The notes below the pieces were generated by a model. The model saw only the letters and a program-made list of their open reading frames with translations, ran no database searches and was not told the origin of the DNA. This document shows, piece after piece, positions 1-64,000 of a DNA stretch of 64,000 bases. Position 1 is the stretch's first letter. Each line of letters starts with the position of its first letter. Both the position numbers and the translations under genes were made by a program. This DNA is from Adineta ricciae (lineage: Eukaryota; Rotifera; Eurotatoria; Adinetida; Adinetidae): the NCBI GenBank assembly GCA_905250025.1, contig CAJNOJ010000174.1, positions 62,001 through 126,000 on the forward strand, read 5' to 3'.

Positions 1-1717
1 TCATTGATAGTAGCGACGGTAAACGAGAATGGCTTCTTATTTGTAAAGTGACAACCATCTCTATTCATTCGTTTCGTTTCGTTTGTCTCATGGACACGCT
101 CGAGTGAGTGCTTTAAAGTGTCCCTCGAAAAGACTTTACCAAATGAAATTCAACTTAACCGAGACGACATCCAGTTACATTCAGCGCACAGATTGCATAC
201 ACATACGCACACATCTATCCTATATGTATCTGTATATTTACGCGTACATTGCATTATACTAGTTGAATTGAATTCATCGAACGCAGAGTAAGAAAAAAGA
301 AAGATGATGAACAGCGAGACCAATAAGCGTATCTTCGATATTCTTTCGTAACCTTCGAATTTATATAAATAACCGTGATAAATACGTAACTTTCTTATTT
401 GTTTATATTCGATTTACTTATTTCCTAGGTAGAAGATACGTTCCAGGTGCTTTTTTCTTGCTTCGATACCCTTCCTATTATGTCAATACATACTGTCAGT
501 TTCGGAATGATGTATTCGATGTCACTCGGTACGTTGTCAAATAGCTCTCGTATGAAATTTATTTGTATTATCAAGGAAACATGTTCTGTCTGAAGAGTGA
601 TCAAGGCAATAGCTATCGTATAGATCGACGAATAGATTAGGATAAATTTGCCAGTTTTGTTTTGTGAATGATTGTAAACAACACCTGAAACAACCTTAAT
701 CTACAATCAAGCTTTTTCTTCTTCTTCTTTTTTCGTTCTCGCCAACATAAGTATACGTTTATTACTCAATATCATATTGAATCTTTACTTTGGAGGAAAT
801 GAAGTATAACGAAAAAACAAATAAACAATGATTTAATTAATAACACTACTCGAAAGCGTGACACTTCTCACCCTTGAGATAACGATAATAATCGGCAAGT
901 TTGGCATTGATTCGCTTGATAATTTCGCATATTCCTCGACCAAAATAAAAGCAAACCTTTACATGCGTTTCCTTGTAACGCTATTTTCGTAACAGATATT
1001 ACAGACAATAACAAAAGAATAAGCGTAAATATAATTCATTAAATGACGGAGTCGCTGCAACGCAAATTAATTTTAGAATAGAAAATGCACATGCAATCCG
1101 ATTACTATAAATAGAAGTTCTATATAAATCTGGGTATGAATCCAATATGTGAACGTCTGGAATCTTCTAAGAGCGAGTACGGGGATATCGTCGTGCTGTT
1201 CGCGAAAACTGATTGAGCAATAGTTGGTAATTAGATTTGATTCTTCTTTTTTTTTCGTACATCTTCGAATGCACACACAATATGAGGAGAAAAACAACAA
1301 TGATTAATATCGTCTAGATGATTATTAAAGGATCACAAGACGCACAGAGAGAACGCTTGAAGCAAAAGAAAAACAGAAAAGAAAATTTCACTGTGTCATC
1401 ATCCTATCGTGTAATCGTTTACAAAAAAATAAATGAAAGTGACACAGAGACGAAGAAGAAAAACGTGACGTAACAAGAACATTTTCGAGACAAAAGAAAA
1501 ACAATGGAAGAAGATGAAAAGTAATGTTTTGTTATTCGAGATATACTTGTGTATATAACAATAGACTAATGATATTCTTGTTCAAACAAGAAATACATAG
1601 ACAAACTTTCTTCTCATGAGTTCATTTTAACAAAAGATGACTACGCATCTTTTCATATGTACATTTCAAAACATGTTCATGGTTCGTGTCAATGCGATAG
1701 TTCGGTTTTGATTTCCA
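1..1717. other. intergenic, no gene seen
   Basis: AT-rich sequence with scattered stop codons in all frames. The only open frames are short and of biased composition. It lies downstream of the phosphatase gene and probably holds its 3' UTR in the last few hundred bases. I see no conserved coding segment, RNA gene or repeat array. Confidence 0.5.
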
Positions 1718-3227
1718 CTATTGAACAATAATAGCTGAATCGGCGAGTGTTTTACTTTTGGATGTCGAACCACAGTATGAGCTCGATGTCGGTCGAGAAT
1801 GAACTTCATTCGACTCGGTCGTACTTGTCGCGGATAAACATTTCTTTTCCCAGTCTTGTAACTGAAGTATAAAGCTGATATTCGGATCAACTATTGGCCG
1901 TAGTTGACGCATTGCAGTAAATGCATCGTCTAATTGCATGCGATCTTTTTTGATCATATAAGCGAGTACTAGTGTCGGACTTCGACTGATTCCAGCAGAG
2001 CAATGTACAAGAATATTACTCGATTTATCACGTAAAGCTTTATCTAAATTGATCTTTGTTAGAAATGCATTCAATTGGAAATGAAGTGAAACGAACCAAT
2101 GAATTGAAAAACGTCTTCGAAATGTTTTCGAATGTTTTGAGACGGCAAGTCCAGAACGTCTACGCGAAGGTATTTATATTTTCCTTCCCATTTACATGGT
2201 AAATCGGGTGTGCAATTGATGATATGTGTGATGCGATTTTGATTTAAGCGATCGAGATTTTGTGAATCAAGCATATTTCCTAAAGTAAATACGAGATAAA
2301 TATTTTTATCAGTTTAACCTTCGAAAGATGTTCTGCGCTATTTGTTGAATGATGTCACGAACAAATCTAATCTTTAAATTCAGTACGCTGAGTTTGATTT
2401 GAATTCCATGACAACTTTGTTGACTTTGTCCTTCTTCTCTCAGACTGGTAAGAACTCGAAATGAAAACAAACAATGCATACCCACGAAAATATGAGGCAC
2501 GATTTGCGTCATAGTGAAGTTTTCTTTATCCAAAGTATCTGGTGTTGATGGAACATGACCATCAGATGTATCTTCCGGCGAATGGTCTGTCCTTTGAATT
2601 ATTTGTGGATATTGAGATTTGATTGCATCAAAACGACCTGAGAATTCACATTGAAAGATATTTTTCCTGACGGAACCATTAGGTTTTACCTTGAAGGACA
2701 AAAACTTTTTTATTGGACTTCTTCGCCGCTTGAATAACGAGATTCAACGGTGATGAACGTATTTTCTCTTCACTTGGCACATCTATTGATTGATCGTAAA
2801 GAAGAACACTATCGGCATGTTTTAATGATAGAGCTAAATTGGATTCAATCTCTTCTAAAGGTTTCGACGATAGTTTTCTTGTTAAAAGCTTCGCTCGACA
2901 ATTGATATTATGTGAGGAAATAATACGTTCAACACCGTAATCAAATTGCGAACGGCAATCGATAATCACCGGTAGAGATTTCCTTTCAAGCGCCGACGAA
3001 TTCGTCGAAATCAAATCGACGAGTTGTCTCGACGTCAGAAATGTACAATAGTCATTAGAAGAATTTGTTGGATGAACATCGGAGCCCGTGTGTAGCTTGT
3101 TCGCGCGTGTTGATGGGTTGATAGCGATGATGGGTTTACTAAAAGTATTCGGATTGGTATGTTCAGCCTTCGAGAGCATATTTAATTTCTTCTCAGCCAA
3201 AACATGATCGGTAACAAAAGAAGTCAT
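1718..3227 (-). CDS. dual-specificity (MAP kinase-type) phosphatase with rhodanese domain
   Basis: Four exons read on the minus strand: 3227-2690, 2637-2482, 2279-2097 and 2043-1718. All junctions are GT-AG with matching phase and give 400 residues. The N-terminal half is a rhodanese/CH2-like domain (VIIDCRSQFDYGVERI, then NINCRAKLLTRKL, the position of the basic MAPK-docking motif in this family). The C-terminal half is a dual-specificity phosphatase domain with the P-loop HCSAGISRS (HCxxGxxR, catalytic Cys and Arg present), followed by PTLVLAYMI and ending in DWEKKC. A catalytic-loop Asp occurs in YLRVDVLDLP. The order rhodanese-DSP is that of MAP kinase phosphatases (DUSP1/6/8/10/16), which dephosphorylate Thr and Tyr in the MAPK activation loop. 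I cannot say which subgroup. The ATG at 3227 follows an acceptor-like TTTTCAAG, so an upstream non-coding exon is likely. Confidence 0.9.
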
Positions 3228-5107
3228 ACCTTGAAAAGAAAGAACATTTCAATTAATGGATTCATATCCAGTGAAAACTGGATCTCTCCTTTTTGACATG
3301 TTTGTTTATTTACTTGGAAGTTCTATTACTTACTTTGATAGATAATGAAAGGAAACGTATCGAAATTTTCGTTTTTTCAAGAATATCTCAGAAAAATAGA
3401 CTTTTTTCATTCGGACTAAAAATAAACCATCCAATTTTCGATAGATGTCATTCGTTCATACAGAAACGACGTAGTGCGAAAACAGTTCGTATATTTACCT
3501 GAAAACTATCTGTTGCTAATTGGGATATAGTCTAACTTTTGACGATTAAATACTTCTTTTCTGCTACTCGAATAGAAATTTGAAGGTAAAAATTGAGTCA
3601 AATATATACGCAATACCTCGCCCACTTTATTTTTCTCTTTTTCTCTTTTTTCTTTATCTCGCTACGTTCTCTCTTTTTTTTGAATAAATAGCATCGTCTG
3701 CGTTACATTGCTCGGTGTGAATACGTAATACAAATTTATCAGAAGTTTAATAATTGCCAGCTGGTGCGTAAGGAAAAAGACGACTCTTTACGAAAGAAAT
3801 GACGACTATAGGTATTTACCTATGATATTCTCGTTCTAATCAGAAATTTCTATCTCTGACGTTAGCAGAATTGCGACGTAAATCATGTATGAAGTTGCGG
3901 CCAAACTAAAAGTCAGCATTTGTACTGTTTTCAGGAATGTCAGGGGCGCCGAACTGAATGATCTGCGTTCGATTCACTTTGATGACAATGTCGAATACCC
4001 TGACGAAATCGTATTTTTATTGACTTTTTATCTGAGTAAAACCTCGTCATCACGATCAAGAGAAACTGATGGATTAGTATTGAAATAAAGGGCAAAAAGC
4101 CTGTGAGGATCTTTTATTTGTGTCAATATTAACAAGATAAATACCTGATTTTAGACTTTGATAAAACTTGATACTCGGCGATGGGTCGAAGTATGATAGG
4201 TTAATGAAAAACAACGAGAGAATATGCCTGATTACGAAACTTTTCCTTTCTTAGAATACTAAAGATATGTATCCATTTATAAAAAGCCAAAACGGGGTAA
4301 GAAAAGAAAAGCGAGGGCGCACATAGAAGTGCGGAAAAATTGTTTGACTCATGATATTTTTCTTCTTTCTCCCCTTTTCATACTTTATAATGTAATAATT
4401 TACATTTGATTTTGTATTTGAAGACATGCGTCAAACAATCCTCTCTTTCGTTCACGTTCTTTCGAGATGTTACAATGGATGAGTACTTTCACGCACATTC
4501 GATACGTCATTATACACTTCTAAAAATCTTCCACTGCCAACGTGAAAATAAAAAACTAACAATTCTTGTACTGAAAACTCATTCTTCTATGTCAGACATT
4601 GACCCATGATATATATATATATGAAGGTAGATAAGATTTCTTTCTGTGTAGCCAATGAAAATCTGTATTTATTAATCAGGTGTGCGATTTTTAAAAAAAT
4701 ATTCTGATTGAAATCAAGAGGGTTTTTTATGAGGATATGCTTCGTTGAAGTTGATTGTGCAAGATAACCATGTTGTTGTTGCAATGGATTTTGTTCGCAT
4801 GACGCCAATAAAGCTCGTTTTCCTTTCTCGTTCGCTAACTGCACACAGGCAAAATCGAGCCATTTGATTGTTGATTTGATTTTTCTTCTTTCTTACCCAA
4901 TGTCTAGTAACCGAGATCGTTAAGAAAGAAAAACGGAGTGCTTTTGTGTGTAATTTTTTAAATGCATTGCAATGTTTTGTTGCTACTGATGTTGTTGTTA
5001 TTATTGTTATTGTCCGAACGCACCGTCATTTAACGGAGCAGAAGGGAAAACGACTGATTAGCAAAGATTTGTGATTGAATAAGTTTGCTAATTCGAACAA
5101 CGAGATC
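3228..5107. other. divergent intergenic region, no gene seen
   Basis: This is the head-to-head interval between the phosphatase (-) and the kelch gene (+), so it should hold both promoters. Open frames here (for example around 3885-4088) have no recognisable domain. A pyrimidine-rich stretch occurs near 3630-3680 and a short TA run near 4610. I see nothing else that can be supported. Confidence 0.45.
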
Positions 5108-7218
5108 ATGGTACCGTCATCAGCTAACGAAGAAAAGGTGACATTTATTTTGTTATTTTCTCGTAATCGTTCGTCATGTGACGTTCCCTATTTAATGGCA
5201 CAACGAGATAAACATATCTATCCGACATTAATGACAGCAACATTCTATTTTATGCGTGATCTGATTGATTACAGGTAGAGAAGTTTCGATCTTCAAATGA
5301 CATACATCGTTTACTTTTCTTCTTTTAGAGCCATTTCACTTGACAATTGTGTGTATATTATCGGAGGTCGATATGCGTCGACTGGTCGTCTTTCAAATGC
5401 TGTTTTTAAATACGACGCGCATATAGATTTCTGGCGAGGATGTGAGCCGATGAAGTCAGTACGGTACAGTTCTTTTTCTCTGACAGCTCTTCCTTATCTG
5501 ATTTTTGCGATCATTCTAGCGCTAATTTCGCAGTTACTATATTTGACTCGAAAATTTATGTACTCGGCGGCGAAGGCCCAAAAGGTATTATTGTTCAATC
5601 CGTTGAAGTATACGATCCGATTGTAAACAAATGGAAAGAAGCAGGCACATTCGTGAAACCAAAACGCTATCATGCAGCACTTGCAATGCATGGTAAACTC
5701 TGGTCCTCCGGCGGCGCAAATTCCTTGATTGAAGCTAAATCAACGGGTGAACTGATGTTAGAAACAGATCCGCGAAAGTTCAATTCTTAAAATAAGTTTC
5801 TTTGAATTCATCTAGTCTTGTCGATCCTCAACCAAATGAATGGAAACGATCAATAACAAACCATACGTTACCTGTTGCATGTCAACAACATTGTATGACA
5901 GTTATTAATAATAATATTGTACTTTTTGGAGGTAGGTAGCTATAAATATTTCTGATTGTGACGTGTTGTGCTCTATTCAAATTAAAGGCTGTCAAAAAAA
6001 TGGTGACGAAGCTAACAACATTCACACAATTGCTCGTGCTATTAATCAATCGTCTGAAAGTACACCAGAGTGGGAAGAACTTGATATTCAATTAGAACAC
6101 CCCCGTACAGATTGTGGTTATTTTCAATTAGGTAAAATAACAACAGAAGAAACACTTTTGTTCGAAGAGAAAAAAAAGCAACTCTCGTCTGTCGTTCTCA
6201 CCTTTCAGTAAAGAAGTAGCCGAGTGTAACACAACTAGTTTAATGAGGAAATGACATTCAAACGTGGAGGTTTGTCCTTTCTCATCTGCACGTGAGAAAG
6301 CAACCATTTTTTCAATTAGATTTAAAGAAATCACAAGCGAGCAGTTGTCATTTATTGATAAAGAATTCCAACTACGCAAATTTTTATCTGAAGTATTACC
6401 ATCTGTGATAGAATGACATTAGTATTTTAAGATAAGATGAGTCAGATTGGAATTACAAAACACATTACGTTGTAGTTTTTTTCCTCTCATGTGATCAGGC
6501 AAAAAAATTTATATACATGTCTCGAAAACGACGTGCAATGAATCTGGAGAGGTATCACACAGATAGCTCGAGTGATGATGCCGTAGCAATTGTTCGGATT
6601 CACATGCAAATCGAAAACACTTCAAAAATATATGAGGGAATGTACGTTTATCTATGGTAATCTAGTTATAAATATACAGCTGGCCGAAAAGTCGACCTTC
6701 TCGTGCTTTTCCCCTTTACAGGTGTATGCGGAATAGAACTATCGGTTTTCGAGTGCAAAAATCCTATATAGTATTTTCAATAAGTAATTCAAACATGTTT
6801 CTGACCAATCAACATATCCGAAAATGATTACGAGATGTGTATTGCGCATATTTTTTTTTGTAACAGGAAGAAGAATTAAATCACGTTCAAAGCGTTCAAT
6901 GATTTAATTTAATCAAACACGACGTGCCATATGCTGCATTATCATGATTATGAAAACCCTATAGCATCATTTTCTGTCTTTTTTTTTCATACAGGTTCAT
7001 CATTGTACATCATCGGGGGCTATAACTGTCAAACAGGTGACCCAACGAAAATCGTTGAACGCATTGATTTCAGTGACAGTTCCAACCCAACAATTGACGA
7101 ACAATTCGAAATCGACAAGGACTTCACCGCTGTGGATTGTTGTGTAGTTCAAACAAATCAGTATAATGAACACCTTTTACCGTTAGCTTCCTACTTAGAC
7201 CGTTGGATTGTTTGGTAA
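5108..7218 (+). CDS. kelch-repeat protein
   Basis: Six exons can be joined in phase: 5108-5274, 5329-5463, 5520-5777, 5816-5931, 5988-6131 and 6995-7218, giving 347 residues. Kelch signatures recur: NCVYIIGGR, then KIYVLGGE followed by VEVYDPIVNKW, then NNIVLFGG, then SSLYIIGGYN followed by IVERIDF. Each is a beta-propeller blade with the GG doublet and the W spaced behind it. No BTB or BACK domain precedes them, so this is a kelch-only protein, probably a protein-interaction propeller of unknown partner. The last intron (6132-6994) is 863 bp, unlike the 38-56 bp of the others, and contains alternative open frames. The first exon is the least certain. After the TAA at 7218 an open frame at about 7270-7358 (ending NDYV) could be an alternatively spliced tail. 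Confidence 0.65.
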
Positions 7219-7414
7219 TTTGATTATATTTCTTTTTGAGTTCTCATAACAAATAAATTTCACATGTCAATTACAAAGCAAAGGAAAAAGAAGAAGCAGT
7301 ATTGCTTTTAGATAATACTGCCTATCAGACAGATAATTGGAATAATGATTACGTATGAAAATTAGGACAAAAAAAGAATTGAATGTATTTTTTTAAATGT
7401 GGGAATGGTTTCGA

Positions 7415-7985
7415 TCAATATGCTTTCGCTAATTCCTTGCTGAGCCATTCAGCAGAAATATCTTCACGTAACTCAATAATCTAAAATGATCAAAAAACAT
7501 TTGTTTTCGTTTGTTCACTATGACGACAACATACACGAGTAATACCAGACGAAGCTGAAACCGCGTTCGCTGTCGATGCATATGTAAAACGATTGTTCGT
7601 TCCACATCCATCAGGAATGTATAAAATTAAATTCAATGGATATTGAACACGACCATCCGCATGCTTCAATTCATGGCTATGTAAAATAAAACGAGGTTCA
7701 CGACTTGGTAATTCCTCAATTAATTGTTCGACATTGATGTCCTACAACACTTTCGATTTGAATTGAAAATCTCGGGAAAAGTCAAACATACTTTTAATTC
7801 TTTGTCAATCACAACTTGGTTGGTTTTCATATCACAACGTACTAAGAACAATGATAATTTGATTAAACAAACGCTGTTATTCACTTACATATCATAGCCA
7901 TGGTTGACTTGTTCGATAAACGTCGAAACTTTTTCATTGCATCGACTACATCTTTTTCAATGGTACACGGTGACATTGAAGTCAT
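7415..7985 (-). CDS. GMF: glia maturation factor (ADF-homology protein)
   Basis: Four small exons on the minus strand, 7985-7889, 7841-7792, 7741-7535 and 7480-7415, join in phase to 139 residues, against about 142 in vertebrate GMFB/GMFG. Landmarks in order are IEKDVVDAMKKFR near the N-terminus, CDMKTNQVVIDKEL, ELPSREPRFILHSHELKH, ADGRVQYPLNLI and a C-terminal EDISAEWLSKELAKAY. These match the GMF pattern (KFRF, [31 protein letters not shown]) along its whole length. GMF belongs to the ADF/cofilin fold but binds the Arp2/3 complex, debranching actin networks rather than severing filaments; that role is known for the family and inferred here. The start was chosen because a stop lies four codons upstream. 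Its stop lies about 200 bp from the kelch stop, the two genes being convergent. Confidence 0.93.
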
Positions 7986-8155
7986 GTTTTCTACGTTTTA
8001 TATCAATCTGAAAACAAAACATAGCTATATGCATGATTACTGTTACAATTTATTCGATCAAATTTGTCGACTGAGGTCAATAACTCGATATACATTATAT
8101 CAAATAATTCCAATTTTAAAAAAAAGCATTTTTTTATTGTGCTTTCTACTGATCA

Positions 8156-10688
8156 TTACATCCACTGTATGTGATTCCACGGTTCATTATTCAATAACTG
8201 ATTGATTAGTAATTTTGATCGAAATGTTGTGTAAAACAAATAGGCTCGAAGAGTTTTTGGTAAACAATCAAACTGAGACATCATGATGAGCATATTCACT
8301 TGTCGACGTTTACAATAAACTTCAGTGCATTGACGAATTTTCGAACGGCAAAGTTCTTTTAGTTTGTACAATGGTCGCGAACGCGGCTTACGTTCAACAA
8401 TTCGACGATAATGTACACCGAACAATATGCGTAAGAAATTACTATCATAAACTTCAATGATATCATCAATGTATGGTAATGACATTAAATGTTCGTACAA
8501 ACTTTGATCAAAAACGAAGTCTTCGTCAGAAACCCACAGTTTCATGTAAGCGACAACACTTGCCATCGATGATAAACGATCGTACGTTTGAATACGTAAG
8601 ATTGTTTTTGCGTATGAATCAAATAAAGTACGTTTAACTCGGCTACTTGATGCTAAACGAGCACAAAGCGAGATTATGTGGAATAATGTGTAAGAAAAAT
8701 GATTTCTCGACGAAGAAGGCGTTAAAAAATCAATAGAATTGTGTAAAAGATTAATTGGACATAAATTTGCTAAGCAGTAATATACCATTGGTATATGTTC
8801 ATTCAATAGAGCATAGTAAAAGGCATAGTGATTGGGTCGAAGAGAAATGTCGATCGAAACATGAGAAAAGAGGTTCTCAATGGTTTTCATTGTCGCATCG
8901 TATCTATCCGGATGAAATATCCATGAAGACATTCGTGCAAGAGCTAGAAATGGAGTCATCTGTTGGTCGTAATTAATATATGTACGCGGATGATAATATT
9001 GTTCTGGAGATTGATATGATTTGGTTGATTGAAATGGAGATCTGCAACAGCGATCAAGATAGTCTAAAAATTCCGATGAATTTGCTTCGTCTAAAACGGC
9101 TAAAATACAGACAAAAATTAAGGAGTTTATCGATAGACATATTCGAGATGTCTTACAGTTTGACACATTTCTGCAATCTCGACTGATCATTATTGTATTT
9201 GGATTAAAACCAAAATTAACTAAAGCTTTGACAATATCAAAGAACGATTTCGTACAAGCAACGACAAGTGGTTCGATGATATCAAGTCTGACGTACGATT
9301 GAGCATATTCTAAAATGGCTTGAACCAACAGCAGATCACCTGTTTGTACTGCAAGTAAGAACGGATAGTTTGATCCGTAATTATACATGGCATAGATGTT
9401 CGAATCACTTTTGATTAAACTTAGTGCATGCTGTTTATGACAGGAGTGTTCCGCGATGATATTACTATCATTACTTTGACACAAACGACGTAAACATATA
9501 TTTAATGGATGATCAAGTGAGTATAATAAATGACTATTTTGTTTTTGATAAGAGTTTTGTGTTTCATAACGATTCCATCCCAGACGATTAACACTACATT
9601 TGTACTTCAATAGCAAACTAGTGTAGTCATAGAGATTATCATGCGCAAGGCTGATACATAATGGATTGAGTCCTAGAATTTAAGAAAAACAGACTTGTTA
9701 GGTTCATTTCTCACGAAGGATCAGTCGTACCAAGGTCAATATTACAATCCGGTCTTGTTAAAAGATAATTAACAATTTGAAAACGTTGTTGATTACTAAT
9801 TGATGAGTCGAAACGATTTTCAATAGCACCTAGAATAGCTCCGTGCAAGCTGGTTTCGTAAGTGCTTGTGAGTTGATTGATATCACAGTGTTTCAATTCA
9901 ACAAGATATTTTACTAGACGAAAACGATTTTCTCGACAAGCATCTAGAAGAAGAAACGAATTAGGATCAGATTAACTTCAAACATGTGCATTTACGATAG
10001 AGAGGATATTGATATCGTTGCTGCTCGTTGTGTTGAGTTTTACAATGTTTACAATTCGATTGAACACAATCATTCGGATTGATATGACCATAATCAGTTA
10101 AATATTCGATAATATTAAAATATCCACGTTTGACAGCTAAACATAACGAGACTACTTCAGTATGTTTCCCGATTTGCCCGTAATCATGATAATTAACTAG
10201 TGTTTGAACTAAACTGTAGTTATTATTTGACACAGCCATATATAACATACTATCACTAGACAGTATCGATGCGAAAAGACTTGTTTCGACATAGTAATTT
10301 TTGATTTCATTGTTATTTTTGATTAGATGCGAGAAAAATGTTTTATGATCGTGAGGTATATAATCAGGCGAAGCACCATGCGATAACAAATTTCGCGTTT
10401 TGTACACATCATTTTCGTGTACTGCGACGTACAATTTTTCGTTTAATGTTAAATAGCCAAACAGCGAGGATAAGATGAGATCATGTAGATGCACATAGCA
10501 AAAACGATATAATGATTGAATTTGTTCAATAAACCAAGAGAAAAACGACGGAGACGGAGATGTAGTTATCGGATTCACCAATGGATTATATTCCGGCTAG
10601 AATGGTTCCATGAAAAGTTGTTATTCATGACGGAAACACTTACTGGTTTCGCCACTCTCATGTATAACCAAAAGTCTCGATTGTCCAT
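8156..10688 (-). CDS. ankyrin-repeat protein with C-terminal SOCS box (ASB-like)
   Basis: Five exons, 10688-10644, 10596-9996, 9943-9731, 9672-8156, join in phase to 791 residues (the last listed exon is uninterrupted). Degenerate ankyrin units run through the first half: EKLYVAVHENDVYKTRNLLS, SMLYMAVSNNNYSLVQTLV, SLCLAVKRGYFNIIEYLTD, NPLCISLAHDNLYDYTSLLL and PFLLAVQTGDLLLVQAIL. The C-terminus carries a SOCS-box-like segment: PLYKLKELCRSKIRQC, about 15 residues, then CLPKTLRAYLFY, matching the BC box (L..LCR) and the Cul5-box region (LP..L..YL). Such proteins are substrate receptors for elongin B/C-Cul5 ubiquitin ligases. That role is inferred. At 791 residues it is longer than typical vertebrate ASBs, with a large middle segment of weak similarity. 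The first 15-residue exon is supported only by phase and splice sites. Confidence 0.82.
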
Positions 10689-11776
10689 ATTTCAAATTGA
10701 TGAAATATTCTACACTTGAAATGGCCTATTTGCTGTTCGTTATTGTCATTTCAACCCAACACGTGCAAATGGTTAGTCTTAAAATAGAGCAAAAGAACAC
10801 GCGAAATTTCAATAACCAAGTGTTCTCATTTAGCATTGAAACGGCCCATTCTTCCTCTCCTGTCGAGGTGCAATGTTGATGAATAAAAACGTGCCCTTGC
10901 AAGCTGATAGAACAGGACATCTATCTCGTGATATTTGTTTCGCGTACTTCTGAGTAGAGTGTAGAAATGAAAAACAAAGCCCTATCTCAATGACAGATAC
11001 TTTACATTTCTCTCTTTGTTGTCAAGAATGTTTTGCCGTTTTCACATTGTAAAAACAAGATTTTAGAGTTACAGTAAACCTAACGAAAATGCTGTTTACA
11101 TAATCACATGCTCTGTTCACTATTTGACATGTCAATCTTGATAAATTCAGCTCGGGTATGCGTGCAAAATCAACCGATCGGAACATGAGGAGCTTCTTAC
11201 CTGTACGAACGATTTTCACAATAGAATTAGTCAAAACATTAAGCGCCGGCTGATTACATTGTTAGTACTACATCCAGAATGTTATTCAACAATCTACAAT
11301 AGAAAGTTCGTTGAACTTAGCAGTTTTCCAAGTTAGTTATGAGAGCATGTTATACATTTCATGCATTTAAGATGAAGACGATGGTTGTTTTTACTCAATT
11401 CTAATTTGTCGTTTTTTTTTCAATCTGAATTAATTTTGTTATTTTATAAATACAGATACGAATGCATAAGAATTCCGAAGAAGACACAAAAAATCAGAAT
11501 TAACAGAAAAAGAACAGATTTTCCTTGGTAATATCCACATGCGAGACTAAGAAAGAAGAATTCACCAGAGCAAAAGTCGTCCATACATGATTTTCTTCGT
11601 TCCAGACATAGACAAACGAGAGAAAAAGAGAGCAAGAGAGTTGAAAGCGATAATGACGAGATCATTTTGAGTCATACATATTAACAAAAAAAAAAACAAA
11701 AAGGAAAGACAAAAGGAGTAGATATTTTATTATAAAAAAAACAAGCAGTTCAACAGAAGAAGAATCGACTTGAAGA
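10689..11776. other. intergenic, no gene seen
   Basis: AT-rich spacer between two minus-strand genes, containing the 5' region of the ankyrin/SOCS gene and the 3' UTR of the first PIP5K. Open frames at 11022-11234 and 11444-11665 have no recognisable domain and look like chance frames. Confidence 0.45.
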
Positions 11777-14700
11777 TCAAGATTTTATACTATGCATTTC
11801 ATTGTTATTATTCGCTATTGATGAATTGTCATCACTCGTTTGAGAACGATATGATGAAGCATTTAATAATCTAAAACAGAACGAAGTTCCTTAGAACGAA
11901 CGCATGTCTTTATCCATTCGATCGCGTACCTGCTACTATGCAAAGTAATTCGATCTGTATTTGACTGAGTATCCGATAGTAATGTGTTACCATTAGGCCC
12001 ACCTAGACAAATGCAAGTTAGATTGGACTAAATACTCATGATACGTACCTTTACGGAATACTTTGTGTGAAAGAAATCTGACGAAACGATCACCATAATG
12101 ACTTGGATTACAAACAGATATTTCTTCCTAAAAGAGACAAATTCATATAAAGTGTTTGCTTCTCGTGGTATATGTTATACGCACTCGTGTTACTAAAGTC
12201 GATTTGAAAGCATGTTCTAATTTTTTACGTAGTCGATAATTTTGAAGGATATCGATGATACCAACGTATAACAAGAGTAAATCACCATTTTTATTAACAG
12301 CTGGAATGCCAGCCCTAGACGAAAAGGAGAAAAATGCTGAATGACGTATTTTCTTCAAGGAAAAACTGATTAGTTCTCCGCCTTTTAGACTCAATTCGAT
12401 GCATTATGTATTCTTCAAGCGTCATTTCAATCGAGCGCGGGTATATGAGTACATATTATCTCACCATTTATTCATCGGTATACTCCTACATGAAAAGAGA
12501 AAGAAAATTGATTACATACATAGCAAGACGTGAAAGGTTTTGTCGATTGTACCAAAGATCACCGCCAATTAAAGTATTAGTAACATGATGCGGCGATGCA
12601 TCATGAATATTTGTTGGACTTTTACTATTTCGACGAAGAACTGGTTGATGATCATGAGCTGTAGATACATTCGTGTTTAACAATGGCGAAGCATCTGGTT
12701 TGACTGTTTTTATACTTGCTGCATCGAGATTATCAATTGCAGAGTTCTCCACATTGGAAACCGATGATGTTCTTACTGAAGGTTCTTGTTGATTGCGTAT
12801 GAATTCGATAACACGTATGTATTGAATATATGTAGGTAGATTCGGTACTGTCGTTACTGTAATACCAGAATCTGTTGACGTTGTTGTTCGTAATTCTTCA
12901 TGAATACTTAATGCTGAATTAACAGTAATGTCGGATCCTGAAGGCGTTCGTTTGCATGGAGTTGGAGATACTATAGATAGCGGTGGTGGTGGCGGTGGCG
13001 GCGGTAAAAGAGATAAATTCTGCGTTGATTTCATTTCTTCAGTGATATTGTGAACAGCAAGTAGAAGAGAATAATCCATGATATCAAAACTACCAAGAAC
13101 CTGACATGTGAGGAAAGAATTTTTAATGAGAAGAATGAAATTGCAGATAATCACATACTCGAACATCGTCTTCAATCGTTTGCATTAATTGATCGTGAAA
13201 GAACGGTTCTACTATTAAACCATATGGATGCAATGATTTAAAATCATTATCTTTCAGCGTGGGCAGATCACGTTTGCGTTCTTCTTCTGAAGCTTTACGT
13301 TTATAAATTGATCCTTTTAGATCATATTTTTCATGCAATTGGACATTGGTTGGAATTAGATTGTTCATTATGACAAAACGTATATTCTTATTGGCACTTT
13401 GATAACAGTAGAGACCGAAAAATTTCGGTAATAATGTGAAGGGATTTTGAGTCAGATTCATATAATATCCGGGCAAAAGACTGAGTAAGAAACGAGCTTC
13501 TTTCTTTGAGACTGTTTTTATAATGTACGTGTCATCAGCTGTGATGTAGAATATTGAACCACTCGCACCTGGATTGGGTAAATCACGTAAATCTTTAGCA
13601 CATAAAGACAGCTAGAAGAAAAGAAAAAGGAAATGTAAATGAGAATCTCAACGGGAGAAAATAGATTTTGTCCAGCCGAATCCTATCAATTTACTCTGAG
13701 AGCTAGTCGTATTAATAGGCATTTTCGTCAAATAACAACAACAGCAACAACAACACATCCATAAGTGGATAGCAAATATTTTCCAGACAGTCGAATGCGA
13801 TACTCATAGATGGATAAGATATTCTGCATGTGTTTAAACAGCAGATACCAAGTATTAAAACACTGAGTTAAGCGTTGACAGACTTGAGTAAGTCATGTCG
13901 ACATTTGATTACCGATATTGATTCAAGCTTTTTTTATTCAACCGGATCGTATGATTGTCGTCCTCGTATGTCGTAAAGAATTCTTCTCGAGTCGAGTTTT
14001 GTTCTTTGAAAACGATCTTTTCAAGGCTTAGATTCTTTAGTAACAATTATCATGATTTTCAACATGAGCTTAAAAACTACAGGAAATGAAGAGAAACTGA
14101 TTAGAAAAGAGTTATCATGAAATAGAATTTCATCAAGCAAGAAAAGAAAAGAGAAATCTAGTTAATGCCATATTGATTTTAGCATCGTTCCTCCTAAAAC
14201 TGTTCTATATAGTGACGTCATTGATTATCTTATCTGTATTGATAAAAGTCTAGAATTGCTCGACGTCAGCTCTCTCTCTTTGTTGACTTTGAATCAAGAC
14301 GTAAGACGATACTATTTGTTTTTGGTTTATTTGAATAAATAAATATCTGAAGCGGGAAGAATTCTCGACTGCATTCCGACATCTATCCACTAGAAGCACT
14401 CATGCGTTATTTCAGATGATTTCAAAGTTTCAACAACAGAAAAGAGATAATGATCAGATCTTATTAAATCTAAATATTCATGTTCCTGTCGGTGGGAAAT
14501 AGCTGATAATCTTATTCAATCATTTCGTGTTGTCTGCATATTAAATATGAGAGTTTCCTTCTCTTAGTCGAGTATACACGTACCATAAACGAGGAGGGAT
14601 CAACACCGAATGCATTACGAAAAAAACGAAACGCCGTTTGAGCATAGGTTTTCAGTCGAAATTCTGCATATGGATGCATCGGTGTTGCTTTTGAACCTTC

Positions 14701-15359
14701 TCTGAAAAGAAACAAAATTAATTCAGAATCGTTGACGAAAGCAACTATTGAAAAAGAATTTACGGAGGAAAATCTTGATATTCTATCTGTTGGAAATCTT
14801 GTAAGAGTACTTGTCGTTGAGGCTGATGATGTTTACCAAGAACATAATTAAGACCAATCTGTAGGGATTTCATTAAATCATCCACCATCACACGTTTGTA
14901 AGTTACATTTCCTGTTTCATCAACACGACGATGTCCCAGCTTCTCTTTGTTTCCTGCACTTGATGGTTCCGTATCACTTTCGGATACCTATTTTTGTATG
15001 AAAAAAAAGGAAAATTAAGAACTTGACGCTTTTTTTCTCGATTGAAATGTGAAGCAATGGATACTCACGGTTGTTTGGTTCATATTCGGTGTCGTTTGTT
15101 GATTGATATCAAGACATTGTTCACTTGTGGTATGTATGAGAATTTGTGGTGGTGATGATGGACATTCATCAGTTGATTGTGGAGATATTTCATTTTCTGG
15201 AATGTTCGACGAAGGCGTTAGAGTGGAATGTGGCGATGAAGAAAAAAGAAAGTCTGTTATTGAACCAACGTTGGCTGAAACGCATGACACTGTGGCTGGA
15301 GATGTTCGTCCGTTCTGATGAGGAAATAAACCGGTTGTTCGTTGTTCAGTAGCCGTCAT
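11777..15359 (-). CDS. type I phosphatidylinositol-4-phosphate 5-kinase, copy A
   Basis: A multi-exon minus-strand gene from ATG 15359 (MTATEQRTTG) to TGA at 11777. Conserved PIP5K landmarks in order: KLGHRRVDETGNVTYKR and DVLMQDF-like VLLQDFQQIEYQDFPP (about 14.8 kb), FRLKTYAQTAFRFFR (14.6 kb), an exon at 13476-13610 with the LSKKEA/LLPGYYMNLTQNP region, NIRFVIMNNLIP and YDLKGSIYKR (13.3 kb), SFDIMDYSLLLAVHN (13.1 kb), [22 protein letters not shown] and RKKLEHAFKS (12.2 kb), and the activation-loop region NPSHYGDRFVRFL (12.07 kb). The Glu in KKLEH, which sets PI4P preference in type I enzymes, is present. An insert of about 150 residues with eight consecutive prolines and Ser/Thr-rich sequence lies between MDYSLL and the GIPA segment. 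The product makes PI(4,5)P2 at membranes; function inferred from family. Confidence 0.93.
13000..13024 (-). repeat. GGC/GGT triplet run coding for polyproline
   Basis: A short run of proline codons within PIP5K copy A encodes about eight prolines, followed by LSIVSPTP. It sits in the variable insert of the kinase domain. Such stretches can bind profilin, SH3 or WW domains, but nothing here shows a partner. Confidence 0.7.
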
Positions 15360-17560
15360 GTAAAAGACAAACAAAGTTATGATCTAAAACAGCGGATCAA
15401 TATTCACTTTCTCGCCTCTGCAGTTTTCTGCCGCAAGAGAAAAATCTCGTTGACGCACACACATGAAGATTATTCATCTAATCGGTTTGTTTTTCTTCTC
15501 TCATCTAGTTGAGAAGCGGAAAGAAACTTGTCGGAAATAGAGAAAGATTGTGTTTTTCTTTTCTCTTTATGCTCCTATCTAGTCGTCTTTTTCCTCGCTC
15601 TCTCTCTCTCTTCCCTCCTGCGCTGCTTCTTCATCTTCTAGTTCTCTAATATGCAGCAAGTCAAGAGAAGAAAAAGAAGTTGAGCTTGGTCAACATGCCC
15701 ATTGTAAGTATATATATATAATCTATATACAATCAAATCGAATGTGAACGCGTAAGCATGCACGAATGAATACTACATTCCGTTTCTCCTCCCCGTCTTC
15801 CTCTTTTCTAATGCTACGCCTTTTTTTTTCTTCTGCTTAATAACAACACGAATGAGATACGCATTCGGTGTTTTATTATAGATTTTGGAAGGTCAAGGTA
15901 AGAAATTGTTAGAATCGAATCAATCAATCAGTCAATCGTCCAATTGATCTAATCTATTGATGACAACGGAGAAAATTATATTTTCTTTCTTCGAACAAAA
16001 CCTTATTAGTCTACAGGGACCTGTAAGTACTATCGACATACTTGAGTATTCTCTCCTTTCTTTCTCTCGTGAGAATTCTTTTTTGTCCGAAGCATTCGAG
16101 ACACAGAAAATGTGTTAATTTTACGATTATGCTCGCAATATCGTCATTCAATCTTCTATTTCAATGTTACATACACAAACCAAGCGAGAGAAAGAATACT
16201 ACTAATTAATACAACTGATAATTAGTAACAGTTGTTAAATGAATACAGATAAGAACAGTTGACAATTTTGATTGTCTTAACAATCACTTGAGAAACTCCT
16301 TGAAACACATTTCTACTAATAAGATTACAGGAAAAGTACGATATCAATCCTTTTATCCTGGACTAAACATAACGTGAAATCTGTTATTTATATAATTAAT
16401 AGACAAAGAAATTTATTTTACTTACGATTCTTCAATTCTCATCTATGCTGATGTTTATATATCTAAAAGGAGGAAAAGAATTTTCTTCATTTGACTTTCA
16501 ATTATATTAGTTTGTACTTATTCGCAAGATTCATTGTATAAATATATATATATATATATAGATATATTTATTAATAGGATTCTCATTAGATAGAAAAAAC
16601 AAACTCCTAGAAAGAATATGAGACATGAAGAAGAGAAGGAAACGAAGACAGCAAGACCTCAATTTGCATAAATTTTATTTGAAGGTAAGAAAAAGGAAGA
16701 GAATTGTTACATTAAAATAGTACGTGCGTGTGATACCCATATGAAAAGATGACCACAGACGAAAAATAATGCAAGAGCAGGACGTGTTGAGAGAGATGGG
16801 CGAAGAAAACACAGATCAAAGACAATGACAAACGAAAAACACCATTTATATAGATAAAGTATAGCGTGCATAAAGTCTATTTATCGCTCATAAGAAATAA
16901 ACTGCTAATTAAGTTTACAAAAAGAAAACACCGGGGGAAAGAGGGGAGGAGAGCAAATCTGTGAACGAATATGAAAAAAAGGGTATCGCGTATCATCATC
17001 TTTTTCTTTGGTTATAAAAAAAAAAGGAAAAAACGAGCTTTTTTTGTTTTAAACACATGACTGACGAAGAGGTATATACAATGCGCACAAATATAATAAT
17101 AAAAAGGAAAAAAATGAAGATAAAAAAGGTCAATCGATACGATCAGAACCTTTTTTGTTTGTCAAGAAGGAATGTTTCCGTGCGGATTTGTTTAGATTAA
17201 AGTCGGGTCTAAATGAAAAGAATAACAATCAGAAATTATCGACCATTTGAATGTAGAAAGGTTATTGTTTTTGTTTTTGTTCTTTTCATGAGAAAAAACA
17301 GAGAGAGAAAGATATTTAGTGAATCAAGTGATTAAAACTAGAGTATGCATTCTGATGAACGTGGATTAGAACAAACTGAAAGACATGCGCAGGAAGAACA
17401 CGGTGCATACAAACCCGGATTATAAAGGGACTGGTCTATTGGATAGAGGATGAAAAGAGAAAATATAATTATGAGGTTAAATTAAATCATATGAAGAGAG
17501 AAATGTAAAGGTGTACGCAAGCTGAGAATAAGAAATAATTCGATTAGGAAGACTAGTTTC
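15360..17560. other. intergenic between the two PIP5K genes
   Basis: No coding segment recognised. The stretch holds pyrimidine-rich sequence at about 15540-15620 and A/T-rich runs with many AAAAAG motifs from 16900 to 17300. It should contain the promoter of PIP5K copy A on the right of its start, and the 3' end of copy B, whose terminus I could not fix. Confidence 0.5.
16541..16560. repeat. short (TA)n tract
   Basis: About ten uninterrupted TA units inside the intergenic DNA between the two PIP5K genes. Simple-sequence repeat only. Confidence 0.85.
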
Positions 17561-17569
17561 CTTGTCTGT

Positions 17570-20500
17570 ACATACCGATTCATCTTCGATACCGCTGGTT
17601 GAAGGATTACGACGTTGACGGTGTATAGGTGAATGTTCAGTTGAGTTGCTACCTAGAATTCAACGAAGAATAAAGACAAAGTTAGAGCGGAATTTGATTA
17701 GATGTGATCGATTCTATTGCTTATATAATCGTCTTTTATATTCATAAATCCTCGAACGAAATCGATATAGATGATTCTAGGTTTCCGACTTTGATTACTC
17801 ACTAACAAAAGAGATCTCCAGGGATGTGAAATCGAAGAACAAAAGAAGATTGCCTAAAGTATGATATACTACCTATCAAAGTAGAATATTCTACTGAATA
17901 TGAACATGTCCTTCACCTAGAAACTACTAACTGCGAGTGAATTCAATTAGTCTAAAGTGATATAGACTACTTGAAAACTTTCTCAGAAACAATATCAATG
18001 AGAGTATGCGATCACTTCAAGTAATAGAATAACTTACGATAGGATAAGTTCGTTGTTGATGATGCTAATTTTCCTACGATTCCTCCACCAATGGGTAATA
18101 AAATCTGACGTGGTTCGTCATGGTCATCATCTTCATCATTGTCTCTTGTCTTCGGCGGTGTTAATAGAACTCTTCTAGTGTACGATGGACTTTGAAAAGG
18201 TTTATTGAATGACGTTGTTACAATCCTCGCTGAATTTTGTCTTGTAGGCTCATTATATAGAGAATCTGATTGATGTGAGCTTGAATAGAGAGTGGTTGAA
18301 CTATCGCGTTGATTATGTTCAGCTTCAGTTTTTCGCATCAGTGCGTGCGCACGTGTAGATGGCGATGAAGAATAGTAGGATGTGATTTGACTATTTGTTG
18401 TTCGAGTTCCTGTGCTCGAACTCGAATTTGTATGGTCAGCATAAACAGGGAGATTGTTGCGAAATATCTTTGTGTTATAAGCTGTTTTTGGTGAGCTAGA
18501 ACAAAGAGAAACGTGTGAGAATAAATAGGTTTTTTTTCGATCGGACGGTTCTCGTACCTAGTATCTGATTGATTCGAATTCAACGGTGTTGTATCATACG
18601 ATCGCCGCTGTATCGGCGAGGTATTTAAACCACCACGATCATTTCTAACTGTGACTGGCGTCGTCGTCATCATTTCTTTTTCACGTTCTGATCCTGGAAT
18701 CATCTTTGATAACCTGGATCGGCGTTTGACTGGTGATTCTCGTAGAGCTGCAAGAAAAAACAAAATTTTTCTCACATGTACGATTATTCATCACAGCTAT
18801 TCGCTAATACAAAGCATGTAACACACATAGCATATATCCCACACCGAAACTTTCCGGAATTTTTTCACAAACTCTAGTGCCCTAATATTTTTCAGACAAT
18901 AGGATAGGAGGGGTTGGGTATGAAAGTATAGAACATATATATATATATGATGAGCACAGTACAACGATAAGAAAAACAACATATTTGTTGCGTGTTCTTT
19001 ACCAATCAATGCAATTGTGCGAAATTTCTTGTTATCACCTAAGATCGATGAAGAGAAATATTTCTTTATGTAGTAAATCATTAGAAAAATCATTGTGTTC
19101 GTTTAGAAGTAGTAATACACCCGAAAATCAAAGTTTATCGTTGAACTCAACTTACATACTTCATCCTGAGATCGTACAAAGACTAAATTTATACATTCGA
19201 ATGTGTATGAAAAGAAGAACCGATGGATGGAAAAGAAAATAGGAATCAAATATTTACGTGGTGCTTTTTTGAATACAGTAGTAAAGAGAAATTTTTGAAA
19301 TCGTTCAGAGTAAAAACTTGGGTTGGTCACTGAGATTTGCGTCTAGAAGAAAATTTTGTTGGATTAAATTCAAACACTATATTGTGATTTTACCCCGTCG
19401 GTTAGGACAGATTTGAATGTATGTTCTAATTTCTTCCGAATATGATACGATTGCAAGATATCGATTATACCTACGTAGAGCAATAAGCGTTGACCACTTG
19501 CCGTTCGTGCTGGAATACCGCCAGTTCTTGAAAAAGAGATACGCAAGATACAGTGTTTCGTTTCTTTCTCTTCGATTCGAAAATTTCGCGTATGAGTCAT
19601 GTATATCCGCAGATATGAAAACCGCTGGGAATATTTGCACATGCGTTTACTCCTCACACTTTAAAATGTACCAGAAAGTTCACATACTTCACAAGATGGT
19701 CATCAGGTTTATTATGTTCGTCAAATTCTACTTGGATAGTGTCCATTGGAGTGGAGTACATCATACGTTTTGGTTGTACAGATGTTTGTTCTACAGAGAA
19801 TTGAAAGAACTTATCATCAATAGTTTGCAAAACAACATTCTACTTACCGCCAGGTGTACATACAGGATTTAGCATAGGGCGATCCTTAAACAATAAACAT
19901 AGGAGAAAGAACTCGAAATTTCTATGTCTTACTCCGCCTGATTCCGCAGTTGCATCAACTTGATGAACACCAATGAGAAATGAGTAATCCATGATCCGAA
20001 AACTTTCAAGAACCTAAATCAATCGAGATTGTTTCTGTTCAAAAGCTTCGCTCAACAATCGATCGAATGAACTCACTCGACAATCTCGTTGAACAGTTTT
20101 CGCTAACGCATTGAAAGTTTCGGTATCTAATAATAGTCCATCAGGATGTCTTTCCATGAAATCTAGATCTTTCCATGTTGGAGACTCTTTTCGTCTTTCC
20201 GCACTATTTGCTCGTCGTTTGTAGGTTGAGCCTTTGAGATCGTATTTCTCATGCATTTGCACATGAGATGGAATCAAATTATTCATTACAGTTATTCGAA
20301 TATTTTTATTTTCGCCCTACAAAACAAAGATAACCATTGAATCAGTTCGCAAGACAAGGAAAACAACCAATCGGAATCTATTTGAGCAAAATCACAGAAG
20401 CTTCACCTGAAGGCAACGAAAAATCTTGTCAGACGATGATTTAGCTGGAATATTCAAATATTAGAAGAAGAAAATTCAACGGTTAGACATGGAAATACAC

Positions 20501-21583
20501 ACAAAATGATTGTGGGTTAATCAACTAGAAAAGAAACCTTTTTCTTCGACACTTTCACTTACACTCCCGTTATACTTATTTCTCGGCATGAATTCTGTAA
20601 CCTATAGATATGCAAATATCGTTATCCATCCTTTTCATTGATTAGTTTGACTTCGAACTCGTCAGAGAGAATACTTCTAGAAAGGCAATTTTCTCCGAAC
20701 ATACCTGATAACAGTAGAGACCGAAGAATTTCGGCAGCAACGTTCGTGGATTTTGAGTGACGTTCTTGAAAGAAAAACAGCAAAAGAATATGAATAAATT
20801 GAAAGAATTTTATATCACACCATGTAATAACCGGGAAGGAGACATTTTAAAAACTCCGCCTCCTTCTTTTGTACTGTTTTAAGTATAAATTCATCATCGG
20901 ATGTTAAGTAAAATAAACTTCCACTTGCACCCGGATTTTTCAATTCTCTTAGCGGTTTACAAATCGAATACTAAAAGCAATAGAAATCAATCATGAAATA
21001 GGAACTTCAAAACCCGACAGACTTACCAAAAATTCATCTGGTTTAATATTAAATAATTCTCTGAAATGTCGAAATGCCACAGGAGCATACGAACGAATAG
21101 TAAAATCATAGAATCGATGTGCTGGAGTTGTTTTCGTTCCCTCCCTACAAATCAAGCTCAGCATTGCAAATTCAATTCAAACATGTGTCATACTTCGGGA
21201 AATGTATAATCTCAACAGTCAAAAAGTCCTGATAAAGTACGTCGTGTGCAGCTTTGGCTTGAAGTCCGCCAACCGTATACTGAATGCCTAGTTGTAACGC
21301 TTCGACAAGTTGAGTTATAGGTAGACGTTTAAAGGTAACATTTCCTTGAGTGTCAACACGTAAATGACCAAGTTTATGTTTTTTACCTTGACGAAAAGTA
21401 AATAGAATCGTTTCGGTTAATTCAAAATCGAAGAAAATACTCTTACCGATATCAACACCTTCGCCATCTTCATCTTCGGGTGAATCACCTTTTGCCTACA
21501 TGGAAAAAAGAAGTTTTATCGTATGGAACAAATGGTTTTCTCTCTTTTGGAAATACCTCAACAGGTTGCGCACTTGACGACAT
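17570..21583 (-). CDS. type I phosphatidylinositol-4-phosphate 5-kinase, copy B
   Basis: A second PIP5K on the same strand, starting at ATG 21583 (MSSSAQPVE). Order of landmarks: [19 protein letters not shown] and [15 protein letters not shown] (21.2-21.4 kb), [17 protein letters not shown]-like segment (21.1 kb), the substrate-loop exon at 20.8-20.9 kb, [19 protein letters not shown] and [12 protein letters not shown] (20.2 kb), [27 protein letters not shown] (20.0 kb), [20 protein letters not shown] and [10 protein letters not shown] (19.4-19.5 kb), and activation-loop [13 protein letters not shown] (19.3 kb). The KKLEH Glu typical of type I enzymes is kept. Unlike copy A it has a long Ser/Thr/Arg-rich C-terminal tail over several exons ([12 protein letters not shown], then [11 protein letters not shown], then [13 protein letters not shown] near 17.6 kb). 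The exact C-terminus is unresolved: the frame may read on past a possible donor at about 17575. Confidence 0.9.
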
Positions 21584-22844
21584 AATTTAGACAAAACATA
21601 AAAAATAAATTTTTCTAAATCAAAACAAATTGTGTTTAGTAATGCAATGTTGACGTCATTCTTGTCAGAGATTGTATAAATACATGTGGAATGATCGACT
21701 AATCTGGCTTTCGTCTCCTCTGACTAAGAAAAGAGAAAAAAATGAGACGAGAAAAAGACGATATGCATATGAAAGAACAATGATGAAAAAAACAAATAAC
21801 AATAAACAACAGAACAGAAAAAATCTATTAGCAACTGATAAAAAAAGAAGAAAGGGAGAAAATACACACAACAATAATGAACCAATCGATAGGAGGAGAT
21901 AGACGAGAGATTATGTACACTGGAGCCATCTTCTGGAGTTAATATTTACGCGACATAGGCAATGAACGACATTCAGCGATCGTCAAATATTGACTGGCAG
22001 TTGTTTTATCAATGAGAAAATTAATGAGCGCACTATTTCGAGAAAAATCGATGAGACTTTCTCGCCGGCACGGTTTAGGTTCCAAATCAATGCAGCCAAA
22101 GACGCACGTTCATGCAACGATGAGTGGTCGGATGAATAACACAAAGCAAAAACCTCGTTTTTCTGTCGTCAAGATAACGGGCTACATAAAGCATGGAAAA
22201 AATTGCACTGTCGCCTTGAAATACGTTCGGAAATGAAATGCATTCTCTTCAGCGTTTGCTCCTCGAACTTTAGACTGCTTTGCGAACCACACGATCGGAT
22301 CGGATGCTGTTCGAAAATCGTACTATACTTTTGGAATATTTACCCTTCGATCTTCTGAAAGTAAAGTTCACGCAAACAAAACAGTGTTCTTTAAATAAAG
22401 TGAAAGAAAAGAAAACTTATTCTGCCTACGATTAATAAAATAATCAAATAATTGGATGACGAGAGAAAACTTCAAATATACAAAAGAAGACTTTTTTGTT
22501 CCAGTTCATCGCTAGTGACGTGCACAGACATTGTGAAACAATTTGACCTTCAGTTGAAAGTTAAAAGAGAAATGGTGTTTTTCTTTTCTCACGTCTACAA
22601 GCCGAAAAAAGAAAGAATCGAAGAAAAATTCAACTTTGCTCAACGAGAAATTTTCGCGAGAAGAGAAAATCAAAAAGATAAGATAAATCACTTGATGCAC
22701 GAAAAGCGAGACAATCAAAAATGTATTTTATCAACTGCTTCTTTTTCGCATTTGATATCAAATCAAATTAAATGATTCTCGAATTTCATCTTCTCTTCGC
22801 TTTAATTCTACTTCCAACAATCATTTGAGAGGTTCTAACATACA
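21584..22844. other. divergent intergenic region, no gene seen
   Basis: Lies between PIP5K copy B (-) and the WSC/lectin gene (+) and should hold both promoters. The open frames here (21665-21902, 22012-22236, 22452-22775) are of Lys/Arg/Asn-rich composition without recognisable domains, and both strands are open across purine-rich DNA, as expected by chance. Confidence 0.5.
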
Positions 22845-25800
22845 ATGTATCAGGTTTTCTTCTCTGTTTTGTTTATATTAACAATCAGTCAATCAGTTCA
22901 TTGTTCGTACCGTTATGCCGGCTGTTTTACGCACGTTTTTCACGATAGTTACTTCAGCAGTTCGTTCATGGAACCAACACTATGCTTTCGTCTATGCGAT
23001 AGACCGATAATTTACCTTCAAAAAACAGTTTGCCGATGTTCAGGTGGTGGACTTATGGACCAAAGTCGACAGAGCGATAAAATGTGCTCATATTCATGTA
23101 CAAAACCTGTCGACCGTGCAGTAAATACATTCAATACATGCGGTGGCCCGTCGGCGTATTCCGCTTATGTTCAAGAGAAGTTCTACAGCTTACATGGACA
23201 TTTATTTAACTATCGGATCGATTTTTCTGCTTGTGAACTGTGGAAAAGCTCCGATGTTTATGATACTCATTCAATTCGATTAACTGGCATTACTGTTCGA
23301 TCGTCCTTGAATAAGTTAGAACAATGCGCTGCGGCATGTTTAGATCATAATGCAACCACGAAATCCATCGGTATGATCTACTTCAATCTTTCATATTTTG
23401 TTCGGTGAAATTCTCCTTACTCTCTCTTCTCTCTTCAGCATTCAACGGTGAGGGTGATAAATGCCTATGCGTAATGCCGCTACAATCCAATCGATACTTC
23501 CAACGCATACATTACACGACGTCTTTACCAAATACTTCGTGCGATCTTTATTGTAATAATACAGCTGAGGGTTCGAAAATAATGCCGAAATATAAATGTG
23601 GTTCGACCAACAGTTCTCAAATTTGGGCCATTTATGATCTGAACGGTACATGTCCATTAAATTTTGCTTATATCAAAGATTTGAACAAATGTGTTTATAC
23701 ATACAAAAACTTCTGGAATCAATGTACGCCCCCGTCGGTGATGTACACTTTCGATGGGAATGTAAGTTGGAAACGGTTTTTAGATATGATTTCAACGCTT
23801 AATTTGAGTAATTCTACTGTAACTGTTGATTTCGATGAAAGTGTTGTGGTTGATCCGTCATGGAAATGTCCACTGGCAATATTAAATTCTAATTCCTCAA
23901 CATCAATGTCATTATCGGCCTGGCGATCGTATTTATCACAGTCACGATCAAGTTTGTATGGATGGAGCACGAGTACACGATACATTTTAGAAAATGGATG
24001 TCTAACTGAGAGTTCACATTCATCCTTTTCACATCGGTATTCGTATCGCATATGTGTAACGGATCCGATTGATAAATATTCATTGAACGCTGATGAGGGT
24101 AATGAAACTTATATAGCTGCCGTGAATCCGGCACAGAAATTCTGTCCAACAAATTGGTTTGATCTGAATGGACGTTGCTATCGAATGTCAGATGAACGAA
24201 AGACAATTGAACAAGCACGAAATAGTTGCATTAGTGTGTCATCGAATCCATCGAAATTGGCAGATAAACCTCAAATCTGGTTACTGGATGGCAATGGCAA
24301 TGTCATTGGAAATGAAGAACAAAACGAATCGCCTTCCGGTAAAGTTGTTGAATATGCCTCGATCTGGCAAGCAAGACTCGGATTCTTCCTTCTCGACACA
24401 GATCCTGACAGTGGTAAGAAAAATGTTCGTTCAACATAGTTCTTGATTGAATTCATTTCTTTCATTGATTAGATGATAGTAGTACTGTGACGACATCGAC
24501 AGTACATAGTCTTTTCTATGATGACTCTTTGATCTCCTCAGATACGAACGAAACCGTAGACATCGATCACGGTGCCATCAATGAATTTCAAGCAGTTGAT
24601 GATTATGATGATGAAAGTACAGGCGCTAGTGCGAATAACACATGTGTTCTTATCACACGTTCAATTAGCGAAGAAGAAGAACGACCAATCATTCAAAGTA
24701 CTCCAACGAAGAATTGCTCAACACCACGACATGTTTTATGCGAAGCAAATACATTAATTGTGCAAAACTTTCAATACAATTGTTTAAGTAAACCACAAAC
24801 TCTCGATCTACCAAGTTTAATATCGAATCAATTATCACATGAATTGTGTTTATCAGTATGCCAAGAACTACAAACTAAATTAGCAGTTTTAAACACTGAT
24901 AAATGTTACTGCTTGAATGGTGCTGATTCAGAATCAATGAATATAACTGCTGACTTTCAACCATATGAACAAAAGTTCTGTGGAAAACCTTGCCCAGGTC
25001 TGTTTTCACCTTTTGAAATATCTTATCATTCTTCTTTCTAGGCAACTCTCATGAGATCTGTGGCGATGATAATACAATTGTCGTGTTCCAAATTCTGAAT
25101 TCGCGTCGTACGTTCACATTCAGTCGTACACCTGCTGAACCCTATCCGAATTATATTTACGACGGTTGCGTACAGTTAATTTCATTCAATCGATCAGTCA
25201 CATATCATTTCACTTTAAATGATGTTCGTCATTATCATCCGAAGTATTGTTTAGCATTATGTACGAAATATAAACAGAAATATGCATTGATTAACAATGG
25301 TATATGTCTATGTACGAATAAACAAATGAAAGGCGAACAAGACGATGTGAAAAAGTTAACTGGACAAACTTGCAATCGACAATGCCAGGGAAATTACTTT
25401 TACACATGCGGAAGCAAGGAAAACTCGACTGTTTACTCTATGTATGTCTTGAAACCAAAATGTATTCACGGTAAACGATTTCTGTTTCATGGCAAAATTT
25501 CTTTTGCATTGATTCGTTCTCGGCTTGTTTGCTTGTTTAGGTTTTGAAACTGCAGAAAACAATCAACAGTGTGTGTATACACATTTTTCGACAAAAACGA
25601 GTTCTCTTGTCGCAGCACAAACCTATTGTCAATCACTGGGTAGTAAATTGGCAAAAATCAATGAACTTGTTGAAATTCAAGATATTTTGCCCGAATCAAT
25701 TCTGCACACGCGTCTTATGCGACAATTACTTATAACCTATAAATTTAAATTTGTTAATGATACTCGCTACTATTGGATTGATCGAACAAATGACGCGCCC

Positions 25801-26734
25801 GATCCAAATTCCATATCAGAACGCTTGCTTGGACAGTGTGTGCAAATGCCTGAGATTGTTGATCGAAACTGTATTGCTATACAGTACATACCCAGCTCGA
25901 ATCAAAGTAAAATAAGCCATGAAAGATGTATCAGTGAATCAAATGCTTGTTCAACACAAGCAGCGATGCCCGTGTGTATTGATCAACATCTAGAACCACA
26001 AGTATCTGTAGTTCCGCCGATAACCAAGGAGTACCCAGCAGGTGTATCAACAAATATTACGACTCTCCATTCATGTGAGGATGAAACAGGTGAATATCAT
26101 TTAGTCGATGATTATTGTTACAAAATCAACCCACATGAAGTTAGTTGGAATGATGCCAGAGCGGAATGTCAACGCGATAATGCAGCACTATTTGTCCCAG
26201 AGAAATCTGTTGCTTTACAGTATATCAAATCCTTATATCTTCGTCTGCGATCCTATACATCATCCGGTCATGCACATGTCGGTGTTTTCTATGATTATAA
26301 CAATCGAACTGTGATTCAGTACAATGCTGATGATGAAAATAATCGACTAGTTCTCCCAGATTCCAATGCTATTTATGATCTATGTGAAAAGACATTCCAA
26401 GAACGGTATGAGGCAGTGATGTTGTCATCAAGTTTAACAACAACGGAAAAAAATCAGATTAAGAAACAACAAATTGGTTGTGCATACATTGATCTAACAT
26501 CAAGTGCAGTGCCAACAATCCGATGTGACGAAATTCCCTGTAATCGAGCAGCGGCTATCGTTTGTCAAAAGGCGCCCATATCCGTATCAAGTATCTTTGT
26601 CGCGAAACGGTTAGTAAACAATTCATTCAAAAAGATCTTCACTACCGTTTGTGTTTCAGTAAATATTCAATGAAGCCTTCGACTAGTAATGTTACCAAAT
26701 CGCCATCAACAGCGACAGTGTCATCAGGAAGTTC

Positions 26735-26776
<42 letters not shown>

Positions 26777-27032
26777 AGATGATGATCAAACATCAACAAC
26801 AGTATCGTCCGATACTCCAAATGATAGCACTGCATCATCACAATTGAGGTCAATTGGACGAGATTTTGCTCCGTTGTTTTTCATCTTAGCTATTCTATTT
26901 GCCTTCATATTTCTCGGTTTTCTAAGTGTGATACACAATCGTCGCGGTATGCTATTCGGTCATTCCAATCGTCGTCCCACCAACTCTGTTTATTCACAAT
27001 TAACCTCTGCGAATGAATTTGATTTAAATTGA
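22845..27032 (+). CDS. single-pass membrane protein with WSC and C-type-lectin-like domains
   Basis: Exons 22845-23370, 23439-24413, 24473-24997, 25042-25470, 25541-26609 and 26660-27032 join in phase to 1298 residues. It begins with a signal peptide (MYQVFFSVLFILTISQSVHC). A WSC-type domain follows (YAGCFTH ... CFRLCDR ... VCRCSGGG ... CGGPSAYSAY), then a related Cys pattern (CLCVMPLQ ... CDLYC), then a lectin-like segment (CPTNWFDLNGRCYRMS). Two more WSC-like repeats occur (HELCLSVCQ ... KCYCLNG; YDGCVQLIS ... YCLALCTKYK ... GICLCTN). Two C-type-lectin-like domains follow (CVYTHFSTKTSSLVAAQTYC ... YYWIDRTND; DDYCYKINPHEVSWNDARAEC). Then come a poly-Asp stalk, one transmembrane helix (FAPLFFILAILFAFIFLGFL) and a short basic tail. 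WSC and CTLD modules bind carbohydrates; a cell-surface or matrix recognition role is inferred. I do not recognise a named ortholog. Confidence 0.85.
26736..26775 (+). repeat. coding GAC repeat (poly-Asp)
   Basis: About thirteen tandem GAC codons encode an aspartate run just outside the transmembrane helix of the WSC/lectin protein, followed by E, D and Q residues. A trinucleotide microsatellite in coding sequence, likely variable in length between alleles. Confidence 0.9.
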
Positions 27033-27046
27033 AAAAAACAGAATTC

Positions 27047-27052
27047 AATAAA
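27047..27052 (+). terminator. polyadenylation signal AATAAA
   Basis: A canonical AATAAA hexamer 15 bases after the TGA of the WSC/lectin gene, in AT-rich DNA. A very short 3' UTR is therefore likely. Confidence 0.6.
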
Positions 27053-30000
27053 TATTTCTAATGATTCGATTTATTTTCTTTTGTTTGATATGTTTATGAA
27101 TAAGGTGATCAATTTCACAGGATTCCGCAAACAATGGATGAATAGAACACGAGGGAAGAGAGACACCATTGCATATTTATAATCATGAAGATGTTATTGT
27201 CTATCATCAAGTATACTCGAGATGGAATGGAAAGTAAATTAGAATGAAAATTGCTCATAATGAATTTCATTTCGAATTCAAATTCGAATCAATTCCGGTT
27301 TCATGCGTCTTTCTTCTGCTTGATTTACATAGTGCTGATACGAAGAAAAAAAACGAAAAGAAAAAAGGATTTTCATTTTTTCTCTTTTTACCAATTTTAT
27401 TGCATACAAAAAAGACGCAACAAACTCCATTCGTATGCCATTTACAATATACTATTGATATTGTGCCTGACAACAAACGATAATCGGATAAACACACTTG
27501 AGAATCTCTTCGGTTTATAAAACCAACAAATTTCCATCATAATTGACTCAAGTAAGTTTATCTTCGAGAGTATTTTCTTCTTGCTGTCTGTATCAACGGG
27601 ACAATTTTAGTTTCTTCTTAATCAATCAATCATGAACCGAATGATCATGGTCATACGTTATCGAAAAGCCACACATGTTGGTTTAACATCGTCGTTTACT
27701 CAAAATTTCATTCAAGTTGTTTATCTACCAATCAACGAACGATACATTCAAACTTGTTTTTAATTTCAACATGTAAGTCTTCGTTCGTCTTTCATCTCAT
27801 TTCATTTTTCTTCTTCGTATACGAACAGGTAACAATCAACAAGCTGAACAAATGAAATAACGCATGGGTAATTATCACAGAAAGAATACTGACGAAAGAC
27901 AACACATAAAACGAGTACAGTAAGAATTTGCAATGCGTAGAATAACCTGGATATGCATAATTTATATCTAGCTGAATAATAAATCTCGCTTATAAAACTA
28001 AACAAATATGATTGCTTCGTCATTATACGAAATTCGTGTTAGAAATGCTCGTATTCATATGTAAATTAGTTTGTTCTACTTATTCTACTTGTCAACCTAA
28101 GAAAAGAAGGACAAGTATCAGGCGTATACATTCGCCGCTCAGGGTTAACTTTTTCTTCTTCTGTTAATCCAATGCCAGCGGTATAATCGCTGAATTGATC
28201 GTGTAGAAAAACTTCTGGTCACTTCTCTTTAGATGAATGAAGAAAAAGGAATCTGTTGACTTCAGGCTTCTGTTTTCATACAGTTTGAAAATAGAATCGA
28301 AAGTATAAGAAGTCGGTCATATAAAAGGAAATTCTGCTTGAGTACTTATTCGAATTAATATCTCGAGTACTTCAATGCGATAAGCATGAAATCACTTTGA
28401 TTTTTCACTATTATTCTCTTGAATTTGATGTATCTATGCGATTATTTCTATCTGAATTTCATACGTACGTGTCATATCTATGATAATAGATAAGCTCTGA
28501 GGCTTTCTATCAAACACAAAAGAAGAAAAAAAAGCAATACTAGAAGATCAACAATCAATTGATCAAATATCTGCACTAGACATGCACACATGTAGGCATG
28601 TATACTTGATATGTAAAGATTATACGAAATGAAAAATGAATGACTAGTTTGAACAATTATATACAGATATACGAGTATCTCCTCATCTTACGTCTTAAGG
28701 TTTAGAACGTATGAGATTAAACATTAGGTTGACATCATTATCTCAGTTGTAAAAATCGATCGTTCGCTGTTTCTTCATGAGTGACATTGAGAGAGACTCA
28801 ATTTCAGTTACAGTCGTAAAAAATGTAAACTTCAATCAGTGAATAATGAATTCATTTCAATTTTTTACCTCTTCTGTAACTTCACATATTGCTGATGACT
28901 TATCAGTTGAAACCAACAGTTCTATCATTGATGAAATCTACCCTTGCTCGCGAGTTTTTTTCTTCTCTTTTCAAGGATGCACTTGCGTGTTCATTTCGAA
29001 TACATTAAACGCGCAAGAGTGATATTATCTATGACCTATGTGTTCAATCAGTATCTTGTACAAGAACGAAGGCTTAATGACACATTTGTTCACACCTTGC
29101 TGTCATTTTCACTTTTTTTTTTTACTAATTTAGTTTTTTCCTTCGCTCTCATCGGCCAGTTTTCTTTTCATTTCGTTCAAATTTACAGTCAACAGGCAAG
29201 AGATATTATCTAGGAAACCGAACTGACATAGATTGTATACATTGGCAAAGAATAATTGCCTCTTGATCAGATAAAACAAAAGCGATGGATGATGCGTTGA
29301 AACGTAACATTGATATTCGCAGTTTTAAATGATTTAAGATGTAATCAGATGAGAATCAAGTCAATGACCTTACTATCTTTTACATCATTTATTTATTTAG
29401 GTACACACGTACCCCATCTGGTCATTATCCGACGAAGGAACTCCACTAGCGCTATATCAGTAATAGCCTTCTGTCAAGAGAAACTCATTCTTGATGTATG
29501 TATATCGTATTGTTGAACTAAGAAATGGATAACAGAGAGAATCTCTTCCCTTTAGCTAAAAGTAAAAACAGACGACACCATTGGTAATCTATATTTTTGT
29601 AACAATAGTAGTACGTAGGAGAGGAGAAACAGCGAGAAAAAAGATGATGATGATGAACAGAACGAATTGAAATATGTGTTTATTGTGCAAATAAACGATG
29701 AAAACGGGCTCCATCTGCATTTTTTTCTCGACATCATCATCATCATCTATATGTGTATATACGCTATGGTCTATTGACATATCGATCATAGTATGTATAT
29801 ATGGTATATTCTGTTCAATAAGTGTACGCGTAATATCCATTTCCCTCTCTCTCTCTCGTTTTTTTCTTCCCTCTTTGTAACGCGTTTTTTTACTCTTATC
29901 TCTTAGATCGAATAACGCTCTGCTGCTTCTCGGCTTTTTCTCTACGCTATTTATATCCATTGTTCTTTTCGATATATGGAGATATTTTAACGATGTAATC

Positions 30001-30811
30001 GAATAATGATGGTGACAAGCTCATCAGTTATTAATCCATAGCAAACGCTACAACAGGTTTCGATTTCGACATTTGGAATTGATATCAGACAAACATGCAC
30101 CGAACAGGTAAACGAATAAATATGTGTGAAATCAGAAGAACAGTCAGTTACTAGTAGAAATGATGACATTTTCAGACTGTAAAAACTTTCAAAATGAGAT
30201 GAATTCTATGTGTATACATATATACATATTCACTTCATGACTTTTTTTTTCAAGTTGAGAGGTCTTTCAAGTGGGATGCATAAACATACGCACATATACT
30301 ACATCATTGAAAATGTGAGATCGTATAGATAGACTTATTTTGTTTGTTTCACTTTCAACATGTGCCTGTGTGCGCTCTCTGTCTCTCTTCGTTATTCTTT
30401 CTTTACCTTCTCGCTTGTATAAGTAGTGTCACACGTACACAGCAGACTAAGATTCTTCTTTATATTTGCCAATCGCGTGTCGGGTGTAAGTGTTTTGTCT
30501 GTTTTACCGTAAAAATTGTTTTCTTAAACTGTCAGTTGAGTGGTCTTCGGATTTAATTTCATAATATAAAAAGAAAATTCAAGAGGAAACGATTCAGCAG
30601 AGTATTGACTAACATGTTGATGAGTTTAGAAGTGTGGAAATCAGAAAAGAGGAGAGAAAAAGTCTTTAAAATATTTTCATTTGACAAGACAGCATGAATA
30701 ATGAGCAAAAAATACACAAACCAGACAAAGAGAGAGAGAGAGAGAAAGCGAGAAAAAATCTTTCTCGTTTTTTCTTTGTTGATCCATTGTGAGACATTTA
30801 TTTCAAAAATA
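27053..30811. other. long gene-poor stretch
   Basis: About 3.8 kb in which I find no conserved coding segment on either strand. Open frames are short and of low complexity. Present are a GATGATGATG/CATCATCATC tract near 29640-29750 and a CTCTCTCT tract near 29845, and long A/T runs. It may hold the promoter and non-coding 5' exons of the large gene that follows. The possibility of non-coding RNA cannot be judged from sequence alone. Confidence 0.5.
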
Positions 30812-33800
30812 ATGCTTCGTATCGATGAAGAAGGTTTACACGATACCGAGGAAACGACAGGTGAGTCTATAAAACCGACTTTGTCTTTCCGTTCGTCGAG
30901 AGGAATTCAACATATGTATTTAATTGGACAGATGAAACAGAGACCTTTGTTTTAGTTGATCAATTTCCTTCTGTTGTTCGACCACCTCCGGAGTACAACG
31001 ATTGTGATCTCGGTAACACCACCAACGTTTGCTCACGCAAACAAACCAGCGTCCAGACTGAACATACTAAATATCATCTAACGAATCGATCGGCGTCTTT
31101 ACCGTCTCGTCAGTCATCGTCTCCGCCGAGTATAAACACTGAAGAAAACATTAAACAACGTCGACGATATGCTAGTGATTCCTGCAATAACAATAAACAT
31201 CTAACAGCTTCAATCGTAACTTCGTTTCTTCAATACTTACGAAGTGAATTAAGAGCGACAACACACGATCAAATAAATGATTACGAACGAATTAAAACAA
31301 TGGTAAAACTGCTCAATTCTCTCTCTGTCTCTTTCTTTTACTAACTCATTCATATCCATATCTAATCAATGAAGTTCTGAGATAAATGACCGAGACAGAC
31401 AGAAAGAAAGAAAAACTTCTACATTTCTTCAAATATGCTTTGACATTCTCTTTTTTTTTTCTTGACTGAAGAATAATTGCCAATAATCATTTCTCGTTCT
31501 TTTCTTTATTTCTGCTCCATTTTCAACTTGTTAAAGAGAAGAAAAAAACTCATCTCTATTTTCATTTTCAACGAAGGCAATGCAAATTGATCGTGCCGAG
31601 ATGATTTAAACTTCTAGAAAGGAACACATTTTTATGGTTATTCTCTATTTTTTTTACGTCATCATTCCTCATATGTCAACTCTGTCTACACTTCTAATCG
31701 TACAAATTATTAGATTTCTTCTTCTTTTATTCTGTCTTCACGTTTTTTTTTCTCACAGGAATCATCTGATTTTCATCAATATCGACCGCAATCAATTTCA
31801 ATGGCATTAGATTCCTCATCTCAATCATCAAATGATACTTCATTGAATCTTCTGCATCACGACGAGGAGAACAAGGAAATCTCAACGTTAATCAATCTGC
31901 TTATTTTACGTGTTGAATGTCTCACGAATACGACAACGTTGATCGAAACAAGCAAGAAGCCGAACATCTACCCGTCGATCAAACAAATTGATCAAAATCT
32001 CACGGAATATCTCTATTATCTTTTCAATAAATTTACAAAAGACGATCCAGAAATCGGCGCACCAATGATTGATAAAACAAATTTTGTCAACGTATGTCAA
32101 ACATTAGTGCGTAATGGTTGTTTTAATATGCCATCATCGACGTCACCTGATCAATCATATTCAGAAGCGACATTAACAAATAGTAATGAACTAACATTGA
32201 TTCAACCGGCAGTACGTGAGTATAAGCCAGATGCCGATGAGATGACATTAGACAAGTCGTCTATTGATGAAACAATTTCATTGATGCCAATGAGTGATCA
32301 AGATACTTGGCTGGTGGTGGATCTCGAACCATTTAAACCACAATATTCAATAGTTAATCCTAATGAAGCAAAAGTAAGATATTTGAGTGCGATATTGATG
32401 CGATTTAAGTCCGACAGGTATTGATCCTTCAAGCAAGAAGACAATTTTTGCTCAAGGAACTATATTTGATTGTGTACCTATTCGTTTTCGATCATCACTT
32501 TTCAACATAAAATATATACTTCATCAGTTTCTATTGAAAAAGAGAGAGAGAGAGAAAGATGACAGTCTGGGGCCTTCTCCTGTCAGCAATGAAATTTTAT
32601 CAACGTCTACGACAGATCTCTTTGAGCTGCAAAGAAAGAAAAACTACAGGTAAATATTTACATATATTTGTCCATCCGAATACTACTTTGTCGAGTCATA
32701 TTACAGATGCAAATATAAAACTACAAGATAATCATTTCTTTAATGATCTATAATAAATCCTCATAGAAGAAAAGAGAAGCGAATCTTTCGTATGAGAAAA
32801 AAACACACCTTTATGTTTGCTTAAAAAGAAAAAACTAAAGTTCAAAATGGCAAATATCAACAGATTGTATATTTGAACGAAGACCTTTAAGTCGAAGAAG
32901 TAATCTTATCTTTTTCACTTGCGAATTTGTCCTTTAGAGATCAATTAATTTAATTCATACATTTGTTCGATGACAGCTAAAGTGTAAGAATAATAAAGAA
33001 ATGTAGAAGATTTTTGTCTTGCATAGTTATTCACGCCTACTCGAACACGAGAAAGTTGCGTCACATAGACAATTACCACTAAGAGGCGTTACTTTTTTTT
33101 CTCTCTCTCTCTCCTTTTTTTCCTTTGGATATGCAAGAGAGCAATAGTGTATACTCGAGACACGCACGATACATGTATCAAATAGGTTATATATTATTTT
33201 CGTCTTGTTCTTTTGCAAGTGTTTATTACCAACATCAACGTCCGATGATCAATTACTATTGACAAATGAAAATTATTTTTCGTTCGAAGAAATCAAATCG
33301 TCCTGTGGTTCGGAATCGTCACATAGTAATTATTTTTCGCCCAACTCGTCATTAGTTGATTTACAAACTATGGTACAAGAGTTCGATGAAATAAATAATA
33401 ACAATCATAATAATAATAATAATAATTCATTATTCAATGAAGGTAAATATCGCGGCTTGATTTCTTTTCTTTCAATGCTTTTCGTGTTGTATTTGTGCAA
33501 TCTTCTGATTAAATAGCAGAATAGGCAAAAAAGTAGTTTATATGCGTTTTTTTTCGTCTTTCGAATGGAGTAGGGGATATAAAAGAAGAAAAAAAAGGAG
33601 GAACGAAAGCGAAAGGGAAGGAAAGAACGAGGAGAGGCAGAACGTTCTCGTGCCTTGGTCATGTTGAGATTATTTCGAAAGACAGATAAACAAACTCGTA
33701 GGTGATCAAAACATCAAATAAACAGTTCGAATTAATTATTCTGATTTTATTTAAATAGATGGATCAACATCAATTGAACATGCTTCAAACAATACTAACG

Positions 33801-36800
33801 TCATTATAGAAGACAAAGATCATCCAAGCAATAATGACATTTGTACAGGATTAACTAATGAGCAAAGTACTATTAAGAGCAATGAACAAGTAGTATCTTC
33901 GTCATCATCGCCAACGATGGAGACAGCAGAGCAAATGACAATCAATATCAATGGGACTAAATATCGACGAGATAAAAAATTACAAGAACGGTGGACGATA
34001 ACCACAAAAAATGAAACTCCTAATCAGAATCCGCCGGTTAACAAAGCAAATTTAGGTGTTGAATTTCCACCCATCGCAGTTTTACGACGGAAATTCTCCA
34101 CATTACCGGCGCCAACTATTTTAAATCCGGTACCCATCAAACGTAAAGATAGTTCGACGATAAAATCTAAAGGACATTCAAATAACACTGAAGTAAATAA
34201 TCCTTCAGAAGATAATATTAACAAAGCAAATACCTCAAATCCTTCGATATCATCAGAGACTCAGGTTAGTGCATCATGTTGTTGTCTTTAGTTGAGTGTG
34301 AAAATATGTCTCGCTGTTTATTCTTGAACATAAAAGAAACATTTATGCAATCGACGCGTTCAATTAACATAACAGAAGACATTCATCGAGATGTCGATGA
34401 GGTTTCTGTCATGAATGGCATTCTTGATTATTCATATTCATTGAGCAAAAATATCATTCCGATTTTCAATTTCTTTCGTTTATGTTCAGTATGTAATTAT
34501 CAGATAATTTAAACCCATCGACTATATTCTCGAGTGGCGTGTTGCATTGATAAGATCTTATCATCGTTTCTTTTCTTTCTAAACTTCATCAAATTTCATT
34601 CGACGAACAAAAAAATCCTTTCGGATAACAATCAGTGTTGCTTGCATGATGAACTTCAATAGTTATTCTCACGTGATGCACCACAAGGTTCTTTTCGAAC
34701 AACAAGACAGCTTGTTGTATGAACTTCGAACGATAACTGAAGAACATTATCAGAAGTCGCAGAAAATCATGTCATTAGTGTAACCGAGATATTGAGTTTT
34801 GTTTGTGTAATGCTATGCAGACTGACTGAGACTTGCTTGCTTGTCATTATCAAAATTGAACTGTTCTTTCGTTTATGTAATTTATACGTAATACGATTGT
34901 AAACGAGTGATTATATGGTATAACTCTATTCTTTGAAATTTTTAGGAGATTCAGGCGCCACCAATGACACCGCCGATAATTCTGATCGAAGATGTACCGA
35001 AATCTGATCAACAGTCGAATGGTAAGTAATCTTTTCTATCGAATGCAGGTCACGTGAGAGCACGAACGAGGAGATCTTAGTTTCATTATGCACAATTAAA
35101 ATTTCATTGAGACGGGAAGAAAATGAGGTCAACAAAATTCTTTTTTTTTTATTACATCTACTTCATTTACTCACTTGTCTACCATGTGATGTATCATCAA
35201 TTAAATAGTGGCTCATTTCATAGATTGTTATCTAACACATTGATGACATCCTATCAAAATTTTAGTTTCTACTTTCATACATCGTTTTGTCTGGTCTACT
35301 GATGTCATTATTTCATTTAGATGTAGCATTATTAATGAATAATCAGCAGACAAAACATGATACTCATCATTCCATCGTCGTCGATCAGGCAAACAATTCA
35401 ATAAGTACATTCGAAATGAAGGAAGAATTAAGTCCTTCGTCGTCTTCACAGCATGACAGAAATTTAACTCACATTAGTGGGAATCAACAGAAAACGGCTC
35501 CTTCTGACATCGTCACGGATTTATTTGCTTTGAACTCAACCTTTTCCTCGTCATCTTCTTCAATAACAAACACTGATGAGACAAAGACAAACGAGTTTTT
35601 ATTAAAAGAAACTGTAGTAGAAGAAGAAGAAGAAAAAGAGAAAAAAGAAGAAGAAAAAGCATACTATCACGACGATAACGTTGATGTAAAAGAAAAGAAC
35701 AACACTACCGTTGAACGCAATTACCACGCGTCGGGAATGTTATTAATAAACGACGAACCAACGCAAACACTCTTGTTAGAGCAAGAGAAAAAAGAACAAC
35801 ACTCGACACCGTCATTAACCGCAGAAGCTTGTAATCAGCAACGACCTGAAAATGATTGTTCGATGGAGATTTTATCAGGCGAGTTACATACAATGATCAA
35901 TGTTAATGTCGAAGATAATGAACAACGTTATAAAACAATCGAAATTGAAGAAATACCTGATGAAGAAGAAGAACAAGAAGTGCTCTTAGCACAGAACAAT
36001 CTGTTGATTGAACCAATTGATTACATTGTAACTGATGACGAACCGAGAAAATCATCACGAAGCAAGACTAAACCAACACCAGTAGGAAGCGATAATCCAT
36101 TGGAATTCGATCCCGTCATTTCTTGTTATGAGAAAGTTCTTTCGAAAGTTGCTGAAACAATGGGTGATTCGACAAATGCTACATCGTCGGACTCGTCTGT
36201 ATCTGCTCCAACAGATCGCAATCGACGTGCGGAGGAAGATCCGATTGCACTACGTGCATTACAACGTTTTGAACAACGTATGAGTGCTGCTGTTGCGGCG
36301 AAAACGACCAGTGAAGAAATCGGTTCTACATCTGCTCGGAGTAAATCTTCCTGGTCAGGTACATCGACAACCCCTCGAAAGTCAGTGGAAAACTTATTTA
36401 AAAACAATCCACAACTTCCTCCGACTTCCATGCCATCGAATGAAGAAGGTTCACCAAAGAAAATGTCACCACGCCAACGTGATACATTCATTCGTCCACG
36501 AAAGTCAATGTTAGACGATGTTGGACTTAGTTTCAATAGAACAATGAATATCATCAATGCACCAACAGCCGATTCGACTAAGGATAATCATAGTCAATGT
36601 GAAGAGCAACAACAGCCGATAGATATATTAGGAGATGCCAATGATCGAGGTGAGTGTATGCAACAAACAGCTGGTCATAAAGGCTCTTAAAGCCGATAGG
36701 CACGTTTTCATGACACATTTGAGTTGTCAGTAAGTGATGACAGCTATACTCCTATCTATGACCGTTCCTAACTACTTTTGTCATTTTCCTCTCTTGGCTT

Positions 36801-39800
36801 CTTTCATTCATATATGTACAGAATGTTGATTAGAGATCCAATGAACTTATTCAGGATTACATGAGCAGAAATTCTTTTGTATGTCATATTGTATGAAACA
36901 CTAGCTAAAGAGAAAGAATGAATGAATGAATTTATATGCGACAATTATGTTTATAAATCATTTTTGAAATGTTCATCAAGGTTTATGCCTTGTGCTTAAC
37001 AATTGACCAATCATCAACACTCAGTTGTATAGATTGAAAAAAGATTTGTTTGACTATTCGAAAAAAGAAAGTGAGAGAGCATAAACGCGTGCATAACGAG
37101 CCTCAAAGCAATCGAAAAAGTTCATATTTGCTTTGTACGGTTGTGGTCTTTATCATGATTACAATGGCAGCAATCGAATAGTCTCTCGATTTCTTTCCCT
37201 CACTCTCTTTCTGTCTTTCGTTTTTGATGAATAGAAACGAAGGGAGTAATAAGAAATCCTTAGCTACCATCACATCTACTGCTAAAGATGAAAATAATAA
37301 ACATAATAAGAATGAGATCGATGATTTCTTTTCTGCGTTTTTCTATGATTGTAATGTAGTTGAATGATGAAAGAGTAGAAGTTCAAGGATGTTCAGATTA
37401 GGCTTCGTACATGAGTGAAATAATTGTATAATATAAAACAAAGCTGTTCTTCTACTATATTTTGATTTTAGTTATTACCAATGAGACGATGAAAGCAGTT
37501 GACTTAGACGATCATCAACAACAGGAATCAGAACCATCAGTTGCAGTGGATCCATCAGCGACTAATGAAACGGTTTCAAATAATGAAGTAGAAGAGTCCA
37601 GTATATTACTCATACGTCCAATATCGGAGAATGTACCATCGAATGCGTCAATGACCGCAGTAGCCGGACAAATGCCATCGGAACAGCCGTCTCTTGTACC
37701 TTATCATCTTCAACTGGCAAGTCGGCCTCGCTTGAACACACTTGAACGTTTTCGTGACTACCGTCAGAATTATGATGCAAATTCTGCCGCACCGCAACCG
37801 CAACCACAGCCACAGCCACCACCATCCTATCAGACTAACTACAATGTTAAACCAGAAGATCTTCAAGACCCAATTATTCGTCGCGCACTTGAGCGGTTCG
37901 ATGAAAAAAGTCGTTCATTAGCTCAACCAAAGCCAATGAATTACGATGACATTCAAGATCCAATCACACGACGTGCATTAATGAGACTCGAGACAAATTT
38001 AAAACGAACTGCACCCTCAAATCCTCCACCCATTACCAATGAATCTAATGAAACATGGTATACAAATAGTTACACACTTGGTTCATTACAAACGAATAAT
38101 GATAGTCGTCTTGGTCGCTATCCTCCGTCATCGCTACCTCCAACTGGCAACCCGAAAACAATGCATACTTCTGTGCATCAGCGCTTGTATTCAGCATCAT
38201 CTGATATGCCAGAAGTGCTCGCAGGTAATATGAACTCGGGCAATGATCAAGAGATACCAATAGTTCGTGTTCCAACGCAACCAGTCTATGTCACATCCAA
38301 TCAACAGCCGATTAGTTTGCGTCAACGCTCACGTTCAGAAGATATGCTTTCATCAAGAGAAATGTCAATTGCTCAAGTGACAAATGTCGACGAAAATGAT
38401 ACATCTGAAATTCAGCGAAATCACTCATCAAATCAACTTGCATCACAAGAAACGCCGGTTGCAACCGAGGTGAATTCAAACGAAGGAGATCTGCAATTGC
38501 CACAAACGATTACGAAATCAATCGATCCACGGTTTGTACGGACACAAGAAGCAGCTGTCAATTATGCGACATCGACACAAAAGTACTCAGCCTATAGCTG
38601 TGAGTACACACGTCCACATCGCACTCAGTCTGTCGAATCAACTCGACCAGAATTTTCTCCCCGAAACTTTGAACTACAGCAGCAGTTCCTACCGGCAACA
38701 GATAATCTCGTTCAATATGCAACTTCATCGTCATCATCTGCATTTACACCTGTTCATCCTTCGACAAATAACTACCATCCTCAATCGCAACCATTGACTA
38801 TGCCATCTTATAATTCAATGTACACATCAAATAATCCTCAACAAACACCTTATTCAGATGACCCAATGTAAGTTGAAATAGGACGCGTGAAGAGTAAAAA
38901 AATAAGATAATATTCTCGGTTTACATTTCAGTGTGCGACGGGCACTCGAACGATTCAATTCACAAATGCAAAATAGTATCATGAATACCTCGCAACATCA
39001 ACATCAATCAAATTTCTTACCACGTCAGTTCTCTAGTGAATATCTACGGCATGGGGGTCACGAATCCTTTTACCCTCCTGAACCTCATCACTACGATCCT
39101 TATGTAAATTACAACCGTGCTATGCAACCGCTAACCGGTACTAACACAGGTTATCAATCAATCATTGGACGTCGTCGACAAATCCGTCATGATGATGTTT
39201 ACCATGATAATACAAACATCGGAAGTGGTTATACAACTCCCCTCTTTGCTAATTCTCAGAATCCATACCCTTCTGTGAGTCCTTATGTAAATTACAACGA
39301 CGAACCGCCAGCAATTCCACCACGTTTGCATCGTGATCTCTACCATGAACAACAAGAATATCAATCAGAAAATGTGAATACAAACAACAACAATAACAAT
39401 AACAATAATAGTTATATCCACTATGGATATCCACCGCCACCATCAACAAATGGATTTCGATCGACAAATCATCATTTGATGCCATCCGATTCGTTTCATC
39501 AATATCAAGAAGAAGAATATTTACGCCATCGTGCTCAATCAACCTCGAGCACAACTTCATCCGATAGTATGAATCAAATACGTTTGATACAACAACGATT
39601 ACCACCCACATCTCCTCGGACAAATCCACAACAGAATAAAAAGAATTCACCAGATCACTCGCAAGCGCCATCAGGTTAGTAGCTGAGAAAGACTTTCCAT
39701 TTGAATATCTTGTCATCTACAGGTCGAACAACGCCAAGCAACGGCAGTCAACCAGGCGATTCAGTATTTCAGCGTCTTTCTCATACATCAACGAAATCGT

Positions 39801-40980
39801 CCTTGTCCAAGTCAAGTTCTAATCTATGCGCAAACATACTAAACAAAACTATTCATTCACCAGAACAACAGAATCAAATCAAATCAAGTCAGTTAAAAGC
39901 CCATGAAATCGATCTCGATGATTCGATAATCACGGAAAACAACCAAGTATCAGTCACATCGCCAACAAGTAATTTAAGTAAATGTCAACGTTCAAGATCG
40001 GTCGATGGTCGTGCACGACTGAAAAGTGCACAAAACCGTATACAAAACGCCAATCGTTCAACGAATAACGATGACGATGATCATCATCACCCGCCCCCGA
40101 TTCCATCATCAAAATTTACATCTGTTCAATCTCGTTACAATGCTCCACCACCACGTGTTCCATCAGCACCGCGATACGCCCATTCGGATCGACCAGCCAT
40201 AACGAAACGGTTACCTAACGGACATCATCCGACCCAGGCCAGGCATAGCAATGGAGTTCGAACACGGAATAACCAGGGAAACTTAGTTGATACAGAAAAT
40301 GATGAAAACTTAGCTAGTAATGATAATTATCAGCCGAAAATTGTCGATAATAAAATACGGCCATCAGCTTCAGGTCATCGATACGGTACTAACAATAGTA
40401 TTCAAACATCAGCATCAACGTCTTCTGTCACGGCTGCGATGTCTCGAACAAAAGCGCCTGTGTCCACATCAGCAAATCTCTATCGAAGGGATTTAAACGC
40501 ATCTGGAACTGATTTAAACAGGTCAGACGAAAAACTTTGACATTTCTCAAAATTTATTTACATTTGATTTTCAGATCATCAAAACGTACCGATGATCAAC
40601 GACTTCTATCTCCTCCTACTCAACGTCGACAGATCCCAGTATCTGTTTTTTCACCAGCAAAAAATGAAACAAAACGACCGGCACCCGCTCAGTCTTCATC
40701 GACCACGCCAATCAATGAACCCGTCTCAACTTGCAATGGTGAATCTCACGAAGAAGAAGAACAACAACAACAACCACCATCCCAATCGCCAACAGGCGAA
40801 AATAGTTATACTACACTAAACAATGAAAATGAAATGAATAAGAAGATTTCAAGCACAAGTTTGAAATCATCAACAGAAAACATCTTGAGTGAACTTGCCT
40901 TTTCTAACGACAGACACGACACAAGCAAAAAGATGAACGTTTTCGAACGACTCTTTCGCGGTCATAAAAAGAAAGTTTAG
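30812..40980 (+). CDS. large disordered protein with four DPIxxRALxRF motifs
   Basis: Many exons on one strand, most joining in phase: 30812-30860, 30932-31303, 31760-32417, about 32591-32656, about 33222-33441, 33760-34264, 34947-35022, 35321-36649, 37472-38867, 38932-39674, 39723-40521, 40575-40980. The product is over 1500 residues, mostly low-complexity Ser/Asn/Gln/Pro/Glu sequence. It has a small folded-looking region early (ASIVTSFLQYLRSELRA; STLINLLILRVECL; YLYYLFNKFT). The only repeated element is the motif EDPIALRALQRFEQRM, QDPIIRRALERFDEKS, QDPITRRALMRLETNL and DDPIVRRALERFNSQM. The basic C-terminus is NVFERLFRGHKKKV. I do not recognise the family. A scaffold or cytoskeletal role is possible but unsupported. 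The join between 32656 and 33222 is out of phase with the obvious splice sites, so an exon is missing or two genes are present. Confidence 0.7.
36234..38967 (+). repeat. four-copy protein motif DPIxxRALxRF
   Basis: Copies begin near 36235, 37864, 37951 and 38857. The fourth is split by the 38868-38931 intron, and splicing restores DPIVRRALERF exactly. The spacing is irregular, with two copies adjacent and the others isolated. Each looks like a short amphipathic helix (R-A-L-x-R-F) preceded by an acidic-Pro cap, in otherwise disordered sequence, which is how short linear binding motifs usually appear. Confidence 0.8.
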
Positions 40981-41004
40981 TTTTCGACCCTTATCATTCA
41001 TTCA

Positions 41005-41009
<5 letters not shown>

Positions 41010-41075
<66 letters not shown>
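41010..41075. repeat. (CT)n microsatellite
   Basis: About 32 uninterrupted CT units starting 30 bases after the stop codon of the large disordered-protein gene, preceded by four ATTC units. It lies in the presumed 3' UTR and would be a long pyrimidine tract in the transcript. Confidence 0.95.
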
Positions 41076-41079
<4 letters not shown>

Positions 41080-43745
41080 TCGTATAAAAACAATAATAAC
41101 AATAATTCTATCAGCGCATTATTATCTCCGTCCCCGAGAATGACTGATAATTAATTTATATGCGCACGGGAATTATTCAACCGGTTGTAAAATACTTTGT
41201 TTCATAGGATGGATTTTCTCCTGGAAAAAGAAGTTCTTCTTTAGTTTGCTGCTTTTTTTGTTTATTTAGCCTTTGGAATTTAATTTGCGTCTTTTCTCTT
41301 TCTCTCTCTATCATGGTCAGGTTTTTTCTCATCGTTCATTTCAACTTTGTGTTATTTTTGTATGTGAAAACAAAAGAGATGTCTTTTGATTGATATTTAG
41401 ATTAATAAATAGATCGCATTGGACGGCTAGTGATTTCATTTACCTTTCATCTTCTTTCCACATATCAAAAGCTAGAAGCGTTCTGATTAGCAGTTGAAAC
41501 ATGCAAGTTATTTTTATAGACCTATTTCAATCTTTCAAAATGCCATTATATTACTATTGCGTTGTTTCAGCTTAAAAGGATTTTTATTAGTTAAATTTAG
41601 TTTCTACTCTCCACTAGAAACGTCTTGTTTGTTTCCGAGAATATCTTACAGAGAGACATTTTACTTTCAAGAATGACTTGACAAGTGCAATTAAACATAA
41701 CTACGCACTCTGCAGTCTGATTGAATGAGTGTTGAACATTTAATGGAACACAGAGACGTTCACTTTTCGAACTCGATATTCCGAGCCGAGAAGTATTTTA
41801 ATCGAGCCAGCAAAACATTCGAATTGTTCTTCCTACGAAACATATATCAAATGATACAAATACTATTTGACCGCTGGGAAATTCTCTCACGTTCGTCGAA
41901 GAATGGCAATATACAATTCTGAAATAATTATGAGAATAACGACAACGATATTGTCAATAATTAAACCCTACAGACATACGGAGCTACGGCCTTTTAGTTT
42001 TCATTTCCTCTAAAAGAAATTTGATTAATTACGATAGACGAAATCAATATTCGCCTATATTAAAAATAAATGCTGAAAAACAGGAAAAATAGAACACTTC
42101 GTTAGGAAATTGAGACTCACTCTAGAAAGCGATCCATTGCAGCAAACGTTCCCAACCAGTAAATTTGCACCAATATGTTTCAAATAAAAAATAGCCACAC
42201 ACGCTGACCAAACTTCTAACAACTTCTTTCTTAATTAGAAAAAAATGTTTTCAATAATAACACGCAGACTTTATTTATATCTCGAATTTAAAAAGATTCC
42301 ATTTTTAATTTACTGGCTCCTCAATCTATGCACGTATATCGTCGTTCTATTTTTCCGTCTGAATTTCCGTCAATGATGAATAATTTCATAGAAAAAATAA
42401 GTATCGACGACGGGTTGAAGTGTACGCGTATGGGTTAATATAGTGTTCAACATGCTGTATTCTAAACGTCCTTCAGTACAAATCTACATATGCATACGGG
42501 TAAGGATGATCGATTAAGGTTCGAGGTATTTGATTCAAAAAGAAAGAGTGCATATTAGTCTTGCTGATTTACTGAAAGATTTCTACGCAGACAATTTTGA
42601 ATAGGTCAGGCACATTAACGTATTTTCCATTAAACAGCTGTTTTCTCTTTCTTTTTTTCCACATATGACCTCGATAATGCATATTACAATTGGATGCGTG
42701 ACTTTTAGACGTGTTTTATATATATATATATATATATTCATCTCTCTCTACATACATGATGCATATATATATTTAGGCTCGTCTGTCGAGGTAGTAATAG
42801 ATGTTGTGTTAGTATAATAAAAGAGATCGTAGTGCAATCGCTCGAGGGAATGTGAACAGAAAAAAGGTGAAGAAACAATGATGTATGACTCATGTCGGTC
42901 GTGATGGCTTGGCACATCGCCATCAGCTGTCTCGGTTTTTATTGTATACATTTCTTCGTCGATATATTGCTTACATAATCGAACTTATTTAATTATCTAT
43001 TATCTAAGAAATGTTTTCTTATGTTATATTTGTTTCTTTCTTCCTCTATTACTGTCATTGTTGTCTTGTCGTCAATGCAATCAATGACCTAAATACGATT
43101 ATGCAGACATGCCATCCTTGTCTTCCGTTTTTTTTTCTTCGTCCTCGTCGACGTCGCTTTCTACATACTTTGAAAAGCAGCAGTAGCAGACTTGCTCGAC
43201 GTCGTATTCGACCATAAGGTCGCATAGCAAAGCGCGAGAGAAGGAGAGAAAGAAAGAATAGAAAAAGAGAAAGAGATGAAAACGAAGAAAAGGAAAAAAA
43301 CAAGCGCGCTTTTGCTTCGTATGCGAGAGCTGTCGGGCACGCATATGCGAATAGAAAAAAAAATGCGAATAAGGGTGCGCAACTGATGGTGGGAGGGAGT
43401 ATGTGTGTAAGTGTAGGGATGAAGCGGGCAACGTAGAAGGGAAAAAAAAGAAGAAGGACATGAAACAGACCAAAAGTGCGCTGTATGTTCGCACACTGTG
43501 ATCATCACTACCAAGCACACACACGTGTGTTGTTCGAGACGGACTTTTTTTTCTTTTTTCATTCTCTTTCTTACATATTTACTGACGTTGAGTTCACACA
43601 TTGTATGTTATTTGTGTCTTTTTTCAGAACATTCAAATCATATTCGATTTCGACAAATAATTATATTTCTTCCTTTCAAATTCATGTTATTTTATTATCG
43701 TTTATCGAGTTCGATTACCTACGATTATTATTAAACGTACTTCTT
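41076..43745. other. gene-poor intergenic stretch
   Basis: No coding segment that I can support. The stretch contains TA runs at about 42716-42737 and 42767-42775. A purine-rich block at 43200-43460 is open on several frames by composition alone. It ends at the single ambiguous base at 43746. Confidence 0.5.
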
Positions 43746-43746
43746 N
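43746..43746. other. ambiguous base N, possible assembly join
   Basis: The only N in the window. It lies exactly at the outer edge of an inverted copy of the TBL1 last exon and 3' flank, so it may mark a contig join or a collapsed gap rather than a simple unresolved base. Confidence 0.7.
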
Positions 43747-43879
43747 CAACAATACATTGACCTAACGTTTAATCAAAGTTCATTCCAATCGTTTTTTTTT
43801 TTATTTTCGCAGATCGAGAACACACACCTAAAATTTCATTACGAAAGAATTTTTGTCAGTGTTTTGAATCACTCAAATA
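43747..43879 (-). pseudogene. inverted copy of the last TBL1 exon and 3' flank
   Basis: Read on the minus strand this segment reproduces 45782-45911 almost base for base: the end of the last intron, the acceptor, the exon coding VCVLDLRK and stop, and the 3' flank (CATTGACCTAACGTT on the plus strand here). Differences are a few substitutions clustered at the intron end and the length of a T run. Only the last exon is present. The sequence further into the window is the plus-strand TBL1 5' part and not its inverted upstream exons. It is therefore either a remnant of a second, inverted TBL1 copy or a false join. Confidence 0.85.
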
Positions 43880-43911
43880 TATCAAACACTAACGATAAAG
43901 ATATTTCATCA

Positions 43912-45859
43912 ATGCATCAACCAGCAAATACATCACCACAATCAACAAATCAGACTTTATCTGACCGTAATATGGATACATCATCAACATCTAATGGTGG
44001 AATTAACTATGGTATTTTCTCATTTGCTCGTTCTATTTTCGTTTCGTAAACTCGGATTTCCTTCTAGGACATCCAAATCCATCATCGACCGGTCAATCAC
44101 ATCACTATCATTCATCGTCCTCGTCATCCCATCCCAGTTCACTTCAATCTTCAACAACAGGTAATTATGCTCAACTGTCAAATGGAAGTGATAATAGTTC
44201 CCATTCATCCTATACGAATAATTCGAATCATATAGCAGGTTTGATCAAATCCTCGATAGAACAAAAGAAAATAAAACACGTCAGGTCCTATTTTTTCTTC
44301 TCGCCTTCTTAGTTCCCAAACATGAACCAATGGATTACGATTCAAGCAATAGTACTCATCATCATCCTCATCTTCATCCACATTATGCACGAAATCTAAC
44401 GCCAAACTCTTTATCCGTCCAAACCGGTTCATCAAATAACAATATCAATAATAACAATAATAATAATAATAATGGTTTAATTGTCAATGGTTCTATTGAA
44501 ATTCCATCAAATCGAGTTACAGTTCTACGTGGCCATGAATCGGAAGTGTTCATTTGTGCGTGGAATCCTACACATGATCTCTTGGCATCTGGCTCAGGCG
44601 ATTCTACAGCACGCATATGGAATTTACAAGGTACACGTGAACCTGAAATAATCTTACGACATTGTATACGACGCGGTGATACACAAGTACCGAGTAATAA
44701 AGATGTCACGAGTTTAGATTGGAATGTAAGTTGTACAACTAGGAGATTTTCTGTTTCATTATTTTGCCGTGATCTTTTATAGCCGTCTGGTACACAGTTA
44801 GCGACGGGTAGTTACGATGGCTATGCACGTATATGGTCATCCGATGGAAATCTAGTTAGTACGCTCGGTCAACATAAAGGACCCATATTTGCATTAAAAT
44901 GGAATAAGAAAGGCAACTATATCTTATCGGCTGGCGTCGATCGTACAACAATCATATGGGATGCTAATTCTGGTCATTGTGAACAACAGTTTTCATTTCA
45001 TACAGCACCAGCATTAGATGTCGACTGGCAATCAGATACAACATTCGCATCTTGTTCGACAGATCAAAAGATTCATGTTTGTCGTCTGAATGAATTACGA
45101 CCTGTTAAAACATTCCACGGACATCAAAACGAAGTCAATGCCATTAAATGGGATCCACAAGGACGACTGTTAGCCTCATGTTCAGATGATATGACATTAA
45201 AAGTAAATATTTTCATAAAACATCTCCACAAGTTCATCAAATTTGTTTTAGATTTGGAATATGACAAAAGATACACCTGTTCACAATTTGCAAGCACATA
45301 ATAAAGAAATTTACACGATTAAATGGAGTCCAACTGGTCCAGGAACTATGAATCCAAATGCCACATTACTTTTAGCCAGGTTCGTCCCATTATCCAATGA
45401 TCATAAACATCGAATCTAAAACTTCGCTTTAATTATTTATTTGTAGTGCTTCGTTTGATTCGACTGTGCGTTTATGGGATGTTGAACGTGGTATTTGTCA
45501 GAATACGCTTGTGAAACATTCCGAACCAGTCTATTCAGTATCATTCAGTCCTGATGGACGTCTATTAGCTACTGGTTCATTTGATAAAACCATATATATC
45601 TGGGATATTGCAGTAAGTAATCTGGATGAAGAGATTTCCTGTTTGAATTTAACGTTTTTGATTTGTTTAGCGTGCAGAAATTGTTCATAGTTATCGAGGT
45701 ACTGGTGGTATTTTTGAAGTTTGCTGGAACAGTCGTGGCACTCGGGTCGGTGCAAGTGCTTCTGACGGAACAGTGAGTTTCATTTGAATGATTTGAAACA
45801 TTGACAAAAATTCTTTCGTAATGCTATTTTAGGTGTGTGTTCTCGATCTGCGAAAATAA
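43912..45859 (+). CDS. TBL1: TBL1/TBL1XR1-type WD40 corepressor subunit, N-terminus missing
   Basis: Exons 43912-44011, 44068-44238, 44313-44725, 44783-45202, 45252-45379, 45447-45612, 45671-45772 and 45833-45859 join in phase to 508 residues. From [18 protein letters not shown] to the terminal VCVLDLRK it follows vertebrate TBL1X/TBL1XR1 nearly throughout: [82 protein letters not shown] and [13 protein letters not shown]. It forms the eight-bladed propeller. In animals TBL1 is a subunit of NCoR/SMRT-HDAC3 complexes, where it handles corepressor exchange. The region before the propeller here is only Ser/Asn/His-rich linker with a poly-Asn run. The LisH and F-box-like segments expected at the N-terminus are not found. 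Earlier exons are probably lost at the break near 43746, so the ATG at 43912 may be internal. Confidence 0.93.
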
Positions 45860-46695
45860 AAAAAAACGATTGGAATGAACTTTGATTAAACGTTAGGTCA
45901 ATGTATTGTTGTTTCTCTCTTTCTCTTTTCTTTCTTGTTCGTTTATACAAAACGCGAAATACTCGTATTGTTGTTATCTGTTGTTGTTTTTTACTACCAT
46001 CATCATCATCATCATCATCCCTCCTTTCAAAGACGATCTCACAGAAGGAAAACATTCAAACTAAACATATGTTAATCTTTTTTCTGTCTCTCTCTTTCGC
46101 TCCTTTTTGTTCATCTTCTTGCACATGTGTATTTTTCTTCTCTTGTTTTTTTTTCTTTTTCCCTGGATTCAGTCTATGTTGGACTTCTTCTTTCTTTCTC
46201 TCTCTCTCCCTTTCTTCTTTCGAAAAAAAAACGTCAAAGCAGTGATATGTATGTGTGTGTGTGTGCGAGTGTCTGACTTTATTTCTCTCGGTTTTTACAT
46301 GCGCTTGTACGTGTGTGTGATGATGAGCTCGTGTTCCATTATAAATATTTCATACGAGCACACAGATGATGACAAAGAGACAAAAAAAAGCAAAAGATGT
46401 GAACTTTGTAATTATGTTGTTTTCTTTTTTTTCTCTAAGAAATCGATTCGAGGAAGACAAACCTATCGTGCTTATTTTCAAGCGGAATCTTGGTCTATTT
46501 GTTTCTTTCTTTCGTGAGAGCAAATTCTTTGTATTAATATTCATCAGGTGAAACGATTTGCTAGTCAGTAGCGTCGAAGAACAGGTTTTTTTCTCGTATA
46601 TTTTGTAAGAACTAAATGAGTAGAATACGACAGCATATGAAAGCATGATTTTACAAAATTTTGATGAAGTATATATATATATAATACCACAGTTT
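45860..46695. other. intergenic between convergent genes
   Basis: Pyrimidine-rich DNA with many CTTT and TCTC tracts, an ATC repeat near 46000, a GTGTGT run near 46250 and a TA run at 46672-46683. The 3' UTRs of TBL1 (+) and of the minus-strand gene meet here. Long open frames in this interval reflect composition and carry no domain. Confidence 0.5.
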
Positions 46696-47688
46696 TCATT
46701 TGCACTGTTCCAGCTTTTGAGTCACTTCCGTTTGCATGGCTTTATCAGCTCTTTTACAATTTTCACTATCTAAGTTCTCCTTTGCTTTGGTGAATTTTTC
46801 TTTGGCGCCCTTATGATCACCTTTGCCTAAAAGTGCATTACCCCAATCTATATTTGACTGAGCAACGTCGATGGCCAGTCGTGGTATTAAATGTACAGTA
46901 TCATCGTTGCAAACGACTCGCACTTTAGGATATGCAGCTGCCCATGGTATGTGGAAAGAAAGATCGGAGCAAAACACATAAATGGCATAAACGTTTGGTA
47001 AATTATGCACTTTAGGTACAATCTCTTTTCCCAATCCACCTGATACCACCAGGAACACTCGTCTTCTCGTACATTTTTTTCGAATATATTCCTCACAACG
47101 ATCGGTTTGAGTTTCACACATTTCCCATTCAAATGTGCCAGTAATTGTTTCATAAATGTCACGCATTTCAAGAATTAAACCAAGAAGTGTAACGAATTTG
47201 AATCCTGTGAACTTATCTAAATCAGTGATCGCTTGCGGTGGCAATGGTTTTATTGGCGATCTATTCAATTTGTCGTTATATTCTTTAATTTGTTCTCGTG
47301 TGGCTTGTACTGTTGACGAAGCTGCAGAGATGGCAACGGTTGCAGGCTGTGCACTAGTTGCTGATGCAGCCTGAGGGGCAGGTGCTGTTGTAGGCTGAGC
47401 GGCAGGTGTTGCTGTAGGCTGAGCAGCAGGTGTTGCTGTAGACTGAGCGGCAGGTGTTTCTGTAGGCTGAGCGGCAGGTGTTGCTGTAGTCTGTGTGTTA
47501 GGCTCTCGGGAAGTCGGAGTGTTGTATGCTGACGCAGACATTTGTGGCCGTGGTGAATAGCCAGGTGCAGTTGCAGCTGTAAACTGAGCCAGCTGATGAG
47601 GCGATGCTATGGTAGGTGGCATTGGTTCTGGTCGTAATTTAATAGGACGCGGACCACTGGGTTTCAGCGGATTCGATTCGTCTGACAT
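46696..47688 (-). CDS. single-exon protein with Thr/Ala/Pro repeats, bdelloid-type family
   Basis: An uninterrupted 330-residue frame from ATG 47688 (MSDESNPLKPSGPRP) to TGA 46696. Residues 1-80 are Pro-rich. About residues 65-115 are imperfect ATPAAQPT octapeptides. The C-terminal half looks globular: DKFTGFKFVTLLGLI, RRVFLVVSGGLGKEIVPKV, NLPNVYAIYVFCSD and SFHIPWAAAYPKVRVVC. The final 60 residues are helical and Lys-rich (KGDHKGAKEKFTKAKENL), resembling one TPR helix pair. The segment VFLVVSGGLG...VP..H.LP...AIYVFC matches, from memory, a domain common in predicted bdelloid proteins, often beside TPR or ADP-ribosyltransferase domains. I have no function for it. The absence of introns contrasts with all its neighbours and could mean retroposition or foreign origin, which is unproven. 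Confidence 0.75.
   Translation of the reverse strand: MSDESNPLKPSGPRPIKLRPEPMPPTIASPHQLAQFTAATAPGYSPRPQMSASAYNTPTSREPNTQTTATPAAQPTETPAAQSTATPAAQPTATPAAQPTTAPAPQAASATSAQPATVAISAASSTVQATREQIKEYNDKLNRSPIKPLPPQAITDLDKFTGFKFVTLLGLILEMRDIYETITGTFEWEMCETQTDRCEEYIRKKCTRRRVFLVVSGGLGKEIVPKVHNLPNVYAIYVFCSDLSFHIPWAAAYPKVRVVCNDDTVHLIPRLAIDVAQSNIDWGNALLGKGDHKGAKEKFTKAKENLDSENCKRADKAMQTEVTQKLEQCK
47370..47492 (-). repeat. 24-bp coding minisatellite
   Basis: About five imperfect copies of a 24-bp unit (plus-strand core GGCTGAGCGGCAGGTGTTGC) within the minus-strand gene, each encoding the octapeptide ATPAAQPT or variants with E, S or P changes. Tandem duplication by slippage is the simplest explanation. Confidence 0.85.
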
Positions 47689-48509
47689 GGTTTTTACGAT
47701 ATTTGTGGAAAAGAAATTTCTACAGTAGAAATACAAGAAGCAGTAAATCGAATTACCCTCTCTGTCCTTTTATTTACGTGCGTTGTGATAGAGACAGTAT
47801 ATTATCTTTGTGTACTTTTGCTTTTGTCGAACTATGCTGGAAAAAACCAACTTATTGAAGGCAGTACAGAACGCAAAAATGTTTTTTCTCTCATTCAGTT
47901 CTAAAAACAAAAAAACGAGAGACAAAAATGGTAGCCATACGTATTTAATTCCCACCAATAAATAAAACTCTAGATTTAGTTTTCAACTGACCTGCATTTT
48001 TGTAGAAAAAAAAAACAGAAATGCAAACTAGAAAGAAGATCTCCGTTAAATCATTTGCATTATCTGGATTATTTGATCTCCATTGTCCATGATATACCTA
48101 ACTGCTTTAAATGTAGCTCGCTCTACATTTCTAGTAAAAAGCATGATGACCGATTAAAAGTCTTTCGTATCAGTCGGAAAAACCGATTCTCGTCCCTATA
48201 TGTTAGTTTTGCTCAATCGCATCAGCGCCATCTGTTGAGAAAGTTTTTACATTACTGGATCAAGAATTTACCTATCTCGACGTCTACCTTGATGGATATT
48301 TAAATATTTACGTTAGTTGAGGATCGAAGTATTTATCGCGTTAGCTGTCGCTCTGTGTGGCAAATAGAACTTCATCCAATGAAAAGATGAGCTTATTTTG
48401 TCACTCATTCTTTGAAAGAAAAAAAAACAAACATCTCGGTATTACACGTCAATATTTTTTTACTTCAAGCGCTGATAGATAAGTGTACACGTTGGTGGTA
48501 AATTCCAAC
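47689..48509. other. divergent intergenic region
   Basis: Separates the minus-strand Thr/Ala/Pro gene from the plus-strand SR factor, so it holds both promoters. I see no coding segment and no repeat array beyond short A runs. Confidence 0.5.
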
Positions 48510-49701
48510 ATGCCGCGGTCATACTCACGTTCGCGTTCTCGCTCCAATTCATCGAGTGTGTCACCCGACCGTCGTTCACGCTCACCAGCTCGTAATAATG
48601 ATCAAGACGGTGACGATAGTGATAACTGTCGATTACATGTTGCTGATCTCTCTTCGAGATGTACAAAACGTGAAGTCGAAAAAGCGTTCGAGAAGTGGCC
48701 CTTAGTTGAAGTTTGGCATGCACAAGCGTCGTGTTTTGCTTTTGTTGTGCTGCGTAATCGGGAAGATGTCCGAAAAGCAATTGACGAGTTAGACGGACGG
48801 TAAAAGATTTTCACTGGGAAAAAAGCGTTCGTTTAGAAAGATGACGTATTCGTTTAGATTCATTGGTAACGCACGTGTTCGTGTTACTTTAGCTCGACCG
48901 CGCATTCGCGCAAGTGGCGGTAGTAATGGTGGTAGACGATACTTTGACGCAAATAAGTAAGAATTGAAAGATTGGTTTCTAAGAAAAGTCTTGTTTATTA
49001 TATCAGACGGTGTTATCAATGCGGTGCCCGAGGTCATTTTAGTCGTGATTGTGGTAATGAACAACGAAGCAACAGAAGGTCTGACAATGAATACCGGTGA
49101 GTTTTCTGATAAATGGAGTGGCCGAACCAATGATTTGGAGGGAAGTAAAATATAAATATACGTAAAAATGTCACACTGGGATCATCAAAACGGTCTTGGA
49201 TGGATTGAAAATTTAAGATGAGATGGTTGGTTTCGAATTTGACACAAATCTCAGGTAAATTGTTGAGAAAAACTTCTTGTGAATGAATAGATATAGAAAG
49301 ATCGTAGATTTTTAAGAAAGCTTGCCAAAAATTGACTAATCTACTTTATTTAGATCTCGTACTCGTAAGGACGAGCATCGACGTGAACGATCGTATTCTC
49401 GATCGCGGTAGGTCCAATTTCAATATTATCAGGTAATTCACACCTATTTATCTCCATCAACTTTAGTTCTCGATCGCCTCGTCCGCGCGTTGTCGGAGAA
49501 AATCGTCGTTACAGGTAATTAATAGTTTCATGGCAAACAATCAATTGATGTCTCTCATCATTAAGTCCTCGCCGATCACCACCAAGCTCTAGTTATAAAG
49601 CACGTGAAAACGGCTCTGGTTACTATTCCAGGTATACCATATTTGCTCTGTGATTCGCCGCAAAATCTGGTTTTCCTTCTAGTCCACCACGAACGAAATA
49701 A
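48510..49701 (+). CDS. SR splicing factor with RRM and zinc knuckle, copy 1
   Basis: Exons 48510-48799, 48858-48956, 49007-49096, 49354-49407, 49467-49514, 49566-49631 and 49683-49701 join in phase to 221 residues. It begins with an RS-rich segment (MPRSYSRSRSRSNSSS), unusual for SRSF proteins, in which RS sequence normally follows the RRM. The RRM spans CRLHVADLSSRCTKREVEKAF to ARVRVTLARP; the RNP1-like strand reads CFAFVVLRNREDV. A CCHC knuckle follows (CYQCGARGHFSRDC, CX2CX4HX4C) and then an RS tail (SRSRSRSPRPR ... SPPRTK). RRM-knuckle-RS is the arrangement of SRSF7/9G8 and plant RSZ proteins, which bind exonic enhancers and promote splicing and mRNA export in the nucleus. A paralog follows immediately downstream. 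Confidence 0.9.
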
Positions 49702-49982
49702 CTGCGAGTGCATAACATGCTGATTCGAACACACATATACAGCAGACATTGTATTTCACTCTGTTTTCTTGTACTTGATCGCTTAGCGTTCTTCTTGTTG
49801 TTCAATGTATATCATTTCTTGAATTATCTCTTCATCTGTTGTTTTGTATTTTTCATTTCAACTTTGTGCTTCTGTTCTACGATTGCCTTTGTTCAATAAC
49901 GTGAAGCAATTCAATTCTAATCAATAAGCTCTTGTTTTATTTTAGTATCTCATTGAATTGTTTCTTCCTTCTTCTATTCAAT

Positions 49983-51118
49983 ATGCCTCGCCCACGGTCC
50001 CGATCACGATCACACACACGATCGCGTAGTGCAACACCTTCGTCACGACGATCCGGTTCACCATCGTCAGAATTTGATAGCCGAGGCGATCGACCAAACG
50101 AATATCGCGTTCACATTGCTGAATTACCAAAGGGTGCACAAGAAGGCGAAATACGGAAAGTCTTTCAACGTTTCGGCACATTAGTCGATGTTTGGGCTGC
50201 TAGTGCATCATGTTTCGCCTTCGTTACGTATAAAAACAAAGAAGAAGCACAAAATGCCATCGAACAAATGGATGGAAGGTATGCTATACAATAAAACTAT
50301 CTACATAGTTTAAACGAACAATGATAAAACTGACACAAATATTCTCATTGGATTAAGATCATTCGGAGATGCTCGTGTACGAGTGACGTGGGCACGACCA
50401 CGAGCGCGACATCGTTCTCGACGTTACGATCCCAATATGAAATGTTTCAAATGTGGACAACACGGACATTTTGGGTAGGAAATCCCGATCACGGTATTTA
50501 TAGAATATCTATTAAATTAATTCTCGTAGTCGAAATTGTGATGGCGTCGCAAGTGACTCACGTTCATCACGCCGTCGAGATGATAACTATAGTCGGCGCT
50601 CGTCACCTCCCAGACACAGTCGTCGTTCAAGGTATGAATGGTTGCTAATTTTGCATGCCAGGGTGTGCGTACATATGTGTACTTGGTATATATGTGCATA
50701 ATATCTTTTGGGATGTATAACACACAAAGCAAATTTTGGAGATAGATATCCTAGAATAACTGATAGAAAGAAAAGTCTTAGAGAAGAAAAGCATTTTCCT
50801 TGGAAATTGGTTGTTGTCGTGGATGAAATTAACGATTGGATAAAGAGAAATACTTATAAATTTATTTATAAATGGATTTGGATTTGGTTCATGTGGAACT
50901 TTAGGTCTCGTTCACCACGTCCATCAGATGGTTTGCTAGTTCCAGCTTATTTTCGTCATGGTATGCCAGTTTATCCGTCATATTCTCGACGAAGCGATGA
51001 TCACTCAGGAAGTTACTATCCTTCATCGGACCGATCTAACGGACACGATCGACGGTATCGAGACCGAGGAACACGTCTTACACCACCGTCAACGAGTGCC
51101 AGATACAATCGAAGGTAA
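49983..51118 (+). CDS. SR splicing factor with RRM and zinc knuckle, copy 2
   Basis: Exons 49983-50278, 50358-50474, 50530-50631 and 50905-51118 join in phase to 242 residues. The architecture is that of copy 1: N-terminal RS segment (MPRPRSRSRSHTRSRS), RRM (YRVHIAELPKGAQEGEIRKVF ... CFAFVTYKNKEEAQNAI ... ARVRVTWARP), zinc knuckle split by an intron (CFKCGQHGHFG|RNC, CX2CX4HX4C) and an RS tail that ends in a Tyr/Arg/Ser/Asp-rich stretch. Introns interrupt the RRM and the linker at the same places as in copy 1, so the two arose by tandem duplication. They are well diverged in the tail. Whether the final intron after 51118 is spliced does not matter, because both readings give a stop. Confidence 0.9.
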
Positions 51119-51958
51119 GAAAACAACACACGTTCAATGTGCAGGTAGACAAAGCGTTTTTTCAATTACTTCGTAGATAATCAATGTCATTAACATGGAA
51201 AATACCTACTCGTAAGTGCCAATTATGGTTTCAATTTTCCGACTGATCTTTTTTGATGAATTCTAGATAAAGTAGAGGACATCATTGCTAACCGTGATAT
51301 TTGTTATGTTTTATAATCTAGAACAAAACTATTCGCTTTTTTTTCTTGTTTCAGTATACTCATTGTTAGATAGTGACACCTCTTGAACATCTCTTCTACC
51401 TCAGTCTTAGTCTTTCTCTTTGATTGGACACAGAGTGTGAGACACGCAGAGGAAAAAAGCAATAAAGAGGGTTCTCGTTAGGTTGATCTAACACTCATAA
51501 TCTTATTTGTTTCTTTTTGTTCGTGGTTATTTGTATTGTAATTCTTTCTTTTCTCTCTCTCTCTTTCGAACGTAGTATTCTTTGCATTCGACATATATAT
51601 GTATCAGCTACCTTAATCGAGAGTTTCTTTTCTTTGTTCGAAATTTCGACTTATTAAATGTTGATGTCTTTCACAACTTATGAACCCAATTCTGATGTTC
51701 TCTCAATCAGAAAGCAACAATTAACCATACACACCGCAGTGTTCATTAAATCGATATCGATCTCAGTTTCTTTTTTGTGATATGACATTTGTATTTTATT
51801 TCGGAAATTTTCTGTTACGTTTGTGTGCAAATTTACGTGTATCGTATTTATATCCATTGACTCAACAAAAACGAATTGAATAAAAAAAAACACAAAGTTA
51901 CATCAACAATGATATGTAACAAATGTTGTTTTTTACGAATTATTTAGATAGATTTATC
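51119..51958. other. intergenic, no gene seen
   Basis: Contains the 3' UTR of the second SR gene and the promoter of the fatty acyl-CoA reductase. Short pyrimidine tracts only; no coding segment recognised. Confidence 0.5.
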
Positions 51959-54198
51959 ATGTCGGCAAGTACAGAAGCCAGTGCAATAATAGATTTTTTC
52001 AAAAGAAAATCAATCTTTATTACTGGTGCGACAGGGTAAGAAGAACATGTAGGCTTTCTCTTGCCATTCATATTAAATCCTTCAGATTTATTGGGAAACA
52101 ACTCGTAGAAAAACTCGTTCGATCATGTCCTGGTAAGCATAGATCGTATGAATGTTTATTCTTATGTAATTACTCTTTCCCGTTTAGACGTTGAGCATAT
52201 CTATCTGCTTGTTCGACCAAAACGTGGTCATGCTGTGAATGATCGATTGAAAGACTTATTCACAAGCCCTGTAAGCTCGAGACGGTCAAAACGAATGGTA
52301 TATTTTTACTTTCGTCCTAGTTATTCAACACTGTACGAGAGATGTATCCTAATTTCGAAGAGAAGATATCTGCTGTACAAGGCGATATTCTCGATCCGAA
52401 CTTTGGTCTTAGTCCAGCTGATGAAACACTATTAATCGAACAATGTCATATTGTATTTCATTCAGCAGCAACTGTTCGTTTTCATGAACCACTTCGGTAG
52501 GATACATCGTTTAGAGCATCCGAAAAGAAAACTCTTCAATGTTCTTACCAGACTTGCCATACAAATGAATGTTGCATCAATCAAGAAATTGCTTGCTCTC
52601 TGTCATAAAATGAAGAAATTACAAGTACACAGCATTATTCTCGTTTATAAGAATGATAAATTCATTGAATTTTGTTTTCTCTCGCAGTCGATCGTTCACG
52701 TATCTACAGCATATGCAAATTGTAATCGAAGTGACGTCGCTGAAATGATCTATCCACCACCTATTCAACCAGCGAAGTTGTTAGATGCTAGTGAATGGAT
52801 GGACGATCAAGTCTTTGATGTCTTGACAAATAAAATCATCAACGATCGACCGAATACATACACATTTACGAAAGCATTAGCTGAATATGTCATCTCGCAA
52901 GAAGCTCGAGATCTTCCATTAGCGATCATACGTCCTTCCATCGTTGGCTCGTCATGGCGTGAACCAATAGCTGTAATTTCGAGAGAAAAAAAACAAGAAA
53001 GATTTGACATTTTACTATACTTCTGCGTAGGGTTGGATTGATAACTACAATGGACCAAGTGGATTAGTCGTTGCCGTATGGTCAATATACCTATTGATAT
53101 AATTAGAGTAGTTTCCTTCGACAATTTTAGACAGGCAAAGGCATGCTTCGAGCTATGCTTGGCAGTAGCACAGCCATAGCTGATATCGTACCGGTTGATG
53201 TATGTGTGAACATGATGATTGCAATTGCTTGGCACACAGCAATAAAACAGTACGAAGATACCTATCACCGTTCAAAGGTGACGTACCTATTCAATCTTCT
53301 GGTACTTCTAGCCCGAAAAACATCCCGGTTTATCATTGCTGTACTGGTCATTTGGGTACTTTGACATGGGGTAAAGTTACCGAATACGGTTTACATCATC
53401 TATATAACATCAGTTTGGAAAACGCTATTTGTTATCCCTATTTGCAGTTTACTGAGAATCGGTATGTCGTGGAAAGCTCAAAATTGAAATGCACAAACTT
53501 TGTTTTTTATCAAACTAGATTTCGGTATCATTATCTTCGAACATTACAAGAAGTTGTTCCGGCGTTTATTCTTGACTGTTACATGCGTATCATTGGTCGT
53601 AAGCCGATGTAAAAAGAAACTCCTGTTATATTATCCTCTTTGTTAATCGATTGAGATGTTTTTTAGGTTTTTAAAATTGTCCGACAAGATTTACAAAAGC
53701 GTTCGAACATTAGACTTTTTTACTTCAAATTCGTGGATATTTCCCAATGATAACAGTGTTCTTCTGCAAAATGAAATGAGCGACATCGATCAAAAAGTAA
53801 ACCTTTATTCCTATTCATTATTATCAAGTAACGTCTTTCATTTTCTAAACAGATTTTCAATTTCGATCTCAAAGAACTCGACTGGTTTCAATATTGGCGT
53901 CACTACTGTACCGGTGCAAAACAATTCTTACTTCGAGAAGACCTTGCACGAACAGCTAAATGTCGTACAAGATATTTACGGTAACCGAAATCCGAGCTAT
54001 GCAATAAACTTATTTCTCTGCTCTGATTTTAGGCTAAAACGTATTCAAAATATTCTCTATTTTACTACAATCGCTCTGGTTATAAAGCTAGTCTTTTTCA
54101 AATCATTTAAAATTCGTGGAATATTTCTCGCAATCTTTCGACTATTTTTTGCTGCTTTATCATCACTAGTAGCAAAACTCGGTCTTCGAGGCAAATAA
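51959..54198 (+). CDS. FAR: fatty acyl-CoA reductase
   Basis: Thirteen exons from ATG 51959 (MSASTEASAI) to the TAA at 54198 join in phase to 522 residues, close to the roughly 515 of animal FAR1/FAR2. The N-terminal Rossmann domain shows the NAD(P) motif SIFITGATGFIGKQL, then HIYLLVRPKRG, QGDILDPNFGLS, HIVFHSAATVRF, VHVSTAYANC and the catalytic YTFTK (YxxxK), then AIIRPSIVGSSWREP. The C-terminal FAR_C domain has VPAFILDCYMRIIGRKP, LDFFTSNSW and FNFDLKELDWFQYWRHY. It ends with hydrophobic segments (NILYFTTIALVIKLVFF). The enzyme reduces long-chain acyl-CoA to fatty alcohol with NADPH, for ether lipids and waxes; FAR1 is peroxisomal in mammals. An apparent frameshift near 53278 disappears when 53250-53311 is read as an intron. 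Confidence 0.95.
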
Positions 54199-54529
54199 TA
54201 TAGGCAAAAAAACAAAGATAAACTTCTGGAAGCAATAGTGTTGTTTTGTGGACTTTTTAAGAAAAAAAACAAAAGATCAATAAAAGAAAAAGGAATGAAC
54301 GGAACGGAAGAAATTCAGATGATTTTATTGATGAGAAAATTTTGTTGTTTGGTTCGATCAATGATTCTGTTTCTGCTGGACACGTTGGTGACAAGTGGTG
54401 CCCTCTATTCATTGAGCACAGTCGACTATAGGAGGATTTGCCACGGCAACGTGATTTCAGCTGAAGAATAGAGTTCTTCTTCTTTTCTTTCATTTGTCTT
54501 GCAAACTAGAATCTACCTGATTGTATACA
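54199..54529. other. short intergenic spacer
   Basis: A spacer of about 330 bases between two plus-strand genes. A frame at 54238-54471 shows no recognisable domain. It probably contains the FAR 3' UTR and the DAW1 promoter. Confidence 0.5.
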
Positions 54530-56454
54530 ATGCGTCTCAAACGTTTTCTTCTTCGATATTACCCACCAGGTACATTCGTGAGCCTTTTCAATAGTACAAC
54601 GACTGTGATTTATTCCATTGCAGGAATTATTCTTGAATATGAGCAGAGTAATGTTTTGAAAACAAAATCAATTGATTTACTTGATTTGAAAGCTGAGTAA
54701 GAAAACTATGTGTGATCATTTTGACGCATTTCATTTGCTCTTTTGTTCCAGTACTGATGTGAATAGTGTGGTGGAGGAAATTGTCAAGAAAGAACCATTA
54801 ATTACGGCAGCGAAAGTTGATAAAGTCAAAGAATTAATCGAAAGTAAATCTTTCGATTGATTAATATTCAATTATAATGTTCGGCGATATTTTTAAGGAC
54901 TACAAGAGAAAATCTCTCAACAAGATGATAAACGCTTTTATTTATTCAAAGTACTTCGTGCTCATATACTTCCATCAACTTATGTTGCATTCAACAAATC
55001 CGGTTCAACGTATGATTGAGAGAAATGGTCTTTCTATACTTGTGACTTGTTTTTACTTTAGATTCATCACTGCTTCATATGATCGAACATGTAAAGTATG
55101 GGATACGGCATCAGGCGAAGAGTTGCATACACTTGAAGGACACAAAAATGTTGTCTATGCTATCGCATTTAATAATCCATTTGGGTATGTTGATTTTGTT
55201 GAGCAACTTTCTTTGGAAACTGCTGAGTATACTTTTTTTTTCTAGCGATAAGATAGCGACTGGATCATTTGATAAAACAGCTTGTATATGGAGTACGGAA
55301 CGCGGTACATGTTATCACACACTTCGAGGTCATACTGGTGAAGTCGTACGTATAGAATATGTTGTCTGACAATGCTAGTAACTAACTATTTGATGTTAGG
55401 TCTGTCTAGCATTCAATCCTCAAAGTACAGTTCTAGTGACTGGAAGCATGGATCATACAGCTAAATTATGGGATATTGTTTCTGGCACGGAAATCGCGAG
55501 TTTACATGTATGCTATTTGAATGAAAGTGTCTTTGTCTGTTTGAGAGAAATTTCCGAATGAATTTCAGGGTCATACGGGTGAAATTATATCTGTGAGTTT
55601 TAATACACGTGGCGATCAAGTCATTACAGCTTCATTTGATCGAACTGTAGCCATATGGGATGTTCGCACTGGAGAGTAAGAATAAAAACGGCCTATTCAA
55701 ACTATTCTTATTCATCTTTGTAGCAAAATTCATACACTAATTGGACATACGGCTGAAGTTAGCAGTGCTCAGTTTAATTGGGATTGTAGTCGAATTGTAA
55801 CTGGTAGTATGGATAAAACATGTAAATTATGGGATACATTATCTGGTAGATATAACAAGACTTGAGTTATCTAGTCTTCGATTGTTTTTTTTTTCATTCT
55901 TAGGCGAATGTGTAGCAACGTTAAGAGGACATGATGATGAGGTACTGGACGTGGTTTTCGATTCTACCGGTCAATATATAGCAACAGCATCAGCAGATAA
56001 AACTGGACGTGTCTATGATGCATTGAGTCATATGTGTATAGCAACATTGATTGGACATCAAGCTGAAATATCTAAGGTAGGAATGAATTCCACTCATCAT
56101 TGATTTTGAAAAATCATCTACGTGCATTTCTACCTTAGATTTCGTTCAATCCTCAAGGCAATCGGTTGATCACAGCAAGTAAGATCATGCTGTAGATAAG
56201 TACATTTGAATGCTCATGTATTATTGTGCTAAGGTGCGGATAAAACTGCTCGTATATGGGATCCACTGACCGGCGAATGTAAACAAATACTCGAAGGACA
56301 TACTGATGAAATCTTTAGTTGCGCTTTCAACTACGAAGGAAATACGATTATAACAGGTATGTACGAAAAATTGCGAATATATTTAAAAACTATCTTGTTC
56401 GATTGTCTTCATTTCCTAGGCAGTAAAGATAATACTTGTCGAATTTGGCGATAG
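54530..56454 (+). CDS. DAW1: dynein assembly factor with WD repeats (DAW1/ODA16)
   Basis: The gene starts at ATG 54530 with [14 protein letters not shown], the conserved DAW1 N-terminus, continues with [34 protein letters not shown] and [11 protein letters not shown], and then has eight WD40 repeats over about nine exons. Examples are [108 protein letters not shown] and KISFNPQGN. It ends exactly like the family with GCAFNYEGN... [12 protein letters not shown] and TAG at 56454. DAW1 is a cargo adaptor that carries outer dynein arms into cilia with the intraflagellar transport machinery, which fits an animal bearing ciliated coronae. Introns are 45-60 bp. Identity is unusually clear along the full length. 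Confidence 0.96.
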
Positions 56455-56643
56455 AGAAGTGATACTATTATGGTTCCTTTTACTTTTCGTTTTGTGTGAT
56501 TCACTTATTCTCATTTTTCTTTTCTCTCTATCCGATTGTTTGTTTTGCAATATCTGTGTTTTATGAAAGAGAAAAAAAATACTATGTATAATCAATATTC
56601 ACGATCCTTTTCTCTTCTAGATTATAATCTTGACTATTGAAAA

Positions 56644-57967
56644 ATGTCTCGAGTTACTCGTCCTTCGGTACCATCGTCTACGCGACGACCACAAGCGTCC
56701 ACAACTAGACCTCCTCACAGACCCACTATTCCTACATCAACAGCCAACCGATCAACGACGCGCGGCACTCGGCTATCAGCACGTGCTGGAACAATGCACA
56801 ATCAATTATCACGACAGCAAAGATCAGATAATGATCCATATCATGAATCTGTCGGGAAACCACAGCAACCAGAGCGTACAGTACATACTGGGTATGACGC
56901 TTTCACGTTTCAATTATGTTAGTCAATGAAAAATTGAGTGATCGCATCGATATTGAGACGTACAATTGTTTCTTGAACTGAGAGTTTTAAAAAGTTTTCG
57001 CCTTAGATGGTTCAGAGTGTTAACTTTGAGTTTTTTAGTGGCGGCTATCAAATGTTTACCCCGTCAGCAGAAAAGCGTGAGCAAATGAGATTACAAGCTG
57101 AAAAGGAACAGCGTCAATACGAAGCGCATGTGGAACGATCACGCATGCATCAGATTCACGAAGTACATCGACTAGGTAGGAGTTAATCAATATTCAGACA
57201 GCAATTTTCTTTGGTTGTGAAGGTGGTGACAGGTTGAGTGAAGAAGAAGCTCGTCGACGACAAGCAGAAAAGTATCGACTAGAGAAGTTCACGCGCTCAG
57301 TAATATTCCAACTTTTGTTATCTGTATTCCCTTATGAATTTCTTCTAGGAAAAATTGCATGAAGAACAATCTCGGAAAAAACAAGAAGAAGAAAGAGAAA
57401 TTGAAGCAAGAAAACAAGCAGCTCGTCTTCAAGTAAAATACCTTCCTATTGATTAAATCACCAACATCTATCTCAACATTTAGGCAATAGAAAATGAAAA
57501 ACACGCTCGAGTCTCTCAACTACATTCGATGAGATCGTATTAGAATTGAGATATTGTCACACAATATCTGACTAATTATCTTTTCTAGAGAAAGCAATCA
57601 ACAGGAACACGGAGCAACTGGGTGGACAGATGAAGCTCGCGAAGAAGATCGACGAGAGTAAAAACAAAAAACCAGTCAGGTCTCTTATGTTTCTTCTCTT
57701 TGTAGAACTATGGATCGGTTTCTAGATCGTTTCACTCAAAAATATGATAACATGACTATTTCATCACATAACAAATCTAGTAGATAGTCTTATTCTGATC
57801 TGCCAGACAACTTTCTTCGATTTTTTATAGATAGCAACGAAACAGGCGAAGAAAAGCTCGCTATTTTACGCGACATGCTTCCACATATTGATGATCAAAC
57901 GCTGGAATACCATTTGGAGATCTACAATGGAAATATCGATGCGATTGTTGCGGAACTTCTGAATTAA
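56644..57967 (+). CDS. EPSTI1-like coiled-coil protein with C-terminal CUE-like domain
   Basis: It starts at ATG 56644 (MSRVTRPSVPSSTRRP) with a Ser/Thr/Arg-rich disordered region. Then comes FTPSAEKREQMRLQAEKEQRQYEAH ... VHRLGGGDRLSEEEARRRQ, followed by a charged helix (KLHEEQSRKKQEEE, KHARVSQLHSM) and FLDRFTQKYDNM. The order and residues recall the epithelial-stromal interaction protein EPSTI1 (Arg-Arg-Leu-Gly-Gly block, long Glu/Lys/Arg coiled coil, terminal FLDRL). The last exon (about 57832-57967) adds EKLAILRDMLPHIDDQTLEYHL and GNIDAIVAELLN, a three-helix CUE-type ubiquitin-binding pattern not present in human EPSTI1 as I know it. The gene has about eight exons. Its 3' end faces the LRR gene. 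The family assignment rests on pattern rather than a search. Confidence 0.7.
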
Positions 57968-58084
57968 ATGTGACTTTGTGCAATAGTTTTGTACTTTTTC
58001 TATATCTCTCGACTCGATTTATTTTTGTTGACAATCAAAGTGTATCGAAATATAATTCGTAGAAACAATCTTTCATCGATCGAA

Positions 58085-58443
58085 ATGGTTTCTCGTACCA
58101 TCCGTGACGATGGAAACCCATGTATTGATCTTATGTTATATTTGACAAACTGTTTCCGGTTGAACAACAAATCGCGCTTTGGAAGCAAAGGTTTCTTTGG
58201 CATGATCATAACATGTTCGTAGACGAAAATCTAAATTATTTACTGGAGCATTCTTTTCACAATAATCAACCGAATGACGAAAGCTTGAACGAGTTGATGT
58301 TTGATAAAGACGTACCCAAACCGATCTCTTACTATTCTAGAGTATCAAATCAAAACATCACTTTGAATGAGTCTATGCAAAATACAATACATGATTACAG
58401 ACGAATGGAAAACGTGATTCGCTCATGCTGGCAACTGAATTGA
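58085..58443 (+). pseudogene. orphan coding-like fragment with a frame shift
   Basis: Downstream of the EPSTI1-like gene a frame reading FDKLFPVEQQIALWKQRFLWHDHNM ... ends at 58443 (SCWQLN). It opens only after a TGA at about 58128, while a second frame (MVSRTIRDDGNPCIDLMLY) covers the preceding 120 bases, offset by one position. Together they read like a protein interrupted by a single-base shift; I found no splice pair that joins them. It could equally be the 3' UTR of the previous gene with chance open frames. I recognise no domain. Confidence 0.3.
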
Positions 58444-58539
58444 AATGGTTGCTGAGTAACGTTTGAATTATATTTTAGGCAAACGAGTCTAAGACTAAGA
58501 AATTTATTTTGAATTGTTAGGAAAAATGCACTGTAGTTC

Positions 58540-60945
58540 TTAAATTCGAACTTTTCTGGCAAGTAAGTACGCTCTTTGAAAATGCTGTACAAGCTTTTTA
58601 TCTCCGATCAATTGGACAAGTTTAAATAGAGTCTCCGAATCGGCCAAAGAACCGCGCTTTTGTTTCCATATGCGCAAGAGAACATCGACTTTTTCTTCCC
58701 GCTTGACGTGATGGTAATTCTTTCGAAAATAAGCTATGTCAGCGTCCGACAAGTTCAATCTTATCAATAAACGTTCGAAATCATGCGTCGAAAGATGTTC
58801 CACAAGTATTCTTTTGTAGATTCGGAAGAGTTCATCCTCGTATTGATCATTGACTTGAACGAACATATGTGACGCTGCAGAACTCGATTTTCCTTCGAGA
58901 AAGTCACTCGGTGGAGCTAAGCACAATGCATTATCATCGATACGAAATGCATCGATTTGATAGAGTGTCGATGGAAACGAAGGGAAAAGATTTCCATTTA
59001 ATTTCATCATTTTCAAATTTGTTAATTGTTGTAAGCGATTCGTGTCCAATGCAGTGAGAAGATTATCGCTCATATTGAGATATTCCAGTTTTGTTAAACT
59101 ATAAACACATAGGGGTATCTCACGAAATATATTGTAAGATAAATCAAGCTTTTGTAGGTTGTATAAATGAACGAAATCATCCGATAGTTTGTCAATATGT
59201 ATTCCATGCTGTTGGGAATAAATTAGACTGGTCAGTTGATCGAGATAGACCAATGAATCGGGGAATCGAGTGAATTTATTATTCGACAGATCAAGTGTTT
59301 GTAAATTCGTCATGTGCACGATTTCATCAGGGATGAATTCAACTAGATTATCATTCATATATAACTCGGAAAGTATTTCACCTGCAAATAATCGAAGAAG
59401 ATGAGAATGAAACAAACTACAGTTGAAGTCTTACCGAGATACGTTCGATTGGTTGTTTCATCCATTTCGTATAAGCAAGTCGGAAACTTTTCAAACTTAT
59501 TTTGACCTATGTTCAAAATTTTCAAGCATGTCAGTGTTCGGAAGTTTTTATCGAGTTCGGTCAAGCAATTGCCGGATAAATCTAAATAAGTCAACGCTTT
59601 TAATATTGTTAATTGGTGTAAATTCGTATGTAGATTATTGTACGATAAATCCAGGAAGTTTAATGTACGATAGAAATGTTTTTGAAAGTAACTAGTCGCG
59701 TTCAAATCATGTAAATTGGAATCATTGAATGTTACGTGATTTAAAGAAGGTAATTGAAAGAGAATTTCGGGAAATTTTCGTAATGGATTTGAGGAGATGT
59801 TCATGATTTGGAGCTGAGCACATTCCAGGAATTCTTTGGGGATATTGGTGACTTGATTGTGGTCTAAATCTAGTTGAATGAGGTGTTGCAAATGAACACA
59901 ATCGGCCGAAGAGAGTTCAATTTGATTTGTCGATAAACGAAGAACTTCTAATTTGGCGTGAACGTCTTGTGGAATTTTCGATAGAGAATTCGAACTCAAA
60001 TCAAGTAATTGCAATGATTTCATATGGGAGAGAAGAGAGAATACATTGGTCAATTGATTTGAGTGAAGGTATAGTTCTTCAAGCGAATCGAAGAATCGTT
60101 CGATTGGAGAGAGAAAGTCATTTGTCAGATGGTTTTTCGAAAGATCGAGTCGTTTTAATTGAGGGAATTGAGTGAAATAATCCAGTGTAATCTCGTTGAT
60201 TTCATGTAGTTGGATATTTGATAGAGAAATATGTTGTAAATTCGAACAGGTGTATAAAAGAAGTGGAAATGTTTGTAAAGGATTGGAATTCATGTAAAAG
60301 TGTTTCAAATTCGGCAAGTTTTTGAATGTATCAATTGATTGAAACTGATTGAAAGACAAATTCAAGGTTTCTAAATGAATCAATCGAGTGAATGTATTTG
60401 GCAGAATTTTCAAACGATTATGATCGAGAAGTAAAACGCGTAATTGTCCCAGAGCTCCGATACTCGTCGGTAAAGTCATTAGATAATTATAAGAAAGATC
60501 TAATGTATGTAGAAAACGAAGATAGTGAATATTTGCCGGCACAGTTTTGATGTGATTGAAAGATAAATTGATGATTTGAAGAAATGGATGTACCAGCGGA
60601 CGCGATGACTAAACAAAACGGAGATTGATTGACTGAAAATAGATTTTAAGTATTCACTTTCGGTTTATCATTCTCAGATGCTTCTGTTCGGTATAGAATC
60701 CATTCGATAGTATTCAATTCGTTATGACTGCCATTCAATTCAATCAAATTCGTGTAATCGGACACGAAATTCGGCATTTGGATCAAGTAATTTCCTGCTA
60801 CTGAGATTCCGGTAACACTTTCCGGATTTGATATCGACTCGATGATGTATTTCTGTCGTAAACATCGATGAAGATTAAGATAGTTTACCTGTTGATTTTC
60901 AACTTGCCGAATCGATAAATAACTATCCAATGACACGGTATTCAT
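58540..60945 (-). CDS. leucine-rich-repeat protein with C-terminal death domain
   Basis: Three exons, about 60945-60650, 60600-59435 and 59382-58540, on the minus strand from ATG 60945 (MNTVSLDSYLS). After about 90 residues come more than fifteen LRRs of the 22-24 residue type (LHTLDLSYNYLMTLPTSIGAL, LETLNLSFNQFQSI, LQLLDLSSNSLSKIP, LTYLDLSGNCLTEL, LQTLDLSNNKFTRFPD, LQKLDLSYNIFREIP). The last 100 residues switch to a helical domain: HDFERLLIRLNLSDADIAYF, then EEKVDVLLRIWKQKRGS and LFKLVQLIGDKKLVQHF, which fits a death domain with the central W. LRR plus death domain occurs in PIDD1 and related animal adaptors, where the death domain nucleates signalling complexes. There is no signal peptide, so it should be cytosolic. 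An upstream non-coding exon is suggested by TTTTCAG at about 60975. Confidence 0.82.
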
Positions 60946-61646
60946 AGCTTTTCTATGTGAATTTCTCTTTCGAATGTCTGAAAAGCAAGTTGTTGTTATT
61001 TTATATCTGATTTTCAATTCAATTGAAGAAACCTTATTGATTTTTCGCGCATTGATTTACTTTTCTTTTATGAAATCTAATCAGAAAACAAAGCAACCAA
61101 TCTCCATGAGAATATTTCACCTTAGTAGAGCGTAATAATATCCCAAACCATACTTCAATTTCCACATTGTTGAATCAAAGAAAGCATTGACAATGTTCTT
61201 GTCTTCGCAATTATTTTCAAGAGAGAAAATCATTACTCATTTACAACATTCTGTTAGAATTCTACCTGGATATGTACGGAAATGACTTTAATAACAAGCA
61301 CATGCGGACCAAAGTACATATTTTCTATAAAGATTACGTCTGACGAAGCAAACAAGTGCTCCTGCGACCCCAAAAGGATGACGCACTACTTTCATAGAAA
61401 ATTCATCATATACATGAAGAAACATCATGGAAAACTTTGAAGATAAAAAGAGCACTTTGATGATTCTCACGAGAAAAATTCATTTCCCTCTGCTTTTCAT
61501 ATAATCACAGAGCAAATAGAGGAAAAAGAAAGCTATTGTTTATTTCCATTCTTTCCCATTTCCAAGAATAATTTTTGTTGGAACAATAAATAGTCAACGT
61601 TTTCAAACAATAATTACATTAGTTTTTCCTTCTCAATTCAATTTCC
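60946..61646. other. divergent intergenic region
   Basis: Lies between the LRR gene (-) and the PKA regulatory-subunit gene (+). I searched its plus strand by eye for the dimerisation/docking domain missing from the PKA gene and found none. Both promoters should lie here. Confidence 0.5.
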
Positions 61647-62801
61647 ATGACAGACGATAGCAACGAGGTTGACTTACCGCTCAAGGCCATCGCACGCCGT
61701 GGAGCTATTTCATCGACGACATCGTTCGAATCCACTGATGGAATGTTCAATATAGAAAAAGATTCTCGGCTGGTGAAATTGTTCAACAAAGCAGTTGAAA
61801 ACAATCTGCTTTTCACGTACGGATCTCGAAAGGAAAAGCACGTTTTTATTCTTTGTTGTTTTCTAGTCATCTCGACGAAAATGAACGAATACAAGTCTTC
61901 AATGTCATGTCTTGTCGATCGTATTCACCTGATGAGATTATTATTGATCAAAATAACGAACAGGAATACTTTTATATTATCGAAGAAGGAGAAGTCGATG
62001 TAAATAGATCATTATTTATTATAATTAACTGAATTTATATTGGAGAAATAGGTTTATGCTGATGATCAATTGATAGCAAGTTTTGGCGAATATTCGTCTT
62101 TCGGTGAATTAGCTTTGATCCAAAATACATCACGATTCATGACAATCAAAGCGAAAACGAATGTCAAACTGTGGACATTGCTTGGAGAAACTTATCGAAA
62201 GATTCTGATGGATATAACAATGAACAAACGAAAAGTGTATGACGAATTTCTCATCCGAGTTCCTATCTTACGTAAGGTTTCACACTCTCATGTTTTTATT
62301 TGAGACATACGAATCTATTTCAGAAACACTGAACGAAGTCGAACGTTTCATAATAGCTGATTCGCTTGAATCAGTGCAATACGAAGATGGTGATATTGTC
62401 GTCAAACAAGGTGAACTAGGTGATGATTTCTTTCTTATCGTTGAAGTGAGTATACTTCTGTATTGCTAACTAAATAACATCTAGTTCTCTTTCACATTCC
62501 AATTAAAAAGGGCAACTGTATTGTTTATCAAAAGGCATGCGAATACTCCGAAGGAGTGGAAATCGATACACTTGGTCCAGGTGATTATTTTGGCGAAATC
62601 GCACTTTTATGCAATCGAGCACGTGTTGCGACTCTTGTTGCTCAAGGTGTTTTGAGATGTGTGAAGATCAATCGCGAACGGTTTGAACGTGTTCTCGGTC
62701 CGATCCGAGAAATTCTTCAACGAAATATTTCACGATATAATTCAATCATATCCCTTGAGCAATTACACATAATCATCGACAAGGAAAAGGAAGACTGTTA
62801 A
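61647..62801 (+). CDS. cAMP-dependent protein kinase regulatory subunit, type I-like, short N-terminus
   Basis: Reads from ATG 61647 ([13 protein letters not shown]) through the pseudosubstrate ARRGAIS (type I inhibitor sequence with Ala at the phospho-site) and five or six exons to the TAA at 62801. Two cyclic-nucleotide-binding domains follow. The first has EEGEVDVYADDQ and the phosphate-binding cassette [15 protein letters not shown]. The second has [20 protein letters not shown] and [15 protein letters not shown]. The Glu and Arg that bind cAMP are present in both. The end ([11 protein letters not shown]) follows the family. In the inactive holoenzyme this subunit blocks the catalytic subunit until cAMP binds. 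The N-terminal dimerisation/docking domain (about 60 residues in type I) is absent from the reading given, because only 16 residues precede RRGAIS. An upstream exon joining at CAG 61651-61653 is possible, but I did not find one. Confidence 0.9.
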
Positions 62802-63137
62802 TGATGTAAAACCTAAGCGGATAACTTTAAGTTTATGTCAATGTACAATATCCTCAAATAACATATAAAACATTGCTTTTGTATTCAAAGAGATTTAACA
62901 TGCGTCCCAACTTCGGTTTGCGTTTCAAATTTAATCAAAGACCTTTTCTTTTTCTTCTCCTCCGTTTCTCTTTCTTTCTTTCTTTCGTTCGTTCGACATG
63001 TAACACCTGTACGAAATTCGAGACATGATCGATGTTGTGACCAGAGAAGAAAAAATGATCGTAATTGAATCACTCACTTATTCATACTTCACATTCCATA
63101 AGTGTTAGAAAATAAACTAATAAATCACATTTACTTT
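62802..63137. other. short intergenic spacer with AATAAA
   Basis: Contains an AATAAA at 63111-63116, a CTTT/CGTT tract near 62970-62995 and no coding segment. It separates two plus-strand genes. Confidence 0.5.
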
Positions 63138-64000
63138 ATGATTATGCATCTATTTATCCTCTTGTTAATACCATTCACTCATCAAATAGAAAGTATCGAA
63201 CAGGAACTCAGCTGGAACATCACGTAATCTATTCTGAACTTTCAATTGCATCTTGTTCTTATCTTGTCTTGTTTTCGTTTAGAAATACCACCATCGAAAA
63301 TGATCTTGAACTAACAACAGGCTTCTTTGATAATATCAATGCAACAAATGAGACAGCTGTAGAACTCGTTCCTGATGTCGATATCTCCGGACCAGTTGAA
63401 CGTGTTCTACGAGCAGTCTTTCGCGCATATGAACCTTATTGTTGGCGTCGATCGTACGGTCGCGGTGTTGGTCGTCCGCTACACGCTTGTCCTGATCATG
63501 CTTCGGAACAGGATGGTCTTCTCTGTTATCCAACGTGCCGGGATGGTTACAACGGTGTTGGTCCCGTTTGTTGGGAAATATGTGATAACATAACATCGTT
63601 CGGTTTTGCTTGTATGGACATTCGTAAATCTGTTCGTTCTTGTCCTTGGTATGATACATGCGGTGTGTTCAAACGCTCATGTTCATCATGTCCAGATAAT
63701 TATACTAATTTTGGCTGCTTATGTGGACGATTTTATCTCCGTGATAGTTATGGACGAGGTATTGGCACACCAATGATATGTTCAAGCGGATATGAACAAG
63801 ATGGTGCTTTATGTTATGATCAATGCGATGAAAAATACAATGGCGTCGGTCCTGTTTGTTGGCAACATTGTCCATCAAGTCAGCCATATCCATGTTTCGC
63901 TGGTTGTTCAGTAAGCAAACAAGATTGTCAACTTGCGGTTATTAACATGATTCAATCTGTCGTTGGTGCTTCGATTACACTTTTAAATGTTATCGTCGGT
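63138..64000 (+). CDS. secreted cysteine-rich repeat protein, truncated by window end
   Basis: Exon 1 (63138-63223) codes a signal peptide (MIMHLFILLLIPFTHQIES). A GT-AG intron 63224-63282 joins in phase to a long exon that is still open at 64000. Two similar cysteine-rich units follow: SYGRGVGRPLHACPDH ... LLCYPTCRDGYNGVGPVCWEIC and SYGRGIGTPMICSSGYEQ ... ALCYDQCDEKYNGVGPVCWQHC, sharing YGRGxGxP, GxxxxGxLCYxxC and YNGVGPVCWxxC. Related Cys-rich units (GVGPVCW) are familiar in predicted secreted proteins of ciliates, oomycetes and rotifers; this is recollection and not a search. The last visible part (CSVSKQDCQLAVINMI) begins a new, less Cys-rich region. Function unknown; extracellular location is supported by the signal peptide. 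Confidence 0.75.

Follow-up and report, generated by a model that had tools for sequence, protein, structure and literature searches.

Does a short inverted copy of the 3' end of a TBL1 gene, lying directly behind a scaffold gap in the draft genome of Adineta ricciae, record a rearrangement of the gene, or was it made in producing the draft? The architecture of bdelloid genomes is disputed, alleles having appeared linked or palindromic on one scaffold. The window analysed is a 64,000-nucleotide stretch of assembly GCA_905250025.1 (C174:62001-126000, where C174 is contig CAJNOJ010000174.1; GC content 36.1%). Positions given alone are those of the window and prefixed positions are those of the contig named.

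The forward TBL1 gene was located by protein homology at 43867-45859 (plus strand) and consists of part of the linker exon, the WD40 exons and the terminal exon (45833-45859). The joined WD40 exons matched the human TBL1XR1 structures 5naf and 4lg9 with E of about 1e-192 over query residues 2-350. The C-terminal WD40 propeller is present, and on homology the gene is assigned to TBL1. It resembles TBL1/TBL1XR1 (F-box-like/WD repeat protein) in the WD40 part and differs in that its LisH-coding exons fall in the gap. The observation of an earlier, sequence-only reading that the upstream LisH exons are lacking was borne out for C174, where no LisH exon was found and the N-terminal query matched only mid-linker (C174:105867-106010). 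Homology of the linker protein to the paralogue on contig C60 begins at C174:105867, and similarity at the DNA level is clear only from about position 43892.

Self-BLAST of the window gave a single inverted pair with E of 1e-10 or less, 43747-43878 (minus strand) against 45911-45782 (93.9% identity over 132 columns, E = 3e-51), a value that rules out chance similarity as its source. The arm copied consists of the 3' flank, the terminal exon and most of the last intron. The direct arm (45782-45911, plus strand), which takes in the last intron (45773-45832), the terminal exon and the 3' flank, is the same as the allele on contig C125 in intron and exon. The inverted copy described in the sequence-only reading is thus real, although its end had been placed at 43879, one base beyond the 43878 found here. 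As had also been described, it begins one base 3' of the only N in the window (43746); this single N is a scaffold gap, and the copy starts at the first base of the contig behind it. We read the segment as a fold-back contig tip. The fold-back junction zone (43867-43878, AATCACTCAAAT) is identical to its inverted partner AATCATTCAAAT at 11 of 12 bases and already lies within the reading frame of the linker exon; the spacing from 43878 to 45782 is 1.9 kb.

Counted from the contig end, the tip differs from the direct arm by a T run of 11 instead of nine bases (positions 46-47), by AG to TT at positions 89-90 and by single changes at 113, 119, 120 and 126. All six substituted bases are in the intron part and none is in the 3' flank or the terminal exon, in agreement with the earlier description of differences at the intron end and a nearly identical flank; the flank differs by the T run. 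Apart from this run, the outer 88 bases carry no substitution. The longest exact stretch common to the tip and its partner is 54 bases. Neither the TT at 89-90 nor the longer T run matches either TBL1 allele, and a search of the 1,033-contig genome set found the inner variant of the tip in one place only, the tip itself.

The sequence-only reading had proposed that two homologous contigs were falsely joined at 43746 and had suggested examining whether the flank to the left is the 3' neighbour of a second TBL1 copy. This flank instead aligns with the 5' region of the gene itself, which excludes it as such a 3' neighbour. On the contig left of the gap, a conserved TBL1 5' region (43387-43636, plus strand; promoter or 5' UTR side) corresponds to C174:105387-105636 and aligns with C60:293919-294161 (75%, 256 columns) and with C60:340053-340319 (73%); the former lies about 1.9 kb upstream of the presumed translation start in the intact paralogue. 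Right of 43746, TBL1 resumes in mid-exon. Two landmarks, 105636 and the ATG at 105912, are 276 bp apart in C174, and their counterparts in C60 (294161 and 297724) are 3,563 bp apart. Judged from these alignments, about 3.3 kb containing the LisH exons would be absent at the N relative to C60, with order and orientation correct.

Both sides of 43746 are collinear with the homologous haplotype on C125, and order and orientation agree with C60 as well, which speaks against a false join at this point. Moreover, the last intron of C125 corresponds to the direct and not the inverted arm, excluding the last exon of the C125 allele as the source of the inverted piece, and a join of homologous contigs would not produce an inverted tip of 132 bp terminating within an exon. 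In its favour, C60:304521 seems to hold a similar join and C174:128649-130090 is a misplaced piece of an allele. Taken together, we regard a false join at 43746 as extremely unlikely. A cause on the assembly side is favoured here, but not the joining of homologous contigs that had been proposed. The palindromic arrangement of alleles offered as the other reading was not seen at allele scale at TBL1.

The course of the second haplotype was followed on C125, in which C125:219201-232906 aligns with C174:91000-104748 at 92-95% identity. Beyond this alignment C125 is interrupted by a single N at 232907, behind which its sequence continues from the equivalent of C174:107764; the TBL1 body is therefore lacking in C125. 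At the site of the inverted tip the second allele is unassembled. The body of the second allele was found as a 1,442-bp piece, C174:128649-130090, which is 96.7% identical to C174:106290-107734 and has single Ns on both sides; its 3' end is on C125. The piece is situated 22 kb downstream of TBL1, just outside the window. At the matching spot C125 has no N and only 141 bp (C125:253708-253848) between the flanks of the C174 piece; because C125 is continuous there, the piece is, on the alignments, a misplaced allele fragment.

A second TBL1 locus, whose existence and LisH exons the earlier reading had proposed to look for, was found on C60. This second TBL1 pair is about 76-77% identical in the coding part and has its N-terminus: C60 exons at 296094, 297072 and 297502 jointly match human TBL1X 2xtc (E = 3.7e-28), and the Pfam LisH score of the paralogue is 23.7 bits against a cut-off of 21.6. 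The C60 homologue of the linker exon is uninterrupted, and the C60 pair has no comparable inverted copy. The genome set searched comprised 130,461,839 bases in 1,033 contigs, C1033 being 10,113 bp long, and small contigs were apparently left out. The N-terminal query gave nine matches in this set: six on C60, one in the C174 linker and two weak ones (E = 0.01 and 0.15).

These results bear on the idea that the C174/C125 pair truly lost its LisH exons and that the gap is a real absence of sequence. No LisH exon for this pair was found in the 1,033-contig set, as such a loss would predict; since the set seems to lack small contigs, the missing exons say little. The WD40 part is furthermore strongly constrained. 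Between the alleles dN is 0 and dS is 0.116 over 304 codons, with 22 synonymous and no nonsynonymous changes, and relative to C60 dN is 0.029 and dS is 1.54 over 336 codons. This constraint fits a full-length gene without proving one. A true loss is considered very unlikely, and the window most likely contains a TBL1 copy under strong constraint with its 5' part inside an assembly gap.

We judge, with moderate confidence, that DNA amplification and assembly produced the inverted segment as a fold-back artefact, a chimeric contig tip, and that the TBL1 gene is probably an ordinary one with its front part missing from the draft. The DNA of sample ARIC003 was obtained from about 200 animals of one clone followed by whole-genome amplification (PMC7943196). 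That source names the REPLI-g kit one sentence before ARIC003, where it concerns the 26 samples from single individuals, and the scaffolding steps described there name other species. ARIC003 (GCA_905250025.1) is listed with 135.6 Mb in 4,302 sequences, an N50 of 283.8 kb, an L50 of 129 and a GC content of 35.5% (PMC7943196, Table 1), and the 2018 A. ricciae assembly with 174.5 Mb and 2.1% Ns (PMC5916493).

Inverted arrangements made up 406 of the 475 amplification chimeras described by Lasken and Stockwell in 2007, with partners favoured less than 10 kb apart and priming usually at 2-21 complementary bases (PMC1855051). The tip fits this pattern in its inverted orientation and its spacing of 1.9 kb, and may fit it in the 11/12 match at the junction, just outside which further changes lie. 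The junction is inside a protein-coding exon. It differs from those chimeras in being seen in an assembled contig tip rather than in reads and in carrying changes that plain copying leaves unexplained. Pervasive palindromic reads were described from amplified tardigrade DNA in a 2026 study (PMC13265396). The 2013 assembly of Adineta vaga, with palindromes and linked alleles as described in PMC5916493, is similar in placing inverted or linked homologous copies on one bdelloid draft scaffold, whereas the TBL1 case is 132 bp at a contig tip and not of allele scale; for A. ricciae, the relevant text of the same source reports no palindromes. In the library searched we found no paper on fold-back contig tips in the A. 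ricciae assembly, an absence that says little.

The following course of events is proposed. In the course of whole-genome amplification, a 3' end displaced from the TBL1 linker exon would have re-annealed to a nearby strand bearing the last intron, at a distance of 1.9 kb, by means of the short near-match. Its extension would then have run backwards across the terminal exon and on into the 3' flank. If the LisH stretch was poorly recovered, the chimeric tip would not have been displaced and the assembler may have kept it as a contig end, to which the scaffolder could then have attached the gene's own 5' region, correctly ordered, through a single N. In a variant of this account, about 40 bases at the inner end may represent an old inverted match of real origin, from which the fold-back was primed, with only the outer part copied in vitro. 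That amplification was the cause and that the LisH stretch dropped out are both inferences. Against this account, three of the single changes (113, 119 and 120) fall beyond the 12-base junction match, and the copied arm contains the TT at 89-90 and the lengthened T run, both foreign to the two alleles; these differences could reflect errors in a tip of thin coverage.

Contig ends were surveyed at seven Ns and 13 contig starts by taking the longest exact match anchored at the end within the sequences compared. Two ends shared 121 bases with the allele, three shared 221 (two of them with each other) and one shared 184; one shared 108 bases with its own tandem repeat and two shared only 30 and 31. 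The TBL1 tip gave 54 and the tip of contig C700 gave 32, and the remaining ends gave none, often with no allele available for comparison. The values 54 and 32 equal 55 - 1 and 33 - 1, common assembler word sizes, a post-hoc correspondence that was given no weight. The value of 121 suggests that contigs break where allele identity extends over roughly one assembler word of this length. No such allele-identical stretch marks the end of the TBL1 tip. We considered whether the break arose because the arms had collapsed onto each other in the assembly graph, and rejected this: the longest exact match between tip and partner is 54 bases (77 in C700), against at least 121 at ends shared between alleles, and arm collapse therefore fails to explain the break. 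For the maximum-haplotype set, a final assembler word of 121 is named in the source text (PMC7943196).

Inverted repeats with arms of at least 100 bp within 15 kb were sought in 214,499 bases covering 34 contig ends; 20 scaffold starts were included, seven over 1 kb and 13 over 2.5 kb only, so that distant partners could be missed. The scan yielded two, the TBL1 tip and C700:1-143 against C700:450-591 (95.1%), both beginning at the first base of their contig. The five longest matches of C700 elsewhere (on C420, C5, C70, C55 and C674) start at query positions 140-144, which is the fold-back junction. One of these contigs, C55, carries a pair of 499-bp inverted arms (94.4%; C55:52600-53900) in its interior, with no N present. 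In C420 (8950-9950) there is an N at 9086 and the contig from 9087 starts about 136 bp inside an inverted arm. By sequence comparison, the C700, C55 and C420 repeats belong to a multi-copy family with natural inverted arms, and the arm cut by the contig end in C420 is probably a real one. The tips of C700 and C420 may thus be genuine repeats truncated at contig ends. C700 is thereby weakened as an independent artefact, and the C700 and C420 tips lend the artefact weak support; our confidence in the fold-back reading was lowered for this reason from fairly high to the moderate level given above. The substitution-free outer part of the tip is 88 bases in C174 (the T run apart) and 102 in C420, with the changes crowding the inner end, and the C700 tip has a similar layout except for one change at 33. 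A clean outer part fits fold-back copying of that part; local alignment also tends to place mismatches at the inner edge.

The contig ending at C420:9087, some 136 bp into a probably real inverted arm, counts against an artefact and for the alternative that the TBL1 tip is a real small inverted duplication, in which the 3' end of the gene was copied backwards into its own linker region and the intron part has since diverged. The contig would then end where the repeat and low-complexity 5' introns resisted assembly. We hold this alternative, taken as a whole, to be unlikely but deserving of weight. It would account for the six substituted bases and the T-run difference, and with AG changed to TT the frame leading from the acceptor-like TTTTATTTTCGCAG into the linker exon loses its only stop. 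The probability of losing that one stop by chance is not small, given roughly six changes within about 50 bases. Speaking against a real duplication are a junction in mid-exon, a C60 pair free of such a copy and an inner variant occurring once in the 1,033-contig set; the restriction of the substitutions to the intron part, leaving flank and exon untouched, would also be odd for plain divergence. A real exonised copy is possible. Its specific form, an intragenic inverted duplication in one TBL1 pair whose antisense last exon supplies a splice acceptor and a new linker coding segment, is judged improbable. If true, it would mean that the loss of one stop codon opened a new coding segment, that the two ends of the transcript can pair together and that such a duplication sits in one TBL1 pair of a tetraploid-derived rotifer.

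Annotation of the window TBL1 copy as truncated or rearranged is unwarranted without reads. The locus illustrates how a draft can generate the linked or palindromic signals under dispute in bdelloids: it offers a probable fold-back tip, a piece of an allele set in the wrong place and what is probably a false tandem of alleles, all three at contig ends or single-N joins. The last of these was observed in C60:258440-350670, in which the sequence left of the N at 304521 matches C60:349139-350679 (93%) and that to the right matches C60:258440-263915 (93%). The last 221 bases before this N are identical to C75:1-221 and to C60:350450-350670, and a further N is present at C60:350671. The stretch is probably a false tandem of two alleles produced by joining homologous contigs at 304521, a genuine tandem being a possible alternative.

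Two further observations were made. Window positions 45773-45911 fall in a run of 184 bases identical to C125:232908-233091 across the last intron, terminal exon and 3' flank, and the haplotypes around it differ by about 5-8%; local gene conversion or constraint would explain this identity. In the neighbouring gene, the open reading frame 46696-47769 (minus strand) contains an 81-bp direct repeat (47341-47493, offset 72 bp, 82.7%) that encodes TPAAQ-type units.
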